Assembly (NCBI RefSeq): GCF_014303395.1 | Contig: NZ_CP060298.1 | Coordinates: 5,537,001-5,601,000 of the forward strand | DNA length: 64,000 nt | Origin: Nakamurella sp. PAMC28650 | GTDB taxonomy: Bacteria > Actinomycetota > Actinomycetes > Mycobacteriales > Nakamurellaceae | Reading direction: 5' to 3' | Shown: piece by piece, positions 1-64,000 of the stretch | How the letters are laid out: each line of letters starts with the position of its first letter | Numbering within the stretch: the first letter of the stretch is position 1 | The notes under the pieces: model-generated | Databases searched by the model: none | What the model saw: only the letters and a program-made list of their open reading frames with translations | Told to the model about the DNA's origin: nothing | Program-made: the position numbers and the translations under genes

Positions 1-1224
1 GACGGCCACGATCAGCAGAGCGCCGACCAGGACGATCCACGGCCACTTCTTGGCCAGGACGGGTTCGATCCGGTGACTGGCCGGGCGGCGGCCGGTGCTG
101 TCCGGCCCGAAATCCATCGGCCGGACCTGGGTGGGGGGCGGGCCCGGCGGCGGGTAGATCGGCTGCCGGGGGTAGGAGGGCACCGGTTGGTAGGCCGGTT
201 GCTGCACCGTCGGGTGAGCCGGTGACCCGGCGGGGGCGGTAGCGGGAGCCGGCGGGTGGGCCCGGTCCTGGGCGGCGGCCACCTGCGTCCAGGTCGGGTG
301 CGGCGCCGACGGCACCCCGGGAGCGGGAGCGGCAGCGGGAGCGGCAGCAGGGGTGAATGCAGGGGCGCGACCGGCGGCGGGGTCGTCGTCCATAGAGGCG
401 ATCGCCCGCCGGGCCGCAGCGAGGAGGTCAGAGCTGCTGGGGTAGCGCAGTTCCGGGTCACCGGCCATCCCGCGCGCGATCACCCGGTCGATGGCCGGGG
501 GCAGGTTGGTCAGCGCCGACAGGGATGGGACCACACCGGAGAGATGCCCGGTGATGACGGCCCGGACGTCCCCGACGAACGGCGCCCGGCCGGCCAGCGC
601 GGTGAACAACATGCACGTCAGGGAGTACTCGTCGGATCGTGGGACCACCTCCTGCCCCCGCAGGTGCTCGGGCGACGCGTGGGTCGGTGAGCCCAGGAAA
701 TCGCCGGACGCCGTCTGATGACCGGTCGTGCCGCGCCTGGTCAGGCCGAAGTCGGCGAGGTAGACGTGCTCTTTGCCGACCGATTCGTTCCGGGTGACGA
801 GTACGTTGGCCGGCTTGACATCCAGATGCACCAAGCCCCTTTCGTGCAGCATGTCCAGCGCGGCCCCGACCTGGCCCAGCAGATTCATCACCCGCCGGAC
901 CGACATCGGTCCGGCGGCCAGTTCGCGGGCGAGGTCGGTGCCGTCCACGAGTCGCATGGCGATGAACAGGGCACCACCCTGCTCGCCGAAGTCGTAGAGC
1001 GGAACCACGTTGACGTGGTCGATGGCCGAGGCGGCCCTGGCCTCCTCGAGGAACCGGGCTCTGAACTCCGGATCGGTGGAGAGATTTTCGCTCATCACCT
1101 TGAGCGCCACCGCACGTTGCAGACGTTCGTCGACGGCGCGGTAGACCACGCTCATGCCGCCCCGGCCGATGACCTCGTGCACCACGTAGTGGCCCAGGCG
1201 TTGCCCGGTGAGGTCGACCGACAC
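1..1224 (-). CDS. Serine/threonine protein kinase, PknB-like, C-terminus cut by window edge
   Basis: Membrane-anchored Hanks-type kinase. Read from the GTG at 1224 (an in-frame TAG lies four codons upstream), the product has a glycine loop GRGGMSVVY, the ATP lysine in VALKVM, a catalytic loop VHLDVKPANVLV, DFG in LADFGLTR and an SPEH activation-segment end. After about residue 270 comes a long Pro/Ala-rich juxtamembrane linker. A hydrophobic segment (WPWIVLVGALLIVAV) runs into the window edge, so any extracellular sensor domain is outside. The catalytic loop reads HLD where most kinases have HRD: the Asp, Lys and Asn are kept but the Arg is Leu. That may change how activation-loop phosphorylation is sensed. 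The kinase class is clear; its substrate is unknown. It is divergent from the Mur ligase gene. Confidence 0.9.
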   Translation of the reverse strand, partial: MSVDLTGQRLGHYVVHEVIGRGGMSVVYRAVDERLQRAVALKVMSENLSTDPEFRARFLEEARAASAIDHVNVVPLYDFGEQGGALFIAMRLVDGTDLARELAAGPMSVRRVMNLLGQVGAALDMLHERGLVHLDVKPANVLVTRNESVGKEHVYLADFGLTRRGTTGHQTASGDFLGSPTHASPEHLRGQEVVPRSDEYSLTCMLFTALAGRAPFVGDVRAVITGHLSGVVPSLSALTNLPPAIDRVIARGMAGDPELRYPSSSDLLAAARRAIASMDDDPAAGRAPAFTPAAAPAAAPAPGVPSAPHPTWTQVAAAQDRAHPPAPATAPAGSPAHPTVQQPAYQPVPSYPRQPIYPPPGPPPTQVRPMDFGPDSTGRRPASHRIEPVLAKKWPWIVLVGALLIVAV

Positions 1225-1292
1225 AGCCCAACCCTAGAGGTCGCAGTCCTTCCGAAGGGCGGCTTCGCGAACGCGACCCGCCTTCGGCTCGC

Positions 1293-1356
1293 CGGGTGCC
1301 GTGTTCAACGGGTGCCGTGTCCACCGGGTGCCTTGCTCACCGGGTGCCTCGTACGG
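1293..1356. repeat. Four 16-bp tandem repeats in the kinase/Mur-ligase intergenic region
   Basis: Four head-to-tail 16-bp units beginning CGGGTGCC (1293, 1309, 1325, 1341), the last diverged. They sit between the divergent kinase and Mur ligase genes, 62 bp before the ligase ATG. No function is evident; slippage-prone spacer or a promoter-proximal array are both possible. Confidence 0.7.
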
Positions 1357-1417
1357 CGCGCGCTCCAGGGGCCAGGACCGGCCAGGCCCCGCCGGCCGCG
1401 GTCGTAGGGTTCATTTC

Positions 1418-3115
1418 ATGGACGAACCGCTCACCGTTCCCCTGGAACTCCGGGTGCTCACCGGACCGAATCTCTACTTCCCGCGGCCGGCCGTGAAGCT
1501 CACTCTCGACGCTCGCGGGGTGATGGAGGCCGACCCCGCCACCGTCGTGGGATGGCAACGGGCGCTGCGTGTGCGGAGCACCTCGGTCGGGATGGCGGAT
1601 TCTCCGGCCCGCTCCGAAGCGGCCGCCGAACTGGCCGCGGCGGTGGTGCGGCGCAGCGGCGGTGCGATCAACACCCGGGTGCCCGCCGTGGCGCGCGGTG
1701 GTGACGACCGGACGGTGGTGGTGGCCTTCCCCTTCCGCCGCCGCGGCGTCGCCGAACACTTCGGGGACGCGGTGGCGGTCGCCTTCGAGCGGATCACCCG
1801 CGAGGGCGCCGACCCGGCGGAGGCCATCGCCGAGGTCGGCTCGGCCATGGTCGGCGTCGAGCCGGGCGAGATCGTCCGGCCGTTGCGTCCCGGCGTACCG
1901 GTCATCGCCGTCACCGGTACGAACGGCAAGACGACCACCACGCGGCTGATCTCCCATCTGATGCAGGCCGACGGACGGGTCCCCGGTTGGTCGTCGACCG
2001 ACGGCATCGTCATCGACGGGGTCGAGGTCGAAACGGGTGACTGGTCCGGTCCCGGGGGCGCGGCGCGCGTGTTGGCGGACCCCTCCGTGACGGTGGCCGT
2101 CACCGAGACGGCCCGCGGCGGAATCCTTCTGCGCGGGGTCGGCACCGCGGCGAACGACGTGTCGGTGGTGACGAACATCAGCGCCGATCATCTCGGACTG
2201 CTCGGCGTGCACACCGTGGAGCAGCTCGCCGAGGTGAAGTCGGTCGTCGCCAGGATCACCAAGCCCAGCGGCTGGACGGTGCTCAACGCGGACGACCCGT
2301 TGGTCCGGCAGATGCGGCTGGTGTCGAGGGCGCGGCCGTGGTTCTACTCCCCGGACCCTGAGAACCCCTATCTGGACGAGGCTCTCGAAGCCGGCGGCAA
2401 GGCGATCACCGTCATCGACGGTGAGATCGTGGTGCTGAGCCGCGGTCTCGACCCGACCAGGGTCCTCCCGGTCGCGCAGGTGCCGCTGACCCTGGCCGGG
2501 ACGTCCCGGGTGAACGTCTCCAACGTGCTGGCCGCCACGGCGGCCGCCCTTGGCGTCGGCGCCTCCCTCGACGCGGTGCGGGCGGGCTTGCGGTCGTTCA
2601 CCTCGGGGGCGCAGCACAACGCCGGGCGGCTCAACGTGTATCTGGTCGACAACCTCGCCGTGGTATTGGATCTCGCGCACAACGAGGCGTCTCTGGAATC
2701 CTTGCTGGAGGTGGCGTCCGCGCTGCGGCTTCCCGGTGGCTCGCTGTCCGTCGTGGTGGGCACGGCTGGTGACCGCACCGACGAGGCCATCCACGCCATG
2801 GGCGAGATGGCTGCCGTCGCCTCCGACCTCGTGGTGATCGCGGGCCGGACCAAGTACCTGCGCGGGCGGGAACCCGGCGAGATGGAGGAGCTCTGGCGTA
2901 CCGGCGCGGCGGAGGCGGGTGTGCTGGCGGTCATCGAGAGGCCCGATGAGCTCGCCTCTCTCGTCTACCTGCTGGATCTGGGACTGGTGGACGGGTCGTC
3001 GATCGCGGTGTGCGCACTGGAACAGCGGGCCGAGATGGCGGCCGAGATCCTGGACCGGGGCGGCAGCCCGGCGACTGCCGACCAGATCGCCACCCGGGTC
3101 GCCGCCTCCGCCTGA
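1418..3115 (+). CDS. CphA-like Mur ligase lacking the ATP-grasp domain
   Basis: 565-aa protein. Residues 1-30 (ELRVLTGPNLYFPRP) match the start of the nearby cyanophycin synthetase (ELRVYRGPNYYSYEP). The block around residues 105-130 also aligns with the end of the CphA N-domain. From about residue 160 it is a Mur ligase: P-loop GTNGKTTTTR, ETARGGILLRG, NISADHLGLLG, VLNADDPLV, LDLAHNEASLES and a C-terminal domain. The whole central ATP-grasp module of CphA is missing, as is the N-domain GHVTEH segment. In CphA the Mur module adds arginine to aspartate side chains (established). This protein could ligate an amino acid to a polymer made by CphA, or make a different product (inference). ATG 1418 is chosen because similarity begins just after it; an upstream in-frame extension lies in repeats. 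Confidence 0.85.
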   Translation: MDEPLTVPLELRVLTGPNLYFPRPAVKLTLDARGVMEADPATVVGWQRALRVRSTSVGMADSPARSEAAAELAAAVVRRSGGAINTRVPAVARGGDDRTVVVAFPFRRRGVAEHFGDAVAVAFERITREGADPAEAIAEVGSAMVGVEPGEIVRPLRPGVPVIAVTGTNGKTTTTRLISHLMQADGRVPGWSSTDGIVIDGVEVETGDWSGPGGAARVLADPSVTVAVTETARGGILLRGVGTAANDVSVVTNISADHLGLLGVHTVEQLAEVKSVVARITKPSGWTVLNADDPLVRQMRLVSRARPWFYSPDPENPYLDEALEAGGKAITVIDGEIVVLSRGLDPTRVLPVAQVPLTLAGTSRVNVSNVLAATAAALGVGASLDAVRAGLRSFTSGAQHNAGRLNVYLVDNLAVVLDLAHNEASLESLLEVASALRLPGGSLSVVVGTAGDRTDEAIHAMGEMAAVASDLVVIAGRTKYLRGREPGEMEELWRTGAAEAGVLAVIERPDELASLVYLLDLGLVDGSSIAVCALEQRAEMAAEILDRGGSPATADQIATRVAASA

Positions 3116-3179
3116 CCCCCGCCTGCCCCCCGCCTTACCTCCGCCCGCCCCCGCCTGCCCCCCGCCTGCCCCCGCCTGT
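3107..3179. repeat. C-rich low-complexity repeat at the 3' end of the Mur ligase gene
   Basis: Imperfect repeats of a CCCCCGCCTGC unit start inside the last codons of the Mur ligase and run through its TGA. The rest of the gap up to moeA shows nothing else I can name. Confidence 0.6.
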
Positions 3180-3341
3180 TCTTCCCGGCGTCCTACCTCC
3201 GGCGCATACCACTCTTCCCGGCGCGTCCACCGGTGCCCATCCAGCTCCGAAATGGTCGCAGAACGGTCACTTCCGTATGCGCGGCGCGGTGTTCGTACCG
3301 GACTGGGCGGGAAGAACACCGGGATCGGGCAGGATGGGGCG

Positions 3342-4526
3342 ATGCGCTCCGTCGAAGAACACGCCAAGGTCGTCAGCGGTCTCCTGTCCCCCAGCCCGGC
3401 CGTCGTCGTCGACCTCTCGGAAGCGGCGGGCCTGGTCCTCGCGCACGACCTGATCGCGCCCATCGATCTGCCACCGTTCCCCAACTCCGCCATGGACGGG
3501 TACGCGGTCCGCGCCGCGGACCTCACCCGGTTCCCGATCACCCTGCCGGTCTCGCAGGACATCCCGGCCGGCCGCCAGGACACCGGCCCGCTCGCCCCGG
3601 GTACCGCCGCGCGGATCATGACCGGGGCCCCGATGCCGTCCGGCGCCGACACCATCGTCCAGGTCGAGAAGACCGACGGTGGAACCGAAACCGTGCGGAT
3701 CGACGACGCCCCACCGGCGGGTGTGCACGTCCGCACCACCGGTGAGGACGTGCGGAACGGCGCCGTCGTGCTGAAGGCCGGCACCGTCATCGCCGGCCCG
3801 CAGATCGGGGTGGCCGCCGCCCTCGGGTTCGCCTCGCTCCCGGTCCGCAGGCCACTGGAGGTGCTGGTGCTCTCCACCGGTAGCGAACTCGTCACCCCGG
3901 GGCTGCCCCTGGGTCCCGGCCAGATCTACGAGTCCAACTCCTACATGCTGGCCTCGGCCATCACCGCCGCCGGCGCCCACGCGACGATCGCCCACTTCGT
4001 CGCGGACGACGTCGCGGAATTCCGCGCGCGGCTGTCGGCCGCCACGGCAGGAATCGATCTGATCGTCACCTCCGGTGGGGTCTCCGCCGGTGCCTACGAA
4101 GTGGTCAAGGATGCACTGACCGGCCAGGGCGTCGAGTTCGCCAAGGTCGCCATGCAGCCGGGAATGCCCCAGGGCGCAGGGCATTTCGGCTCGATCCCGA
4201 TGGTCACGCTGCCCGGCAACCCGGTCAGTTCCTACGTGTCGTTCGAGGTGTTCCTTCGCCCGGCCATCCGGGCCGCCATGGGCTATCACCAGCTGACCCG
4301 GCCCGCTCTGCGGCTGCCGTTGTCCCGCCCGGTCGAGTCGCCGGCCGGCAAGCGCCAGTTCCGGCGTGGGGTGCTCGACGCGGGAGCCGGGACCGTGGCG
4401 CCGTGGGGCGGCCCCGGCTCCCATCTGCTGTCCTGGCTGGCCGGAGCGGACGCGATGATCGTCATCGAACCCGACGTGACATCGCTCGCCGCGGGTGACC
4501 ACGTCGAGGTCTGGCTCCTCGGCTGA
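3342..4526 (+). CDS. moeA: Molybdopterin molybdotransferase MoeA
   Basis: 394-aa enzyme that inserts molybdate into adenylated molybdopterin to form molybdenum cofactor. Visible family marks: PPFPNSAMDGYAVR near residue 45, the IMTGAPMP segment, GEDVRNGAVVLKAGT, STGSELV, the Mo-binding GGVSAGAYE block, and PGNPVSSYVSFEVF near residue 290. Length is normal for bacterial MoeA. The ATG at 3342 is the first in-frame start matching the family N-terminus. A small DUF6457-type protein follows 44 bp downstream on the same strand. In mycobacteria moeA2 lies next to psd and pssA; here the cyanophycin genes sit between them. Confidence 0.93.
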   Translation: MRSVEEHAKVVSGLLSPSPAVVVDLSEAAGLVLAHDLIAPIDLPPFPNSAMDGYAVRAADLTRFPITLPVSQDIPAGRQDTGPLAPGTAARIMTGAPMPSGADTIVQVEKTDGGTETVRIDDAPPAGVHVRTTGEDVRNGAVVLKAGTVIAGPQIGVAAALGFASLPVRRPLEVLVLSTGSELVTPGLPLGPGQIYESNSYMLASAITAAGAHATIAHFVADDVAEFRARLSAATAGIDLIVTSGGVSAGAYEVVKDALTGQGVEFAKVAMQPGMPQGAGHFGSIPMVTLPGNPVSSYVSFEVFLRPAIRAAMGYHQLTRPALRLPLSRPVESPAGKRQFRRGVLDAGAGTVAPWGGPGSHLLSWLAGADAMIVIEPDVTSLAAGDHVEVWLLG

Positions 4527-4570
4527 TCCTGGGGGCCCGCACGCGCGGGGGGTCGACTAGCTTGAAACCC

Positions 4571-4834
4571 ATGAGCACTCTCGAGGACTGGCTGACCGAT
4601 GCCTCCGCAGCACTCTCGCTACCACCCGGCCTGGTCACCGAACAGGTCCGTGACGACCTGCTGGACCTGACCAGGGACATCGCGCACAACGTCGCCCGCA
4701 TCGCCGGGCCACTGACCTGCTACCTGGTCGGCATGGCCGTCGTGAACGGGGCCGACCCGGCGGCCGCGGTGGCGCAGCTGAAGCGACTCATCGAGCAACG
4801 GGAGCCGTCGCCGGAGGCGAAACCGACCGCCTGA
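4571..4834 (+). CDS. Small DUF6457-type protein
   Basis: 87-aa acidic helical protein (MSTLEDWLTDASAAL...). It resembles the small DUF6457 proteins often encoded beside or fused to molybdenum-cofactor genes in actinobacteria; I recognise the pattern (WL, ALxL, LLDLxRDIAHNVARIAGPLTCYLVG) but assign no activity. It lies 44 bp after moeA on the same strand, so co-transcription is likely. It is convergent with cphA, whose stop is 29 bp away. There are no membrane segments. Confidence 0.75.
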   Translation: MSTLEDWLTDASAALSLPPGLVTEQVRDDLLDLTRDIAHNVARIAGPLTCYLVGMAVVNGADPAAAVAQLKRLIEQREPSPEAKPTA

Positions 4835-4863
4835 CATCCCGGCCCGTCATCCCGGCCGAGCGA

Positions 4864-7671
4864 TCAGTCCCGGGTGAACTCCTCCTCCGCGCCGGCCTGG
4901 GCCACGTTGCCGATGGTCTGCAACTGATCCCAGACCGCGCGGGCCCGGTCGACGCACAGGACGACCAGGTCGCCGGCGTTGGCGCGCTCGATACCCACGG
5001 TGGTGGCATCGATCTCGTCCAGCACCACCTCGATCTCCTTGACCCGCGCACCTTCGGCCTGTGATTGCTGCGCTCCCTCGACGATCAGCGCGGCGGTCTC
5101 GCCGGGCGAGCGTCCGCGGAGCCGCTCGTCCTCGCGGACGATGATGCGGTCGAAGTGCTTCCCGGCCTGGTACCCGAGGTCGACCATGTCCTGATCACGG
5201 CGGTCGCCGGCGGTGGCGACCACGCCGATCCGTTGCGGCCGTTCGATGTTCGACAACCCGCCGCCGGTGGCGTCCTCGAAGAAGCGATCCACGAAGGCGC
5301 CCAGCGCGATCATCGCCGGAGCGTTGTGGCAGTAGTCGACGATCACCTTCACGCCGCGCACCTCGGTCAGATTCATCCGGCCGGGAGCCTGGTAGAAGGA
5401 CGAGGTGAAAGATCGCAGTCCGGCCCGGATGTCGTGCAGGTGTGCCCCCGCACAGTAGGCTGCGGCCGCGGCGGCCATGGCATTCTGGACGTTGAAGATC
5501 GCCTTGCCGCCGAAGGTGACCGGCAGCAGATGCGTGTAGGCCAGGGGCATCCGGCGACGGCCGTGCACCAGCACGATCTGGTCGCCCAGCTCCCCCTTCT
5601 CCAGGATGATCGCCTTGCCGCCGCGGCGGCAGTGATCGGCGATCATCCGATTGTTCGGCCTGATGGAGAACCAGACGATCTCCCCGGAGCAGGCCCTGCG
5701 CATCTGGGCCACCAGTTCGTCGTCGGCGTTCAGCACCGCTGCCCCGTTCTTCGGCACCGCCTCGACGATCACCTGCTTGACCTTGGCGAGCTGCTCGACC
5801 GAGTTGATGCCGCGCAGACCGAGGTGGTCGGGCGCGACGTTCAGTACCACGGCAACGTCATTGCGGGTGTACCCCAGGCCTTCCCGGAGGATGCCACCGC
5901 GTGCCACCTCGAACACCGCGAAGTCCACACGGGGATTCTGCAGCACCATCCTGGCCGAGCGGGGCCCGGAGGCGTCCGAGCGGATCACCAGTCGGTCGTC
6001 GATGACCACGCCGTCGGTGGAGGTCATCCCGACCTTCCGGCCGATGCCCTTGAAGATGTGCGCGATCATCCGGCTCGTGGTGGTCTTGCCGTTGGTGCCG
6101 GTGACCGCGACGATCGGGATCCGTGATGCGGTCCCCGGTGGGAACAGCAGGTCCACCACCGGTTTTGCCACGTACTGGGGCTCGCCGATGGTGGGGTGCG
6201 TGTGCATCCGGAACCCCGGCGCCGCGTTGACCTCGCAGATGGCACCGCCGGTCTCGCGGACCGGTTGGGTGATGTCAGGGCAGAGGAAGTCGATGCCGGC
6301 GATGTCCAGGCCGACGACACGCGCTGCCTCCTCTGCGATGTCGACGTTGTCCGGATGCGCCTCGAAGGTCCGGTCGATCGAGATGCCGCCGGTGGACATG
6401 TTTCCGGTCAGGGCCAGCTTGACCATCTCACCCGGGGGCGGGACGTCGTCCATCTCGAACCCCTGGGCCCGGACGAGTTCCACCGCCGAATCGGTGACTT
6501 CGATGCGGGTCAGCACCTTCTCGTGGCCGACCCCGCGGCGCGGGTCCGAGTTGGTGATCGCCACGAGTTCGGCCACGCTGTTCTTCCCGTCGCCGAGGAC
6601 GTGGGCCGGCATCCGTTCGGCGATGGCGACCATGTTGCCGCCGACCACGAGCACCCGGTAGTCCTTGCCGGTGATGAACGACTCGACCAGGACGTCGCCG
6701 CGCCGGGACTGGTCGTAGGCCTCCTCGAACGCCGCGCGCACCTCCTCCTCGGAGTTCAGGTTGATCGCCACGCCGCGGCCGTGGTTGCCATCGAGCGGCT
6801 TGAGCACCACCGGGTACCCGATCCGTTTCGCCATCCGGACCGCGTCGTCCGCGCGGCCGACCACCTCGGAGGTGGGGACCGGGAGACCGGCAGCGGCCAG
6901 CAGCCGGTTCGTCAGTTCCTTGTCGGAGGCGATGTCCACCGCCAGCGAACCCGTCATCGATGTCATCGTGGCTCGAATCCGTTGCTGCAGCACGCCGTGT
7001 CCGAGCTGGACCAGTGAGCCGGAATTGAGCCGCTGCCAGGGGATGTCGCGGCTGATGGCCTCCTCCAGGATGGCCTGGGTCGATGGCCCGAACGCCACCC
7101 GCTGGCTGGTCCGCAGGAAGGCCTCGTGCGCGGTGGTGAAGTCGAATTCGGTGTCGACGGGCGACCGCCCCTGCACCTCGGAATCCGCGTCGCTGACGCT
7201 GATCAGGTGGTTGACGAGCTTGACGGCCAGCCGGCCGGCCATCGTCGCGACCGTCTCGTCCAGGTACCCGAAGATGACGTTGTAGATCCCCCGCTCGCCG
7301 GTCGAGCGGGTCTTGCCGCGCGTCATCTCCTGACCTGCTGTGCGTTGCAGTTCCAGGGCGACGTGTTCGGTGACGTGACCGGTCCAGGTTCCCTCCACCA
7401 GCCGCTCCACGAAGCCGCCGTCGTGTCCTCGCGAGCACTGGTGGTCGTGCAGGCCGGGCAGCAGCGCCATCAACTGCTCGGTGAACCCCGGCAGCATGTC
7501 GGTCGGCGCGTCCTCGAGAGCTCCGATGTCCACGACCATGTGGATCGACGGCTCGTAGGAGTAGTAGTTGGGGCCCCGGTAGACCCGCAACTCCTTGATC
7601 GTGATCGCACGCTGCTGCTCGTGGGGAGGCTGGTCGGGGGAGGCGGATTCGGGCGATGAGGACGTGGTCAT
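4864..7671 (-). CDS. cphA: Cyanophycin synthetase CphA
   Basis: 935-aa enzyme that polymerises Asp and Arg into cyanophycin (multi-L-arginyl-poly-L-aspartate) without a ribosome. Domain order: N-domain about 20-165 (ELRVYRGPNYYSYEP, GHVTEHVALELQ), ATP-grasp about 215-485 (VLKPLDGNHGRGVAINL, ICEVNAAPGFRMH), Mur ligase from about 495 with P-loop VTGTNGKTTTSR near 520, NVAPDHLGLRG and VDYCHNAPAM. Length is slightly above the usual 870-900 because of a Ser/Pro-rich N-terminal tail. All three modules look intact. It is transcribed after cyanophycinase with a 99-bp gap, suggesting a cphB-cphA unit for nitrogen storage and mobilisation. Confidence 0.95.
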   Translation of the reverse strand: MTTSSSPESASPDQPPHEQQRAITIKELRVYRGPNYYSYEPSIHMVVDIGALEDAPTDMLPGFTEQLMALLPGLHDHQCSRGHDGGFVERLVEGTWTGHVTEHVALELQRTAGQEMTRGKTRSTGERGIYNVIFGYLDETVATMAGRLAVKLVNHLISVSDADSEVQGRSPVDTEFDFTTAHEAFLRTSQRVAFGPSTQAILEEAISRDIPWQRLNSGSLVQLGHGVLQQRIRATMTSMTGSLAVDIASDKELTNRLLAAAGLPVPTSEVVGRADDAVRMAKRIGYPVVLKPLDGNHGRGVAINLNSEEEVRAAFEEAYDQSRRGDVLVESFITGKDYRVLVVGGNMVAIAERMPAHVLGDGKNSVAELVAITNSDPRRGVGHEKVLTRIEVTDSAVELVRAQGFEMDDVPPPGEMVKLALTGNMSTGGISIDRTFEAHPDNVDIAEEAARVVGLDIAGIDFLCPDITQPVRETGGAICEVNAAPGFRMHTHPTIGEPQYVAKPVVDLLFPPGTASRIPIVAVTGTNGKTTTSRMIAHIFKGIGRKVGMTSTDGVVIDDRLVIRSDASGPRSARMVLQNPRVDFAVFEVARGGILREGLGYTRNDVAVVLNVAPDHLGLRGINSVEQLAKVKQVIVEAVPKNGAAVLNADDELVAQMRRACSGEIVWFSIRPNNRMIADHCRRGGKAIILEKGELGDQIVLVHGRRRMPLAYTHLLPVTFGGKAIFNVQNAMAAAAAAYCAGAHLHDIRAGLRSFTSSFYQAPGRMNLTEVRGVKVIVDYCHNAPAMIALGAFVDRFFEDATGGGLSNIERPQRIGVVATAGDRRDQDMVDLGYQAGKHFDRIIVREDERLRGRSPGETAALIVEGAQQSQAEGARVKEIEVVLDEIDATTVGIERANAGDLVVLCVDRARAVWDQLQTIGNVAQAGAEEEFTRD

Positions 7672-7770
7672 CTGGAGCCTTTCGCAGTGCGGCCGCGCCG
7701 GCGGGAGATCCCATGATCATGGCCTACCCGGTCACCCGCGGTGAAGGGCCCCGCGGCCAGGTCATGTCCG

Positions 7771-8736
7771 CTACGTGGAGGCCGGACGCCGGCGCAACTC
7801 TGCCGTGGTGGTGTGCGCCCCCTCTGCCGCGATTCGCCTGGTCCGGGGTCTCGAGTCCTGCGGCACGTCGGCCAGGGTGGCGATCCTCGGAGGTTCCAGC
7901 TCCGGGGTCAGTCCCGGCGCCGACAGCAGCACCCGTTCGTTCAGGTCGAAGACCGCGCCGCGGGGCAGGGTGTGCAGCTTCAGCCCGGACATCATCAGGG
8001 GTTGCGTCCCGGTCGCGGTGTAGGCCGTGGTGACCACGTCGGCCCCGTCGACGATGGTGACCACCCCCCTGCCCTTGACCTTCAGCCGCCCGGCCGCCGA
8101 GACGATGGCCGCGGTGTCCTCGTCGATCCCCACCCCCAGCTGCGCCGGATTCGCCGCGACCAGGGCCAGCAGGCGTCCGAACCTGTTGCGCTGGGTGAAG
8201 TGCTGGTCGACGATGATCCCGGACAGCAGCCCCAGACCCTGCGAGACCTGGCCGACCCGGAACTTCGGGGTCGAGCCGCCACTGCCGAACGAAACCATGT
8301 GCTCCGAGCAGATGCTGGCACCGGCCGACGTCCCCGCGACGACCGCTCCGCGCGCGTGGGCCGTCCGGATGGCCTCGCCCAGTGGCGTGCCGACGATGAC
8401 GGTGGCCAGCTTCGTCTGGTTGCCGCCCGTCATGAAGACGGCCGTCGCACGGTCGACCGCGGCCGCCAGCGCCCCGTCGCCAGCCTGCTCGCGGTTCTCC
8501 GGGCGGATGCCGACGACATCGGAGACACCGAGGCCGGCGAACAGCTGGAGGTAGGCGTGCGTGATCTCGTCGCCCAGCGAGGACGCGGTGGAGATGACCA
8601 CCACCCGCGCCGCGCTCCCGCCGGCCAGCCGGATCACCTCGCGCAGGATCGTCATGCGCCCGATCTTGTCCTCGGCGCCGCCGATGGGCATGACGATGCC
8701 CGGTCCGGGAGACTGATCCGACCGTGCCTGATTCAT
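7771..8736 (-). CDS. cphB: Cyanophycinase (peptidase S51)
   Basis: 321-aa serine hydrolase that cleaves cyanophycin to beta-Asp-Arg dipeptides. Marks: IMPIGGAEDK near the start, VFMTGGNQTKL, the nucleophile elbow GTSAGAS (Ser near residue 140), and VDQHFTQRNRFGRLL, all typical of family S51. ATG 8736 (MNQARSDQ) fits; a longer frame upstream lacks family similarity. The gene is upstream of and co-oriented with cphA, so synthesis and breakdown of the polymer are probably expressed together. The C-terminal 20 residues are Arg-rich and outside the catalytic core. Confidence 0.93.
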   Translation of the reverse strand: MNQARSDQSPGPGIVMPIGGAEDKIGRMTILREVIRLAGGSAARVVVISTASSLGDEITHAYLQLFAGLGVSDVVGIRPENREQAGDGALAAAVDRATAVFMTGGNQTKLATVIVGTPLGEAIRTAHARGAVVAGTSAGASICSEHMVSFGSGGSTPKFRVGQVSQGLGLLSGIIVDQHFTQRNRFGRLLALVAANPAQLGVGIDEDTAAIVSAAGRLKVKGRGVVTIVDGADVVTTAYTATGTQPLMMSGLKLHTLPRGAVFDLNERVLLSAPGLTPELEPPRIATLADVPQDSRPRTRRIAAEGAHTTTAELRRRPAST

Positions 8737-9012
8737 GAAGTGAACGGTATAGGCCACACCCGCGCGCCTCCGAATTCGGCGGTCGGCCCCGAGCAGGCCA
8801 CGGTGATGTCCACCGGCCGGGGCGCACAGCCCGAGGCGCACAGCCCGAGGCGCACGGACGAATTCGCCGGGCAACTCCGATAACGTGTCACGGTATCGAT
8901 CGCACTGATCGGCGCGTGCCCTGCGCGCCACGGGGACAGCGGTGTCGTGCGTGCCCCGCAGCGAACCCGGGACGAGTCCGTGCAACCGCAGAAAGAGCAG
9001 GCGAACAACTCG

Positions 9013-9837
9013 ATGGCCTCCGGCCCCGTCCACCGTGACGCCGCTGCGCCCGGGTCACCCGCGCCCCGCTCACCGGCGCCCGGATCACAGACCTCCCGCC
9101 CGCCGGCCCCCCGATCGCACGCCCCCCGATCACACCTGGTCCAGCTGATCCGCAGCTCCGTGCCCCCGATTCATCGTGGTGGCCGGCCCATCGTGCTGGG
9201 CGCGCTGGCCGGTTCGCTCGGACTCAGGCTCGTGTTGCGGACGGTCGGGCTCCGGCGGTTCGGCTCGCTGATCGGACGCATCGGGCTCACCGGCACCGCT
9301 GCGTCCGCCCTGTTCTTCCGCGCGCCCCACCGGGTCACCCCGACGGATACGTCCCTGGTGATGGCTCCGGCGGACGGTCTGATCTCGCTGATCGAGCCGG
9401 CCGTGCCCCCGGCGGAGCTGGGCCTGAGCGACGAACCCCGACTCCGGGTGTCGATCTTCCTGTCCGTCCTCGACGTCCACGTCCAGCGGATCCCGGTGGG
9501 CGGCGTCATCACCAGAGCGGCGTACCGGGCCGGCAAATTCCTCTCCGCCGACCTCGACAAGGCCTCCGAGGTGAACGAGCGGAACTCGCTGGTGATCTCC
9601 AGCACGCACGGCGAGCAGGTGATCGTCACCCAGATCGCCGGCTTGATCGCGCGCCGGATCGTCTGCGATCTCGGGGCCGGTGCGCCGGTCCTCGCCGGTG
9701 CCACCTACGGCCTGATCCGCTTCGGGTCCCGCGTCGACACCTACCTGCCACCGGGATCCACCCTGGAAGTTCTCCTCGGGCAGCGGACCATCGGCGGTGA
9801 GACGGTGCTGGCGAAGCTGCCCACCGTCGCTTCCTGA
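9013..9837 (+). CDS. psd: Phosphatidylserine decarboxylase proenzyme
   Basis: Makes phosphatidylethanolamine from phosphatidylserine. The core matches the short actinobacterial/archaeal-type Psd: MAPADGLI, FLSVLDVHVQRIPV (His near the active site), ERNSLVI, and FGSRVD, the Gly-Ser self-cleavage site that yields the pyruvoyl group. The first roughly 40 residues are Pro/Ser/Ala-rich low complexity, so the start is uncertain: ATG 9013 is used, but GTG 8947 or 8983 are possible. It is followed 28 bp later by pssA, the preceding step of the pathway. A hydrophobic stretch near residues 55-75 suggests membrane association. Confidence 0.9.
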   Translation: MASGPVHRDAAAPGSPAPRSPAPGSQTSRPPAPRSHAPRSHLVQLIRSSVPPIHRGGRPIVLGALAGSLGLRLVLRTVGLRRFGSLIGRIGLTGTAASALFFRAPHRVTPTDTSLVMAPADGLISLIEPAVPPAELGLSDEPRLRVSIFLSVLDVHVQRIPVGGVITRAAYRAGKFLSADLDKASEVNERNSLVISSTHGEQVIVTQIAGLIARRIVCDLGAGAPVLAGATYGLIRFGSRVDTYLPPGSTLEVLLGQRTIGGETVLAKLPTVAS

Positions 9838-9865
9838 TGCTCACCACCGGCGCGGATCGGACCTG

Positions 9866-10798
9866 ATGGCCACCGTCCCGGGTGTGCGCTTCCTGCCGAA
9901 CGCGATCACCGTGCTCGCGCTGTGCTCGGGCCTGTCCAGCGTAGCCTTCGCCCTCCGCGGACCGCCGCAGTGGTTCCCGGCCATCGTCGCGATCGGCATC
10001 GCCGCGATCCTGGATTCACTCGACGGGCCGGCCGCCCGGCTGCTCAATTCGACCAGCCGGATCGGGGCTGAGCTGGATTCGCTGTCGGACCTGGTGTCGT
10101 TCGGTGTGGCACCGGCGATGGTGCTCTACGTGTGGAAGTTCAAGAACGAACACTCCATCGGCTACGAGTGGGTGATCTGCCTGCTCTTCGTGGTCTGCAT
10201 GGCACTGCGGCTGGCCAGGTTCAACTCGGTGCTGGAGGACAGCACACCCAAGCCCTACGCGAAGGAATTCTTCACCGGGATCCCAGCCCCCGCCGGTGGT
10301 CTGCTGGCCCTGGTCCCGCTGCTGCTGTTCATCCGGCTCGACGACGGGTTCTGGACCGAGCAGTGGGTGGTGTCCGCCTGGGTGGTGCTGATCGCCTCCC
10401 TGGCCGTCTCGAGACTCCCGTCGCTGGCACTGAAGTCGATGCGGGTACCGCAGCGGTTGATCGTTCCACTGCTGGTGCTGCTGGTGGTGGTGGTCGCGCT
10501 GGAGTTCTACGAGCCGCAGCTCGTGCTGGCCATCGGCCTCGGGCTGTACCTGCTCCATCTGCCCTACGCGAGCTGGAAGTTCCAGTACCTCAAACGTCAT
10601 CCGGAGCTCTGGATGGACGAGCGGTCGGCCCGCATCTCCCGCTCCTCGAGCCGGCGGATCCGGCTGTCGGTCCGCATGCCCCGACGTCGCCGGGTCGCCG
10701 GCCGTGCTCCTGACGGGACCCCGTTGCCGCCGGCCAGGCGCCGGGGCGCGATCAACCAGGTGCGGGGCCGTGTACAGGAGCGCCGCCGACTCCGCTGA
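9866..10798 (+). CDS. pssA: CDP-diacylglycerol-serine O-phosphatidyltransferase
   Basis: 310-aa integral membrane enzyme making phosphatidylserine from CDP-diacylglycerol and serine. The CDP-alcohol phosphotransferase signature DG(x2)AR(x8)G(x3)D(x3)D is complete: DGPAAR, then GAELDSLSD (residues about 51-73). Several hydrophobic helices follow (LLALVPLLLFIRL, IVPLLVLLVVVVALEF). The C-terminal 50 residues are Arg-rich and cytosolic. Together with psd it forms the PS to PE branch, probably co-transcribed. The gene ends 9 bp from the convergent DUF3263 gene. Confidence 0.94.
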   Translation: MATVPGVRFLPNAITVLALCSGLSSVAFALRGPPQWFPAIVAIGIAAILDSLDGPAARLLNSTSRIGAELDSLSDLVSFGVAPAMVLYVWKFKNEHSIGYEWVICLLFVVCMALRLARFNSVLEDSTPKPYAKEFFTGIPAPAGGLLALVPLLLFIRLDDGFWTEQWVVSAWVVLIASLAVSRLPSLALKSMRVPQRLIVPLLVLLVVVVALEFYEPQLVLAIGLGLYLLHLPYASWKFQYLKRHPELWMDERSARISRSSSRRIRLSVRMPRRRRVAGRAPDGTPLPPARRRGAINQVRGRVQERRRLR

Positions 10799-10807
10799 CG
10801 ACCTCGG

Positions 10808-11125
10808 TCAGGCGTCGAACCCGAGACGGCGTGCGGAGCGGGTCTTCTGGCGGGTGGAACGCAGCCGCCGCAGGCGCCGGACCAGCAGCGGATCCTCGGC
10901 CAGCGCGTCCGGATTGTCGATGACGTTGTTCAGCACCTGGTAGTAGCGGGTGGGCGACAGATCGAACATCTCCTTGATCGCCTGCTCCTTGAGGCCGGCG
11001 TACTGCCACCACTGCCGTTCGAAGGACAGGATGTCGCGATCCCGGCGGGAGAGCCCGTGCGCTTCGACGGCCCCGTCGTCCGCGGCACGGTCGCCGTGCG
11101 CGGGCTGCGCGGCTGCGTTCTCCAT
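10808..11125 (-). CDS. DUF3263 protein, small helix-turn-helix-like
   Basis: 105-aa protein. The core LSRRDRDILSFERQWWQYAGLKEQAIKE is broken here for length; it continues with MFDLSPTRYYQVLNNVID and a basic C-terminal tail. This is the DUF3263 family common in actinobacteria, which looks like a sigma-70 region-4-like HTH (RDxLxFE...ALKExAI...SPxRYYQxLN) and may bind DNA; no function is established to my knowledge. ATG 11125 starts at MENAAAQ; a longer frame upstream is not supported by the family. Confidence 0.85.
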   Translation of the reverse strand: MENAAAQPAHGDRAADDGAVEAHGLSRRDRDILSFERQWWQYAGLKEQAIKEMFDLSPTRYYQVLNNVIDNPDALAEDPLLVRRLRRLRSTRQKTRSARRLGFDA

Positions 11126-11580
11126 CAGGTCCTCCCGGTAGGACTCCCGGCGATGCAGACCGGGAATCACACGCTTGTCATTCGGTCTCCCATGGTGGCA
11201 CGCCCTGCGCAGTCGGGTCCAGCGCATCCGGCGTGTCAGCCGGTCGGCTCGCCGCAGCGCGGTGGACAGCTACCTCACCAGTAGCCATTCGTCACACACA
11301 CCACAGCCGTACCAGAGTCGGTGCGCTCCGGTCGCTGGCCCCAACCGGGTCGGCCGCCACGACCGGCGACGGGTCCCGTCCGGGCGACCGGGCACGGGGC
11401 CGCCCGCGACGGGCAGCGGCGCGATCCCCGGCCGGGCGGGCAGGGCGCCGTGCGGACGGGGCGCCGGGCGGGCAGGGCACCGGGCGGGGCAGGGCGCCGT
11501 GCGGACGGGGCGATCCCCTGGAACCATGGGCGCATGGTGGGCTGCGACACGATGTCCCCGAGGCGCGATGGAGGGTTCAG
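11126..11580. other. 455-bp intergenic region with GC-rich direct repeats
   Basis: Divergent promoter region between the DUF3263 gene and gntR. It contains a 24-bp direct repeat beginning GCAGGGCGCCGTGCGG at 11440-11463 and 11489-11512, inside an almost pure G/C stretch rich in GGGCGGGCAGGGC. Overlapping frames read Arg/Pro-rich nonsense and I call no gene. No operator of the GGTCTAGACC type is seen here. Confidence 0.55.
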
Positions 11581-12357
11581 ATGAGCGCAGCACTGTTCGC
11601 CGGCGATGCAGCGCTGGTCCGCCAACCGGGAGTTGCTGTGCACCAACAGATCGAACGGTGGTTCCTGGACGCTCTCGGTGCGCATCAGCTGGCCCCCGGG
11701 GATCGGCTGCCCCCGGAGACCGAAGTGGCCAGATACTTCGGCGTGAGCCGGATGACGTTGCGGCAGGCCCTGTCCCGCCTGTCCTCCCGAGGTGTCCTGG
11801 AACGGATCCCCGGACGGTCCGGCGGCACGTTCATCGTCGAACCCACCATCGAGTGCGATGTCACCGGACTGACCGGGTTCACCGAGCAGCTGCGGCGCGC
11901 CGACATCAAGGCCAGCGCGAGGGTGATCCTCGCGCGGACCGTGCCGGCCCCCCGTCAGGTGGCTGCTGCGCTCGCGGTCGACCGGCAGTCCCCGGTGCAC
12001 GAGGTCGTCCGGGTCAGACTGGCCGGCCGGGTTCCGCTCGCGCTCGAACGGTCCTGGTTCCCGTCGGCCGTGTTTCCGGACCTGCTGCGGCAGCGGCTCA
12101 CCGGCTCGCTGTACCAACTGCTCGCCCGGCGTTACCAGCAGCGCCCGACCACCGCCCTGGAATACCTGGAACCGGCCTCGGCCACCATCGAGCAGGCGGG
12201 CCTGCTGGACGTTTCCCCCGGTGCTGCGGTGATGCGGATCGAACGCACCGCGCACACGGCCACCGGGCTGGCCGTCGAATACGCGACGGACCTGTTCCGC
12301 CCCGACCGGATCCGCATCTCCGTGCGCAGCAACTGGCATCAGGACCCGGCGGGTTGA
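11581..12357 (+). CDS. GntR/HutC-family transcriptional regulator
   Basis: 258-aa regulator. Winged HTH at residues about 20-85 (LAPGDRLPPETEVARYFGVSRMTLRQALSRL is split by family pattern; the wing is GVLERIPGRSGGTFI). A UTRA ligand domain occupies about 95-250 (ARVILARTVPAPRQVA, VVRVRLAGRVPLALERSWFP, LEYLEPASA, AVMRIERTAHTATGLAVEYA). HutC-subfamily members such as DasR/NagR bind palindromes close to GGTCTAGACC (established). Two exact copies of that core lie 2.6-2.8 kb away, in the divergent region at 14920-15224, so this protein is the likely regulator of the amine locus (inference). It is convergent with the FAD/GcvT gene. Confidence 0.92.
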   Translation: MSAALFAGDAALVRQPGVAVHQQIERWFLDALGAHQLAPGDRLPPETEVARYFGVSRMTLRQALSRLSSRGVLERIPGRSGGTFIVEPTIECDVTGLTGFTEQLRRADIKASARVILARTVPAPRQVAAALAVDRQSPVHEVVRVRLAGRVPLALERSWFPSAVFPDLLRQRLTGSLYQLLARRYQQRPTTALEYLEPASATIEQAGLLDVSPGAAVMRIERTAHTATGLAVEYATDLFRPDRIRISVRSNWHQDPAG

Positions 12358-12361
12358 GCAA

Positions 12362-12405
12362 GCCGTCCCCGAGTCAGCCATCCTCGAGTCAGCCGTCCCC
12401 GACCA
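12362..12405. repeat. 15-bp tandem repeat just after the gntR stop
   Basis: Three units of 15, 15 and 14 bp (GCCGTCCCCGAGTCA, GCCATCCTCGAGTCA, GCCGTCCCCGACCA) start four bases after the TGA of gntR. A short CCACG/CGTGG hairpin overlaps the end of the last unit and could help terminate transcription from either convergent gene. Confidence 0.7.
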
Positions 12406-12438
12406 CGAAAAGGCGTGGCCGGCGGATCGAACGGTGAC

Positions 12439-14919
12439 TCACGCCCTGATCTGCGCGCCCGACGGGTCGTAGAGGACGTCATCGGCGACCAGTCCGCCGA
12501 CCCACTCGCCGAAGATGTCCACCTCGAGCTGCGTGCCGGGTGCCCAGGCCCCGCTCGGGAGGTAGGCGAAGGCGATCGACTTCCCGACCGTGTAGCCGAA
12601 GCCGCCGGAGGTGACCCGGCCGACCAGGTGGCCGGCGACCCGCACCGGCTCGCCACCGAGCACCACCATGGCCGGGTCGTCGAGCGTGAGGCAGCAGAGC
12701 TTCCGCGTCAGACCCGCATCCCGGCGGACCGACAGCGCCTCGAGGCCGAGAAATCCGCCGGGCTTGTCCCAGTCGATGCAGAAGCCGAGGCCCGCGGCCA
12801 GCGGGTCGGTCTCTCCGGTGACGTCGGAACCCCAGACGCGGTAGGCCTTCTCCAGTCGCAGACTCTCGATCGCCCGATACCCGGCGGCCACCACGCCGAA
12901 TTGCTCGCCCGCCGCCCAGAGCAGCTCCCAGAGTGCTGCGCCGTATTCCACGGGTGCGTACAGCTCCCAGCCCAGCTCACCGACGAACGTGACGCGCTGG
13001 GCACGCAGCGGGATGTCGCCCACCGGTATCTCCTGCGACGTCATGAAGCCGAAGGCCCGACCGCTCAGATCCGCGGGTGTCAGCTGGGCGAGCAGGTCCC
13101 GGGCACGTGGGCCCCAGACGGCGAAACACACGTACTGGCCGGTCACGTCGGTGACCTGCACGTCGTAGCCGCCGGCCCTGGCCTGCCGCCGCAGCCAGGC
13201 CCCGTCGCGCGAGCCGAAGGCGGTGCCGGTCACCACCCAGAACGACTCGGGGCCGAGCCTGGTCACCGTGACGTCCGCCTCGATACCACCACGACGATTC
13301 AGCATCTGGGTGTAGGTGACGCGTCCGACCCCTCGGGCGACCTTGTTGTCGCACACCCACTCCAGGAATCCGGCGGCATCGGGGCCGGTGACGCTGATCT
13401 TGGCGAACGAGGACTCGTCGAACATCGCCACCGCCTCGCGGGCCGCGCGGTGTTCGACCGACACCGCGGGCGAGAAGTGGTGGCCGGCCCACCCGTTCGG
13501 CTTCGTCCCGGGGTCACCGCCGGCGGCGTTTCCACCGTAGAAGTTCACTCTCTCCCAGCCGCTCTTCTCGCCGAAGACGGCGCCGTGCTCCGTGTGCCAC
13601 CCGAAGGCAGGCGATCTGCGCAGGGGACGTGCCGCGAGCCGCTCGTCGCCGGGATACTTGATGTCGTAGTAGGTCTGGTAGTTCTCCAGCACCCGCTTCA
13701 GCGTGTACGACGGTGAGCTGTACTGACGTCCGAAACGGTTGATGTCCATGTGGGCCACCTCCATGGACGGCTCCCCGGAGACGATCCATTCGGCCATCAA
13801 CCTGCCGACCCCACCGGCGCCGGCGATGCCGTGGGCGCAGAATCCGGCCGAGACGAAGAACCCGTCGATCTCCGTCTGACCGAGACAGAATTCGTTGTCA
13901 GGGGTGAACGCCTCCGGTCCGTTGATCAGCCGCCTGATCCGGGCATCGGCCATGGCCGGCACCCGGATCGCCGAGTTGTCGGCGATCTCGGCGAATCTCT
14001 CCCAGTCGTCCGGCAGCAGTTTGGCGTTGAAATCCGAGGGAACCGCGTCGTAGTGCGTGAGGTCCGCGGTGAAGGGCAACGCATTCCGTTCGTACCCGCC
14101 CATCAGGAGCCCGCGGCCCTCCTGCCGGTAGTAGACCAGCAGATCCGGGTCGCGCAGGCTCGGCAGGATCTGCCCGCCAGGTTCGGGCATTCCGGCCATC
14201 GGCTCGGTCACGACGTACTGGTGGGACATCGGCACCAGCGGGATCCTGATCCCGGCGAGCCGACCGATCTCGGCCGCATGGATACCGCCGCAGTTGACGA
14301 CGATCTCGGCCTCGATGCTCCCCCGGTCGGTGCGCACCCCGGTCACCCTGCCCCGATCGACGTCGATGCCCAGGACCCGGGTGTGCTGGGCGATCACGAC
14401 GCCGCCGGCCCTGGCCCCCGCCGCCAGCGAGTAGCAGAGCTGGGAGGGATCGATCTGGCCGTCGGAGGGCAGGTAGACACCACCGAGCACACCCTCCGCG
14501 CTCATCAGCGGGAACATCTCGAGCGCCTTGGCGGTCGAGATCTCCTCCATCGGCAACCCGAAGACTCTGGCCCAGGCCAACTGTCGACGTAGCTCCTGGA
14601 GCCGTGCGGGGCTGGAGGCCAGCCGGATGCTCCCACTCTCCACCCAGCTCGGCGGTGCCTGCGACCGCTGCAGCTCGCGGTAGAGGTCGACGGAGTACAT
14701 GTTCATCCGGGTCAGGGTCGGGTCCGAGCGCAACTGACCGACCAGGCCGGCGGAATGGAACGTGGAGCCGCTGGTCAGTTCGTCACGATCCAGCAGGACC
14801 ACTTCATGCTCACCCATCCCGGCCAGGTGATAGGCGATGCTGGCGCCACCGATGCCACCGCCGATGATCACTATCCTGGCTCGCGACGGCACGCCGTCGC
14901 CCGCCGGCTCGGCACTCAC
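12439..14919 (-). CDS. FAD-dependent oxidase fused to GcvT domain (dimethylglycine/sarcosine dehydrogenase-like)
   Basis: About 826 aa. N-terminal DAO-type FAD domain: IVIIGGGIGGASIAYHL, ELTSGSTFHSAGLVG (the His corresponds to the covalent-FAD position in dimethylglycine dehydrogenase), EIVVNCGGIHAAEIGRLAG. C-terminal half is a glycine-cleavage T-protein module binding tetrahydrofolate (GWERVNFYGG, VGELGWELYAPVEY, YRAIESLRLEKAYRVWG). Such enzymes N-demethylate dimethylglycine or sarcosine, passing the one-carbon unit to folate. GTG 14919 begins just before the FAD motif; ATG 14979 is an alternative but would leave the operator only 10 bp upstream. Transcribed divergently from the kinase/permease/ligase genes. 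Confidence 0.88.
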   Translation of the reverse strand: MSAEPAGDGVPSRARIVIIGGGIGGASIAYHLAGMGEHEVVLLDRDELTSGSTFHSAGLVGQLRSDPTLTRMNMYSVDLYRELQRSQAPPSWVESGSIRLASSPARLQELRRQLAWARVFGLPMEEISTAKALEMFPLMSAEGVLGGVYLPSDGQIDPSQLCYSLAAGARAGGVVIAQHTRVLGIDVDRGRVTGVRTDRGSIEAEIVVNCGGIHAAEIGRLAGIRIPLVPMSHQYVVTEPMAGMPEPGGQILPSLRDPDLLVYYRQEGRGLLMGGYERNALPFTADLTHYDAVPSDFNAKLLPDDWERFAEIADNSAIRVPAMADARIRRLINGPEAFTPDNEFCLGQTEIDGFFVSAGFCAHGIAGAGGVGRLMAEWIVSGEPSMEVAHMDINRFGRQYSSPSYTLKRVLENYQTYYDIKYPGDERLAARPLRRSPAFGWHTEHGAVFGEKSGWERVNFYGGNAAGGDPGTKPNGWAGHHFSPAVSVEHRAAREAVAMFDESSFAKISVTGPDAAGFLEWVCDNKVARGVGRVTYTQMLNRRGGIEADVTVTRLGPESFWVVTGTAFGSRDGAWLRRQARAGGYDVQVTDVTGQYVCFAVWGPRARDLLAQLTPADLSGRAFGFMTSQEIPVGDIPLRAQRVTFVGELGWELYAPVEYGAALWELLWAAGEQFGVVAAGYRAIESLRLEKAYRVWGSDVTGETDPLAAGLGFCIDWDKPGGFLGLEALSVRRDAGLTRKLCCLTLDDPAMVVLGGEPVRVAGHLVGRVTSGGFGYTVGKSIAFAYLPSGAWAPGTQLEVDIFGEWVGGLVADDVLYDPSGAQIRA

Positions 14920-14989
14920 CCTGATCGTCCTCCCACTCTGCCCGACCGCCGTGTCCAGACGTGCCCACGCTAGCGCCACGGCGCCAAAC

Positions 14990-14999
14990 GGTCTAGACC
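14990..14999. promoter_or_regulatory. Putative GntR/HutC operator 1
   Basis: Perfect 10-bp palindrome GGTCTAGACC, identical to the core of DasR/NagR-type sites. It lies 70 bp upstream of the GTG of the FAD/GcvT gene in the 305-bp divergent region. Binding is inferred. Confidence 0.6.
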
Positions 15000-15015
15000 T
15001 TTCCTACCGCACACC

Positions 15016-15126
15016 ACGACGAAATCCGTCGCGAGCAGCTGACGGACCACTCGCGGCCCACGGCAGCCAGGCTGCTATGCATGAATCGCAACGGCCGCGC
15101 TGCATCGGGTCTGCGGATTTCGTCGT
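15016..15126. promoter_or_regulatory. 13-bp inverted repeat nested between the two operators
   Basis: ACGACGAAATCCG at 15016-15028 recurs as its exact reverse complement at 15114-15126. With the two GGTCTAGACC sites outside it, the divergent region is roughly symmetrical. A second regulator binding both promoters, or duplication of one promoter, would explain it. The rest of 14920-15224 shows no gene. Confidence 0.5.
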
Positions 15127-15154
15127 CCGCCGGACGCACCACCCACGGGGCTCC

Positions 15155-15164
15155 GGTCTAGACC
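15155..15164. promoter_or_regulatory. Putative GntR/HutC operator 2
   Basis: Second perfect GGTCTAGACC palindrome, 60 bp upstream of the TTG start of the kinase-like gene. Two identical 10-mers within 175 bp, and none seen elsewhere in the window, argue against chance. Confidence 0.6.
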
Positions 15165-15224
15165 GTACGGCCCCTTCTGTCCTACCATCTCGATCTGAGT
15201 TGCCCGTGATCCGGAGGTGTCCGC

Positions 15225-16214
15225 TTGCTCAGTGAGTCCTCGGACATCTTCGCGTTGACCGTCAGCGAGCGCCTTGACATGGTCGCCGCCCTGCGGGATC
15301 CGAACCGTCTCGTCGAACCGCTGCCGGGCGGCCTGACCAACGAGAACTTCAAGGTCACCACGGCCACCGGCACCTACGTCGCACGCCTTTCCCGCCCGTC
15401 GTCGCATCTGCTGGGCATCGATCGGGACGGCGAGTACCGGAACTCTCTGGCCGCGGCCGATTCCGGGGTCGCACCGGCCGTCGTGGCCTATGCCCCGGAG
15501 GCCGCGGTGCTGAGCATCGAGTGGCTGGAAGGGCGGACGCTCACCGCCGCGGATCTCGGCTCGACGGAGGTTCTGCGCTCGGTCGCGGAGTCCTGCCGGG
15601 CGTTGCACTCCGGGCCGAGTTTCAGTGCGGATTTCGACATGTTCGACGTCTCGAACCGATACCTGGACACGATCATGGCCCGCGGCTTCCGGTTACCAGA
15701 TCGCTACCTCGATTTCACGCCGGCGTGGGATCGGATCCGTACGGTGCTCTCCATGGACGCTCCCGCTGCCGTACCGTGCCACAACGACCTGCTGGCTGCG
15801 AACTTCATCGACGACGGCGCGCGCCTGTGGTTGATCGACTACGAGTACGCCGGCAACAACGACCCCTGTTTCGAACTCGGCAACATGTGGAGCGAAGCCA
15901 ATCTCGGGGACGCCGAACTCGTTGTGCTGGTGGACTTCTACTACGGCGAGCACCGACCGGACATGGTCGCGCGAGCGCGGCTGCAGGCGCTGGTCTCCCA
16001 GTACGGCTGGACGCTGTGGGGCGCCATCCAGCAGTCGGTGAGCAGCCTGGATTTCGACTTCTGGGCGTGGTCCATGGAGAAGTACGAACGCGCCGTGAGC
16101 ACCTTCGAAGGACCGCATTTCGCGGATCTGCTCGGCGCCGTGGCCACCGGCCCGCGAACCGCACCGACCGCCACCGAATTCCGCTCCACCACCGAGAAGG
16201 AGAAAAGCCAGTGA
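15225..16214 (+). CDS. Choline/ethanolamine kinase-like phosphotransferase
   Basis: 329-aa APH/ChoK-fold kinase. Marks: LPGGLTNENFKV near residue 30 (nucleotide loop), YVARLSRPSS, catalytic loop CHNDLLAANFI near residue 185, and metal-binding LIDYEYAGNNDPCFELGN. The LTNENFKV and DYEYAGNND patterns point to the choline/ethanolamine kinase and LicA branch; the substrate is inferred. The start is TTG 15225, preceded by a good GGAGG nine bases upstream. The TGA overlaps the GTG of the permease gene (GTGA), so the two are translationally coupled. First gene of the rightward amine locus. Confidence 0.85.
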   Translation: MLSESSDIFALTVSERLDMVAALRDPNRLVEPLPGGLTNENFKVTTATGTYVARLSRPSSHLLGIDRDGEYRNSLAAADSGVAPAVVAYAPEAAVLSIEWLEGRTLTAADLGSTEVLRSVAESCRALHSGPSFSADFDMFDVSNRYLDTIMARGFRLPDRYLDFTPAWDRIRTVLSMDAPAAVPCHNDLLAANFIDDGARLWLIDYEYAGNNDPCFELGNMWSEANLGDAELVVLVDFYYGEHRPDMVARARLQALVSQYGWTLWGAIQQSVSSLDFDFWAWSMEKYERAVSTFEGPHFADLLGAVATGPRTAPTATEFRSTTEKEKSQ

Positions 16215-17815
16215 CAGCTACACCCGAACTGAGTGACGACGAGAAACAACTCGCCGAACTCGGCTACACCCAGGAGCTGAACAGATCCTGGTCCGGCTTC
16301 TCCAACTTCGCGATCTCGTTCTCCATCATCTCGATCCTGGCGGGGTGTTTCACCTCCTTCGGCCTGGGCTGGAACGACGGTGGCCCGGCGGCCATCGCCT
16401 GGGGCTGGCCGATCGTCGCGGCGTTCATCCTGATCATCGGCGTCTGCATGTCCGAGTTGGTCTCGGCCTACCCGACGTCCGGCGGCATCTACTGGTGGGC
16501 CAGCAAACTCGGTGGACCGAAGGCGGGTTACTACACCGGCTGGCTCAACCTGATCGGTCTGATCGCGATCGTCGCCTCCGTCGCCTACGGCTGCGCCACC
16601 TTCCTCGACCTGACGCTGGGGACCTTCAGCGCCAGTTGGCTGGCCGGCTACAGCCTCACCAGGGTGTTCATCATCTTCCTGATCATCCTGGCGGTCTCGG
16701 CCCTGATCAACATCTTCTCGAGTCACCTGCTGGCCGTGATCAACAACGTCTCGGTGTGGTGGCACGTGTTCGGCGCGGCCGCGGTGGTGCTGATTCTGAT
16801 CATCGTGCCCAAGCAGCATGCCAGCCTGCACGACGTCTTCGCCAAGACGATCAACAACACCGGCATCTTCTCCGGCGCGACCAGCGGAGTCAGCTGGCTG
16901 TTCTTCGTCCTGCCGATCTCGGCGATCCTGACGCAGTACACGATCACCGGGTACGACGCCTCGGCCCACCTGTCCGAGGAGACGAAAGGCGCCTCCAACG
17001 CCGCCGCCAAGGGCATCTGGCAGTCGATCCTCTACTCGGCCATCGGCGGCTGGGTGCTCCTGGTGGTCTTCCTGTTCGCCGTCCCGTCGACGTCGCCGGA
17101 CGGAAAGATGTCCGGCAGCGATTTCGTATCTGCCAACGGTGGCGGTGTCTACAACATCTTCATCCAGGCCATGAGCTCCAACTGGGTCGGCATCGTGCTG
17201 ATCGTCTCGACCGCCGGTCAGTTCTTCTGCGGTGTGGCCTGTCTGACGAGTTCTTCCCGAATGCTTTTCGCCTTCAGCCGTGACCGGGCGGTCCCCGGCT
17301 GGAAGCTCTGGTCGAAGCTGAACAAGAATCGGGTCCCCGCGAACGGTGTCATCCTCTCGGCCGTGATCGCTGCGCTCATCACGCTTCCGGCCCTGGTGAC
17401 GGTCCTCATCCCGATCAACGGAGCCGACGTGCCGACGCCCATCGCCTTCTTCGCCGTGGTCTCGATCGGGGTGGTCGGCCTCTACCTCGCCTTCGCCATT
17501 CCGATCTACTACCGCTGGAAACAGGGTGCGGCCTTCAAGGTGGGCTCCTGGAACCTCGGGAAGAAATACAAATGGCTGGCTCCGATCGCACTGATCGAGA
17601 TCGTCCTCACTTCGATCATTGCGCTCTTCCCGACATCCCTCGGCGGGATGCCGTGGGATCCGAGCTTCGCCTGGAAATTCGTCAACTACACGCCGCTACT
17701 GGTGGGTGGGGTGCTGATCCTGCTGTGGATCTTCTGGCACGCGAGCGTGAAGAAGTGGTTCACCGGGCCGATCAGGCAGATCGAATCCCCGGTGGAGTTG
17801 ACGAAGCAGCCCTAG
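16211..17815 (+). CDS. APC-family amino acid/amine permease
   Basis: 534-aa polytopic transporter with about 12 hydrophobic helices. N-terminus GYTQELNRSWSGFSNFAISF followed by ELVSAYPTSGGIYWWASKLG is the classic APC helix-1 region of the BAT1/GABA-permease type. ITGYDASAHLSEETKGAS is also characteristic of that group. GTG 16211 overlaps the upstream stop by 4 bp. The neighbours (amine-type ligase, aldehyde dehydrogenase, amidotransferase) suggest uptake of an amine or amino acid such as ethanolamine, putrescine or GABA (inference). Confidence 0.9.
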   Translation: MTATPELSDDEKQLAELGYTQELNRSWSGFSNFAISFSIISILAGCFTSFGLGWNDGGPAAIAWGWPIVAAFILIIGVCMSELVSAYPTSGGIYWWASKLGGPKAGYYTGWLNLIGLIAIVASVAYGCATFLDLTLGTFSASWLAGYSLTRVFIIFLIILAVSALINIFSSHLLAVINNVSVWWHVFGAAAVVLILIIVPKQHASLHDVFAKTINNTGIFSGATSGVSWLFFVLPISAILTQYTITGYDASAHLSEETKGASNAAAKGIWQSILYSAIGGWVLLVVFLFAVPSTSPDGKMSGSDFVSANGGGVYNIFIQAMSSNWVGIVLIVSTAGQFFCGVACLTSSSRMLFAFSRDRAVPGWKLWSKLNKNRVPANGVILSAVIAALITLPALVTVLIPINGADVPTPIAFFAVVSIGVVGLYLAFAIPIYYRWKQGAAFKVGSWNLGKKYKWLAPIALIEIVLTSIIALFPTSLGGMPWDPSFAWKFVNYTPLLVGGVLILLWIFWHASVKKWFTGPIRQIESPVELTKQP

Positions 17816-17823
17816 CTGCGGCC

Positions 17824-17858
17824 GGCGGGTGCCGATCCCACCTGGATCCGCACCCGCC
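17824..17858 (+). terminator. Hairpin after the permease gene
   Basis: 15-bp stem (GGCGGGTGCCGATCC pairing with GGATCCGCACCCGCC, one mismatch) and 5-nt loop, starting nine bases after the permease stop. There is no T-run, as is common in high-GC actinobacteria. It could terminate or attenuate before the glutamine-synthetase-like gene. Confidence 0.6.
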
Positions 17859-17968
17859 GCCGTCACGAGCGTGCGGCGGACTTTGTAGGCTCTGCACCGA
17901 AGCGGAGAGCGCGGATCCGCACGCAGCGCGAACGCCGGAATTCTCGGGCCAACGAAGGGGCACCAGCC

Positions 17969-19342
17969 ATGACGGACCATCCCCGCAATCCGCGACTGCT
18001 GAGCCTGGACACGCTCGAGCAACTCATCGTCAGCGGCGACGTCGACACCGTCGTGGTGGCGTTCACCGACATGCAGGGACGGCTGCAGGGCAAACGACTG
18101 CACGCACCGTTCTTCCTGTCCGAAGCGCTGGAGCACGGAACGGAGGGTTGCAACTACCTGCTGTCGGTCGACGCGGACATGAACACCGTGTCCGGCTACG
18201 CGATGTCGTCCTGGGAGAAGGGCTACGGCGACATGATCTTCGCCCTCGACCTCGACACCATCCGGCTGCTCCCCCACCTCCCCGGCTCGGTGATGATCCA
18301 GACCGACCTGACCTGGCTCGACGGCGAACTCGTGAAGGAGTCGCCCCGGTCGATCCTCAAGGCGCAGCAGGCCCGCGCCGCCGCCGCCGGTTTCACCGCC
18401 TTCGCGGGCACCGAACTCGAATTCATCCTGTTCAACGACACCTATGAAGAGGCCTGGGATGCGTTGTACCGGAACCTGACTCCGGCCAACCAGTACAACG
18501 TCGACTACTCGATCCTGGGCACCACCCGCGTCGAGCCCCTGCTGCGGGACATCCGCAACACCATGTACGCCGCCGGCCTGACGGTCGAGTCGGCCAAGGG
18601 CGAGTGCAACCTCGGTCAACACGAGATCGCCTTCCGCTTCGAGGAGGTGCTGGCCACGGCGGACAACCACACCGTCTACAAGAACACCGCCAAGGAGATC
18701 GCCGAACAGCACGGCCGGTCGCTGACGTTCATGGCGAAGTTCAACGAGCGGGAGGGCAACTCCTGCCACATCCACCTGTCGCTGCGGGGGACCGACGGCA
18801 GCCTGGTCTTCTGGGATCCGTCGAGCAATCAGCGCACCCTGCTGTACGACCACTTCATCGCCGGGATCCTGGCCACCATGCGCGAATTCACCCTGCTGTA
18901 CGCGCCGAACATCAACTCCTACAAGCGGTTCGCCGCGGGTTCGTTCGCCCCGACGACGGTCGCCTGGGGGCTGGACAACCGCACCTGCTCGATCCGGCTG
19001 GTCGGTACCGGCAATTCCGCCCGGCTGGAGAACCGTTTGCCCGGTGGGGATGTCAACCCCTACATGGCGATCGCCGCGATGATGGCCGGCGGCCTGTACG
19101 GCGTCGAGAACGAACTGCCGCTGGAGGACGCCCTGGTCGGCAACGCGTACACCTCGGGCAAGCCGACGGTGCCGACCAACCTGCGCGCCGCCCGGGACCT
19201 GTTCGCGGGCTCGTCGATCGCCCGGGCCGCCTTCGGCGATGATGTCGTCGACCACTACGTGCACGCCGCGGACACGGAGTTGGCCGCCTTCGAGTCGGCG
19301 ATCACCGACTGGGAACTCCGCCGCGGATTCGAAAGGTTCTGA
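17969..19342 (+). CDS. Glutamine synthetase family, probable gamma-glutamyl-amine ligase (GlnA3/GlnA4/PuuA type)
   Basis: 457 aa. GS catalytic fold with metal ligands in GTELEFILF (about 150), the NLGQHEIAFR block, GNSCHIHLSL (His near 275), NSYKRFAAGSFAPTTVAWG and NRTCSIRLVG. The N-terminal FTDMQGRLQGKRLHA replaces the usual GS N-domain, and the length is that of GlnA3/PuuA-like enzymes. Those glutamylate polyamines or ethanolamine rather than ammonia (established for Streptomyces GlnA3/GlnA4 and E. coli PuuA). Context fits: permease before, aldehyde dehydrogenase 6 bp after, then SDR and amidotransferase. The exact amine is not readable from sequence. Confidence 0.87.
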   Translation: MTDHPRNPRLLSLDTLEQLIVSGDVDTVVVAFTDMQGRLQGKRLHAPFFLSEALEHGTEGCNYLLSVDADMNTVSGYAMSSWEKGYGDMIFALDLDTIRLLPHLPGSVMIQTDLTWLDGELVKESPRSILKAQQARAAAAGFTAFAGTELEFILFNDTYEEAWDALYRNLTPANQYNVDYSILGTTRVEPLLRDIRNTMYAAGLTVESAKGECNLGQHEIAFRFEEVLATADNHTVYKNTAKEIAEQHGRSLTFMAKFNEREGNSCHIHLSLRGTDGSLVFWDPSSNQRTLLYDHFIAGILATMREFTLLYAPNINSYKRFAAGSFAPTTVAWGLDNRTCSIRLVGTGNSARLENRLPGGDVNPYMAIAAMMAGGLYGVENELPLEDALVGNAYTSGKPTVPTNLRAARDLFAGSSIARAAFGDDVVDHYVHAADTELAAFESAITDWELRRGFERF

Positions 19343-19348
19343 CAGGAC

Positions 19349-20752
19349 GTGTTGAACGTGATGAACTTGGACTACGGCGGGATCCTCTCCGGGGAGGGCG
19401 GCAGCACCACCCTGATCGATCCGGCCAGCGCGCTGGCACTGACCACCCTGCCCCGCGCCTCGCTGGCCGAGACCGACCGCGCGATCGAGCGGGCCCATGC
19501 TGCCTTTCCGGCCTGGCGCGCGGTGTCACCGGGCGACCGGGCCCGGCTGCTCCGCCGGTTCGCCACGGTGGTCGACGAGCACCTGGCCGAACTGGCCATC
19601 CTCGAGGTCCGCAACTCCGGCCACACCATCGGCAACGCCACCTGGGAGGCGGGCAACGTCCGGGACGTGCTGGATTACTATTCCGCCGCCCCCGAGCGGC
19701 AGTTCGGCCGGCAGATCCCGGTGGCCGGTGGCATCGACATCACCTTCTACGAACCGCTCGGTGTGGTCGGCATCATCGTGCCCTGGAACTTTCCGATGCC
19801 CATCGCCGGGTGGGGATTCGGCCCGGCCCTGGCCGCCGGCAACACCGTCGTGCTCAAGCCTGCCGAAGTCACCCCGCTGACGGCGATCCGGCTGGCCGAG
19901 CTCGCACTGGAGGCCGGAATCCCGGAGGGCGTCCTCACCGTCATCCCCGGCAAGGGCTCGCTGGTCGGGGAGCGGTTCGTCACGCATCCGCTGGTCCGGA
20001 AGGTCTGCTTCACCGGATCCACCGAGGTCGGCAAGGGCGTCATGCGCGGCGCGGCGGACCAGGTCAAGGCCGTCACGCTCGAACTCGGCGGCAAGAGCGC
20101 GAACATCATCTTCGCCGACGCCGATCTGGAGGTCGCAGCAAGAGCGGCTCCTTCGGCCGTCTTCGACAACGCCGGCCAGGACTGCTGTGCACGCTCCCGG
20201 ATCCTCGTGCAGCGCAGCGTGTACGACAAGTTCATGGCGTTGCTGGAGCCGGCCGTCAAAGGTTTCCGGGTCCGGCAGCCGGCCGACGCCGATGCCGAGA
20301 TGGGACCCCTGATCACCGCGGGGCAACTGGCGTCCGTCTCGGCCTACGTCGACGGCGCCGACGTGGCCTTCACCGGCAGCACGCCGGGTGGGCAGGGCTT
20401 CTGGTACCCACCGACGGTCGTCATCCCGGCGTCAGCGGCGGACCGCATCTGGCGGGAGGAGGTCTTCGGACCGGTGGTCGCAGTGCTCCCGTTCGGTGAC
20501 GAGTCGGAGGCCGTCGCGATGGCGAACGACAGCGACTTCGGCCTGTCCGGTTCGATCTTCACCTCCGACGTCGGGCGGGCGATCCGGGTCGCCCGGGGGG
20601 TCGAGGCCGGCAACCTGTCGGTCAACTCGCACTCCTCGGTGCGCTACTGGACACCCTTCGGCGGTTTCAAGCAGTCGGGCCTGGGCCGCGAACTGGGGCC
20701 GGACGCCCCGGACGCCTTCTCCGAGGTCAAGAACGTCTTCATCGCCACCTGA
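19349..20752 (+). CDS. Aldehyde dehydrogenase
   Basis: 467-aa NAD(P)-dependent aldehyde dehydrogenase. Marks: IVPWNFPMP, the cofactor-binding KPAEVTPLTA, FTGSTEVGKGVM, ELGGKSANIIFAD (catalytic Glu), NAGQDCCARSRI (catalytic Cys), EEVFGPVVAVLPF and a C-terminal PFGGFKQSGLGRELG. The start is GTG 19349 or ATG 19361, within 20 bp of the ligase stop. In a gamma-glutamylation route it would oxidise gamma-glutamyl-aminoaldehyde (PuuC-like); inferred from context. Confidence 0.92.
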   Translation: MLNVMNLDYGGILSGEGGSTTLIDPASALALTTLPRASLAETDRAIERAHAAFPAWRAVSPGDRARLLRRFATVVDEHLAELAILEVRNSGHTIGNATWEAGNVRDVLDYYSAAPERQFGRQIPVAGGIDITFYEPLGVVGIIVPWNFPMPIAGWGFGPALAAGNTVVLKPAEVTPLTAIRLAELALEAGIPEGVLTVIPGKGSLVGERFVTHPLVRKVCFTGSTEVGKGVMRGAADQVKAVTLELGGKSANIIFADADLEVAARAAPSAVFDNAGQDCCARSRILVQRSVYDKFMALLEPAVKGFRVRQPADADAEMGPLITAGQLASVSAYVDGADVAFTGSTPGGQGFWYPPTVVIPASAADRIWREEVFGPVVAVLPFGDESEAVAMANDSDFGLSGSIFTSDVGRAIRVARGVEAGNLSVNSHSSVRYWTPFGGFKQSGLGRELGPDAPDAFSEVKNVFIAT

Positions 20753-20778
20753 TTCCAGGTCCGCGACCGGCACCCGGC

Positions 20779-20863
20779 CTGCGCGTCGGAAAGTCCGGTG
20801 CGCGTCGCAGAGCCTCCCGCGCGTCGCAGAGGATCACACCGAACGACAGTTTCCGACGCGCAG
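20779..20863. repeat. Nested inverted and direct repeat between ALDH and SDR genes
   Basis: CTGCGCGTCGGAAA (20779-20792) has its exact reverse complement at 20850-20863. Inside lie two direct copies of GCGCGTCGCAGAG (20800-20812 and 20819-20831), which resemble the arms. The element fills most of the 167-bp gap and could form a long cruciform or terminator. Confidence 0.6.
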
Positions 20864-20919
20864 CCCCGCTCCAGCCCAACAACGCCCCACTCAACAGTTC
20901 GAAAGGTCGAAATCTCACC

Positions 20920-21690
20920 ATGACTGATCGCCTCGCCGGCAAGGTCGCCGTCATCACCGGAGGTTGTTCCGGTCTGGGTCTGGCCACGGCCAGGAAGTTC
21001 GTCGCCGAGGGCGCCAAGGTGGTCATCGGGGACATCGACGACGTCCGCGGACCGGGAATCGCCCAGGAACTGGACGGCGCCTACCTGCCCACGGACGTCA
21101 CCGATCCCGACAACGTGGATGCGCTCTTCGCACTGGCGAAGAACAGCTACGGGAGCGTCGACATCGCCTTCAACAACGCGGGAATCTCGCCACCGGAGGA
21201 CGACTCGATCCTGACCACCGACCTGGCCGCCTGGCGCAGGGTCCAGGAGGTCAACCTGACCAGCGTCTACCTGTGCTGCAAAGCGGCGCTGCCGTACATG
21301 ATCGAGCAGGGCAGGGGCTCCATCATCAACACCGCCTCCTTCGTCGCGGTCCTCGGCGCGGCCACGAGCCAGATCTCCTACACCGCCTCCAAGGGCGGTG
21401 TGCTCTCGATGAGCCGCGAGCTCGGGGTCCAGTTCGCCCGCAAGGGAATCCGGGTCAACGCACTGTGTCCCGGGCCGGTCAACACGCCCTTGCTCCAGGA
21501 ACTGTTCGCCAAGGATCCGGAGCGTGCCGCGCGCCGCCTGGTCCACATCCCGATGGGCCGTTTCGGCGAGCCGGACGAGATCGCCAACGCCGTCCTGTTC
21601 CTGGCCTCCGACGAGTCCAGCTTCATCACCGCCTCGCAGTTCCTGGTCGACGGCGGCATCTCCGGTGCCTACGTCACGCCGCTGGACTGA
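20920..21690 (+). CDS. Short-chain dehydrogenase/reductase
   Basis: 256-aa classical SDR: Rossmann motif TGGCSGLG, DVTD, NNAG at about 87, catalytic Ser in NTASF, YTASKGG (Tyr and Lys), and PGPVNTPLL. Likely an alcohol dehydrogenase acting on a small hydroxylated substrate. In a gamma-glutamylethanolamide route this would be the step from alcohol to aldehyde before the ALDH (inference). It is followed 6 bp later by the amidotransferase gene. Confidence 0.9.
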   Translation: MTDRLAGKVAVITGGCSGLGLATARKFVAEGAKVVIGDIDDVRGPGIAQELDGAYLPTDVTDPDNVDALFALAKNSYGSVDIAFNNAGISPPEDDSILTTDLAAWRRVQEVNLTSVYLCCKAALPYMIEQGRGSIINTASFVAVLGAATSQISYTASKGGVLSMSRELGVQFARKGIRVNALCPGPVNTPLLQELFAKDPERAARRLVHIPMGRFGEPDEIANAVLFLASDESSFITASQFLVDGGISGAYVTPLD

Positions 21691-21696
21691 TACCCC

Positions 21697-22395
21697 ATGA
21701 CGAACCCCGTCATCGGGATCAGCACCTATCGGGAGCCGGCCAGCTGGGGGCAGTGGGATGCGGTCCCGGCCGTGCTCCTGCCGGCCAGATATGTGGACGC
21801 GGTCAGGGCCGGCGGCGGCACACCGGTGCTCCTGCCGCCGCTCGGACCGGCCGACGACGCGGCGAGGGTGCTCAGCCGCCTCGACGCCCTGGTGATCGCC
21901 GGTGGGGCCGACGTCAACCCGTCCCGCTACGGCGAGCACCCCGACGAACACACCTCCGGCTGGCGCGACGACCGGGACGTCTCCGAGTACGCGCTGCTCG
22001 ATGCCGCCGACGATCTCGGACTGCCGGTGCTGGGCATCTGCCGCGGCATGCAGGTGATGGCCTCCCGCGCCGGCGGACGACTGCATCAACACGTCCCCGA
22101 CCTGGTCGGCGACGACCGGCACTCCCCCGGACCCGGTGTCTACGGACCGGTGGCGGTGACGACGATCGCCGGATCGCGGCTGGCGCAGATCCTCGGACCG
22201 GGCCTGAGCGTGCCATGCCATCACCACCAGAGCGTTGCGCAGGCACCGGGTTTCACGTTCAGCGCCTTCGCCGACGACGGGGTCCCCGAGGCGATGGAAG
22301 CAGCCGGCGAGCGGTTCGTGCTGGCCGTTCAGTGGCACCCGGAGACGGCCACCGACATGCGGCTGTTCACGGCCCTGGCGCAGGCGGCCGGCTGA
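21697..22395 (+). CDS. Gamma-glutamyl hydrolase, class I amidotransferase (PuuD/C26 type)
   Basis: 232-aa C26 peptidase. Catalytic Cys in LGICRGMQVM (about residue 115), His/Glu in AVQWHPET near 210, and the early PVIGISTYRE and IAGGADVNPSRYGE typical of PuuD-like gamma-glutamyl-GABA hydrolases. It would release glutamate from the gamma-glutamylated product and so close the cycle opened by the GS-like ligase. Its last 29 bp overlap the convergent nagA gene. Confidence 0.9.
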   Translation: MTNPVIGISTYREPASWGQWDAVPAVLLPARYVDAVRAGGGTPVLLPPLGPADDAARVLSRLDALVIAGGADVNPSRYGEHPDEHTSGWRDDRDVSEYALLDAADDLGLPVLGICRGMQVMASRAGGRLHQHVPDLVGDDRHSPGPGVYGPVAVTTIAGSRLAQILGPGLSVPCHHHQSVAQAPGFTFSAFADDGVPEAMEAAGERFVLAVQWHPETATDMRLFTALAQAAG

Positions 22396-23524
22396 CCGGA
22401 CCCAGCACGTCCAGCACGGTCACGTCCGGATCGCCGACCGCCCAACGGAAACGGACCGCAGCCCGCGCCCCCGGCCCGAGCCGGCCCCTCCCGAGCACCC
22501 CGGCGGCCGCGAGTACCCGGCCGGGCACCTCGGTGGCCATCCTGACCGCCCGGCGCAACGAGAGATCCGTCAGGCCGGGCAGTCTGGCCAGACCGGTGGC
22601 CAGATCGACCGCTGCGCCGGCCAGGTAGTCCTGACCGGCCACCCGGAGCCGACCGTCTGCATCCAGTTCCACCGCACCGCCCACCGGCGTCCGGTAGTGG
22701 CCCGGGGAGCACCCGGCGAGGGCCACTGCATCGCTGACCAGGAACGAGCCGCCGGAACCCTTGGCCAGGACCATGGCCCGCAGGGTCGCTCCGTCCAGGT
22801 GGAAACCGTCGGAGATCAGCCCGGCGGTGAGCTCCGGCGCCGCCAGTTGCGCCCAGATCAGGTTGGGGTGACGAGGTTGCGTCAGGCCGGCGCCGTTGCC
22901 CAGGTGTGTCGACAGCGTCGCCCCGGCGGCCACCGCCGCCGCGATCTGCTGCGCATCGGCGACGCTGTGCCCGAGCGAGATGGTGACGCCGAGGGCCACC
23001 GCGGTTCGGATGAACTCGACGGCGCCGGGCCACTCGGGCGCGACCGTGACGAACAGCGGCAGTGGCGCGCAGATCTCCTGCCAGGAAAGAAGTTCGGCAG
23101 GATCGGGCGCACGGATGTGATCGATGTCGTGCGCGCCCCTGGCACCGTCGACGGGTGACAGGAACGGCCCCTCGACGTGCACCGCCGGAACGGCCGCCTC
23201 CACCAGCGGATCGGCCCGCCGAGCCACCATCACGGCCGCCAGCCTGTCCCGCAGGTCTGCGGGCGAAGCGCTGATGATCGTCGGCACCACGGTGGTGGTC
23301 CCTCGCGCCACCAGTGCCGCCACGGCGCCGGACACCTGCGCGGCCTCGCCCAGGTTGAAGTCGAAACCGCCGTAGCCGTTCACCTGGAGGTCGACGAGCC
23401 CAGGGGCCAGCCAGATGTCGGGATCGCCGTCGTGCGGGGCCGGTGCGGTCGCCAGGACCACGCCGTCCTCCACCCGGAGGGCCATCGAAAGACCGGTGCG
23501 CGGAGACCGCCCTTCGAGGAGCAC
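22367..23524 (-). CDS. nagA: N-acetylglucosamine-6-phosphate deacetylase
   Basis: 385-aa amidohydrolase converting GlcNAc-6-P to GlcN-6-P. Marks: LAPGLVDLQVNGYGGFDFN near 50, metal Glu in HVEGPFLSP, ISLGHSVADAQQI, STHLGNGAGL (the usual motif is THLFNAM), LISDGFHLD and catalytic Asp in LVSDAVALAG. The start is GTG 23524, three bases after the nagB stop, so the genes are coupled. Its 3' end overlaps the convergent amidotransferase gene. Confidence 0.92.
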   Translation of the reverse strand: MLLEGRSPRTGLSMALRVEDGVVLATAPAPHDGDPDIWLAPGLVDLQVNGYGGFDFNLGEAAQVSGAVAALVARGTTTVVPTIISASPADLRDRLAAVMVARRADPLVEAAVPAVHVEGPFLSPVDGARGAHDIDHIRAPDPAELLSWQEICAPLPLFVTVAPEWPGAVEFIRTAVALGVTISLGHSVADAQQIAAAVAAGATLSTHLGNGAGLTQPRHPNLIWAQLAAPELTAGLISDGFHLDGATLRAMVLAKGSGGSFLVSDAVALAGCSPGHYRTPVGGAVELDADGRLRVAGQDYLAGAAVDLATGLARLPGLTDLSLRRAVRMATEVPGRVLAAAGVLGRGRLGPGARAAVRFRWAVGDPDVTVLDVLGPVSRPPAPGP

Positions 23525-23527
23525 GGC

Positions 23528-24259
23528 TCAGCCCCCGTAGGCGGCGAGATCGGTGTACAGCGTCACGTTCTCGTGCAGGCGGAGCGCGGTGGCCGGACAG
23601 GAAGGGTCCACCGGGCCCGCCACGGTCCGCTGCAACGCCACCGCCTTGTTCGGCCCGCAGGCCACCCCGACGATGCGGGCGCTGCGCATCAGACGCGGGA
23701 TCGTCAGCGTCAGCGCCCGGGTCGGCACGTCCCCGATGGCCGGGAACAGGCCGTCGTGCACCTGCTGCATCCGGCTGCTCAGGTCGAGGTCCACCACCCG
23801 CAGGTCCTGCTCGTCGTCGAACCTGGCCACCGGCGGATCGTTGAACGCCAGGTGACCGTTCTCGCCGATGCCGAGGCAGACCAGGTCCACCGGGGCCGGA
23901 TCGAGGTAGCCGCCTTCGGTGTCGAGTGGGTGGAACGTCAGCGGGACATGGTCGAACAGGTTGCGTCGCAACCAGTTCCCAAATCGCTGGGGCGCATCGG
24001 AGGGCAACCCGAGGTACTCGTCCATCTGATAGGCCCGGACGCGCATCCAGTCGATTCCGGGCGCCCGCACCAGTGCGGCCAGCATGACCGACTGCGAAGG
24101 CGCCGCGGCGAAGACGACCCGCACGGACTCCCGCACGGCCGTGAGCGATCGCAGGGACCCGGCGACGTCGGCGGCCGCCAGCCGTCCGGCCTCCCGGGAG
24201 TCGCCGGCGACCGTGACCTCGAGCCGGTCGATTGCGAAAGTGCTTGCTCTGCCTGCCAT
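23528..24259 (-). CDS. nagB: Glucosamine-6-phosphate deaminase
   Basis: 243-aa isomerase/deaminase giving fructose-6-P and ammonia. Marks: YQMDEYLGL near 90, LGIGENGHLAFNDPP (catalytic Asp/His/Glu cluster), LTLTIPRLM and a C-terminal VTLYTDLA. Length is typical. ATG 24259 is chosen since the family N-terminus starts here; the long upstream open frame is antisense to the oxidase gene. First gene of nagB-nagA, divergent from the hydroxyacid oxidase. Confidence 0.92.
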   Translation of the reverse strand: MAGRASTFAIDRLEVTVAGDSREAGRLAAADVAGSLRSLTAVRESVRVVFAAAPSQSVMLAALVRAPGIDWMRVRAYQMDEYLGLPSDAPQRFGNWLRRNLFDHVPLTFHPLDTEGGYLDPAPVDLVCLGIGENGHLAFNDPPVARFDDEQDLRVVDLDLSSRMQQVHDGLFPAIGDVPTRALTLTIPRLMRSARIVGVACGPNKAVALQRTVAGPVDPSCPATALRLHENVTLYTDLAAYGG

Positions 24260-24340
24260 CTGTGTCCTCTGGTCGTTCCCGGCGAGGTCGGTCCCGACCC
24301 CGGTGCCCAGAGGGCTGCCGAGAACGGTCAGTATCCACCC

Positions 24341-25372
24341 ATGGATTTCGACGCTCTCAAGGCCGCCGCCCGAGCCGCCCTTCCCGCGCCGTCGTGGGAG
24401 TACTACCAGGGTGTGGCCGACGGCCGACCGGACGCAGAGCCCGACCACGAGGCCTGGGAACGGATCGGCATCGTGCCCCGGGTGATGCAGAGCCTGACCG
24501 GCGTCGACAGCACCCTGGAGCTGGGCGGCGCAGCGTTGCGGACGCCGGTGATGGTGGCCGCCACAGCCGCGCACGGTCTCGCACACCCCGAGGGGGAGGT
24601 CGCCAGCTCGCGGGGCGCGGCGGCCGCCGGCGCCCTCCTGGTCTACTCCAGTTCGGCGGCCGTCGAGGTCGGCGTGTTCGGTGCGGCCGGCCCCGGCCCG
24701 TGGTGGGCACAGGTCTACCTGATGAGAGATCGTGCACTGAGCGACGACTACGTGGCCCGCTGCGTCGCGGCCGGCGCCCAGGCCCTGGTCCTGACGGTGG
24801 ACCTGTCCGGCGGACTTGCCGAGGCACCGTTCCGGGAGGACGCCCGGGCCCGGCTGTCGGCGCTGCCCGCCAATTTTCCCGGGCTCGGCTGGGCCCGGAT
24901 GACGGCCGGCATCGACTCCGACCTCCGGCCGGAACACATCTCGGACCTGGCGGAGGCGGCCGGACTTCCGGTCTACGTCAAGGGCATCCTGCACCCCGAT
25001 GACGCCACCTCTGCGGTCGATGCCGGCGCCGCTGGCATCATCGTGTCCAACCACGGTCGGCGGCAGGTGGCCGGCGTGATCCCCACCGCCGTCGCCCTCG
25101 CCGGTGTGGCGAAAGCGGTCGAGAAACGCGTTCCGGTCCTGGTGGACGGCGGAATTCGTTCAGGTGGCGACGTTCTCAGAGCCCTGGCCCTCGGAGCCAC
25201 CGCGGTCGGCGTCGGGCGACCGGTCCTCTGGGCACTGGCCACGGCCGGGGCCGCCGGGGTGGGCAGTGTGCTGGAAGGCCTCACCGCGGAGCTCCGGCAG
25301 GCCATGGCGGCGACGGGCGCCGGGTCGCTGACGTCGATCAACCGGAGCATGGTCCGGGTGCCCGTCGGATGA
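24341..25372 (+). CDS. FMN-dependent alpha-hydroxy-acid oxidase/dehydrogenase
   Basis: 343-aa TIM-barrel flavoenzyme of the lactate/glycolate oxidase family. Visible: SWEYYQGVADG near the N-terminus, FMN-binding ALVLTVDLS, VYVKGILHPDDA (Lys), SNHGRRQVAGV with the catalytic His, and VLVDGGIRSGGDVLRALALGA. The family norm is SNHGGRQ; here the second Gly is Arg, next to the catalytic His. The barrel is somewhat short, lacking part of the mobile loop 4. The substrate is unknown. Confidence 0.87.
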   Translation: MDFDALKAAARAALPAPSWEYYQGVADGRPDAEPDHEAWERIGIVPRVMQSLTGVDSTLELGGAALRTPVMVAATAAHGLAHPEGEVASSRGAAAAGALLVYSSSAAVEVGVFGAAGPGPWWAQVYLMRDRALSDDYVARCVAAGAQALVLTVDLSGGLAEAPFREDARARLSALPANFPGLGWARMTAGIDSDLRPEHISDLAEAAGLPVYVKGILHPDDATSAVDAGAAGIIVSNHGRRQVAGVIPTAVALAGVAKAVEKRVPVLVDGGIRSGGDVLRALALGATAVGVGRPVLWALATAGAAGVGSVLEGLTAELRQAMAATGAGSLTSINRSMVRVPVG

Positions 25373-25398
25373 GCCGTCGGACGAGCCGTCGATGAACC
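25363..25398. repeat. 12-bp tandem repeat across the oxidase stop codon
   Basis: Three units (CGTCGGATGAGC, CGTCGGACGAGC, CGTCGATGAACC) begin in the last codons of the oxidase; the TGA stop lies in unit one. Confidence 0.7.
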
Positions 25399-25471
25399 CT
25401 GCGATGAGCTGGACTGCGGTGTCACGCCTTGCCTGGCAGCGCAACCACCGTGGCTGTGCCACGCTTGCCGC

Positions 25472-26809
25472 GTGCGTATGCAATTCGCGACCGGACCGGA
25501 CCCCACCGACCTGTTGACCCTGCCCTGGTCGACCCCGCTGGAGGAGTGGCCGAAGGAGAAGCTGGTCAGTCTCCCCCGCGGTATCTCACGGCACGTCGTA
25601 AGGTTCGTCAGGATGGGCGGGATCGTCTACGCCATCAAGGAAATCAGCCAGGGGCTGGCCGAGCACGAGTACGAGTTGCTCCGCGACCTGGCCAAGGCCG
25701 GCATCCCGGTGGTGCAGGCGGTCGGCGTCGTCGCCAACCGGACCAACCCGGACGGCGAGCCGTTGGACGCCGCGCTCGTGACGAAACATCTGCGCTTCTC
25801 GTTGCCCTATCGCGCCCTGTTCTCCCGGCGGCTCGACGCGGACCTGGAACCCAAACTGCTGGATGCGCTGGCCGAACTGCTGGTCCGGTTGCATCTCGTC
25901 GGGTTCGCGTGGAAGGACTGCTCGCTCTCGAACACCCTGTTCCGCCGGGACGCCGGTGCGCTGGCCGCGTACCTGGTGGACGCCGAGACCGGCGAGATGC
26001 GGCCGACGCTGTCGGACGGGCAGCGTCAGCAGGACCTGGACATCGCCGAGACCAACCTGGCCGGCGAACTCCTGGATCTGCAGATGTCCGGGCTGCTGTC
26101 CGACCAGGTCGACCCTCTGGCGACCGCGGTGTCGGTGATCGAGAAGTACGAGCAGCTGTGGGCCGAACTCACCCAACCGCAGACCATGGGCGACGACGAG
26201 TGGTGGCGCATCGAGCAGCGCCTGCGGCGACTCAACAAGCTCGGGTACGACGTCGCCCAAATCCAGATCAACGAGAAGGACGGCGACCCACACGTCCTGG
26301 TGCAGACGCAGGTCGTCGAGGCCGGTCACCACCGCCGGCGGATGCTCAACCTGACCGGCCTCGACATGCAGGAGAACCAGGCCCGCCGGGTGCTCAACGA
26401 CCTCGACACCTACCGGTCGCAGGCCGTGATGCCGGAGAGCGAGGTGGACGAGGACACCGTCGCCCGTCACTGGGTCAGTGACGTCTTCGAACCGGTGATG
26501 GAGGCCATCCCGGACGACCTGGCGGCCAAGCTGGAGCCGGCCGAGATCTTCCACGAGGTGCTCGAACACCGTTGGTTCCTATCCGAGGCGGCCGGTCACG
26601 AGGTGTCGATCGAGGAGGCCGTGCAGTCCTACATCGACACCGTGCTGCGCTTCCGGCCAGACGAGCAGGCCCTGCTCGACCCGGACCTGATGGGCAACGG
26701 GATGATGAACCCCGATGACGAGGAGTTCGACGACGACGGTGAGGTCATCGTGCGCGACCCGGAGGCCGACGCCGCCTGGGAAGCCGCCGCGATGAAGTAC
26801 GGCGGCTGA
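25472..26809 (+). CDS. DUF4032 protein, kinase-like fold
   Basis: 445-aa protein. Residues 30-180 resemble a degenerate lipopolysaccharide/protein kinase fold: IVYAIKEISQ (Lys), LHLVGFAWKDCSLSNTLF (catalytic-loop-like with D..N) and AYLVDAETGEM in the DFG position. The C-terminal half (WWRIEQRLRRLNKLGYDVAQIQI, VDEDTVARHWVSDVF) is DUF4032, found in actinobacteria. The tail is very acidic (DDEEFDDDGE). GTG 25472 is the start. Function is unknown; there is no membrane segment. Confidence 0.85.
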   Translation: MRMQFATGPDPTDLLTLPWSTPLEEWPKEKLVSLPRGISRHVVRFVRMGGIVYAIKEISQGLAEHEYELLRDLAKAGIPVVQAVGVVANRTNPDGEPLDAALVTKHLRFSLPYRALFSRRLDADLEPKLLDALAELLVRLHLVGFAWKDCSLSNTLFRRDAGALAAYLVDAETGEMRPTLSDGQRQQDLDIAETNLAGELLDLQMSGLLSDQVDPLATAVSVIEKYEQLWAELTQPQTMGDDEWWRIEQRLRRLNKLGYDVAQIQINEKDGDPHVLVQTQVVEAGHHRRRMLNLTGLDMQENQARRVLNDLDTYRSQAVMPESEVDEDTVARHWVSDVFEPVMEAIPDDLAAKLEPAEIFHEVLEHRWFLSEAAGHEVSIEEAVQSYIDTVLRFRPDEQALLDPDLMGNGMMNPDDEEFDDDGEVIVRDPEADAAWEAAAMKYGG

Positions 26810-26840
26810 TCCGCGGCCTGACGCGTCTGCCTCCGTGGCC

Positions 26841-26891
26841 GGTCATCCGACCAGGGCGGTCGTCCGACCAGGGCGGTCAACCGAGCAGGGC
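26841..26891. repeat. 17-bp tandem repeat at the 3' end of the glutathione peroxidase gene
   Basis: Three 17-bp units beginning GGTCATCCGACCAGGGC (26841, 26858, 26875). The third contains the peroxidase stop codon and its last codons, so the duplication has extended outward from the coding end. Confidence 0.72.
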
Positions 26892-27368
26892 CTCGATGTC
26901 GGCGCGGATCTCGGGAGCGTCGGGTTCGGTGCCTGGACGGTAACGTCCGATCACCGACCCGTCGGCGGCGACCAGGAACTTCTCGAAATTCCACTGCACG
27001 TCACCGGTCTCGCCCTTCGCGTCCTGGGCCTGGGTCAGCGCGGCGTAGATCGGGTCGCGCCCGTCGCCGTTGACCTCCACCTTGTCCGACATCGGGAAGG
27101 TGACCCCGTAGGTGGCCGAGCAGAACTCGGCGATCTCCTCCGCCGTCCCCGGTTCCTGCCCGGCGAACTGGTTGCTGGGGAATCCGATCACGGTGAGTCC
27201 CTTCGCCTCGAACTCCTCGTGCAGGGCCTCGAGCTTGCCGTACTGAGGCGTCAGGCCGCAGCGGCTGGCGACGTTGACGACCAGGGCGGCCCGCCCCGCG
27301 GTCAGCGCTCCGAACGTGGTCGGTTCTCCGGCGAGGGTGGTGACGGGAAGGTCCAAGAGATTGCTCAT
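26877..27368 (-). CDS. Glutathione peroxidase-family thiol peroxidase
   Basis: 163-aa enzyme reducing hydroperoxides. Marks: NVASRCGLTPQY (peroxidatic Cys near residue 36), FPSNQFAGQEPG, and the Trp of WNFEKFLV. Cys replaces selenocysteine, so thioredoxin- or mycothiol-linked reduction is more likely than glutathione in an actinobacterium (inference). It is a single gene divergent from the carboxyltransferase. Confidence 0.94.
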   Translation of the reverse strand: MSNLLDLPVTTLAGEPTTFGALTAGRAALVVNVASRCGLTPQYGKLEALHEEFEAKGLTVIGFPSNQFAGQEPGTAEEIAEFCSATYGVTFPMSDKVEVNGDGRDPIYAALTQAQDAKGETGDVQWNFEKFLVAADGSVIGRYRPGTEPDAPEIRADIEALLG

Positions 27369-27444
27369 CGGGTCTGGCTCCTCGTGGTAGCGGTTTCTTC
27401 GGACAACGATCTGCGGGTATCACCGATTCCCGCACCGCAGTAGC

Positions 27445-28956
27445 GTGACGGCCGTGACCCCACCTCCCGCCGTCCGGCCGGAACGTCTCGGTGCCGCGGA
27501 ACTGATCGAAGTCGTGCTGGACGCCGGCTCGTTCGTCAGCTGGGACTCACCGGTGATCCGGCCCGACGATCTGAGCCAGTCCTACGCGGCCGAACTGGTG
27601 GCCGCCGAGCTCAGGTCCGGTGCGGACGAGTCGGTACTGACCGGGGCCGGGACCATCAGGGGGCGCCGGGTCGCCCTGCTGGTCAACGAGTTCCGCTTCC
27701 TGGGCGGCTCGATCGGCCTCGCTGCCGCCGACCGTCTCGACCTGGCCATCCGCCGTGCCACGCAGGAAGGTCTGCCTCTGCTGGCCGCGACCTCCTCCGG
27801 CGGCACCAGGATGCAGGAGGGCACGCTCGCGTTCGTCCAGATGGTCCGCATCACCGAGGTGATCGTCGCCCACAAGGCCGCCGGGCTGCCGTATCTGGTC
27901 TACCTGCGTCATCCCACCACCGGAGGAGTCTTCGCGTCCTGGGGTTCGCTCGGTCACGTCTCGGTGGGCGAACCCGTTGCGCTGATCGGCTTTCTCGGTC
28001 CGAAGGTCTACCGGGCGCTCTACGGAGCCGAATTTCCGGCTGACGTGCAGACGAGCGAGAACCTGCTCGCCCACGGCCTGCTGGACGCGGTCCTTCCGCC
28101 GCACCGGTTCGCCGACATCAGCTCACGTGCGCTGAACGTCCTGATGCCCGGACCGCTGCCGACCCGGCCAGAGCCCACAGCCGTCGCCGATCAGCCCGAA
28201 TGTTCGGCGTGGGAGTCGATCGAGTTCACCCGGCGGCCGGATCGCCCGGGTGTCCGCGAGTTGCTGCGGTTCGCCGCGACCGACGTGGTGCCGCTCTCGG
28301 GCACCGGTCAGGGCGAGCAGCAATCTGGCCTGCAACTGGTGCTCGCCCGCTTCTCCGGTCTGTCCTGCGTGCTGCTCGGCCAGGACCACGCGCTGCAGTC
28401 CGGCGACACCCTCCTCGGGCCGGCGGCGCTACGGGTGGCCCGGCGCGGCATGCGACTGGCGGCCGAGCTCGACCTGCCGTTGGTCTCCGTCATCGACACT
28501 CCGGGTGCGGCTCTGTCGAAGGAGGCGGAGGAGGGTGGCCTGGCCGGCGAGATCGCCCGCTGCCTGGCTGATCTCGTCGAGCTGGAGGCACCGACGGTGT
28601 GTGTCCTGCTGGGGCAGGGATCAGGTGGTGCAGCGTTGGCGTTGCTCCCGGCCGACCGGGTGATCGCGGCCCGTCATGCCTGGCTCTCCCCGCTGCCGCC
28701 GGAGGGGGCCAGCGCCATCGTCCACGACGGGGACATCTCGTTCGCTGCGGAGATGGCCGGCGCCCAGGGCGTCAGAGCCGTCGATCTGCTCCGCCGCGGA
28801 ATCGTCGACGCGATGGTTCCGGAGTTCGAGCACGCCGGCCAGGAGCCGGCGCCGTTCAGCCGACGGATGGGTGCGGCACTGGCGACGGAACTCGCCGGCG
28901 TGCAGTTGCTGCCTGCTCAGCAGCGTGGCCTCCGGCGGGCCGGGCGCTACCGCTGA
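27445..28956 (+). CDS. Fused acetyl/acyl-CoA carboxylase carboxyltransferase (beta-alpha)
   Basis: 503 aa with two crotonase-like halves. The N-half resembles AccD (LTGAGTIRGRRVALLVNEFRF is split by domain; GGSIGLAAADRL, ATSSGGTRMQEGTLAF, PTTGGVFASWGSLG). The C-half resembles AccA (DTPGAALSKEAEEGGLAGEIAR, GQGSGGAALALLPADRV). The AccD zinc finger is absent. It transfers CO2 from carboxybiotin to an acyl-CoA. No biotin carboxylase or carrier protein lies nearby, so it must use partners encoded elsewhere. GTG 27445 start, divergent from the peroxidase. Confidence 0.88.
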   Translation: MTAVTPPPAVRPERLGAAELIEVVLDAGSFVSWDSPVIRPDDLSQSYAAELVAAELRSGADESVLTGAGTIRGRRVALLVNEFRFLGGSIGLAAADRLDLAIRRATQEGLPLLAATSSGGTRMQEGTLAFVQMVRITEVIVAHKAAGLPYLVYLRHPTTGGVFASWGSLGHVSVGEPVALIGFLGPKVYRALYGAEFPADVQTSENLLAHGLLDAVLPPHRFADISSRALNVLMPGPLPTRPEPTAVADQPECSAWESIEFTRRPDRPGVRELLRFAATDVVPLSGTGQGEQQSGLQLVLARFSGLSCVLLGQDHALQSGDTLLGPAALRVARRGMRLAAELDLPLVSVIDTPGAALSKEAEEGGLAGEIARCLADLVELEAPTVCVLLGQGSGGAALALLPADRVIAARHAWLSPLPPEGASAIVHDGDISFAAEMAGAQGVRAVDLLRRGIVDAMVPEFEHAGQEPAPFSRRMGAALATELAGVQLLPAQQRGLRRAGRYR

Positions 28957-28980
28957 GCCTGCCTTCCAGGGGCCCCGTTG

Positions 28981-29024
28981 ACGTCCTGCACAGTGCGGCC
29001 TGTCGGCCGCACCGTGCAGGACGT
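28981..29024. terminator. Palindromic element, copy 1
   Basis: 20-bp arms (ACGTCCTGCACAGTGCGGCC and its reverse complement with one mismatch) around a TGTC loop, between two convergent genes. It shares its arm with elements at 31402 and 34403. It probably acts as a bidirectional terminator; it may be a REP-like mobile palindrome. Confidence 0.7.
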
Positions 29025-29048
29025 CCCTGGCCTGGCTGGGGTGGACCG

Positions 29049-30194
29049 TCAGAAGGCTCCCGGATAGAAGCCGAGCACTCCCGTCGGGCTGGGGCCGGTG
29101 ACATCGCCGACGTAGAGCTGGATCCGGGCCTTGAAACGGTCCAGCGACTCGCGGTCGGACAGGAATCTGCGCAGGGCGGTCGGGTCGGTGTTCGGGTAGG
29201 CGAAGATCGAGCGGTATCCCGGCGGCACCGGGATGTCCGCTCGGGGGCTCCAGGTCGCGCCACTACTCTGCACCGGAGTCGACAGCAACCAGCTGATGTA
29301 GAGCTTGGCGGCAGCCGGGTGCGGCGACTTCTTCAATATGGCGGCGGTCTGGGCCCACGAGACGAACGGGCTGTGCACCGGGAGGGTGAACCTGGCCGGG
29401 TCGGTCGGAGCGGACTGCAGTCCCGAGAAGGTGGCGAAGGTGGCCTCGGCGTAGCCGCCGTAGACCGCGCCGGCCGACGCCGCCGTCCCGCGCACGAAGG
29501 TCGGGTTCTGCGCCATCAGCTTCTCCAGGTAACCCCAGCCGTACTTCTCGACGAGTTGGCGGAAGAAGAAGAGCACCGCATCGTCGTCGTTCGGATAGGT
29601 GAAGATCAGCTTGCCCTTGAACTCCGGCTTCAGGAAGTCCGAGGCCTCGACCGGTGCCGCGCTTCCCAGCGAGGTGGACGTGACGTTGGCGAAGGCCAGC
29701 ACGACAACGCCGGTGTAGTAACCGTCCTCGTCCTTGAACTGCGGGCGGACCTTCTCGAAGGCCAGCGGCCTGTACTGGCGCAGTGCGCCCTCGCGCTTCC
29801 ACCGGGGAAAGTCGTCCAGGGTCTGCAGCTCGACGACATCGGCGATCACCCGGCCGCTGGACAGCTGCGCGTCGACCCGGGCGTCCTGCACCTTGCTCAG
29901 GTCGACGACCATGTTCAGGTCCATCTTCGGGAACTGCGCCAGGAACCCGTACCTGGCCTGATCCTGCTGGGTCGGGGTGTCGCCGCCGGCGTAGACGGTG
30001 AGCTTGCCACCCTCGGCGAGCGCGGCCCTGTACAACACGGCCAGTTGGTGCTGCTCGTTCGAGATCGAGGCGGGGGCCTTCGCCAACCCGGAGCCGGTGG
30101 CGGCGAAGGAGTTCGTCGGAATGGCGGCGGCCGCTGCCGCCAGCGCACCTGCCCCGCCCAGTAGCACCGCACGACGGCCGAACTGCGGGGTCAT
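29049..30194 (-). CDS. Extracellular solute-binding protein, iron(III)-type
   Basis: 381-aa periplasmic-binding protein type 2 of the AfuA/FbpA group: GKLTVYAGGDTP near residue 60, YYTGVVVLAFANV, GKLIFTYPNDDDAVLFFF and SPHPAAAKLYISWLLS. The N-terminus has a twin-arginine-like signal (FGRRAVLLGGAGALAAAAA). There is no lipobox Cys, so it is probably released or wall-held. No ABC permease or ATPase gene lies beside it. Its ATG overlaps the YceI stop (ATGA), so it is translated with YceI. Confidence 0.87.
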   Translation of the reverse strand: MTPQFGRRAVLLGGAGALAAAAAAIPTNSFAATGSGLAKAPASISNEQHQLAVLYRAALAEGGKLTVYAGGDTPTQQDQARYGFLAQFPKMDLNMVVDLSKVQDARVDAQLSSGRVIADVVELQTLDDFPRWKREGALRQYRPLAFEKVRPQFKDEDGYYTGVVVLAFANVTSTSLGSAAPVEASDFLKPEFKGKLIFTYPNDDDAVLFFFRQLVEKYGWGYLEKLMAQNPTFVRGTAASAGAVYGGYAEATFATFSGLQSAPTDPARFTLPVHSPFVSWAQTAAILKKSPHPAAAKLYISWLLSTPVQSSGATWSPRADIPVPPGYRSIFAYPNTDPTALRRFLSDRESLDRFKARIQLYVGDVTGPSPTGVLGFYPGAF

Positions 30195-30730
30195 GCCGAC
30201 ACCTTGGTGAAGGTCGTAGAGACGGTCAGCGCCAGCCGGCGGCCGGCCATGCCCTTCATCTTGACCAGACCGTGGGCGTAGCGATCGATGGAACCGGTCG
30301 CGGTGACGATCACGGTCGTGCCCTCCAGACGGGTCCCCGTGACGGTCAGTCCCAGCGGAGCAGTCACGCCGGCCGCCGTCAGAGTGCCGACCGCCAGCCA
30401 GATGTCGCCGTCCCTGGTCAGCTCGGTCCCCTGGAATTCGAGGGTAGGGTTCTTCTCGGCGTCCAGGAACGCGGCCGACAGGACGTGTTCGTCCCGCTTG
30501 GGATTGCCGGTCGAGAATGACACTGCCGGGGCGTGCGCGGACACTGCGCTTCCGGTCGCGGGTGAAGCCACCACGAGCTGACCGGTGGCCAGCCGTAGGG
30601 TCCCGTTCACGCCGGCGAGCCCGAACATGTGCCTGGTGGTGAAGGACACGCTGGAGCGGCCCGTCTCGAGCTGATAGGTGCCGGTGGGAATCGCTTCGAC
30701 TGCCGTACCGGCGACTGCTGCACTACTCAT
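30191..30730 (-). CDS. YceI-family protein
   Basis: 179-aa lipocalin-like beta-barrel protein: GTYQLETGRSSVSFTTRHMFG at the start is the YceI signature (given here as family pattern), with NPKRDEHVLSAAFLDAEKNP and FTKVSA at the end. YceI proteins bind isoprenoid-like lipids in the envelope, but there is no clear signal peptide here, so this one may be cytosolic. ATG 30730 is used; GTG 30733 is one codon upstream. Divergent from marR across a 130-bp region with a palindromic operator, which suggests MarR control. Confidence 0.88.
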   Translation of the reverse strand: MSSAAVAGTAVEAIPTGTYQLETGRSSVSFTTRHMFGLAGVNGTLRLATGQLVVASPATGSAVSAHAPAVSFSTGNPKRDEHVLSAAFLDAEKNPTLEFQGTELTRDGDIWLAVGTLTAAGVTAPLGLTVTGTRLEGTTVIVTATGSIDRYAHGLVKMKGMAGRRLALTVSTTFTKVSA

Positions 30731-30808
30731 CACATGCCAGCTTTCGTATCTGGGTGCTCGTCCTGGTCGGGCGGCACCGGCGGGTGCGCGACCTGCGGAC
30801 TACAGGTC

Positions 30809-30822
30809 GTTCAATACTGAAC
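30809..30822. promoter_or_regulatory. Putative MarR operator
   Basis: GTTCAATACTGAAC has 5-bp inverted arms GTTCA/TGAAC. A weaker relative, GTTCAGTTCTGCAC, follows at 30840-30853 next to the marR start. Palindromes of this size between a marR gene and its divergent target are typical autoregulatory sites. Confidence 0.55.
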
Positions 30823-30855
30823 AACAATCTACCGCAGTAGTTCAGTTCTGCACAA

Positions 30856-31341
30856 GTGAGTAGGATGGATCACATGAACCCGGCCGAATGGATCTCTGGA
30901 GACGAGGGCGCCGTGTGGGTGGCCTACCAGCGCGGAAGCCAGCTCCTGGAGCGCGTGATCGATCAGCACCTGCGGGAATCAGCGGACCTGAGCCATCCCG
31001 AGTTCGAGATCCTGTCGCGGCTGGCCGCAGCGCCGGACGGCCGACTGCGCATGGGAGCCCTTGCCGCCCTGCTGGTCTCCCCCAAGACGCGGTTGAACTA
31101 CCAGATCAACCAGCTGGTGGCCCGCGGGCTGGTCACCAGGGAGCCGCACCCCACCGACCGCCGCGGCCTCAACACGGTGATCACCGGCGAGGGAACGCGG
31201 GTGTTCCTGCTCGCGGTGCCCGGACTGGTCCAGACGGTACGCGCGCACGTGTTCGGCATCCTGACCCCCGGCGAGCGGAGCAGTCTGCACACGATCATGG
31301 CGCGCATCGCCGACAACATCGACCCCGGCGCCTGCCTCTGA
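30856..31341 (+). CDS. MarR-family transcriptional regulator
   Basis: About 161 aa. Winged HTH: HPEFEILSRLAAAPDGRLRMGAL is the helix-2/3 region, SPKTRLNYQINQLVARGLVTRE the recognition helix, and HPTDRRGLNTVITGEG the wing. Starts at GTG 30856, ATG 30865 or ATG 30874 are all plausible. It probably represses itself and the divergent yceI/solute-binding pair; the ligand is unknown. Confidence 0.9.
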   Translation: MSRMDHMNPAEWISGDEGAVWVAYQRGSQLLERVIDQHLRESADLSHPEFEILSRLAAAPDGRLRMGALAALLVSPKTRLNYQINQLVARGLVTREPHPTDRRGLNTVITGEGTRVFLLAVPGLVQTVRAHVFGILTPGERSSLHTIMARIADNIDPGACL

Positions 31342-31408
31342 CAGTGTTCCCGGCAACGTCCCGACAGTGTTCCCGGCAACGTCCTGACAGTGTTCCCGGC
31401 AACGTCCT
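31340..31408. repeat. Three 23-bp tandem repeats starting at the marR stop
   Basis: GACAGTGTTCCCGGCAACGTCC plus C or T, repeated at 31340, 31363 and 31386 with almost no divergence. Unit one begins inside the TGA of marR. The third unit runs into the palindromic element at 31402. Confidence 0.8.
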
Positions 31409-31445
31409 GCAGAGTGCGGCCAATAGGCCGCACTCTGCAGGACGT
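31402..31445. terminator. Palindromic element, copy 2
   Basis: Perfect 20-bp arms (ACGTCCTGCAGAGTGCGGCC) with an AATA loop, the same 20-4-20 architecture as copy 1. Located between marR and the LLM-hemerythrin gene. Confidence 0.72.
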
Positions 31446-31517
31446 CCGGGGGCGGTGGAGCCCGGGGGTAGTGTCGCAGGATCATCTTAAGTTGACGCAT
31501 CATCCAAGGACGGCGAC

Positions 31518-33056
31518 ATGACCGACTACGGCCACCCCCTGCTGTTCGGGTCCTTCGTGTCCTCTGGGTCCGCCCGTCCGGAGGAAGCCGTTGCGCTGTC
31601 AGTGGTCTCGGAGCATTCCGGCCTGGATCTGGTGACCTTCCAGGACCATCCCTACCAGCCGGCCATGCTCGACACCTGGACCCTGATGTCCTACGTCGCC
31701 GCCCGCACCGAACGGGTCCACCTGTCGGCCAACGTCATCAACCTGCCGTTGCGACCACCGGCGGTGCTGGCCAGGGCGGCCGCGACCCTGGACCGGCTGT
31801 CCGGCGGACGGGTGGATCTCGGACTCGGCGCCGGTGCGTTCTGGGACGCCATCGAGGCGATGGGCGGAACGCGTTTGACCGCAGGTGATTCGGTCGAAGC
31901 CCTGGCCGAGGCGATCGCCGTCATCCGGGCGATCTGGGACACGTCAGAGAAGGGCGGGGTCTTCCTGGCGGGCCAGCACTACCCGATCCACGGCGCCAAA
32001 CGCGGACCGGCTCCGCTGCACGAAATACCCATCTGGCTCGGGGCCTACAAGCCGCGGATGCTCGGCCTGGTCGGCACTCTGGCCGACGGGTGGTTGCCGT
32101 CGATGGGGTACCTGCCATCGACGTCCGCGCTGGCCGAGGGCAACGCCCGGATCGATGACGCAGCCGCTGCGGCCGGCCGTGATCCACACGACATCCGCCG
32201 CCTTCTCAATCTCCGGCCCGAAGATCTCGACGTCGACCGGCTGGCCGAACTGGCCCTGGAGTACGGGATCAGTGTTTTCATCGCCCCGGGCGACCATGCC
32301 GCGGACATCGAACGATTCGGCGCCGAGACGATGCCGGCTGTCCTGGAGATCGTCGAGAACGACAGTAGAACGGCTCGGATCGGTTCCCCCACAGTCGCTG
32401 TGCACACCGCCACAGTGTCGATCGCGCCGCCGGTCGATCACGTTCCGGACGCGCTGGGCGTCCGCCCCACCCCGGACACCGGCGAGCGCCTGCTGGCGTC
32501 ATCGCCCTGGCAGGAGTCGGAAAGGCCATACCCGCCGGTTCCGGACGACGTCGTGTACACCGACATGGGGCGAGCGGTCGCCGGTCACCTCATCGACGTG
32601 CACGACCACCTGCGGAAGGAACTCGAGCAGGTGCGTGATGTCATCAGGCAGGTCACCGCCGGCCTGATGGACGCCGGCGCTGCCCGCTCGGAGATCAATG
32701 CGATGACGATGCGCCAGAACGAGTGGACGGTCGGCGCGTACTGCGCGTCGTATTGCCGGCTGGTCACCGCGCACCATTCGTTGGAGGACCGGAGCATCTT
32801 CGTGCACCTGCGGAGGTCGGACGCCACCCTGGTGCCGACCGTCGACCGACTGCAGGCCGAGCACATCGTCATCCACGAGGTGCTCGAGGACGTCGACGCG
32901 GCGCTCGTCGCTTTCATCAGGGATCCCACCGGTCGTCGTGGGCTGCAGCATGCCGTCGATGCCCTGACGGATACCCTGCTGTCCCACCTGTCCTACGAGG
33001 AGCGGGCACTGGTCGAACCGCTGGCCAGGTACGGCATGGTCCCCGGCCAGGTCTGA
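31518..33056 (+). CDS. LLM-class flavin-dependent oxidoreductase fused to a hemerythrin domain
   Basis: 512 aa. Residues 1-290 are a bacterial luciferase-like (F420/FMN) TIM barrel: LTTFQDHP-type region, RLSGGRVDLGLGAGAFWDAIEA, IWLGAYKPRMLGLVGTLADGWLPS. After a linker (about 290-350) comes a four-helix HHE hemerythrin module about 355-505: HLIDVHDHLRKELEQV, LVTAHHSLEDRSIF, LQAEHIVIHEVLED and LLSHLSYEERAL give the His/Glu ligands for a di-iron site. This pairs a flavin site with an oxygen- or NO-sensing iron centre. The combination is unusual; the frame is continuous with no internal start needed. Confidence 0.88.
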   Translation: MTDYGHPLLFGSFVSSGSARPEEAVALSVVSEHSGLDLVTFQDHPYQPAMLDTWTLMSYVAARTERVHLSANVINLPLRPPAVLARAAATLDRLSGGRVDLGLGAGAFWDAIEAMGGTRLTAGDSVEALAEAIAVIRAIWDTSEKGGVFLAGQHYPIHGAKRGPAPLHEIPIWLGAYKPRMLGLVGTLADGWLPSMGYLPSTSALAEGNARIDDAAAAAGRDPHDIRRLLNLRPEDLDVDRLAELALEYGISVFIAPGDHAADIERFGAETMPAVLEIVENDSRTARIGSPTVAVHTATVSIAPPVDHVPDALGVRPTPDTGERLLASSPWQESERPYPPVPDDVVYTDMGRAVAGHLIDVHDHLRKELEQVRDVIRQVTAGLMDAGAARSEINAMTMRQNEWTVGAYCASYCRLVTAHHSLEDRSIFVHLRRSDATLVPTVDRLQAEHIVIHEVLEDVDAALVAFIRDPTGRRGLQHAVDALTDTLLSHLSYEERALVEPLARYGMVPGQV

Positions 33057-33123
33057 CCGCGCGAAGCTTCGAATATCGCCTGGATCCGGAGTAGCGTCTG
33101 GTCCAAAGACCGTCGGATTTCAG

Positions 33124-33441
33124 ATGACCGAGGGAGGCGACGTGCGCGGTTGGCTTGAAACCGTCTGTGGGCTCGTGCTTCTTCTCCTCGTTCTCCCCTC
33201 GGCCGACGCCGGGAGTGGGCAATTGGCGTTGACTGCGGCGATCGCCGCCCTCGCCATCATGGCCACGGTGCTCGTCTGCGCCGCCCGGGAGCCCGCCGGC
33301 CGGCGACAGGCCGCAGCCGGGGTCGCACCGCTGGATGCCAGCGAACGCCGCCTGCACGGCGCTTTCCGCAGGCTCAGCAGCCCGGACACGCCCGGTCGTC
33401 CGCGATCTCGTGCACCCGGATCCGGTCCACGACCGACCTGA
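33124..33441 (+). CDS. Small membrane protein upstream of yidC (possibly DUF6412)
   Basis: Up to 105 aa with two hydrophobic segments (VCGLVLLLLVLP and ALTAAIAALAIMATVLVCAA) and a basic cytosolic tail. Small proteins of this kind (DUF6412-like) often precede a second yidC gene in actinobacteria; I assign this from layout and topology only. Starts at ATG 33124 or GTG 33142. It lies 130 bp before yidC on the same strand. Confidence 0.65.
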   Translation: MTEGGDVRGWLETVCGLVLLLLVLPSADAGSGQLALTAAIAALAIMATVLVCAAREPAGRRQAAAGVAPLDASERRLHGAFRRLSSPDTPGRPRSRAPGSGPRPT

Positions 33442-33571
33442 GCCTGCGCGACAACCACTTCCACGCCTCAGGTCCCGGTCACTCCTACCCATCCGACCGG
33501 ATCCCCGTGCTCTGCCGCGCCTCTCGTACGGCTGCGCCGCATCGAGCACGCCCAGCAGTGAGGCCCCTTCC

Positions 33572-34396
33572 ATGCTCGACTTCATCTATTTCCCGGTGTC
33601 CGCCCTCTTGTGGGCCTGGCACCAGATCTTCGCCCTTGTCCTGGGATCGGCCGACGGTATTGCGTGGACGCTGTCTGTCGTCTTCCTCGTCCTGACCCTT
33701 CGCGCGGCGCTGTTCCTACCGTTCCTCCGGCAGGCCCGTCGCCAACGGGTCGTGCAACGGTTGCAGCCACAGATCAAAACGCTGCAACGCCACCATGCGG
33801 GTGATCGCATCGCCCTCGCCAAAGCGACCCAGGATCTGCACAAGGCCAACGGGATCAGTCCGCTCGGCGGATGCCTTCCCGGCATCGCCCAGGCACTGAT
33901 GTTCCTCGGCCTCTACCACGTGCTGCGGTCGTTCAACCGCACCGGAGCGCCGCTGCGACTGAGCATTGCGGACAACGCCACGACGCCGAACTACGTCTTC
34001 GGCCTACCCGACGTGCAGAATTTTCTCGGCGCCAAGCTGGCCGGGTCGCCACTCTCGGCGGCGATCAGATCGACCACATCCCAGCTGGCCGCCTACAGCG
34101 ATCACGTGACGAGGTTCGACGTCGTCCTCGTCGCGCTGCCGCTGATGCTCATCGCTGCGTTGGCAACGTATTTCACCGCCCGGGCGGCCGTGAAGAGACA
34201 GTCCACCCCGGGGCCGATCAACCCGCAGGCATCGATCATGAACAAGCTGACCATCTGGGTCCTTCCCCTCGGCGTCCTGCTCGGTGGTGCATTCCTCCCG
34301 GTGGCGATTCTGATCTATTGGCTGACCAACAATGCCTGCACCCTCGCACTGCAGCATTTCGTCAACCGCAGACTCGATCACGAGCAGTCGGGGTAG
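33572..34396 (+). CDS. YidC/Oxa1-family membrane protein insertase
   Basis: 274 aa. YidC core: N-terminal MLDFIYFPVSALLWAWHQ, a helix with the Arg of LTLRAALFLPFLRQA in the hydrophilic groove, cytosolic loop KTLQRHHAGDRIALAKA, NGISPLGGCLPGIAQALMFLGLY, later helices and IYWLTNNACTLALQHFVNRRL. The C-terminal basic tail is short. Typical chromosomal YidC in this phylum sits with rnpA/rpmH; this copy has a different setting and is likely a paralogue for a subset of substrates. Confidence 0.9.
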   Translation: MLDFIYFPVSALLWAWHQIFALVLGSADGIAWTLSVVFLVLTLRAALFLPFLRQARRQRVVQRLQPQIKTLQRHHAGDRIALAKATQDLHKANGISPLGGCLPGIAQALMFLGLYHVLRSFNRTGAPLRLSIADNATTPNYVFGLPDVQNFLGAKLAGSPLSAAIRSTTSQLAAYSDHVTRFDVVLVALPLMLIAALATYFTARAAVKRQSTPGPINPQASIMNKLTIWVLPLGVLLGGAFLPVAILIYWLTNNACTLALQHFVNRRLDHEQSG

Positions 34397-34402
34397 CAGA
34401 GA

Positions 34403-34460
34403 CCCGCTGACGTCCTGCAGAGTGCTGGCTATAGCCACCACTCTGCAGGACGTCAGCGGG
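34403..34460. terminator. Palindromic element, copy 3
   Basis: 28-bp arms starting CCCGCTGACGTCCTGCAGAG, a 2-nt AT loop and a single mismatch. It lies between the convergent yidC and aldehyde dehydrogenase genes. The inner half differs from copies 1 and 2 but the ACGTCCTGCAGAGTG core is the same. Confidence 0.72.
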
Positions 34461-34491
34461 TGCGGCACGTCAGCGGGCGTGGGGCAGGTCT

Positions 34492-35958
34492 CTACAGAGC
34501 GATCCCGACGTACTTGGTCTCCAGGTATTCCTCGATGCCCTCGTTGCCGCCTTCTCGCCCGAGACCGGAGGCCTTGACGCCGCCGAACGGCGCGGCCGGG
34601 TTGGACACGATGCCCTGGTTGATCCCGACCATGCCGGTCTCCAGCCGTTCGGCCACCGTCAGCGCCCGGGTCAGGCTCTCGGTGAAGGCGTAGGCGACGA
34701 GGCCGAACTCGGTGTCGTTGGCCAGTGCGATGCCCTCGTCGTCACTGCCGAAGGTGGTGATCGGGGCGACCGGGCCGAAGATCTCGTTGCTGAACATCCT
34801 GGCCGTTCGTGGCACACCTGTCAGCACCGTCGGGGCGTAGAAATAGCCCCTGTCCCCCACCTTGTCGCCGCCGGTGAGCACCTTCGCGCCATGATCGAGC
34901 GCATCGGCGACAAGCTCCGAGACCTTCTCCACCGCAGCATCATTGATGAGCGGCCCGACCTGCACACCGTCGTCGATACCCCGCCCGACGACCATCGCCC
35001 CCATCCGGGCGGCCAGCCGCTGGGAGAACTCTTCCGCGACCGATTCGTGCACGATGAACCGGTTGGCCGCGGTGCACGCCTCACCGATGTTGCGCATCTT
35101 GGCCAGCATCGCCCCGTCGACCGCGCGGTCGAGATTCGCATCGGCGAAGACGACGAACGGCGCATTGCCGCCGAGTTCCATGCTGACCTTGAGCACCTGC
35201 TGCGCCGACTGCTCGATCAGCTTGCGGCCCACCGGGGTCGACCCGGTGAAGGTCAGCTTGCGCAGCCGGGGGTCGCGGATGATCGGTTCGGACAACGCAC
35301 CGGCGCGCGAAGTGGTGACGACGTTGACCACCCCGGCGGGCAGTCCCGCCTCGGTCAGCAACGAGGCCAGGGCCAGGGTCGTCAACGGCGTCAGCTCGGC
35401 CGGTTTGATCACGACGGTGCAGCCGGCAGCGAGCGCCGGCCCGATCTTGCGCGTGCCCATGGCCAGCGGGAAGTTCCAGGGCGTGATCGCGAACACCGGC
35501 CCGACCGGCTGTTTCATCGTCAACAACCGGGTACCGCCGGACGGCGCGGTGGCGTAACGGCCGGCGATCCGCACGGCCTCCTCGGAGAACCAGCGGAAGA
35601 ACTCGGCGCCGTAGACGACCTCGCCGCGGGCCTCCGCCAGGGGTTTGCCCATCTCCAGCGTCATCAGCAGGGCGAAATCCTCGGTGCGGGCGATCAGCAG
35701 CTCGAAGGCCCTGCGCAGAATCTCGCCGCGGACCCGTGGATGCGTGGCCGCCCAATCCTTCTGGGCCGCGACGGCTGCGTCGAGGGCGAGCATCCCCTGC
35801 GCCGGCGACGCGTCGGCGACCTCGCTCAGGGTTTCACCGTTCGACGGGTCCTCGACCGCGACCTTCCCGTCACCGGCGGTCCAGTCCCCGCCGATGAACA
35901 GACCCGTCGGGACCGCTCCGATGACCTCGGAGATACGGGCTGCGGTGATGCCGGCCAT
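34492..35958 (-). CDS. NAD(P)-dependent aldehyde dehydrogenase (succinate-semialdehyde type)
   Basis: 488 aa. Marks: FAITPWNFPLAMGTRKIGPALA, KPAELTPLTTLAL, FTGSTPVGRKLIEQSAQ, catalytic Glu in SMELGGNAPFVVF, catalytic Cys in NIGEACTAANRF (a GEAC motif, as in succinate-semialdehyde dehydrogenases of the GabD group) and PFGGVKASGLGREGG. ATG 35958 starts the conserved region. Last in a same-strand run after the aldolase, with a 111-bp gap, so membership in that operon is uncertain. Confidence 0.9.
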   Translation of the reverse strand: MAGITAARISEVIGAVPTGLFIGGDWTAGDGKVAVEDPSNGETLSEVADASPAQGMLALDAAVAAQKDWAATHPRVRGEILRRAFELLIARTEDFALLMTLEMGKPLAEARGEVVYGAEFFRWFSEEAVRIAGRYATAPSGGTRLLTMKQPVGPVFAITPWNFPLAMGTRKIGPALAAGCTVVIKPAELTPLTTLALASLLTEAGLPAGVVNVVTTSRAGALSEPIIRDPRLRKLTFTGSTPVGRKLIEQSAQQVLKVSMELGGNAPFVVFADANLDRAVDGAMLAKMRNIGEACTAANRFIVHESVAEEFSQRLAARMGAMVVGRGIDDGVQVGPLINDAAVEKVSELVADALDHGAKVLTGGDKVGDRGYFYAPTVLTGVPRTARMFSNEIFGPVAPITTFGSDDEGIALANDTEFGLVAYAFTESLTRALTVAERLETGMVGINQGIVSNPAAPFGGVKASGLGREGGNEGIEEYLETKYVGIAL

Positions 35959-36069
35959 GGATGCCTCTTCCTCGTTGGCGTACTGCGCGTCGCGGCCGCG
36001 CTGCCGGACCGGGTCGATCCTAGTTCCGGCTATCACCAGGCTCGAACCCAGACCACGTGGCGCGGAGAC

Positions 36070-36903
36070 TCAGCCGTGCAGGAGCCGGAGCAGCATCGCC
36101 ACCTCGGCGGCCACGGCGTCCCGTCCGGGGCCGAGGTACTTCCGCGGATCGGTGACCTTCGGATCAGCGTGCAGCACCTGCCGGACCACCGCGGTCATCA
36201 CCTGGTTCAGCCTGGTCGCGATGTTCACCTTCGCCATGCCCACCTTGACCGCAGCGACCAGCCCGGGGTCGTCGACGCCCGAGGAGCCATGCAGCACAAG
36301 CGGAACCGGCACACTCTGGTGGAGCCACCTGACCAGTTCCAGATCGACCTGGGCCGATCGGTCGGCCATCGCGTGGGAGGTCCCCACCGCTACCGCGAGG
36401 CTGTCCACCCCGGTCGCGGCGACGAAAGCCGCCGCCTCGGTCGGGTCCGTCCGCACCCCGGGGGCGTGCGCACCGTCCTTGCCGCCGACCTCGCCGAGCT
36501 CGGCTTCGACGGCGACGCCGGCGGAATGGCAGCGAGCCACCACCGCGGCCGTACGGACCTGATTCTGCTCGTAGGGCAGCTTGGCACCGTCGAACATCAC
36601 GGAGGTGAAGCCGAGGGCGACGGCCTGGTCGATCAGATCTTCGCTCTCAGCGTGGTCGAGGTGGACCACCACCGGAACGGTTGCCTGTGCGGCGATCGCC
36701 AGACTGGCCGCCCCGATCCCGGCCAGCCCACGGTGGAATGCGGCCGTGTTCTCCGAGACCTGCAGTACTACCGGCAGTCCGGCTCGCTCGGCACCGGCGA
36801 CGATGGCTTCGGCGTGCTCGATCTGGATCACGTTGAACGCACCGACGGCGTAGCCGCCCGCGCTGGCACCGGCCAGCAGCGGGCGGGGGTCTGACAAGGT
36901 CAC
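36070..36903 (-). CDS. Class II fructose/tagatose-bisphosphate aldolase family protein
   Basis: 277 aa zinc aldolase. Marks: YAVGAFNVIQIEHAEAI, VVHLDHAESEDLI (catalytic Asp, zinc His), FDGAKLPYEQN, EAELGEVGGKDG, LVLHGSSGVDDPG (zinc His) and GMAKVNIATRLNQ. Size fits the GatY/KbaY/Fba group. It would cleave a phosphorylated keto-sugar produced by the neighbouring kinases. GTG 36903 start. Substrate not determinable by eye. Confidence 0.9.
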   Translation of the reverse strand: MTLSDPRPLLAGASAGGYAVGAFNVIQIEHAEAIVAGAERAGLPVVLQVSENTAAFHRGLAGIGAASLAIAAQATVPVVVHLDHAESEDLIDQAVALGFTSVMFDGAKLPYEQNQVRTAAVVARCHSAGVAVEAELGEVGGKDGAHAPGVRTDPTEAAAFVAATGVDSLAVAVGTSHAMADRSAQVDLELVRWLHQSVPVPLVLHGSSGVDDPGLVAAVKVGMAKVNIATRLNQVMTAVVRQVLHADPKVTDPRKYLGPGRDAVAAEVAMLLRLLHG

Positions 36904-37035
36904 TGGGTCTCCCTGGGTCGTGAGTGCGGACGAATGGCCGGTTGCGCAGACAGAAGTGCCCGTTTCAAGGTCTGCGCGCCCCGATGCGGGCCGAAGCGGG
37001 CGCGGCGGGAGTTCTTGTATGCGCCGAGGGGGCCG

Positions 37036-38529
37036 TCACCGCGCCTCGACCGACTGCAGGGCCGCCACGGTGGCCGACCAGATGCGGTAGCGACTGTCCA
37101 GCAGCGGCTTGCGCTCCGGACGGGGGTGCTGGGTCCGGACGACCGTGACGCAGGCCTGCGCCGCCTGGTCGATGTCGGCGAACACACCGGCTCCGACGCC
37201 GGCCAGCATGGCCGATCCCCGGGCACCCGCCTCGACCGCGTCGGTCACCTCCACCGACAGCCCGGTGGCGTCGGCGAACAGCTGGGTCCATGCGGCGCTA
37301 CGACTTCCACCTCCCGCAAGACGGACGGGGCGGGTGTCGATGGGCCCGGCGTTCTCCAGCGCCTCGAGGTGATAGCGGTGGGTGAAGACGACACCCTCGA
37401 GGCCGGCCCGCAGCATGTCGGCCGGTCCGTGCCAACTACCGAGACCGGTGAAGGCACCTCGGATCGCCGGCGTCAGCATGGTGCCGTAGACGAACGGCAG
37501 GAAGAACGGGTCGTCCGGGGCCACCGCCCCGCCGCCGCGGTCGGCCAGAGCCGCCGCGACCGCCTCGCCGACGAAGTCGGACGGCTGGACGGTGACCTGC
37601 CGAACCCAGTCGACCGCCGTCGCCCCGGCCGGCGAGGTGGACATCAGCAGGAACCGTCCGTCGGTCAGGGAACCCCGCGCCTGCCACTGCCACGAGGGCA
37701 GCGCGTCCGGCCCGACCAACTGGTTGATGTTGAAGGTGCCCATGATCGCGCTGACGCTTCCCAGCGTCAGCGCTCCGATGCCCAGAGCGGCGGCGTGGAC
37801 GTCATGACTGCCGGTGATGACCGGCGTGCCCACCCGCAGACCCGTTGCAGCGGATGCTTTCTCCGTGACCCGGCCGGCCACCGCCGCGCTCGGCAGGATC
37901 GGCGGCAGCAGGTGCGCCGCGTCGGTCAGCCCGCAGAGCTCGATCGCCTCCGGGGACCACTGACGGGCCCGGACGTCGCAGAGCCCGGCAGCCGCCTCCG
38001 TGGGGTCGGTGGCCACCTCGCCGGTCAGTTGCAGACGGAGCCAGTCCTTGCAGAAGAGCATGTGCGCGGCCCGCTCGAAAGATTCGGGCTCGTGGTCCCG
38101 CAGCCACGACAGCGTGGCGGGGGGGGTGTAGGGCGCCGGGACCTGCCCGGTGATGGCCATCAGCCGCTCGGACACCGCGCCGGTGTTCCAGCGGTCGCAG
38201 TAGGACGCCGCCCGGGAGTCGGTGGCCAGGATCGCCGCCCTGACCGGACGGAGACCGGCGTCGACCAGGTAGAGACCGTCGCCGTGCGCACCGATCCCGA
38301 CGCTGACCACCTCCGAGGCGTCGATGCCCGCGTCGGCCAGTGCGTCGGCAACGGCGCCGGCCGCGGATGTCCAGACGACGTCCATGTCCCTCTCCTGCCA
38401 ACGCGGGTGCAGGCTGAAGGTTGCAGTAGGCCTTGCGCCACGGCCGATCTCGGCGCCACGATCGTCGAAGACGGCCGCTTTGATGACGGTGTGGCCCGCG
38501 TCGACGCCGACCAGGTAGCCGCCGCTCAC
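37036..38529 (-). CDS. FGGY-family carbohydrate kinase
   Basis: About 497 aa. FGGY ATPase fold: YLVGVDAGHTVIKAAVFDDRG (phosphate 1, as family pattern), GIGAHGDGLYLVD, CKDWLRLQLTGEVATDPTEA, ITGSHDVHAAALGIGA, TSPAGATAVDWV, VFTHRYHLEAL and LAGGGSRSAAWTQLFAD. It phosphorylates a polyol or sugar. The start GTG 38529 overlaps the TGA of the dehydrogenase gene by 4 bp, so the two are coupled. Which sugar is unclear: the fold covers xylulose, erythritol, AI-2 and other substrates. Confidence 0.9.
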   Translation of the reverse strand: MSGGYLVGVDAGHTVIKAAVFDDRGAEIGRGARPTATFSLHPRWQERDMDVVWTSAAGAVADALADAGIDASEVVSVGIGAHGDGLYLVDAGLRPVRAAILATDSRAASYCDRWNTGAVSERLMAITGQVPAPYTPPATLSWLRDHEPESFERAAHMLFCKDWLRLQLTGEVATDPTEAAAGLCDVRARQWSPEAIELCGLTDAAHLLPPILPSAAVAGRVTEKASAATGLRVGTPVITGSHDVHAAALGIGALTLGSVSAIMGTFNINQLVGPDALPSWQWQARGSLTDGRFLLMSTSPAGATAVDWVRQVTVQPSDFVGEAVAAALADRGGGAVAPDDPFFLPFVYGTMLTPAIRGAFTGLGSWHGPADMLRAGLEGVVFTHRYHLEALENAGPIDTRPVRLAGGGSRSAAWTQLFADATGLSVEVTDAVEAGARGSAMLAGVGAGVFADIDQAAQACVTVVRTQHPRPERKPLLDSRYRIWSATVAALQSVEAR

Positions 38530-39638
38530 CGCCAACCCAGTTCCTTCGCGTTGACCGCCTCGAACACCCTGCCGGTGGCGGCGAATTCGGCTGCGGCGGC
38601 GACCACCATCCGGGCGGAGGTGATGTTGGTGCCGGCCGTGTCACCGCCGAAATGGGTGGTCATGGTGACGTTGTCCAGCTTCCGCCAGCGTGAGTCGGGT
38701 GGCAGTGGCTCGTCGTCGAAGACATCCAGCGCCGCACCGGAGATGCCGCCGGCTGCCAGTACCTCGTAGAGGGCGTCGTAGTCGACCAGCCGGGAGCGGG
38801 CACCGTTGATGAAGTAGGCGCCCGCCTTCATGGCGGCGAACTGCTCCCTGCCGATGAAGCGGGAGGTCTCCGGCGACAACCTGGCCAGGACCAGGATGAA
38901 GTCCGACTGCTCGAAGACGTCGATCAGGCTGTCCACCTTGGTGACACCGGACTCGGCGAGCGACTCGGCCGAGGCGTAAGGGTCGTAGGCGATCAGTTTC
39001 GGGCCGAATCCGGAGACCCGCTGCGAGAACACCCTCCCGACGTGGCCGAACCCGACCATACCGACGGTGGAATGGGCGATCTCGACCCGGCTCCCCGGGA
39101 AGTCCTTGCGCCATCCGCCGGATTTGATCGACTGGTCGGCGCGGGAGATGTTGCGGGTCTCGGACAGCATCAGACCGATCTGCAGTTCGGCGACCGCGCC
39201 GGCGTTCCGCCCCATCGCCGGGACGACACCGATACCGCGGGCCGTGGCGGCGGCCACGTCGATGTTCTCCAGGCCCGCTCTGGCGACCGAGATCAGCTTG
39301 AGATCGGCGCCGGCCGCGATGACGTCGGCCCCGACCGGCGCGAAGTGCAGGCCGAGCACGGCGGCACCTGCGACGGCGGCCAGGATCTCGGGTGACGCGG
39401 GCACCTGGTTCGGTCCTCTGACTTCCATGATGGCCTGCGCCGCATGATGTTCGGACTTGTTACCGGTCAGCGCAACACCCCGTAGGGACAACCGGCCGGC
39501 TCGATCGGGCGGCAGATGACCGAGAGCGTCGGCATAGTCGTCGACCGTGATGAACCCGTCGCCGACCACCAGGAGATCGAGCGGCGTCACGGGCGGGAGG
39601 ATGGGGCTGTCGGTGGGCGTCGGGCTGTCGGCGGTCAT
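38526..39638 (-). CDS. D-isomer-specific 2-hydroxyacid dehydrogenase
   Basis: 370 aa NAD-dependent dehydrogenase. Marks: VARAGLENIDVAAATARGI (catalytic Arg region), NAGAVAELQIGLML, Rossmann motif VGFGHVGRVFSQRVSGFG, DVFDDEPLPPDS (Glu) and TTHFGGDTAG (His). The family's His is in THFGG rather than the more common TPHIGG. ATG 39638 (MTADSPTPT) gives a 15-residue Pro/Thr tail before the fold. Coupled to the FGGY kinase; together they suggest oxidation or reduction of a hydroxy-acid or sugar acid. Confidence 0.9.
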   Translation of the reverse strand: MTADSPTPTDSPILPPVTPLDLLVVGDGFITVDDYADALGHLPPDRAGRLSLRGVALTGNKSEHHAAQAIMEVRGPNQVPASPEILAAVAGAAVLGLHFAPVGADVIAAGADLKLISVARAGLENIDVAAATARGIGVVPAMGRNAGAVAELQIGLMLSETRNISRADQSIKSGGWRKDFPGSRVEIAHSTVGMVGFGHVGRVFSQRVSGFGPKLIAYDPYASAESLAESGVTKVDSLIDVFEQSDFILVLARLSPETSRFIGREQFAAMKAGAYFINGARSRLVDYDALYEVLAAGGISGAALDVFDDEPLPPDSRWRKLDNVTMTTHFGGDTAGTNITSARMVVAAAAEFAATGRVFEAVNAKELGWR

Positions 39639-39669
39639 GGAGGTCCTTCTACTGGGCGGGTCGGAATGG

Positions 39670-40650
39670 TCAGGACAGGGCGGTGATGCGGACGGCGGTG
39701 ACGTCGGCCCCGCCCGCCACGTCACCGGAGGTGCTCTGCATCGCGCAGGCGGCGGTCCCCCAGGCCACCGCGGTGGCGAGCGCACCGCCGGGCGCTGGGA
39801 TCTCGCCCGGATTCGCCGAGCCCGCGACCGACAGGAAGCCCGCCAGCAGCGCATCACCGGCACCGACGGTGTTGACCGGCACGATGGCCGGCGCGACGGC
39901 GTGCCAACAGCCGCGGCCGTCGGCGTAGACCGCGCCGCCGGCACCCAGCGTCGCCAGCACGGCGCCACCGGTGCGCGCCGAGAGTTGTTGCGCCCAGCCG
40001 GAAGCCAGCTCGACCAGGGATGTTCCGGCGGAATCGCGACCGTCGGGATCGAGGGTGTGCACGTCGACCCCGATCAGCTCGGCCAGTTCGAGGTGGTTGG
40101 GGGCGATCAGATCGGGCCGGGCCGCCAGCGCCGCATCCAGCGCCGCGCCGGAGGAGTCGACCGCGCTGCGCGCACCGAGCCGCCGGGCCAACTCGACCAG
40201 TTGCGCCGGCAACTGATCAGCGCCGGCCGGGACAGACCCGGAACACAGCACCCAGGCGCCCGGGTGCTGCAGCAGCAGGTCCTCGACGATCCGCTTCACG
40301 TCGTCCCAGACCGATTCCGGCAAGCCCGGGGAGGGCGCATTCATCTTCGTGGTGGAGTGGCCGACAACGGCCAGCGTGGTATTGGTCCTGGTGGGTATCG
40401 ATGTCTGCACGGCCAGGAACGGCACCGCATCCGCGGTCAGCAGTTCGGCCAGATGACGACCCTCCGGGCCGCCGAGGGGGAGAACGGCGACGGTGGCGGC
40501 CCCGGCGGCAGCCAGCGCCCTGGACACGTTGACGCCCTTGCCGCTTGCCTCGACCTCGCTCGAGATCGCCCTGTTGACACGACCTTCGAGCATCTGCGCG
40601 GCCCGGTACGTCCGATCGAGGCCCGGTGCCGGCGTGACGGTCAGGATCAT
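39670..40650 (-). CDS. PfkB-family kinase (1-phosphofructokinase/tagatose-6-P kinase like)
   Basis: 326 aa. PfkB marks: TVTPAPGLDRTYRA start, ASGKGVNVSRALAAAG (substrate/GG motif), PLGGPEGRHLAELL, NHLELAELIG and the C-terminal anion-hole NTVGAGDALLAGF with catalytic Asp. The start closely resembles FruK/LacC enzymes, which phosphorylate hexose-phosphates before aldol cleavage; that fits with the class II aldolase here. Its ATG overlaps the deoR stop by 4 bp (ATGA). Confidence 0.9.
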   Translation of the reverse strand: MILTVTPAPGLDRTYRAAQMLEGRVNRAISSEVEASGKGVNVSRALAAAGAATVAVLPLGGPEGRHLAELLTADAVPFLAVQTSIPTRTNTTLAVVGHSTTKMNAPSPGLPESVWDDVKRIVEDLLLQHPGAWVLCSGSVPAGADQLPAQLVELARRLGARSAVDSSGAALDAALAARPDLIAPNHLELAELIGVDVHTLDPDGRDSAGTSLVELASGWAQQLSARTGGAVLATLGAGGAVYADGRGCWHAVAPAIVPVNTVGAGDALLAGFLSVAGSANPGEIPAPGGALATAVAWGTAACAMQSTSGDVAGGADVTAVRITALS

Positions 40651-41408
40651 GTGAGGACCACTTGAACCCCCTGCTTGCGAATGGCTTCGACGACCCCTCC
40701 GGGCGCGGAGGTCTCGGTGACGATCAGATCCATGTCGGTGACCCTGGCGAATCTGGCGAACGCGTCGTGGCCGAACTTGGTGGCGTCCGCCAGCAGCACC
40801 CGACGACGAGAAGCAGCCACCGCAGCCGTCTTCACCGTCGCGACGGCCAGATCGGGACAGCTCAGACCGTGCCGGGCGGTCACCCCGTTCGCCCCGAGGA
40901 AGGCGACGTCGATCGCGAACTCCGACAGCATGCCGGCCGGCAGGGCACCCGCTGCGGCCAGCGAACCGGATCGGACCGGGCCGCCCAGCAGGATCAACGA
41001 GATGCGGGGGTGGGCGTTGAGGACGGTGACCACCGGGATCGAGCCGGTGACGACGGTCAGCGGGCGTTCCGGGTCCAGCGTCAGGGCCACCATCACGGCC
41101 GTCGAGCCCTCGTCCAGGAAGATCACCTCGGCGTCACGGATCTCGGCCCGGGCGCGCGCGGCGATACGCGTCTTCTCCGGCTGGTTGCGTGCGGATCGGC
41201 TGCTGACGGTCCCCTCGAAACCGATCCGGTCGGCCGGCAGCGCACCTCCGTGCACCCGGTTGACCAGACCCTGCTTCGCCAGGTCCGCCAGATCCCGGCG
41301 AACCGTCTCCGGCGCCACCAGGAAGCTGCCGGCGAGGTCGTTGACGGCGACCCGACCGTCACGCCGCGCGATGGCCAGGATCTGCTGGCGACGCTCCACC
41401 GCGTACAT
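40647..41408 (-). CDS. DeoR-family transcriptional regulator
   Basis: 253 aa. N-terminal HTH about residues 5-60 (ERRQQILAIARRDGRVAVNDLAGSF, VAPETVRRDLADLAKQGLVNRVHGGA as family pattern). C-terminal DeoR sensor domain about 75-235 (FLDEGSTAVMVAL, VVTGSIPVVTVL, GANGVTARHGLSCPD, LLADATKFGHDAFARFARV). These sense phosphorylated sugars. First gene of the leftward sugar run, coupled to the PfkB gene. ATG 41408 is chosen; an upstream in-frame extension has no HTH similarity. Confidence 0.92.
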   Translation of the reverse strand: MYAVERRQQILAIARRDGRVAVNDLAGSFLVAPETVRRDLADLAKQGLVNRVHGGALPADRIGFEGTVSSRSARNQPEKTRIAARARAEIRDAEVIFLDEGSTAVMVALTLDPERPLTVVTGSIPVVTVLNAHPRISLILLGGPVRSGSLAAAGALPAGMLSEFAIDVAFLGANGVTARHGLSCPDLAVATVKTAAVAASRRRVLLADATKFGHDAFARFARVTDMDLIVTETSAPGGVVEAIRKQGVQVVLT

Positions 41409-41649
41409 GGCGCCGTCGCCTCCCTCGCTGATCCCGCATCTCCTCGCATCCACGACCTGCGTCGGCCCGGTTCTTCACCGGCTTGCCTGCCCGTTTCGGT
41501 GGGCACCGGTTTGTTCCTGGCCGTTTGAGCTTGACCCACCTCACCCTCCCGCGCAAGCTGTCCCTGGAACGGACGCGAACTTCGGCCAGGTGGTTCAGGT
41601 CGGGCAGGTCCGGGCACGCACACGATTGCTCCAACCCGACCGCCCAAGG

Positions 41650-44095
41650 ATGACGATGTCCCAGAACGGCAACAACAGCACCCCGGTCACCGAGCCGACC
41701 GCGCCCACCGCCGACCGGTTCGACGCGCTCGTCGCCGGCCTCCCGCTGGAGCGCAGGGTCACCCTGCTGACCGGCCACACTGCGTTCACGATGACTCCGG
41801 AACCGTCGATCGGACTCGGCGAGATCGCCCTGTCCGACGGGCCGACCGGTGTCCGCGGCCTGAAGTTCACCGGGGGACGGCAGGTCTCGCTGTTTCCCAA
41901 CGCCACCCTCCTGGCCTCGGCCTGGAGCCAGGACAACGCCGAACTCGTCGGTGGCCTCCTCGCCGAGGAGGCCATGGCCCAGGAGATCCACGTGGTCCTG
42001 GGCCCGACCATCAACCTGCACCGCTCCCTGCTGGGAGGACGGCTTTTCGAGGCCTACTCCGAGGACCCGCTGCTGACCGGCCGACTCGCCGCCGCCTACG
42101 TCCGGGGTCTGCAGCGGCACGGCGTGGGCGCCTGCCTGAAGCACCTGGTGGCCAACGAGTCCGAGACCCAGCGCAACTCGATGAACAGCCGGCTGGACGA
42201 GGCGACGCTGCGGGAGCTCTACCTGCTGCCGTTCGAGATCGCCGTGCAGGAGTCGCAGCCCTGGTCGGTGATGGCCGCCTACAACGACGTCAACGGTGTC
42301 GCCGCGACCGAACAGGACCACGTCATCAACCGAATCCTCAAGGGCGAGTGGAGTTTCGACGGCCTGGTGATGTCCGACTGGTTCGCCACCAAGACCGCGG
42401 CCGCAGCGGCCAACGGAGGGCTCGACCTGGTCATGCCGGGTCCGGCCGGGCCGTGGGGCGACGCACTCGTCGCCGCAGTACGGGCCGGCGAGGTGGACGA
42501 AACCACCATCGACGACCACCTCCGCCGGATCCTGTTGCTGGCCGAGCGGGTCGGTGCCCTCGGCGGGCCGCGGGTCTTCCCGACGGACCTGCCCGCACCG
42601 GACAGCAGCATCCGCCGCGAACAGCTCACCCGACTGGCCGCCGACGGTATCACCGTGCTGACCAACTCCGGAGTCCTCCCGTTGGCCCCCCACAGCTCGG
42701 TCGCCCTGATCGGCCGGCATGCGATCGAGACGATCGACATGGGCGGCGGTTCGGCCCAGGTCAACCCGCCCTACCAGGTCAGCGTCGCCCAGGGTCTGCT
42801 CGAGTTGCTCGGACGACGGCTGACCATCACCGACGGGGTCGAGGTCCGCACCAGGCCGGTGGTCGCCCGCCCGGACTTCGTCACCGATCCGCGGACCGGG
42901 GGCCGGCGGGACGTTGATGCGCTACGGCACCCCGATGATCATGGTCGGTTTCGACGACGATCTCCCCAGACCCGCTGCCACCGCGGTCTTCCGGGCCCGG
43001 ATCACCGCCCACGGACCCGTCGAGCTCGGCTTCGTGGGGCTCGGCCGCTGGCAACTCGATGCTGGAACCGAACGCCTCACGGCGACCATCACCCCGACGT
43101 CCGCCGACCCCGGGGAGGCCGTGCTGCGGCCACCGTCCAAGGTCTTCACCGTCGACGTGGACGGCGAACTCGACGTCGTCGCCACGGTGGACCTTCGCCC
43201 GGGGCCCGATGCCGGTGCCGCCGGTGGCCTCGGGATGGTCGGTCTGCTCGGGCTGGTCGCCCGCCCGGCGGCGCCTCCGGTCGAGCAGGTCCTGGCGGCT
43301 GCCGTCGCTGCCGCTGCCGCAGCCGATGTCGCGGTGGTCGTCGTCGGGCTGACCGAGGAGCAGGAGACCGAGTCGGTCGACAAGGACACTCTCGCGCTTC
43401 CCGGCGCGCAGGATGCGCTCGTCATTGCCGTGGCGACGGTGGCCAGGCAGACCGTCGTCGTGGTCAATGCGGCCACACCGATCCTGATGCCGTGGCTGGA
43501 CGCGGTCGACGCCGTGCTCTGGGTCGGTCTGCCCGGGCAGGAGGGCGGGCACGCGGTGGCGGCCACCCTGGTCGGTGACATCGAACCGGCCGGCCGGCTC
43601 GTCACCACGTTCCCGGTCGCGGACGACGCCGCTCCCGCCTGGTCGGTGACCCCGACGGACGGGACCCTGGAATACACGGAGGGAACCTTCATCGGCTACC
43701 GCGGCCACGCCGCCGGACACGCTCCGGCACCGGCCTTCTGGCTCGGCCATGGCCTCGGCTACAGCACCTGGGAGTACGCCGAACCGGCGCTGGTGCCCGG
43801 CGGCTCCACCTCGCCGACGGTCGAGGTGTGCATCACCAACTCCGGTGCACGGGACAGCCGGGAGGTCGTGCAGGTCTACTTCCAGCCGGTCGAGGCCGAC
43901 CAACCGGTCCGCCTGGTCGGCTGGCAGGCCGCCCGGGTGGCCGGCGGTCTGAGCAGTACCGTCACCGTCGCGACCGACGCGAGGCTGTGGCGGCGGTGGG
44001 ACACCTCGGTCGATCGCTGGACCGCACTGACCCCCGGCGGGAAACTGCTGATCGCCCGCGGGCTCGGTGACGTCCGCGGAACCATCCAGCTGTGA
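41650..44095 (+). pseudogene. GH3-family beta-glucosidase, split by a +1 frameshift near 42900
   Basis: The 5' part (41650 to about 42900) has the GH3 catalytic barrel: LGEIALSDGPTGVRG, HRSLLGGRLFEAYSEDPLL, KHLVANESETQRNSMNSRLD, and the nucleophile Asp in GLVMSDWFA (about residue 242). The 3' part, in the +1 frame (about 42900-44095), has the GH3 C-domain (VGLTEEQETESVDKDTLALP, WVGLPGQEGGHAVAA, FWLGHGLGYSTWEY) and a fibronectin-III-like end. Deleting one G from the GGGGG at 42898-42902 joins the frames as DPRTGAGGTLMRYG, so the rest of the gene is intact. Either a recent mutation or a sequence error. Start ATG 41650 or 41656. There is no signal peptide, so it is cytosolic. Divergent from the DeoR operon. 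Confidence 0.85.
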
Positions 44096-44230
44096 GCCGG
44101 GATCGCCGGCTGTCGGGGTGAGTTGACGTCGGGGTCGCTCTGAGTGGTCCCTGGCTCGTCAGATGGTGGTGGTGTGCACTCCGACCAGGGGATACCGGAT
44201 CGGCAGCCGACCACGGAGAATGACCCTCAA

Positions 44231-46566
44231 ATGATCACTCGACCATGGCGCGGATGGATCGGGACGCTGCTCGTCGCGGCCTGCCTGCTGGCGAACGCAC
44301 CGCGCCCGGCCTTGGCGGCCCAGGTCCCGGCGGGCCAGCTCTCGGCCGGCCGGATCCAGGCGGCCCCGACGCCGATGGTGTCCGGGAACCACCTGCTGGA
44401 CACCAGATCCGGTGCCGTATGGATTCCGCACGGGGTGAACTGGCCCAGCTTCGAGTACGCCTGTGCGCAGGGCTGGGGGTACTCCCGGGACAGTGCGGGT
44501 GCAGCCACGGCGACGGCCATCGCCTCGTGGAAGGCCGACACCGTCCGTCTGCCTCTGAACCAGGACTGCTGGCTCGGCACGAACGGGTCGCCGGCCGGTC
44601 CAGGAGCAACCGCCGCCGGTTACCGCGCCGCGGTGCAGTCGTTCGTCGGCTGAACGCGGCCGGCTTGGTGGTCATCCTGGACCTGCACTCCTCGACCACC
44701 GGCGGACCCGCCGTGTTCGGCCAGCGAGCGACGCCGGATGGCAATTCGCTGTTGTTCTGGCCCTCCGTCGCCGCCGCCTTCAGGTCGAACCACTCGGTGA
44801 TGTTCGACGCCTACAACGAGCCCTACTCGCGCTGGAACGCCGCCACCGGCAGTTGGGCATTCCAGCTGAGCTGGAGCTGCTGGAAATCCGGCGGCTGCCA
44901 GGCGCCGATCGAGGACGACTACACGGCCGCCCTTTCCGGCCGGACCTACACCGCGACCGGTATGGCGGCCATCGTGGCGGCCATCCGCGCAACCGGTGCA
45001 GCGCAACCGATCCTGCTGGGCGGACTCGACTACTCCAACGACCTCACCGGCTGGCTGGCGAACCGACCGGCCGACGGCCAACTGGTGGCGTCCTTCCACA
45101 ACTACACGGGACAACACTGTTCCACCGTCGTCTGCTGGAATTCCACGGTCGCGCCGGTGGCCGCCGTCGTCCCGGTGATCACCGGCGAATTCGGTGAGGA
45201 GGACGGCACCGCCGATTTCATCAATTCCTACATGGTCTGGGCCGACGCCCACGGCATCGGCTACCTGCCCTGGGCCTGGTGGACCGAGGCGAGCCTGACT
45301 CTGGCACTGCTGTCCGATGACGCCGGCACCCCACGCGCCCCACTGGGTACCGCGTTCAAGGCGCATCTGGCCACGTTGGTGGCGCCACGCCCGCCACCCC
45401 CACCACCCCCACCGCCGCCACCGCCACCGCCACCGGGCGTGCAGCCAGCGCCGGGCAGTTTCGTGCCGGTCACTCCGGTGCGGCTGCTGGACACCCGCTC
45501 GGGGCTCGGCGCCCTACCACCGGGCGGTACGGCCTCCGTCCAGATCGCCGGCCGCGGCGGTGTATCGGCTACCGTGTCCGCCTTGGCGGTCAACGTCACC
45601 GTCACGGCGCCGACGGCCGCCGGCTACGTCACCGTCTACCCGTCGGGGGCGCCCCGGCCGGTGGCCTCGATCCTCGACTTCACACCACGGGAGACGACCG
45701 CGGGCCTCACCGTCATGCCCATCGGTATGGATGGAAAAATACTGCCGTACAACGGCTCTCGGGGAACCGCCCAGCTGCTCGTCGACATCGCCGGCTACTA
45801 CCGCTCCGGGACACCGACGGCGGCGGGTACCTTCGTGCCGGTGGTGCCGGCCCGGCTGCTGGACACCAGGACCGGCTGGGGTGCTCCGATCGGACCGCTG
45901 GCCGACCACGGCAGCCTGACCCTGCAGGTCGACGGCAGCGCCCACGTACCGGCCACCGGAGTTGCCGCAGCCGCGCTGACCGTCACGGTGACCGCACCGA
46001 CCGCACCCGGCTACCTGACCGTCTTCACCGGCGGTCCACCGGGGACCTCCAACGTCGGATTCCGGGCCGGACAGACGGTGGCGAACTTCGCGATCGCGCC
46101 GACGACGAGGTCCGGAACCACCCGGCTCTTCAACGGATCGGCGGGGAGAACGCAACTGGTGGCCGACGTGTCGGGTTACTTCCTGGCCGGTGCCCCGGTG
46201 GTGTCGGGGGCCTTCCGGACGCTCACGCCGGCCCGACTGCTGGATACGCGCGTGCGCACCGGGCCGATCGGTCCGGGCGGGACGCTCCCGGTCCAGGTGA
46301 CCGGCATCGCCGGGGTCCCCACCGCCGGCGTCGCAGCCGTCGTGCTGAACGTGACCGTGACGTCGCCCACCTCGGTCGGGTATCTGACGGCCTTCCCGTC
46401 CGGTACGACGCGTCCCGGGACTTCGACTCTCGACTTCACCGCCGGGCGCACGGTGGCGAACGTGGTCGTGGTCCCGGTCGGATCGGACGGAAAGGTCAAG
46501 CTCTACAACGGTTCCGGCGGATCGACGCCTGTCATCGCCGATGTCCAGGGTTACTACCTGGCCTGA
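44231..46566 (+). pseudogene. Secreted GH5-type cellulase with C-terminal repeats, split by a -1 frameshift near 44648
   Basis: The first frame (44231-44653) gives a Sec signal peptide (GWIGTLLVAACLLANAPRPALA), HLLDTRSGAVWIPHGVNWPS and ends at AAVQSFVG-stop. The second frame continues RLNAAGLVVILDLHSS, with the acid/base Glu in FDAYNEPYS and the nucleophile Glu in VITGEFGEEDG, WAWWTEAS. Adding one C after 44647 restores QSFVRLNAAGLVV. A run of 15 prolines follows (about 45388-45435). Then come three copies of a roughly 115-residue beta-rich domain (about 45460-45810, 45829-46185, 46200-46563), each opening with a PxRLLDTR motif and ending in a (V/I)(A/D)V.GYY-like motif. It looks like a cell-wall or substrate-binding tail. 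Broken as read. Confidence 0.85.
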
Positions 46567-46734
46567 CGGGCAGGCCGGGCCCGACCCGATCGCCCCGGAA
46601 GCCCGACGGCCGCCGATCGAGAAACTTCCACACTGATGCAACAAACGACCCGCCGGCTGCGTGGGAGGGTCGGGGCGGGTGCGCCCGCACGTCCCCGGAG
46701 TAAGTCTCGGCACGGAGAAGGGAGGGTCCCCGCG

Positions 46735-47298
46735 GTGGCAGGAGCAGCGTCGTTCGAGGACTTCTTCCAACTCCAGCAGGCCGGGCTGGTCCGCTATGCG
46801 GCGCTATTGGCCGGATCGACCGCCCAGGGCGAGGATCTGGCCCAGGACGTGCTGGTCCGGATGTACCTGCGCTGGGACCGGTTGTCGACCGGTGAGGGCA
46901 ACCTGCTGGCCTACGCGCGGCGGGCCATCACGAACGAGCACGTCTCCTGGCGCCGCCGCTGGAGCACCAGGCATGTACAGGCCGTCGGCGATCGACTGCC
47001 GGACACCCCGGTGAATCCTTGGACCGAAGGACCCGACGAAGAACTGTGGCGGCGCCTGCACGCTCTGCCCGCCCGCCCGAGGGCGGCCCTGATCATGCGC
47101 TTCTACCAGGACCTCACCGACGCCGAGATCGCCGACGCACTGGACTGCCGCGTAGGCACCGTGCGCTCGCACATCAGTCGCGGACTGGCCGCACTCCGCA
47201 TCGACGCCCTGGCTCCGTCGGGGTCTTCGTCCGGCCCCCGCGACGCACCGGCCGTCTTCGCCGTCCGAGACGAGAAGGAACCACGAGATGAACGATAG
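46735..47298 (+). CDS. ECF sigma factor, SigE-type
   Basis: 187-aa sigma-70 family protein. Region 2: FEDFFQLQQAGLVRYAALLAG and GEDLAQDVLVRMYLRWDR. Region 4: LPARPRAALIMRFYQDLTDAEIADALDCRVGTVRSHISRGLAALR (family pattern). It belongs to the compact actinobacterial SigE-like group. GTG 46735 is preferred because GGGAGGG stands at optimal spacing; a longer frame from 46636 is Arg-rich and unlikely. The stop overlaps the next gene's ATG by 11 bp, which suggests an anti-sigma partner. Confidence 0.9.
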   Translation: MAGAASFEDFFQLQQAGLVRYAALLAGSTAQGEDLAQDVLVRMYLRWDRLSTGEGNLLAYARRAITNEHVSWRRRWSTRHVQAVGDRLPDTPVNPWTEGPDEELWRRLHALPARPRAALIMRFYQDLTDAEIADALDCRVGTVRSHISRGLAALRIDALAPSGSSSGPRDAPAVFAVRDEKEPRDER

Positions 47299-47725
47299 CC
47301 AGGAACAGCTCCGCGAGATGCTCGTGCGTCGCGGCGATCGCGTCCATTCGAGCCTGACGGTCTCCGACATCAGGGATGCCGGGCTGCGCACGCACCGGCA
47401 TCCGATGCGGCTGGCGGCGCCGCTACTGGTGGCGGCGTCCGTGGCCATCGTCGTCGTGGTGATCGCGTTCACCGGAGGGCAGAGCGCGCCCACCGTCCCG
47501 CCGGCAGGCCCGGGGCCGGGCAACAGCGTGACCAGCCCGAGCCACCCGGCCCGACCGACGACCACTGCGCCCGCGACAACCATCCCGACCAAGACCATCC
47601 CGACCAAGACCATCCCGACCACGGAGGCACCGACCCCGACCACCGCCGCGGTCCAGGTACCGGCCACGATCACCGTCACAGCGAGCAGACCTGCCGGGAC
47701 GTCGACCGTCCGGGCCACCCCCTGA
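47288..47725 (+). CDS. Putative membrane anti-sigma or accessory protein
   Basis: 145 aa, no family recognised. Residues 1-40 are a charged cytosolic part (QEQLREMLVRRGDRVHSSL). Residues 42-62 are one transmembrane helix (AAPLLVAASVAIVVVVIAF). The rest is an extracellular Thr/Pro/Ala-rich tail, including TIPTKTIPTKTIPTTEAPTP-like repeats. Coupled to the sigma gene by 11-bp overlap, the layout expected for a one-helix anti-sigma factor, but no ZAS-type motif is seen. Confidence 0.7.
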   Translation: MNDSQEQLREMLVRRGDRVHSSLTVSDIRDAGLRTHRHPMRLAAPLLVAASVAIVVVVIAFTGGQSAPTVPPAGPGPGNSVTSPSHPARPTTTAPATTIPTKTIPTKTIPTTEAPTPTTAAVQVPATITVTASRPAGTSTVRATP

Positions 47726-47879
47726 GGATCCACCCGAGATCGTGTCCGTGGCCACCCCCGCAACTCCCCAGGGCTGCAACAGAACCGGGCCGGGGGGCGT
47801 GTAGTCGGCAGGGGTCGCACCGGGCGAGTCCGCATCGCGCATTCATCACATCGAGCATCCATCACAGGGAGAGATCACC

Positions 47880-48377
47880 ATGATCACCACGAGAACCAAG
47901 CTTGCCGCCGGCGGGGCCGCCCTGGTCGCCGGGGCAGGTCTGACCCTGGTCCTGTGGGCCGGGAACGCCGGAGCCACGGCGCCCGGTCACGCGCCGAACA
48001 CCACCCCGGCCGGCGTCGTGGTGACCAGGTCGGCGGTGCCGGGGGCGGTGCCGAACAAGGTGGACCCGAAGGCGCCGCGCCCGACCGCGACGATCACCGC
48101 AACACCCGGCCCCGCGGTCCCGGGCGGTCCGGTGGTGACCAAATCGATCGCGCCGGGCGGGGTGGCGAGCAAGGTGGACCCGAAGGCGCCACGCCCGACC
48201 GCGACGATCACCGCAACACCCGGCCCCGCCGCACCGGGCGGTCAAAAGGCTGCGCCGGGCGGGAATTCCGGTGTCCAGACGATCATCGCGAAGGACGGGA
48301 GCAAGGTCACCGTTCCCCTCGAACAGGGGCCGCCCACCACCGTCTACCCGACCCCGGTGGCGCCCGCCACCAGATAA
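47880..48377 (+). CDS. Secreted Pro/Thr-rich protein with two 38-aa repeats
   Basis: 165 aa. Signal peptide 1-33 (KLAAGGAALVAGAGLTLVLW). Two tandem 38-residue units at 47-84 and 85-122 each contain KVDPKAPRPTATITATPGPA. The end is NSGVQTIIAKDGSKVTVPLEQGPP-like. No family is recognised. With the sigma and membrane genes just upstream it may be their exported target. An AGGGAGAG ribosome-binding site precedes the ATG. Confidence 0.7.
   Translation: MITTRTKLAAGGAALVAGAGLTLVLWAGNAGATAPGHAPNTTPAGVVVTRSAVPGAVPNKVDPKAPRPTATITATPGPAVPGGPVVTKSIAPGGVASKVDPKAPRPTATITATPGPAAPGGQKAAPGGNSGVQTIIAKDGSKVTVPLEQGPPTTVYPTPVAPATR
48018..48245 (+). repeat. 114-bp coding tandem duplication
   Basis: Two 114-bp units (48018-48131, 48132-48245) inside the secreted-protein gene. 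The stretch around AAGGTGGACCCGAAGGCGCC is nearly identical between them, so the duplication is recent. Confidence 0.75.
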
Positions 48378-48661
48378 GGACGGCTTTCCGGCCAGGTCGG
48401 CGGCGACGGGGCGACTCGCCGCCGCCGGCGACCTACCGGTCGGAACCCGGTGCCGGCACCGGCACCGGCACCGGTGAACAACGTCGGATCGATGCGGCCC
48501 TGGTGCGGGCGGCGGCATCGGCGGCGGCCGCGAAGGAGTCCGGGTCGGTCTGCTCCAGCAGGTCGTCGGCCGGCCGGTAGGCCCTCCAGCACAGGGTCCA
48601 TCGGATCGAGTCCCGTTCGCGCGAGCATCGCGTCGGCTTCCACCGGGGCGGGCCGGTCCAT
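48344..48661 (-). CDS. Possible small gene coupled to hypE, probably frameshifted
   Basis: The ATG at 48661 overlaps the hypE TGA (TGATG), the usual sign of translational coupling. The first 30 residues ([20 protein letters not shown]) look like protein, but then the frame turns Arg-rich. In another frame the reading continues naturally as PADDLLEQTDPDSFAAAADA. Removing one GGCC from the GGCCGGCC near 48568-48575 joins the two. So this may be a small hyp-operon gene damaged by a 4-bp duplication, or no gene at all. No family recognised. The rest of the 283-bp gap before hypE is otherwise empty. Confidence 0.35.
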   Translation of the reverse strand: MDRPAPVEADAMLARTGLDPMDPVLEGLPAGRRPAGADRPGLLRGRRRCRRPHQGRIDPTLFTGAGAGAGTGFRPVGRRRRRVAPSPPTWPESRPYLVAGATGVG

Positions 48662-49731
48662 CAACAGATCCTGGGTAGTTGCTCGCCGATCGGCAGATCC
48701 ACCACCCGGTTGCCGCCCAGGGCCGTGCGCGCGACCACCATGCCGGCGTGTGCCGAACCGCACCGACCGATGACGGTGGCCTCCTTGCCGTTCTCGTGGG
48801 CCTGCATCGCCGACAGCACCCTCTCGGCGTCGGGCTGGGCGACGATCGCGATCAACTTGCCCTCGTTCGCCACCTGCAGAGGGTCAAGGCCCAGCAGGCT
48901 GCAGGCGTTCGCCACCAGCTCCGGAATGGGCAGATCCTTTTCCACCAGGTCGATTCCGACGCCGGAGGCCCTGGCGATCTCGTTGAGCGAGGCCGACACC
49001 CCGCCGCGGGTCGGATCACGCAGGACGTGGATGTCCGCACCGGTCGCGATCATCGCTGCCACCATCCCGTGCAACGGGGCACTGTCGGTCTCGATGCTGG
49101 TGCCGAACTCCAGCCCTTCCCGGCAACTCATGATCGCCACCCCGTGCAGCCCGATCGGCCCGCTGATCAGCACCACGTCGCCGACCGCGGCCCGGGTGGG
49201 CCGGATGTCGACGCCGTCGTCGATCACCCCGATTCCCGCGGTATTGATGAAGACGCCGTCCCCGTTTCCGGTGTCGACCACCTTGGTGTCGCCGGTGACC
49301 AGTTGCACGCCCGCTACCGCGGCGGCGTTGCCCATCGCCGTGGCGATCCGATTGATGTCGGTCAGCGCGGTGCCCTCCTCCAGGATGAAGGCGGTCGAGA
49401 GATAGAGAGGCCGGGCACCGGACATGGCCAGGTCGTTGACCGTTCCGTTGACGGCCAGGTCGCCGATGTTCCCCCCGGGGAAGAACATCGGCTTGACCAC
49501 GTAGGAGTCGGTGGAGAACGCCAGCCGCCCGGCCGGGCGCGGCAGCACCGCGGAGTCGGCGAGCTCGGCGGCGGCAGCCGCACCGAAGGCCGGCAGGAAC
49601 AGGTGCTCGATCAGCTCGCCGGACATCGCGCCACCGCCACCGTGCCCCATCACGATGTGCGGTGAGTCCCGGAGCGGGACCGGACAGGTCCAGCCGTCGA
49701 AATCCGGTGCAGCGTCGCGTCGTTCAGGCAT
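48661..49731 (-). CDS. hypE: Hydrogenase maturation protein HypE
   Basis: 356 aa. HypE dehydrates a carbamoyl group on its C-terminal Cys to give the cyanide ligand of the [NiFe] site. Marks: [44 protein letters not shown] (as family pattern), [25 protein letters not shown], and the obligatory C-terminus PRIC. ATG 49731 overlaps the 3' end of hypD by 8 bp. Fully intact. Confidence 0.96.
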
Positions 49732-50836
49732 GACTGGCCGCCGGGGTGAGCTCGAGACGACGGTAGAGGTAGTAGGCGGCGCACGCACCCTCGGAAGAGA
49801 CCATGGTGGCGCCCAACGGATTGCGGGGAGTGCATTCCTTGCCGAAGGCTGCACATTCATGGGGCTTGATCAGCCCCTGCAGCACCTCGCCGGACCGGCA
49901 GAGCGTCGATTCCTCCGTCTTGATGTTGCGCACGTCGAATCGGTTCTCGGCGTCGAACGCGGCATATTTCGGTGCCAGCTGCCAGCCGCTGCCCGGAATC
50001 ATCCCGATCCCCCGCCAGACCCGGTCCGTCCGTTCGAACACATCGTCCAGCATGGCCTGGGCGGCCGGGTTGCCCTCCTCGGTGACGGCGCGGGAGTAGG
50101 CGTTCTCGACCTCGTGTCGACCGGATTCCAGTTGCAGCACCGTCTTGCGGATCCCCTCCAGGATGTCCAGCGGCTCGAATCCGGTGACCACGATCGGCAC
50201 CTCGTACTTCGCGGCCAGCGACGGGTACTCCCGCGTCCCCATCACGCTGCACACGTGCCCGGCCGCCAGGAAGGCCTGGACCCGGCAGGTCGGCGACTCC
50301 ATGATCGCAGAGATGGCCGGGGGGACCAGCACGTGCGAGACCAGCAGCGAGAAGTTTTCGATACCAAGCCGTTTTGCCTGGTAGACCGTCATCGCATTGG
50401 CGGGGGCGGTGGTCTCGAAGCCGATGCCGAAGAAGACCACCTGACGGTCGGGGTTGTCCTTCGCGATCTTCAGCGCATCTAGCGGCGAGTAGACCACCCG
50501 GACGTCGCCGCCCAGACTCTTGACCCGGAACAGGTCGTCCTTGGATCCCGGCACCCGGAGCATGTCCCCGAAGGAGCAGAAGATGACCCCCGGCCGGGCC
50601 GCGATCGACAGCGCCCGGTCGATGATCTCCAGCGGGGTCACGCAGACCGGACACCCCGGGCCGTGGATCATCTCGATCTCGTCCGGCAGGAGCTGGTCGA
50701 TGCCGTGCCGGATGATCGAGTGGGTCTGCCCGCCGCACACCTCCATGATCGCCCAGCGGCGGGTGGCGGCCGCCCGGATCCGATCCAGCAGATTGTGGGC
50801 CAGATCGGGATTGGAGAACTCCTCCAGGTATTTCAT
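49724..50836 (-). CDS. hypD: Hydrogenase maturation protein HypD
   Basis: 370 aa, the iron-sulfur scaffold on which Fe(CN)2CO is built with HypC. Marks: [58 protein letters not shown] and the C-terminal cluster-binding [42 protein letters not shown]. All the family cysteines I can check are present. Its ATG overlaps the hypC stop by 4 bp. Confidence 0.96.
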
Positions 50837-51162
50837 CGTCCTGCTCCGTTCGTCAGGGCGACGCCGCTGGTCGTCGGGTCCCCGCTCGGGCCGGCCGCTC
50901 TGGCGGCCAGCGCGAAGCCGTCCCCGAATTCCTCCGCCATGATGCCGAGCCTCTCGAATTCCGCCAGCGTGGCCAGCGCGGACTCCTCGTCCAGTTTCTG
51001 CAGTGCGAACCCCACGTGCACGATGACGTAGTCACCGACGGCGGCGTCGGGGACGTACTCCAGGCACACCTGCTTCACGACACCGCCGAAATCCACCTCT
51101 GACATCAGCGTGTCGTCAGCCTCGAACATCCTCAGGATGCGGCCCGGAACGGCTAGACACAT
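50833..51162 (-). CDS. hypC: Hydrogenase maturation chaperone HypC
   Basis: 109 aa. Starts with the invariant MCLAVPG (Cys2 binds the Fe(CN)2CO unit), then [31 protein letters not shown]. The C-terminal 35 residues beyond the usual 75-80 are extra ([15 protein letters not shown]). It overlaps hypF by 10 bp and hypD by 4 bp. Confidence 0.95.
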
Positions 51163-53645
51163 GGTGGAACCCCTCTCTCGACATGCTGTGCGCCGGCGGC
51201 AGCCAGCTGACCCAGGGCCAGACCGCCGTCATTCGGCGGGACCCGACGATTGCGCAGGACGGTGAAACCGGCACGACGCAGTCGGTCGCAGGACGCACCC
51301 AGCAGCAGCGCGTTCTGGAACACGCCGCCCGACAGAGCAACGGTGGCCAGGCCGGTCGACTCGCGGGCCCGGTCGGCCAGGGTCACCACCAGATCGACGA
51401 CCCCACGATGGAAACGCGCGCCGATGTCGCCGGCCGGCCGGCCGTCCAGCGCGTCGGCGGCGACGGCCCTGATCACCGGACCGCAGTCCACCACCAGCCC
51501 GTCGGCCCCGGTGGTGCCGGTCCCGCCGATGCCGAAGGCGTAGGCCATGGGCGACAGGCGGAACCGGTTGCGGGACAGCCCTTCCAGCTCGATGGCGGCC
51601 TGCGCCTCGTAGTCGGCCACCTGACGCACGCCCGCAATCGCGCTGACGGCGTCGAACAGTCGGCCCATGCTGGAGGTGGGAACGCATGCGAATCCGGTGT
51701 CGAGTTGGTGCCGGAGCACCCGGCGCTCCTCCGGCGGACAGTGCACCACACAGGCCAGATCCTGGTCCCACGGCACCCCGGCGGCCGTGAGATGCGACAG
51801 CGCCATCCGGTAGGGCCGCTCCACCGCTGCATCTCCGCCGGGCAGTGGCACGTACCCGAGATGGGCGAACCGGGAGAAGTCCTGATAGCGGGCGATCAAC
51901 ACCTCTCCGCCCCAGACCGCACCGTCGGAGCCGAAACCGGTTCCGTCGAATGCGATCCCGATGACCGGTTGATCGCCCCAGCCGTGCTCGGCCAGGACGG
52001 AGCAGATGTGCGCATGGTGATGTTGGACCTGCGACCGGTGCACGGGCTGACGATCGGCCCACGCGGTGCTCCGGTACCCGGGGTGACGGTCCGAGACCAC
52101 CAGCCCCGGAACGACACCGGTCAGCATCTTCAGATGACCGGCGGTGACGCCGAGCGTCTCCAACGAGCGCACGTCGTCCATGTCCCCGATGTGCTGGCTC
52201 ATCCAGGCGTACCCGCCGTCGGCGATGCAGCAGGTGTTCTTCAGGTCCGCGCCGACCGCCAGCATCGCCTCCACCGGGACCGGGAGCGCGATCGGCAGTG
52301 GCGCATAGCCTCTGGACCGGCGGATGGGTTGCGGTCCGCCGTCCACGACACGGGCCACGGAGTCGTCGCACGGTACGTGGATCGGGCGATCATGACGCAA
52401 CCAGCCGTCGACGATCGGGCCGAGCAGCTCCACGGCGTCCTCGTCGTCGGTGATGATCGGCTCGCCCGACATGTTCCCCGAGGTCATCACCAGGACCACC
52501 GGGGAAGGCGCATCGCCGGGCAGGCCGAACAGCAGGGCGTGCACAGGCGTGTACGGCAGCAGCACGCCCAGGTCCGGGTTGCCCGGGGCCACCGAGACGG
52601 CGACCCTGACCGGTCCGTCGGCGCGCGTGGACAGCAACACGATCGGCCGGGCCCGGCTCTCCAGCAGCGCGGCCTCCTCCAGCGTCAGGTCGGCGACCAT
52701 CGCCGCGGTGCTCAGGTCGGGGACCATCACAGCGAAGGGCTTGTCACCGCGCTTCTTTCGTCGGCGGAGTTCGGCCACGGCCCGATCGTCACCGGCATCG
52801 CAGACCAGGTGGTAGCCACCCAGACCCTTGACCGCGAGGATGCGGCCGGCCGAGAGCGCCGCCCGGGCTGCAGCCATCGCCGCCTCGTCGGTCGTCGCGG
52901 GCTCCCCCGGCACCAGGAACTGCAGTCGCGGCCCGCACTCCCGGCAGGCGATCGGCTGTGCGTGGAACCGGCGATCGGCGGGATCGTTGTACTCCGCGAG
53001 GCAGGCCGGGCACATCTGGAACCCGGCCATCGTGGTGCTGGCGCGGTCGTACGGGAGCGAGGTGATGACGGTGAACCGCGGCCCGCAGTTGGTGCAGGTG
53101 ATGAACGGGTGCCGGTATCGCCGGTCCGCCGGATCGCCCATCTCGGCGAGGCAGTCACGGCAGGTGGCCACGTCGGGGGACGCCAGAGTGCGACCCGCCG
53201 AACCGGCCGCGGTCGCGCCGATGTGGAACCCGGTGCCGCCCCGGACCGGGATGTCGGATGTCTCGACCCGGTCCACGACGGCCAGCGGTGGGGGCCGGCG
53301 GCGCAGACGCACCAGGAATTCCTCGACGGCCGCCGGATCGCCCTCGAGTTCGATCAGCACCCCGGCGCTGTCGTTGATCACCGATCCGGCCAGGTGGAAC
53401 TCCATCGCGGTGGCGTACACGAAAGGTCGGAACCCGACGCCCTGGACGAGGCCCGACACGCGGATCCGGCGCCGGCACCGCAGAGAAGAGCTGCGCAGCA
53501 TCGATCCACCCGTCGCCCCGACGGCCGGATCAGGCACGTACGGCAGGCAGATCCGCCGCTGCGCCCCGTCGAAGTCGACGACCGCCATGGGTGCACCACC
53601 CTCGTGGAAACCTGCTGGATCCGTCCCGGGACTACTGCACATCAT
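51153..53645 (-). CDS. hypF: Carbamoyltransferase HypF with a HypC-like N-terminal leader
   Basis: About 830 aa. Makes the thiocarbamate on HypE from carbamoyl phosphate. Domains: acylphosphatase (RIRVSGLVQGVGFRPFVY), two zinc-finger pairs (CRDCLAEMGDP/CTNCGPRFT and CPACLAEYNDP/CRECGPRLQ), YrdC (VKGLGGYHLVCDA, KRGDKPFAVM), Kae1-like (QVQHHHAHICSVLAEH, ALSGGVFQN). Ahead of the acylphosphatase domain are about 47 residues starting MCSSPG with VDFDGAQRRICLPYVPDPAVG, which align with HypC (MCLAVPG..., [21 protein letters not shown]). A GGAAAGG ribosome site 8 bases before ATG 53645 suggests this leader is translated. A classical start would be ATG 53501. Confidence 0.93.
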   Translation of the reverse strand: MMCSSPGTDPAGFHEGGAPMAVVDFDGAQRRICLPYVPDPAVGATGGSMLRSSSLRCRRRIRVSGLVQGVGFRPFVYATAMEFHLAGSVINDSAGVLIELEGDPAAVEEFLVRLRRRPPPLAVVDRVETSDIPVRGGTGFHIGATAAGSAGRTLASPDVATCRDCLAEMGDPADRRYRHPFITCTNCGPRFTVITSLPYDRASTTMAGFQMCPACLAEYNDPADRRFHAQPIACRECGPRLQFLVPGEPATTDEAAMAAARAALSAGRILAVKGLGGYHLVCDAGDDRAVAELRRRKKRGDKPFAVMVPDLSTAAMVADLTLEEAALLESRARPIVLLSTRADGPVRVAVSVAPGNPDLGVLLPYTPVHALLFGLPGDAPSPVVLVMTSGNMSGEPIITDDEDAVELLGPIVDGWLRHDRPIHVPCDDSVARVVDGGPQPIRRSRGYAPLPIALPVPVEAMLAVGADLKNTCCIADGGYAWMSQHIGDMDDVRSLETLGVTAGHLKMLTGVVPGLVVSDRHPGYRSTAWADRQPVHRSQVQHHHAHICSVLAEHGWGDQPVIGIAFDGTGFGSDGAVWGGEVLIARYQDFSRFAHLGYVPLPGGDAAVERPYRMALSHLTAAGVPWDQDLACVVHCPPEERRVLRHQLDTGFACVPTSSMGRLFDAVSAIAGVRQVADYEAQAAIELEGLSRNRFRLSPMAYAFGIGGTGTTGADGLVVDCGPVIRAVAADALDGRPAGDIGARFHRGVVDLVVTLADRARESTGLATVALSGGVFQNALLLGASCDRLRRAGFTVLRNRRVPPNDGGLALGQLAAAGAQHVERGVPPCV

Positions 53646-53841
53646 GCTCTTCACCTTTCCGCTCCCCGACGACGACCCGGGTGGTTGCCGGTGTCCACCG
53701 CCGCCGGGCGCCGGCCGGGAGGCAGGAGTGGTTCACTGTGCTCGTCTTCGCGGAGAATGCCGAGGTTCTTCCGCCGCATCCACCGCCGCCGGCGATCCGA
53801 AGGAGAGACCGTGAAAGGTCCATCGAAGCCGCGGTTCATCC

Positions 53842-54195
53842 ATGCATGAGCTGTCCATCTGCAGCTCCATCGCGAAGATCGTGAACCGATCCGCGAACGG
53901 ACGGCCGGTGCGGACCATTCATCTCCAGGTCGGGCAACTCCGGCAGATCGTCCCGGAGACTCTCGTCTACTGCTGGGGTCTCGTGACTGCTGACACGGTC
54001 CTCGACGGGTCCATCCTCGAGGTGGACCGCATTGCCGCCGTGGTCACCTGCCAGTCGTGCGGGCAGATCCGGGAGGTGGGCGCCCACCCGAATTTCAGCT
54101 GCACGGGCTGCGGGGGCACGCACGTCGAGGTAACGTCCGGCGAAGAATTCCTGATCACGACGCTCGACCTCGCGGAGGTGCAGGAACATGGGTAG
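53842..54195 (+). CDS. hypA: Nickel-insertion protein HypA
   Basis: 117 aa. Begins MHELSIC; His2 is the nickel ligand. Zinc site cysteines are at 70, 73, 87 and 90 (TCQSCG, SCTGCGG). It delivers Ni to the hydrogenase large subunit with HypB. The gene is divergent from hypF across 187-196 bp and its end overlaps hypB by 8 bp. Confidence 0.96.
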   Translation: MHELSICSSIAKIVNRSANGRPVRTIHLQVGQLRQIVPETLVYCWGLVTADTVLDGSILEVDRIAAVVTCQSCGQIREVGAHPNFSCTGCGGTHVEVTSGEEFLITTLDLAEVQEHG

Positions 54196-55057
54196 ATTCC
54201 ACCGGCACGACGACGGAACGACCCACGAGCACGCGGACGAACAATCACACGGGCACGACGAGCCCAGCGGGTCGGCTGTTCATCCACCGGATCACGGTCA
54301 GGCGCGGGGGCCGTCGAAGGGCCGGGAGTTGGGTGATCACAGCGGTTATCGGACCGGGGGCGAGCGGATCGACGTCCTGGAGCGGATCTTCGACGAGAAC
54401 GACCGGACCGCGGACGCCAACCGGAGCGATTTCGCCGAGCACGGGGTCTGCACGATCAACCTGATGTCGTCCCCGGGGGCGGGCAAGACCACGTTGCTGC
54501 GCGAAACCCTTCTCCGGATCAGCGGTACCGCCAGGATGGGGATCATCGAGGGCGACATCGAGACGAGCCTGGACGCCGATCGTCTGGCCGGGCTGGGCGC
54601 CGAGATCACCCTGATCAACACCGGCAACGGCTTCGGCGGCGAATGCCACCTCGACGCGCCGATGGTGCGGTCCGCCGTAAAGCGCCTCCCGCTGGACGAT
54701 CTGGACGTCGTCCTCATCGAGAACGTCGGCAACCTCGTCTGCCCGGCCGAGTTCGACGTCGGCGAACACGCCAGGGCGATGATCTACTCGATCACCGAGG
54801 GGGAGGAGAAGCCGCTCAAGTACCCGGTGATGTTCCGCTCCGTGGATCTGGTGGTGATCAACAAGATCGACCTGCTGCCGCACCTCGATTTCGATCTCGG
54901 CCTCTTCCGCGCGAACCTGCGGCAGATCAACCCGCACGTGGCGACCATCGAGGTGAGTGCACGGACCGGCGACGGCGTGGACGAGTGGTGCCGCTGGATC
55001 ACCGACACCTGGACCGGCGCCACCGCATCCCTGGCCGGCCATCCCGCGCACCGCTGA
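54188..55057 (+). CDS. hypB: Nickel GTPase HypB with His-rich N-terminus
   Basis: 289 aa. Residues 1-51 hold nine histidines (RHDDGTTHEHADEQSHGHDE) for nickel storage. P-loop MSSPGAGKTTLL at about 93-104, IEGDIETSLDADRL, NVGNLVCPAEFDVGEH (metal Cys), VINKIDLLPHL and VSARTGDGVDEWCRWI. SIMIBI-class GTPase that drives Ni transfer by HypA. ATG 54188 overlaps hypA. It ends the hyp gene set; the region 55058-55180 after it has no gene. Confidence 0.96.
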   Translation: MGRFHRHDDGTTHEHADEQSHGHDEPSGSAVHPPDHGQARGPSKGRELGDHSGYRTGGERIDVLERIFDENDRTADANRSDFAEHGVCTINLMSSPGAGKTTLLRETLLRISGTARMGIIEGDIETSLDADRLAGLGAEITLINTGNGFGGECHLDAPMVRSAVKRLPLDDLDVVLIENVGNLVCPAEFDVGEHARAMIYSITEGEEKPLKYPVMFRSVDLVVINKIDLLPHLDFDLGLFRANLRQINPHVATIEVSARTGDGVDEWCRWITDTWTGATASLAGHPAHR

Positions 55058-55180
55058 CCGAGGCCGACCCTGATTGCCGCTCCCCTGTCCCACGTCCCCG
55101 CCGCTGCGCCACGTCTCCACTCGTATGACGGACACCACGCGGCACCGGCACCGGTATGACCCCCGCTGCGCCGGTAGCAC

Positions 55181-55280
55181 TGCGGGCGGTACTACCGGTG
55201 CAGCCGCGGTACTACCGGTGCAGTCCCGGTACTACCGGTGCAGTCCCGGTACTACCGGTGCAGTCCCGGTACTACCGGTG
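55181..55280. repeat. Five 20-bp tandem repeats containing a palindrome
   Basis: Units of 20 bp ending in CGGTACTACCGGTG at 55181, 55201, 55221, 55241 and 55261. Three are identical (CAGTCCCGGTACTACCGGTG). Each of these carries CCGGTA-C-TACCGG, a 13-bp palindrome with one central base. The TAG stop of the serine hydrolase gene lies in the last unit. No spacers, so not CRISPR. Confidence 0.8.
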
Positions 55281-56669
55281 TTGCGCGACGACCCGCTCGG
55301 GGACGGTGTAGTCCGCGAGCGGATACATCGTGGTGGCGCTGCCCCCGCGCATCGACCGGACCTCGCCGTCGGAGCCGAAGGTGAATCGATAGTGCTCGCC
55401 GTAGGACTCGAACCCGGCACCTCCCGCGACCCGCAGGGTGTGATCGTCGACGAAGACCAGTTCGGCTGCTTCAGCGGTGGGATCGACTGCGGTGGGATGG
55501 ATCTGGTAGAGCCGGCCACCGAGCAACGCGATGTCGATCACTCCCCAGAGCGATGCATAGCGACCGGCGAAACGGCCGAGACCGATGCCGTCACCACGCG
55601 GCTTTCTGCCGGCGAGGTCGATCAGCTTGACGCAGGCGTGGGCCAGGGCCTCGGCCGGTCCGTCGATGCAGTTGGTGAGCACCGAAACGGCAAGTCCCGC
55701 ATGGGTATCAGCCACCGAGTTGGTGATGTGGCCCGGGTAACCTCCGCCGTGACCGATCATCTCGCGCTCGCCCACCTGGGTCACCGCCAGTCCGAGACCG
55801 TACTGCGTCTCCCCCGACTCGACCTTCCAGGCCGGATGCTGCATCTGCCGCTTGCCTGCGTCGGACAGCAACCGCTCGTCGCCGAAGAAATGGGCGGAGA
55901 AATAGGTCACCAGATCGCTCGCGGTGGCAAAGAACCCGGTGGCCGCCGCCATCGCCCTGGTATCGACATGGTCGATGGGCGAACGCTTCCGGGCGTACGC
56001 CAGGGAGGTGTATCCGGCGGCGTATTCGTTCGAGCGGTGTGGGTCGTACTCGGGTCCGACGTCCTGCAGACCGAGCCGGTCGATGATTCCGGACGTCACC
56101 GCGTCCGCGTAGGACGTGCCGGCGACGGCTTCGATGATCAGGCCCAGGAGCGAATAGGCGATGTTGGAATACTTGAACCGCTCGTTGGCCGGGATCACCG
56201 GTGCGGCCGGATCGAGCAGGATCTCCTGCAGTCGCTCCGCATCCGGGAAGGGGCCGACCAGCTGCCAGAAGTCACCGTTCAGGCTGTCCCGGTAGAGACC
56301 GGAGGCATGCTCCAGCAGCTCGCGCACGGTCCGGGTGCCTGCCACGGTGCCGGCCAGCGAATCGACGTGGGCCGCGGCGCTGTCGTCCAGCCTGAGCCGT
56401 CCCGCCTCGACGAGCCGCAGGATCAGGGTCGCGGTGAACGTCTTGGAATGCGAGGCGATCCGGAACAGGTGGGACGTCGTCAGCGGGACATCGGCCTCCA
56501 CGTCGGCCTGGCCGTGCGCGGTGGACAGGGCGACACCGCCGCCGGTGAACACGGCGGCCTGGACTCCGGGGATCCGCCCGAAGACCTGCCGGAACTCGAG
56601 ATAGGAATCGAAGTAGGCCAGCGCCTCGGCGATGGACTCCTGGTCGGGCAGCGGTTTCGTCTCGTTCAT
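55272..56669 (-). CDS. Serine hydrolase, class C beta-lactamase/DD-peptidase family
   Basis: 465 aa. Penicillin-binding-protein fold: SxxK in IASHSKTFTATL (about 72), Tyr motif YSNIAYSLLG near 170, and third motif MIGHGGGYPGH (HxG type). A C-terminal lipocalin-like domain (about 360-465) is common in this group. No signal peptide, so it is probably cytosolic; esterase or peptidase activity is more likely than antibiotic resistance. ATG 56669. Its stop is inside the 20-bp repeat array. Confidence 0.9.
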   Translation of the reverse strand: MNETKPLPDQESIAEALAYFDSYLEFRQVFGRIPGVQAAVFTGGGVALSTAHGQADVEADVPLTTSHLFRIASHSKTFTATLILRLVEAGRLRLDDSAAAHVDSLAGTVAGTRTVRELLEHASGLYRDSLNGDFWQLVGPFPDAERLQEILLDPAAPVIPANERFKYSNIAYSLLGLIIEAVAGTSYADAVTSGIIDRLGLQDVGPEYDPHRSNEYAAGYTSLAYARKRSPIDHVDTRAMAAATGFFATASDLVTYFSAHFFGDERLLSDAGKRQMQHPAWKVESGETQYGLGLAVTQVGEREMIGHGGGYPGHITNSVADTHAGLAVSVLTNCIDGPAEALAHACVKLIDLAGRKPRGDGIGLGRFAGRYASLWGVIDIALLGGRLYQIHPTAVDPTAEAAELVFVDDHTLRVAGGAGFESYGEHYRFTFGSDGEVRSMRGGSATTMYPLADYTVPERVVAQHR

Positions 56670-56989
56670 CACGTCATCATCCCCGACGCCGGCCGTGCCG
56701 GGCCCGGCACGGCCGACTCGAGGGCGCGTCCGCAGTTCGAGTCCTTTCGAACAGGCCTCGACGGAGCTCCCGGCGGCCCTGGTCGGCCGGCGGGAGCAAT
56801 CGGTGGGCATCGACGAACCGCCTACCGCACCAGCAGTCGGCGCCGTCGGGCACCGGCCCACGGCACCACCTGACCGGCGCGCACCCCCCAGGGAACCGAG
56901 GATCCCGCGCTGCAGGCCCGTTGTTGGTTGCAGAGCCTCACGGTCCCAGAGAGGGAATCGCCGGCCGCGCGGCCTGTCAAGGTGGAGGG
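56670..56989. promoter_or_regulatory. 320-bp divergent intergenic region with a 24-bp perfect palindrome
   Basis: A perfect 24-bp palindrome centred on GGGCCC (56691-56714, arm GGCCGTGCCGGG) begins 21 bp before the serine hydrolase ATG. Twenty bases further out lies GTTCGA-N6-TCGAAC (56735-56752). Both could be operators for the hydrolase gene. The remaining sequence up to the flavoprotein start shows nothing I can name. Confidence 0.5.
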
Positions 56990-58405
56990 ATGACGAACGC
57001 AGTGGTGGTCGGCAGCGGGCCCAACGGACTGGCGGCCGCACTGGTCCTGGCCGCCGCCGGCGTGCAGGTGCAGGTGGTGGAGGCCGCCGACACCCTCGGT
57101 GGCGGCGTTCGCAGCAGCGAACTGACGCTGCCCGGTCTCGTTCACGACGAGTGCTCGGGGTTCCACCCGCTGGCCCTGGACACTCCGTTCTCGCGGCAGT
57201 TCGACCTGACCGCTCACGGGCTCTCCTGGCGGTGGCCCGAGGTTCAGTACAGCCATCCGCTCGACGGCGGGCGCGGCGCCGCAGCATGGCGATCGGTGCC
57301 GGACACGGCGGCGGCCCTCGGTAGCGACGGGCCGCGATGGACGTCGCTGTTCGGAGCCCTGTCCGATCGTTTCGACGTAATCGCCGAGGACTTCCTCCGG
57401 CCGATGCTGCACGTACCCGCGCACCCGCTGCAACTGGCCAGATTCGGCGCGTACGCGGCGCTGCCGACCGGGTGGCTGGCTCGGCGCTGGTCCACCGACG
57501 AGGCCCGCGCGCTCGTCGCAGGCGTTGCGGCCCATGCGTTCCGGCCGTTCGACTCGCCGATGTCCGCCGCCATCGGGCTCGCCCTGGGTACCGCTGCGCA
57601 CCGCTACGGATGGCCCGTCGCCGCAGGCGGTTCCGGAGCCATCGCCGCGGCGCAGGTGTCGATGCTGACCAGCCTGGGAGCGACGTTCCTGACGGGCACG
57701 TCTGTCACGTCGTTGGCCGAGTTGGGCTCGCCGGACATCGTGATGCTCGACGTCGCGCCGGCAGCGGCGGCCCGCATCGCGGGCGACACCATGCCGCCGC
57801 GGATCATCCGGTCGCTGAACAGGTTTCGCCACGGGCCGGGGTCCTTCAAGGTCGACTTCGCCGTCGCGCAGGGGGTGCCCTGGACACACGAACCGTCACG
57901 TCGCGCCGGGACGGTGCACGTGGGTGGCAGCCTGTCGGAGATCGCCCTGGTGGAGAAGATGGTCAATCGCGGGCGGATGCCCGAGCGGCCGTTCGTGCTC
58001 GTCGGACAGCAGTACGTCGCCGACGGCTCGCGCTCCCGCGACGACGTGCATCCGCTCTACGCCTACGCGCACGTTCCGTCCGGGTACACCGGGGACGCCA
58101 CCGCGGCGATCGAAGCGCAGATCGAGAGGTTCGCCCCGGGCTTCCGCGACCGGATCCTGGCCCGGCACGTCCGATCGACGACTCAGATGGCCCAGTACAA
58201 CGCCAACTACGTCGGCGGTGACATCGTCACCGGCGCGAACACGCCGTGGCAGTTGGTGTTCCGGCCCCGGACCACCCTGGATCCGTACAGCCTGGGCCTC
58301 CCGGGCGTGTACCTGTGCTCGGCCGCGACTCCCCCGGGAGCCGGCGCGCACGGGATGTGCGGGTTCAACGCCGCCCATTCCGCCCTCCGTCGACTCGGTG
58401 CCTGA
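56990..58405 (+). CDS. Phytoene-desaturase-like FAD oxidoreductase
   Basis: 471 aa. N-terminal dinucleotide-binding VVVGSGPNGLAAALVLAAAG, then EAADTLGGGVRSSELT, which is typical of CrtI-like NAD(P)/FAD oxidoreductases. C-terminal FAD motif LPGVYLCSAATPPGAGAHGMCGFNAA. The middle (LVHDECSGFHPLALDTPF) marks the actinobacterial subgroup of unknown substrate. There are no carotenoid genes nearby. ATG 56990 has GGTGGAGGG just upstream. Confidence 0.88.
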   Translation: MTNAVVVGSGPNGLAAALVLAAAGVQVQVVEAADTLGGGVRSSELTLPGLVHDECSGFHPLALDTPFSRQFDLTAHGLSWRWPEVQYSHPLDGGRGAAAWRSVPDTAAALGSDGPRWTSLFGALSDRFDVIAEDFLRPMLHVPAHPLQLARFGAYAALPTGWLARRWSTDEARALVAGVAAHAFRPFDSPMSAAIGLALGTAAHRYGWPVAAGGSGAIAAAQVSMLTSLGATFLTGTSVTSLAELGSPDIVMLDVAPAAAARIAGDTMPPRIIRSLNRFRHGPGSFKVDFAVAQGVPWTHEPSRRAGTVHVGGSLSEIALVEKMVNRGRMPERPFVLVGQQYVADGSRSRDDVHPLYAYAHVPSGYTGDATAAIEAQIERFAPGFRDRILARHVRSTTQMAQYNANYVGGDIVTGANTPWQLVFRPRTTLDPYSLGLPGVYLCSAATPPGAGAHGMCGFNAAHSALRRLGA

Positions 58406-58430
58406 GAAGTCACTCGGTACCTGAGGAGTC
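58393..58430. repeat. 19-bp tandem duplication across the flavoprotein stop codon
   Basis: ACTCGGTGCCTGAGAAGTC at 58393 is followed by ACTCGGTACCTGAGGAGTC at 58412. The TGA stop is in unit one and its copy is kept in unit two. Confidence 0.75.
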
Positions 58431-58654
58431 AACGGTCCGGATCGAGATTCACAAGCCGCCAGGAGACTTGGAAGTCCGCACGACCGGTATCACGCGTCCG
58501 GAAACGGCCCCTGTGTCCAGATTGTGATGAATTTCGCTGACCTGTACGAGCTAACTCTGCAATCCTGTGGCTCTCATCGGAGCGAGCCGACGACTGAAGT
58601 GGACGGGCGATGTGGACAGGCCGGGTGGACGGGCGAAGTGGACGGGACCTCACG

Positions 58655-58747
58655 GTGACACGTCGCATGCTGCGACTGGTGCTGGTCGCAATACTCGGCA
58701 TGCTGGCTCTGGCTGCCTGCGCTTCGGACAGCGCTTCGACCAGTTAG
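58655..58747 (+). pseudogene. Lipoprotein signal peptide cut off by an in-frame TAG
   Basis: GTG 58655 starts a 30-residue peptide: MLRLVLVAILGMLALAACAS, a lipoprotein signal with lipobox LAAC, then SDSASTS and TAG at 58745. The same frame resumes directly as AATSSTSSTSGPAAS and runs without a break into the large protein below, so this is the lost 5' end of that gene. Confidence 0.7.
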
Positions 58748-58975
58748 GCGGCTACCTCCTCGACCTCCTCGACGTCGGGGCCGGCGGCTTCCGCTCCGGG
58801 TGTCCCGGCACCGGCTTTCTGCGCTGATGCCCCCGCCGAATCCGCCCTGGCGGCCGCCAACTTCCTGGCCCAGCACCACCAGTCGACCGCTGCCGTTAAT
58901 CTGCTGACCAAACTGCTTGCCTCGCAGGGTATCTCGAGCCGCGAGCGCGATTGCGCCGGGCAGGCCCTCGCCGCG

Positions 58976-61372
58976 TTGGCGCTGGCCACGCCGAGGGCCA
59001 CCCCCAACGACGTCCAGTCGGCCTCCTCCGATTGGGACGCCTTCGACGCCCGATGGGTTGCCCCGGGCGCCCGCATCCTGGGCCCGTTCGCTGTGGCCCT
59101 CGTGCTGATCCTGCTGCTGGCCAGGGTGCTGACCCGCATCGCCGTCCGCCCCGACACTCCGGGGCCGTCCTGGAATTCGTTACCGACCAGAACCGTCTTC
59201 TTCTGGTGCTACTGGCTGTTGGGCGTCGGTTCCGTCCTGTACGCGAGTTGGCTCGCCAGCGCCGGCGTGGCGCACGCGGCGTTCTGGGCGCACCCGCCGC
59301 CCGCGCTGACGGATCGAAGCATCGCCGCCTACGTCGCAGGGCTGTTCGCCACGGCACTGTTCACGCTGGGCTGCCAATGGCGGGGGAAGACCCGCGACGC
59401 GGTACTGGACGGCGTCGCCGCCACGGCCGTGGTGGCCGTGACGCTGCTCGCGACGAGCATCCCGCTGGTGGCCACGCCACCGAGCGACGCCCGCCAGTGG
59501 GCGCCGACGCTCGCGCATGCTCTTGCCTTCGCGCTGCTGGGAGGCTGGATCATCGCGCGTATCCGCGGCGTGCAGATCGGTACCATGATCATCGGTGCCG
59601 GCCCGGACAGGGCCCCGAACAACGCTGTGGGACAACTGATCCGCAGCCGGCTGTCCGGCTTGGCCTCCGGCGGCCCGAGGGGTGTCCAGGTGCCGACGCA
59701 GACCGACGTGTCCGCCCTGCAGAAGGATGCGATCGCACTGCTCCCTGACGGAGCGTTGGCCAAGACCGCGACCCTGCTGGTCCAGCTGTTCCTGCCGGCG
59801 ACACCATGGTTGCTGACGATCAGTCAGATCGACGACCTGGCGTTGGAGGTGAGTCTGACCCGCAACGGATCTCTCATCGCCGCACAGCTCATCCAGCCGG
59901 CGACCATCGGTTTCCCCGCGACCGCCGGAACCCGGGCCGACGTGTCGGCACCCGCGGCCGGTGACGGCGCCATCATCGGCGATCTCTACACCGCCGCCGC
60001 CGCCTTCGTGTTGATCGAACTGTCCACCCGATACCGCTATCTGCAGCCCGGCCTGAACGGGGCGACCCGCTGGCGCAGCGTCGCCGCGCAGGTGATCGCC
60101 ACCAGCGCCAAGCCGGCGAAGTCGCACGACCTGAAAGTCCGACTGCTGACACGAGCGGTGGCCAACGACGGTCAGAACGCCTCAGCCCGTTTGGCTTACC
60201 TGTTCGAACTCCACGGTCGGGACATCGATGGGAGCGAAGGGTTCGTCGAACGCCTGGAGGAACTGCGGACCCAACTGGACGCCGAGGTGGTCCGCGCCGA
60301 TGCCGGCCGGCCGCGCAGCGCCATTCTGCTTCGGGTGTACCTCAATCTGGTGGTCGGCTGGGCCAACGTTGCCGCGGTAAGGGCAGACCGCACGGTGGAC
60401 GGGCCAGACCCTGACCAGGCCTGGGCCATCGCGGCGGCGGACTGCGGGAAACTTCAATCCTGGCTGCGCACCATCAAGTCGCCCGGTCTCCCGGCTCGGC
60501 TGTTCACCCGGATCCTGGACGTGCAGCAACTGGGCAGCGACATCGGTGACGTGCTCGACCCGGTCAGCGTCTACCTGCGCAACTCACAGCAGGCCGGCGA
60601 CCTCCGTCCCACCGATGGTCTGCGCGCCGGCACCACTTCCGCCGGCGATCACCACGCCCTGGCCGACACCGACGGCAACCCGGTCGAGATCGTCGCGACC
60701 GGAAAGCGCCTCCCCTGGCCGACGGTGGAGCCTCGACCGAACGGGCTGACGGCGTACTACGAGTGGGCCTGCGCGCAGGCGGCACTGCGGACCGGCAGCG
60801 GGGCCGACTGTGCGCTGGCGTACCTGGAGATGGCCGCGACCGATGAGTCGTACCGGGTCTGGGCCAGGCGCGATCCGTCGTTCAATTGGATGCGTCAATC
60901 CGGTCCACCGGGGTCGCAGACCATTGCCGCGAAGTTCCGCGCCATCGTGTGCGATCCGATTCCGGGATTTCTGGCGCTGGAGCCGCTCGCCGACCACGCG
61001 AAGGCACTCGCCGCGATCGGCATCAATGGGCCAGCGGATCTGCTGCGGCGTTCGCCACATTGGCTGGCCCGGCAGGTGTGCGTCTCCAGCGGCGTCAGCC
61101 AATTCTGGTGCGGCCTGGCCGATCTCGCCCTCATGCGGGCAGCCCGCGACGACGCGACCATCACCATCGAGTCCGCACGGTGGCTGTATCTGCTGTTAGG
61201 GACGAGCATCACTTCCAGGTCCGCATTGCTGGAACGTCTCGTCGCGCCCATCGACGACTCGGCGGCGAAGTTGCAGCACGACCTGGCCAGCATTGCGTTG
61301 GACTACGACGTGGTCACGCCGACGGTTCAGCAGGTTCGGAGCTGGGCTGGCTTCGCCCGGCCGTTCTTCTGA
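58976..61372 (+). CDS. Large membrane/lipoprotein of unknown function, 5' end interrupted
   Basis: From TTG 58976, 798 aa; the open frame actually begins at 58748, after the amber codon. No family recognised. Transmembrane helices lie near residues 33-50 (ILGPFAVALVLILLLARVL), 67-90, 109-125, 145-165 and 175-195; the C-terminal 590 residues are soluble. The latter include helical stretches (RLAYLFELHGRDIDGSEGFVERL is one, given as pattern) resembling TPR-like solenoids. Without the upstream lipoprotein signal, a weak start at TTG 58976 is all that remains. A full gene would be 58655-61372 (906 codons). Confidence 0.65.
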   Translation: MALATPRATPNDVQSASSDWDAFDARWVAPGARILGPFAVALVLILLLARVLTRIAVRPDTPGPSWNSLPTRTVFFWCYWLLGVGSVLYASWLASAGVAHAAFWAHPPPALTDRSIAAYVAGLFATALFTLGCQWRGKTRDAVLDGVAATAVVAVTLLATSIPLVATPPSDARQWAPTLAHALAFALLGGWIIARIRGVQIGTMIIGAGPDRAPNNAVGQLIRSRLSGLASGGPRGVQVPTQTDVSALQKDAIALLPDGALAKTATLLVQLFLPATPWLLTISQIDDLALEVSLTRNGSLIAAQLIQPATIGFPATAGTRADVSAPAAGDGAIIGDLYTAAAAFVLIELSTRYRYLQPGLNGATRWRSVAAQVIATSAKPAKSHDLKVRLLTRAVANDGQNASARLAYLFELHGRDIDGSEGFVERLEELRTQLDAEVVRADAGRPRSAILLRVYLNLVVGWANVAAVRADRTVDGPDPDQAWAIAAADCGKLQSWLRTIKSPGLPARLFTRILDVQQLGSDIGDVLDPVSVYLRNSQQAGDLRPTDGLRAGTTSAGDHHALADTDGNPVEIVATGKRLPWPTVEPRPNGLTAYYEWACAQAALRTGSGADCALAYLEMAATDESYRVWARRDPSFNWMRQSGPPGSQTIAAKFRAIVCDPIPGFLALEPLADHAKALAAIGINGPADLLRRSPHWLARQVCVSSGVSQFWCGLADLALMRAARDDATITIESARWLYLLLGTSITSRSALLERLVAPIDDSAAKLQHDLASIALDYDVVTPTVQQVRSWAGFARPFF

Positions 61373-61455
61373 GGCAGATCTGGATCGAGCGGGGGGCCCC
61401 GACCCGACGAATCGAGCTCAGAAGGGATCGGAGCTCGCCGCTCGATCAGCAGATG

Positions 61456-61528
61456 AGCCGCCGAGGGGACTTGAACCCCTAACCCCCGCATTACAAGTGC
61501 GGTGCGCTACCAATTGCGCCACGGCGGC
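61456..61528 (-). tRNA. tRNA-Thr (anticodon TGT)
   Basis: Cloverleaf on the minus strand. Acceptor stem GCCGCCG pairs with CGGCGGC, the D arm is GCGC...GCGC, the anticodon arm is CCGCA-CTTGTAA-TGCGG with anticodon TGT, and the T arm is AGGGG-TTCAAGT-CCCCT. The CCA end is not encoded. Confidence 0.93.
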
Positions 61529-61607
61529 AGGCCGGAGCGAACTCCGGACGACAGCCCCAGCTTAACCGCGGGCGGGCCGGGCCGGATCACCTGCGGGGAG
61601 CCGGCCG

Positions 61608-62147
61608 TCAGGCGCTGACGTGCTCCGGGATCGAGTGGGAGACCGACTGTTCGAAGCGACCCGCCACCGTCATCAGGATGGCGCGACATTCGAGGGGACT
61701 GACGCCCATCAGGGCCGACAGCGCCACGATCGCGCCGGGATCCAGCGTCATCACGCCGCCGGAGGGCTGACGGATTCCGTGCTGCAACTCGATCCACCGC
61801 CGGACCGGGCCCAGCCTGGCATCGCCGTTCTCCCTGATCTCCTCGATGTCGATGGTGATCGGACTGCTGCCGTCGGCGTCCTGTCGGTGTCCTATGCCGC
61901 GCTCGGCGCTGGCCACCAGGTTGCCGATGTTCTCACCGAGCGCCTTGGCGATCACCCACAGCACGTCGACCCGCAGGGACCGATGACCGGTCTCGTAGTT
62001 GGCCAGCGCCGCCTTGGAGATCAGCCCACCGGTGCGCGCGGCCACCTGGGCCTGGGTGAGCTTCTGCCGCCGACGTGAGTCGCGCAGGAGTCGGCAGACC
62101 GCCGCCGCGAACATCTCCTTCGACCACGAGTCGACGGCCTGGCTCAT
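61608..62147 (-). CDS. XRE-family transcriptional regulator
   Basis: 179 aa. HTH_3 domain about residues 18-80 (QKLTQAQVAARTGGLISKAALANYE pattern, then HRSLRVDVLWVIAKALGENI). The C-terminal half (VMTLDPGAIVALSALMGVSPLECRAIL) is unfamiliar. ATG 62147 (MSQAVDSWS). It lies beside a tRNA gene and is followed upstream by a 354-bp gene-free region, so it may control itself. Confidence 0.85.
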   Translation of the reverse strand: MSQAVDSWSKEMFAAAVCRLLRDSRRRQKLTQAQVAARTGGLISKAALANYETGHRSLRVDVLWVIAKALGENIGNLVASAERGIGHRQDADGSSPITIDIEEIRENGDARLGPVRRWIELQHGIRQPSGGVMTLDPGAIVALSALMGVSPLECRAILMTVAGRFEQSVSHSIPEHVSA

Positions 62148-62501
62148 TGTGTGTCTCCGATGCTTGTCGCTCGACCCGCTTGTCACGCACCGCGCCCGGC
62201 TCGGGAAATCACCAACCCGAAGAGAGCTGATGCAAAAATACCCGACGGATACCCGTTCGGATGACCGGAGGAGCTCCGATCTGGCCGAAAGAGGGGCCCA
62301 GTGGTCGCCCTACGTAGCGACAATTGATCTAAGCACACCGGCCTAGACATATGCACCCTTTCGGAGCAGTGACGTTTCCCCTACGGCTACCGTGTGTAGG
62401 TCTCGGAGCCATACGACACTATCGATCGCCGCAAGCAGCCCATATGGCGCAGTTGTCGGTCACCCGCCGGCGTCGCTGCGCGCATTTTGTCCGTCTCATC
62501 C
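62148..62501. other. 354-bp intergenic region, AT-richer than its surroundings
   Basis: Between the XRE gene start and the efeB stop. It contains GTCGCCCTACGTAGCGAC (5-bp arms) and several AT-richer blocks (AAAAATACCC, GACAATTGATCTAAGC, ACATATGC) that look like promoter elements for the XRE gene. I see no coding region. Confidence 0.45.
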
Positions 62502-63839
62502 TCAGACGGGAGTGAACAGCGACTTGGCGAACCAGTCGCCGGCCTCCGCGACGCCGGGCGGGCAGGCCCAGATTCCTCCGCCGATGTGCGCGATGTACTC
62601 GTTCATCAGGTCGGAGGACCCCAGTCTGGCCTGCAGCACCTTGAACTGGAGGTGCGGATTGCGCTGGTAGGCGATGAAGAACAGGCCGGCCGCCAACTTC
62701 CCGGTCTGCGGATCCTGACCGTCGGTGTAGTTGTAGCCACGACGCAGGATGCGCACCCCGCCGTTCTCCTCGGGCGAGGCCAACCGCACATGGGAGGCCG
62801 GATCGATCACCGGAGTGCCGTCCGCGTCCGCCTTGTCGAAGGCGATCGGGGTGAACTCCGTACCCCCGGTCAGCGGATCGCCTCGCACCTTGGTCCGGCC
62901 GAAGATCTTCTCCTGGTCCGACAGTTCGTCGGTGTCCCAGGACTCGATCTCCATCCTGATCTTCCGGGCGACCAGGTACGACCCGCCCCGCATCCAGGCC
63001 TGGTCCGTCTTCCGGCCCACCCAGACATGGTCGGACGTGGCACTCACGTCATCGGCGTGGATGTTGTTGGTGCCGTCCTTGAAACCGAAGAGGTTACGGG
63101 GGGTGCTCTGCCCCGCACCGGTCGCCGAGGCGCGCCCGAAACCCAGCTGCGACCAGCGCAGCACTGCGGTCCCGCGCGCGGCGCGCACCATGTTGCGGAT
63201 GGCGTGGAAGACCACCTGCGGGTCGTCGGCACAGGCCTGGATGCACAGGTCGCCGCCGGTCAGTTCGGGTTGCAGCACCGCATCGCCAGGAATGGTCCCC
63301 AACGGCGCCAGGGCAGCGGGCATCCGGCCGGCCAGACCGAACCTCTGGTCGAACAGCGAAGCACCGAGCCCGACGGTGATGGTGAGCGAATACGGCCCCG
63401 AATCCAGCACCTCTCCGGAATCGAAAGGCGGCTGCTCCGGCTTGTCCGGGGAGGAGCTCACCGTCTGACCAGAGGTGAATCTGGCCGCCATCGCCGCCCA
63501 ACGACCCAGCAGCAACCGCAGATCCCGCGGATCGGTGCTGGTCATGTCCAGCGAAGCGAACATCAGCCGCTCCTGCTGGCCGGTGGTGATGCCGGCCTGC
63601 CGGGCACCGTAGAAGGGAACCGTCGACGCTGACCTGTCGGTCGTCGCTCCGCCCGATGCGGTGGTGCTGCCGGTGGCGACCGCGCCACCGGTGCCCGCTG
63701 CGGTCGCCGTCCGGACGCCGTAGCCGGCGGCTCCACCGGCCGCCAGTGCGACGGCCGCAGTTCCGAAGAACCTGCGCCGGCTCGGCCGGGGTGGGGTGCC
63801 GTCGGGGCCGCGGGACGGCGGGGTGACGCTGCTCGACAT
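62502..63839 (-). CDS. efeB: Dyp-type heme peroxidase EfeB (deferrochelatase)
   Basis: 445 aa. Twin-arginine signal SRRRFFGTAAVALAAGGAAG. DyP marks: FGFKDGTNNIHADD with the catalytic Asp of GxxDG, WVGRKTDQAWMRGGSYLVARKI (pattern), axial-His region SHVRLASPEENG and FFIAYQRNPHLQF. Exported heme enzyme of the EfeUOB iron-uptake system. ATG 63839 is used; GTG 63863 lies three bases after the efeO stop and may be the true coupled start. Confidence 0.93.
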   Translation of the reverse strand: MSSSVTPPSRGPDGTPPRPSRRRFFGTAAVALAAGGAAGYGVRTATAAGTGGAVATGSTTASGGATTDRSASTVPFYGARQAGITTGQQERLMFASLDMTSTDPRDLRLLLGRWAAMAARFTSGQTVSSSPDKPEQPPFDSGEVLDSGPYSLTITVGLGASLFDQRFGLAGRMPAALAPLGTIPGDAVLQPELTGGDLCIQACADDPQVVFHAIRNMVRAARGTAVLRWSQLGFGRASATGAGQSTPRNLFGFKDGTNNIHADDVSATSDHVWVGRKTDQAWMRGGSYLVARKIRMEIESWDTDELSDQEKIFGRTKVRGDPLTGGTEFTPIAFDKADADGTPVIDPASHVRLASPEENGGVRILRRGYNYTDGQDPQTGKLAAGLFFIAYQRNPHLQFKVLQARLGSSDLMNEYIAHIGGGIWACPPGVAEAGDWFAKSLFTPV

Positions 63840-63865
63840 GTTCGCCTGGCGCTTCAAGTCCACGG

Positions 63866-64000
63866 TTATCTGGTGATCTTGGCCGAGACGGCCGACAGTG
63901 GCTCCTGGACTGCGAGCAGCGCGTCGGTCAGCTTCTTCTTGTCCGCCGCGGTGAGCTCCGGGTAGGGGGTCCAGCCGCCCAGTGCCTTGGCATCGCGGTA
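63866..64000 (-). CDS. efeO: Iron uptake protein EfeO, C-terminal end only
   Basis: The last 44 codons are visible: YRDAKALGGWTPYPEL, TAADKKKLTDALLAVQEPLS, AVSAKITR-stop. This matches the C-terminus of EfeO (M75 peptidase-like iron-binding protein). It is immediately upstream of efeB on the same strand; efeU would be outside the window. Confidence 0.85.
   Translation of the reverse strand, partial: YRDAKALGGWTPYPELTAADKKKLTDALLAVQEPLSAVSAKITR

Follow-up and report, generated by a model that had tools for sequence, protein, structure and literature searches.

The making of cyanophycin, a bacterial nitrogen-storage polymer, may involve a second enzyme in Actinomycetota. A 64,000-nucleotide stretch of the genome of Nakamurella sp. 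PAMC28650 (contig NZ_CP060298.1; called the window below) contains, close to the genes for cyanophycin synthetase and cyanophycinase, a gene whose product (P0001, 565 amino acids) joins an N domain of the CphA type to a complete Mur ligase and has no ATP-grasp domain. Relatives of this protein, for which we use the name CphA-linked N-M ligase family, share a lid motif of their own and accompany cphA across the phylum. The family is likely to be an active ligase of the cyanophycin pathway and is probably a second enzyme of actinobacterial cyanophycin metabolism. We assign a probability of about two in five to the more specific reading that it is an ATP-dependent amide ligase of the Mur type, acting beside CphA1 on cyanophycin or an immediate precursor, and joining to the polymer something other than Arg.

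Gene and domain architecture

The genome of the window is a single contig of 5,629,850 bases. The ligase gene, delimited from the open reading frame, Pfam and NCBIfam matches and an alignment within the genus, occupies 1418..3115 on the + strand, with an ATG at 1418 and a stop codon that ends at 3115. This start codon is supported by TAGGGT, a −10-like hexamer 7 bases before it (1405..1410, +); 10 of the 12 genus members have a TANNNT hexamer 6–8 bases ahead of their ATG, the start regions having been read by eye. A hexamer so close to the ATG suggests that the gene may give a leaderless transcript.

Beyond the ligase gene lie a moeA/glp gene (3348-4526, +), the convergent gene for a full cyanophycin synthetase, CphA1, with the motifs HVTEH and REDERLRGR (4864..7671, −; TIGR02068, 1158.8 bits), and cphB, encoding cyanophycinase (7771..8736, −; TIGR02069, 230.5 bits), the start of which at 8736 is estimated from the reading frame. 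These scores bear out an earlier interpretation of the locus (the sequence-only reading), which had placed the ligase near intact cphA and cphB. The genome also encodes an Asparaginase_2 protein (PF01112), which we take to be the family to which the isoaspartyl dipeptidase IaaA belongs. Divergent from the ligase gene, a gene that by eye is protein-kinase-like occupies 1-1224 (−) and runs past the window edge; its frame is open, and it is 68% identical over 397 amino acids to a neighbour in another locus (L158).

The only Pfam matches of P0001 at E ≤ 1 are Mur_ligase_M (residues 165-377) and Mur_ligase_C (403-513). Three parts can be distinguished: the N domain (residues 1-158; 1418..1891, +), CphA-like by profile match and fold and, by motif count, without HxxEH; the Mur core (about residues 159-399; 1892..2614, +; PF08245), with P-loop K171, Mg ligand E230, D257/H258 and K274; and the Mur lid (about residues 400-565; 2615..3112, +; PF02875), with R404, H421 and the family lid motif. 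No ATP-grasp domain was matched by Pfam at the same threshold and no remnant of one was seen in P0001, the P-loop (167-173) following directly on the N domain and leaving no room between them.

The best NCBIfam match is TIGR02068, cyanophycin synthetase, at 360.5 bits (cut-off 850) and over residues 160-499 only; the models for MurE (TIGR01085, 99.9 bits against a cut-off of 257.3) and FolC (TIGR01499, 44.7 bits against 162.65) score lower. In BLASTP, P0001 and the CphA of the window share 41% identity in the Mur part (383 columns), with a short N-terminal match as well (35 columns, E 8e-4). An ordinary MurE or FolC with no N-domain match to CphA, the outcome that the sequence-only reading had named as fatal to itself, is ruled out by TIGR02068 being the best match, by the sub-cut-off scores of the other models and by the CphA-type N domain, which matches that of CphA in profile (see below). 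A broken CphA is likewise ruled out, by 12 genus members that align with P0001 over the full length at 65-87% identity.

The Mur domain and its lid

Ten positions that serve in ATP binding, Mg binding and catalysis in CphA1 (N497, K499, T500, T522, E558, D585, H586, K602, R731 and H748; SuCphA1 numbering, as for all positions from 497 to 807 below) are identical in 55 of 55 relatives. Together with the two Mur domains found, this substantiates the description of P0001 as a complete Mur ligase. We take K602 to be the usual Mur lysine; the roles of the others are from PMC9427784 and PMC9262961. The same structure papers name F692, A755 and the tetramer contact W672, which vary among the relatives and for the most part are not kept in actinobacterial CphA either; the set of 51 actinobacterial CphA consists of the 61 CphA rows minus 10 divergent or plasmid rows.

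The lid differs in a consistent manner. In P0001 the motif is KYLRGR (residues 479-484; 2852..2869, +); its equivalent is [RK]ED..LRGR in CphA, the relatives being one residue longer there in the alignment, and DNPR in MurE. The E800-D801 pair is found in 51 of 61 CphA and in none of the 55 relatives. Position 803, directly before L-R-G-R, is Tyr in all of the relatives (CphA, 0/61), position 802 is K, R or H in 49 of them, and 42 have exactly YLRGR. Further positions also separate the two groups, though not all of them cleanly: 542 is Gly in 55/55 relatives and Ser in 61/61 CphA, 728 is Asn in 54/55 and 3/61, and 580 is Thr in 55/55 and also in 11/61. Position 607 is E in 59/61 CphA and R or K in 49/55 relatives; E607 is described as a polymer contact in SuCphA1 (PMC9262961), and its replacement may merely follow from the loss of catalytic residues at the polymer site of the N domain.

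The DNPR motif of MurE holds the incoming amino acid, and a profile alignment places the lid stretch of the relatives on this motif in the MurE of the same genome. Our proposal of an amine other than Arg rests on the altered lid motif, the part of a Mur ligase that contacts the incoming amino acid; a change of amine substrate is what we infer from the lid differences. Decoration of the side chains with another amino acid, which the sequence-only reading had suggested, is plausible on this basis, the lid giving it indirect support. The alternative most closely tied to the same residues is that the family is a helper, which would attach Arg to Asp side chains missed by CphA1, and so increase yield or completeness with unchanged chemistry. 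The Mur domain is indeed nearest to that of CphA, R805 and R807 are kept (55/55 and 54/55), and isolated acidic residues are still common in the lid (E or D at 800 in 19/55 relatives, at 801 in 27/55). The lid is thus not simply de-acidified, and charge alone would leave Arg possible as the amine. Nevertheless, a uniformly absent E-D pair, an invariant Tyr803 and the replacement of S542 by Gly in every relative do not favour Arg, and a motif of its own, kept phylum-wide, would be odd in a redundant enzyme. We therefore regard the helper as rather unlikely and retain a non-Arg amine as the preferred reading.

Distribution and gene arrangement

The sequence-only reading had suggested a two-enzyme polymer system, an idea that would have suffered if cphA linkage were missing in related genomes. 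The architecture recurs widely in the Actinomycetota sampled: cphA is present in 65 of the 65 genomes that carry the ligase family, counted without redundancy, and the genes adjoin across the phylum, which supports such a system. In 62 of these cphA was shown by search, and in the other three it adjoins the ligase gene and is cut at a contig end; in a further three of the 65 the ligase family itself is known from partial matches only. The underlying samples, of order (249 genomes), class (394) and phylum (396), overlap and are not to be summed, five genomes (G000, G171, G294, G325 and G368) and many non-matching ones recurring between them. In the order sample the ligase family occurs in 17 genomes, a CphA-type match in 19 and both in 16; in the class sample 30 genomes have the family, all with CphA, and seven have CphA alone; in the phylum sample the counts are 23 with the family, CphA accompanying it in 21, and one with CphA alone. 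At the genus level both genes are found in 12 of 17 genomes and neither in 5. A contig scan gave one locus, from Nakamurella endophytica (L004). For other phyla the evidence on occurrence comes from plasmid records.

Ten genomes have a CphA-type match and no ligase family. In six of them (G073, G142, G171, G379, G519 and G587) CphA has another lid, VVVYED.D or CHRDDD, and a seventh, a draft (G739), contains only a CphA fragment. Divergent CphA with the lid VVVYED.D[LK]RGR was noted at five loci of genomes without the ligase (L174, L177, L182, L183 and L184). The remaining three (G257, G280 and G297) are of one genus and each encode two full CphAs, one with RED in the lid and the other with VPS or IPS instead. 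The second full-length CphA of these genomes (L176, L179 and L180) belongs to the sole genus seen with canonical CphA and without the ligase. A second CphA that has lost E-D, in one genus, would fit a need for two types of lid, which is only suggestive.

At all 47 actinobacterial loci with both genes the two are convergent, the window being a further case, and the spacing between them ranges from just overlapping ends up to 9.4 kb. As convergent genes are not co-transcribed, no common operon backs the link between ligase and cphA in Actinomycetota. Three genus members retain both genes at a distance of about 19-25 kb. The arrangement is different in Pseudomonadota, where all four plasmid loci have cphB, cphA and the ligase relative, annotated just as 'Mur ligase family protein', in one operon-like row on the same strand; one of the records is UNVERIFIED_ORG and 93.7% like Shinella, so that the four loci amount to two lineages. 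Clustering of the neighbours at 61 loci gave CphA at 56, the ligase family at 49 and a third cluster at 40, which from its likeness to the cphB of the window is presumably cphB; all other neighbours are common to six families at most. This clustering used a simple GC3 gene caller and loci of unequal length, and its clusters were read by eye.

The want of a shared operon, and the distances in the three genus members, are what could be said for a ligase whose substrate is a small molecule of some pathway other than that of cyanophycin, and whose link to cphA has a different cause. Such a role appears unlikely in view of the complete co-occurrence, the operon-like order with cphB and cphA on four plasmids of another phylum, and the joint absence of both genes from 5 of 17 genus members. 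A function on cyanophycin, in company with CphA1, accordingly remains the reading that we prefer.

The N domain

The N-domain profile PF18921 had no match to P0001 in the Pfam scan. A more sensitive comparison, by hhalign, of the N-domain profile of 55 relatives with that of 57 CphA gave a probability of 92.9 (P 3.6e-7, 121 columns), as against 0.1 for a reversed profile and 0.0-0.5 for 20 column-shuffled controls; the CphA set is 57 of 62 CphA reading frames, five whose N start could not be placed being omitted. When modelled by itself, from two sequences, the domain reached pLDDT 83 and pTM 0.83. The first ten rows of a Foldseek search with it were CphA1 or CphA2, at weak E-values (0.048 to 0.26), and a structural re-comparison placed CphA1 and CphA2 in the top 11 rows (Z 7.8 to 5.7), with biotin ligases next (Z 5.4). 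A Z of 7.8 is grey on its own; together with the profile test, the case for a CphA-type N domain is convincing, and the N-domain landmarks that the sequence-only reading recognized are real.

In CphA1 the N domain is reported to contain a Cx19HxxEH site, present in 83% of CphA1, which cuts the polymer into primers and makes the enzyme primer independent (PMC9262961). HxxEH is found in 56 of the 57 CphA N domains, and the full Cx19HxxEH in 52 of them, but in 0 of the 55 relatives. The GHVTEH part had been described as lost from P0001. This is correct for the HxxEH residues and incorrect if a deletion is meant, since the helix is present and the domain is of full length. The four Pseudomonadota members have little of the N domain in common with the rest and do not have its conserved Arg residues.

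These counts bear on the possibility that the family is a starter enzyme, making a β-Asp dipeptide or a short primer which CphA1 elongates. Stand-alone Mur ligases act on small substrates, and the constant presence beside cphA would suit such a role. Primers, though, should not be limiting where CphA itself has the cutting site (PMC9262961), and we consider a starter improbable. Processing of primers, the other task that the sequence-only reading had allowed for, is disfavoured in the same way, as the ligase is without the site that makes primers and its CphA partner retains it.

Whole-protein model

The model of the whole of P0001 (pLDDT 77, pTM 0.69) was made from an alignment that included two CphA Mur rows and no CphA N-domain row. 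Its best match is CphA1 (7wae_A; Z 36.1, rmsd 3.4, 432 residues of the N and M domains), with MurE as the next family (Z 25.7). Beyond CphA and the Mur ligases no third family was conspicuous in the fold searches, a result that leaves room for one. Seven members (L130, L132, L133, L134, L135, L136 and L137, of families f48 and f54), which form one group in the tree, have a C-terminal extension, with 459-571 residues after the P-loop compared with about 400 elsewhere; a TPR_5 repeat is present in the extension of the two that were scanned, L130 and L136. TPR domains often bind proteins. A non-catalytic regulator or scaffold that binds CphA1 or the granule, to which this extension might point, is very improbable for a family in which the ten catalytic positions are invariant.

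Evolution

In a quick tree of 116 Mur domains with MurE, the 61 CphA fall on one side of a branch (support 99), and in a more careful tree without MurE, of 60 hand-chosen rows of the 116, 33 CphA are split from 27 relatives (100/99). With the MurE outgroup, on a branch of 9.45, the 55 family rows appear as three branches near the root and not as one clade. In the sense of an unrooted split, the Mur domain of the family lies apart from that of every CphA sampled. The sequence-only reading had regarded P0001 as derived from CphA by loss of the ATP-grasp. The absence of that domain is borne out by Pfam; derivation and loss do not follow from the 100/99 split, which is unrooted, and an N-M ancestor with a descendant, CphA, that gained the ATP-grasp would be just as compatible with it. 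Pairwise distances of ligase and CphA over 50 genomes are correlated (Spearman 0.72, Pearson 0.87), as joint inheritance would give.

Two CphA variants on Deinococcus plasmids have an ATP-grasp that is absent or weak (L113:5032-7206 and L114:4699-7215): the first shows an N and a Mur domain but gave no ATP-grasp match, and the second gave weak ATP-grasp matches only. They apparently represent separate, later losses of the ATP-grasp from CphA, and thus the same architecture reached independently.

Proposed function and its implications

A working scheme for the preferred reading, that of a partner ligase with an amine other than Arg, is as follows. CphA1 would build the Asp-Arg chain. The N domain of the partner would pack on its Mur domain and help to hold the chain, which it could not cut; the Mur domain would use ATP to activate a carboxylate, most likely that on the side chain of an Asp residue in the polymer, and this would be joined to the amine. 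The polymer would thereby gain side chains of another type, or a capped end. A fixed complex of the two enzymes is not suggested by the differing expression of two cphA copies described for Tetrasphaera (PMC10687191). A further step, which we put forward as doubtful, is that Actinomycetota and some Pseudomonadota may make a distinct two-enzyme polymer, with a non-Arg group at some Asp side chains or at the chain end, and that this has so far been taken for cyanophycin, and its second gene for a duplicate cphA.

An intact partner with a changed lid implies that the polymer of Actinomycetota may have a composition, ends or control of its own. This is perhaps relevant to phosphate accumulators in wastewater, in which transcripts of a shorter cphA copy are reported (PMC10687191). 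The family could also be a natural source of a side-chain ligase that works on its own, for use in making modified polymers, and the scheme makes a clear prediction for in vitro work. It is also a caution that such genes go under the bare annotation 'Mur ligase family protein'.

Comparison with known systems

Neighbouring cphA copies outside Tetrasphaera have reportedly been noted by Fueser and Steinbuechel in 2007 (cited in PMC10687191). PMC9427784 attributes the synthesis of cyanophycin to a single enzyme, CphA1. Published work covers cphA, cyanophycinase and isoaspartyl dipeptidases (PMC10206079) and other amino acids in cyanophycin (PMC8050183), and cphA with cphB is given for 48 of 69 Tetrasphaera-related genomes (PMC9123174). 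Among the open-access papers that came up in literature searches, judged by title and abstract opening, none was recognized as describing a cphA-linked N-M ligase. The nearest report concerns Tetrasphaera, also of the Actinomycetota, in which metagenome-assembled genomes have two cphA copies in series; the shorter, less expressed but transcribed, adjoins the longer one and cphB (PMC10687191). Compared by description alone, the shorter copy may be a member of the ligase family. A short cphA-like neighbour has therefore been noticed already, and the distinct conserved family is apparently unnamed.

MurE and other Mur ligases resemble P0001 in the fold of the Mur core and lid (Z about 25); P0001 differs from them in its N domain, which is of the CphA type, and in falling far short of the MurE cut-off (99.9 bits versus 257.3). 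CphA2 (PDB 7ta5, 8fxh) is likewise a relative of CphA with one working activity and not two (PMC9262961), and its N domain is among the structural matches of that of P0001. However, CphA2 is reported to join β-Asp-Arg dipeptides by means of its ATP-grasp (PMC9262961), whereas P0001 has the Mur half only; it is the CphA of the window that matched the ATP-grasp half of CphA2 (7ta5, residues 144-561). The Deinococcus proteins, in spite of their architecture, fall among the CphA rows in the tree, and the lid of L113, EGPDGRGR, has no Tyr. The traits proposed for the CphA-linked N-M ligase family, by contrast, are found together: its own side of the tree, Tyr803, Gly542 and a gene beside cphA. CphA1 (TIGR02068; PDB 7lg5, 7wae) is the best match of P0001 in both sequence and structure, and the two are alike in the fold of the N domain, in the Mur domain and in the ten catalytic positions; what distinguishes the ligase family from CphA1 is that it has neither ATP-grasp nor HxxEH, a changed lid, Gly542 and a place of its own across the 100/99 branch.
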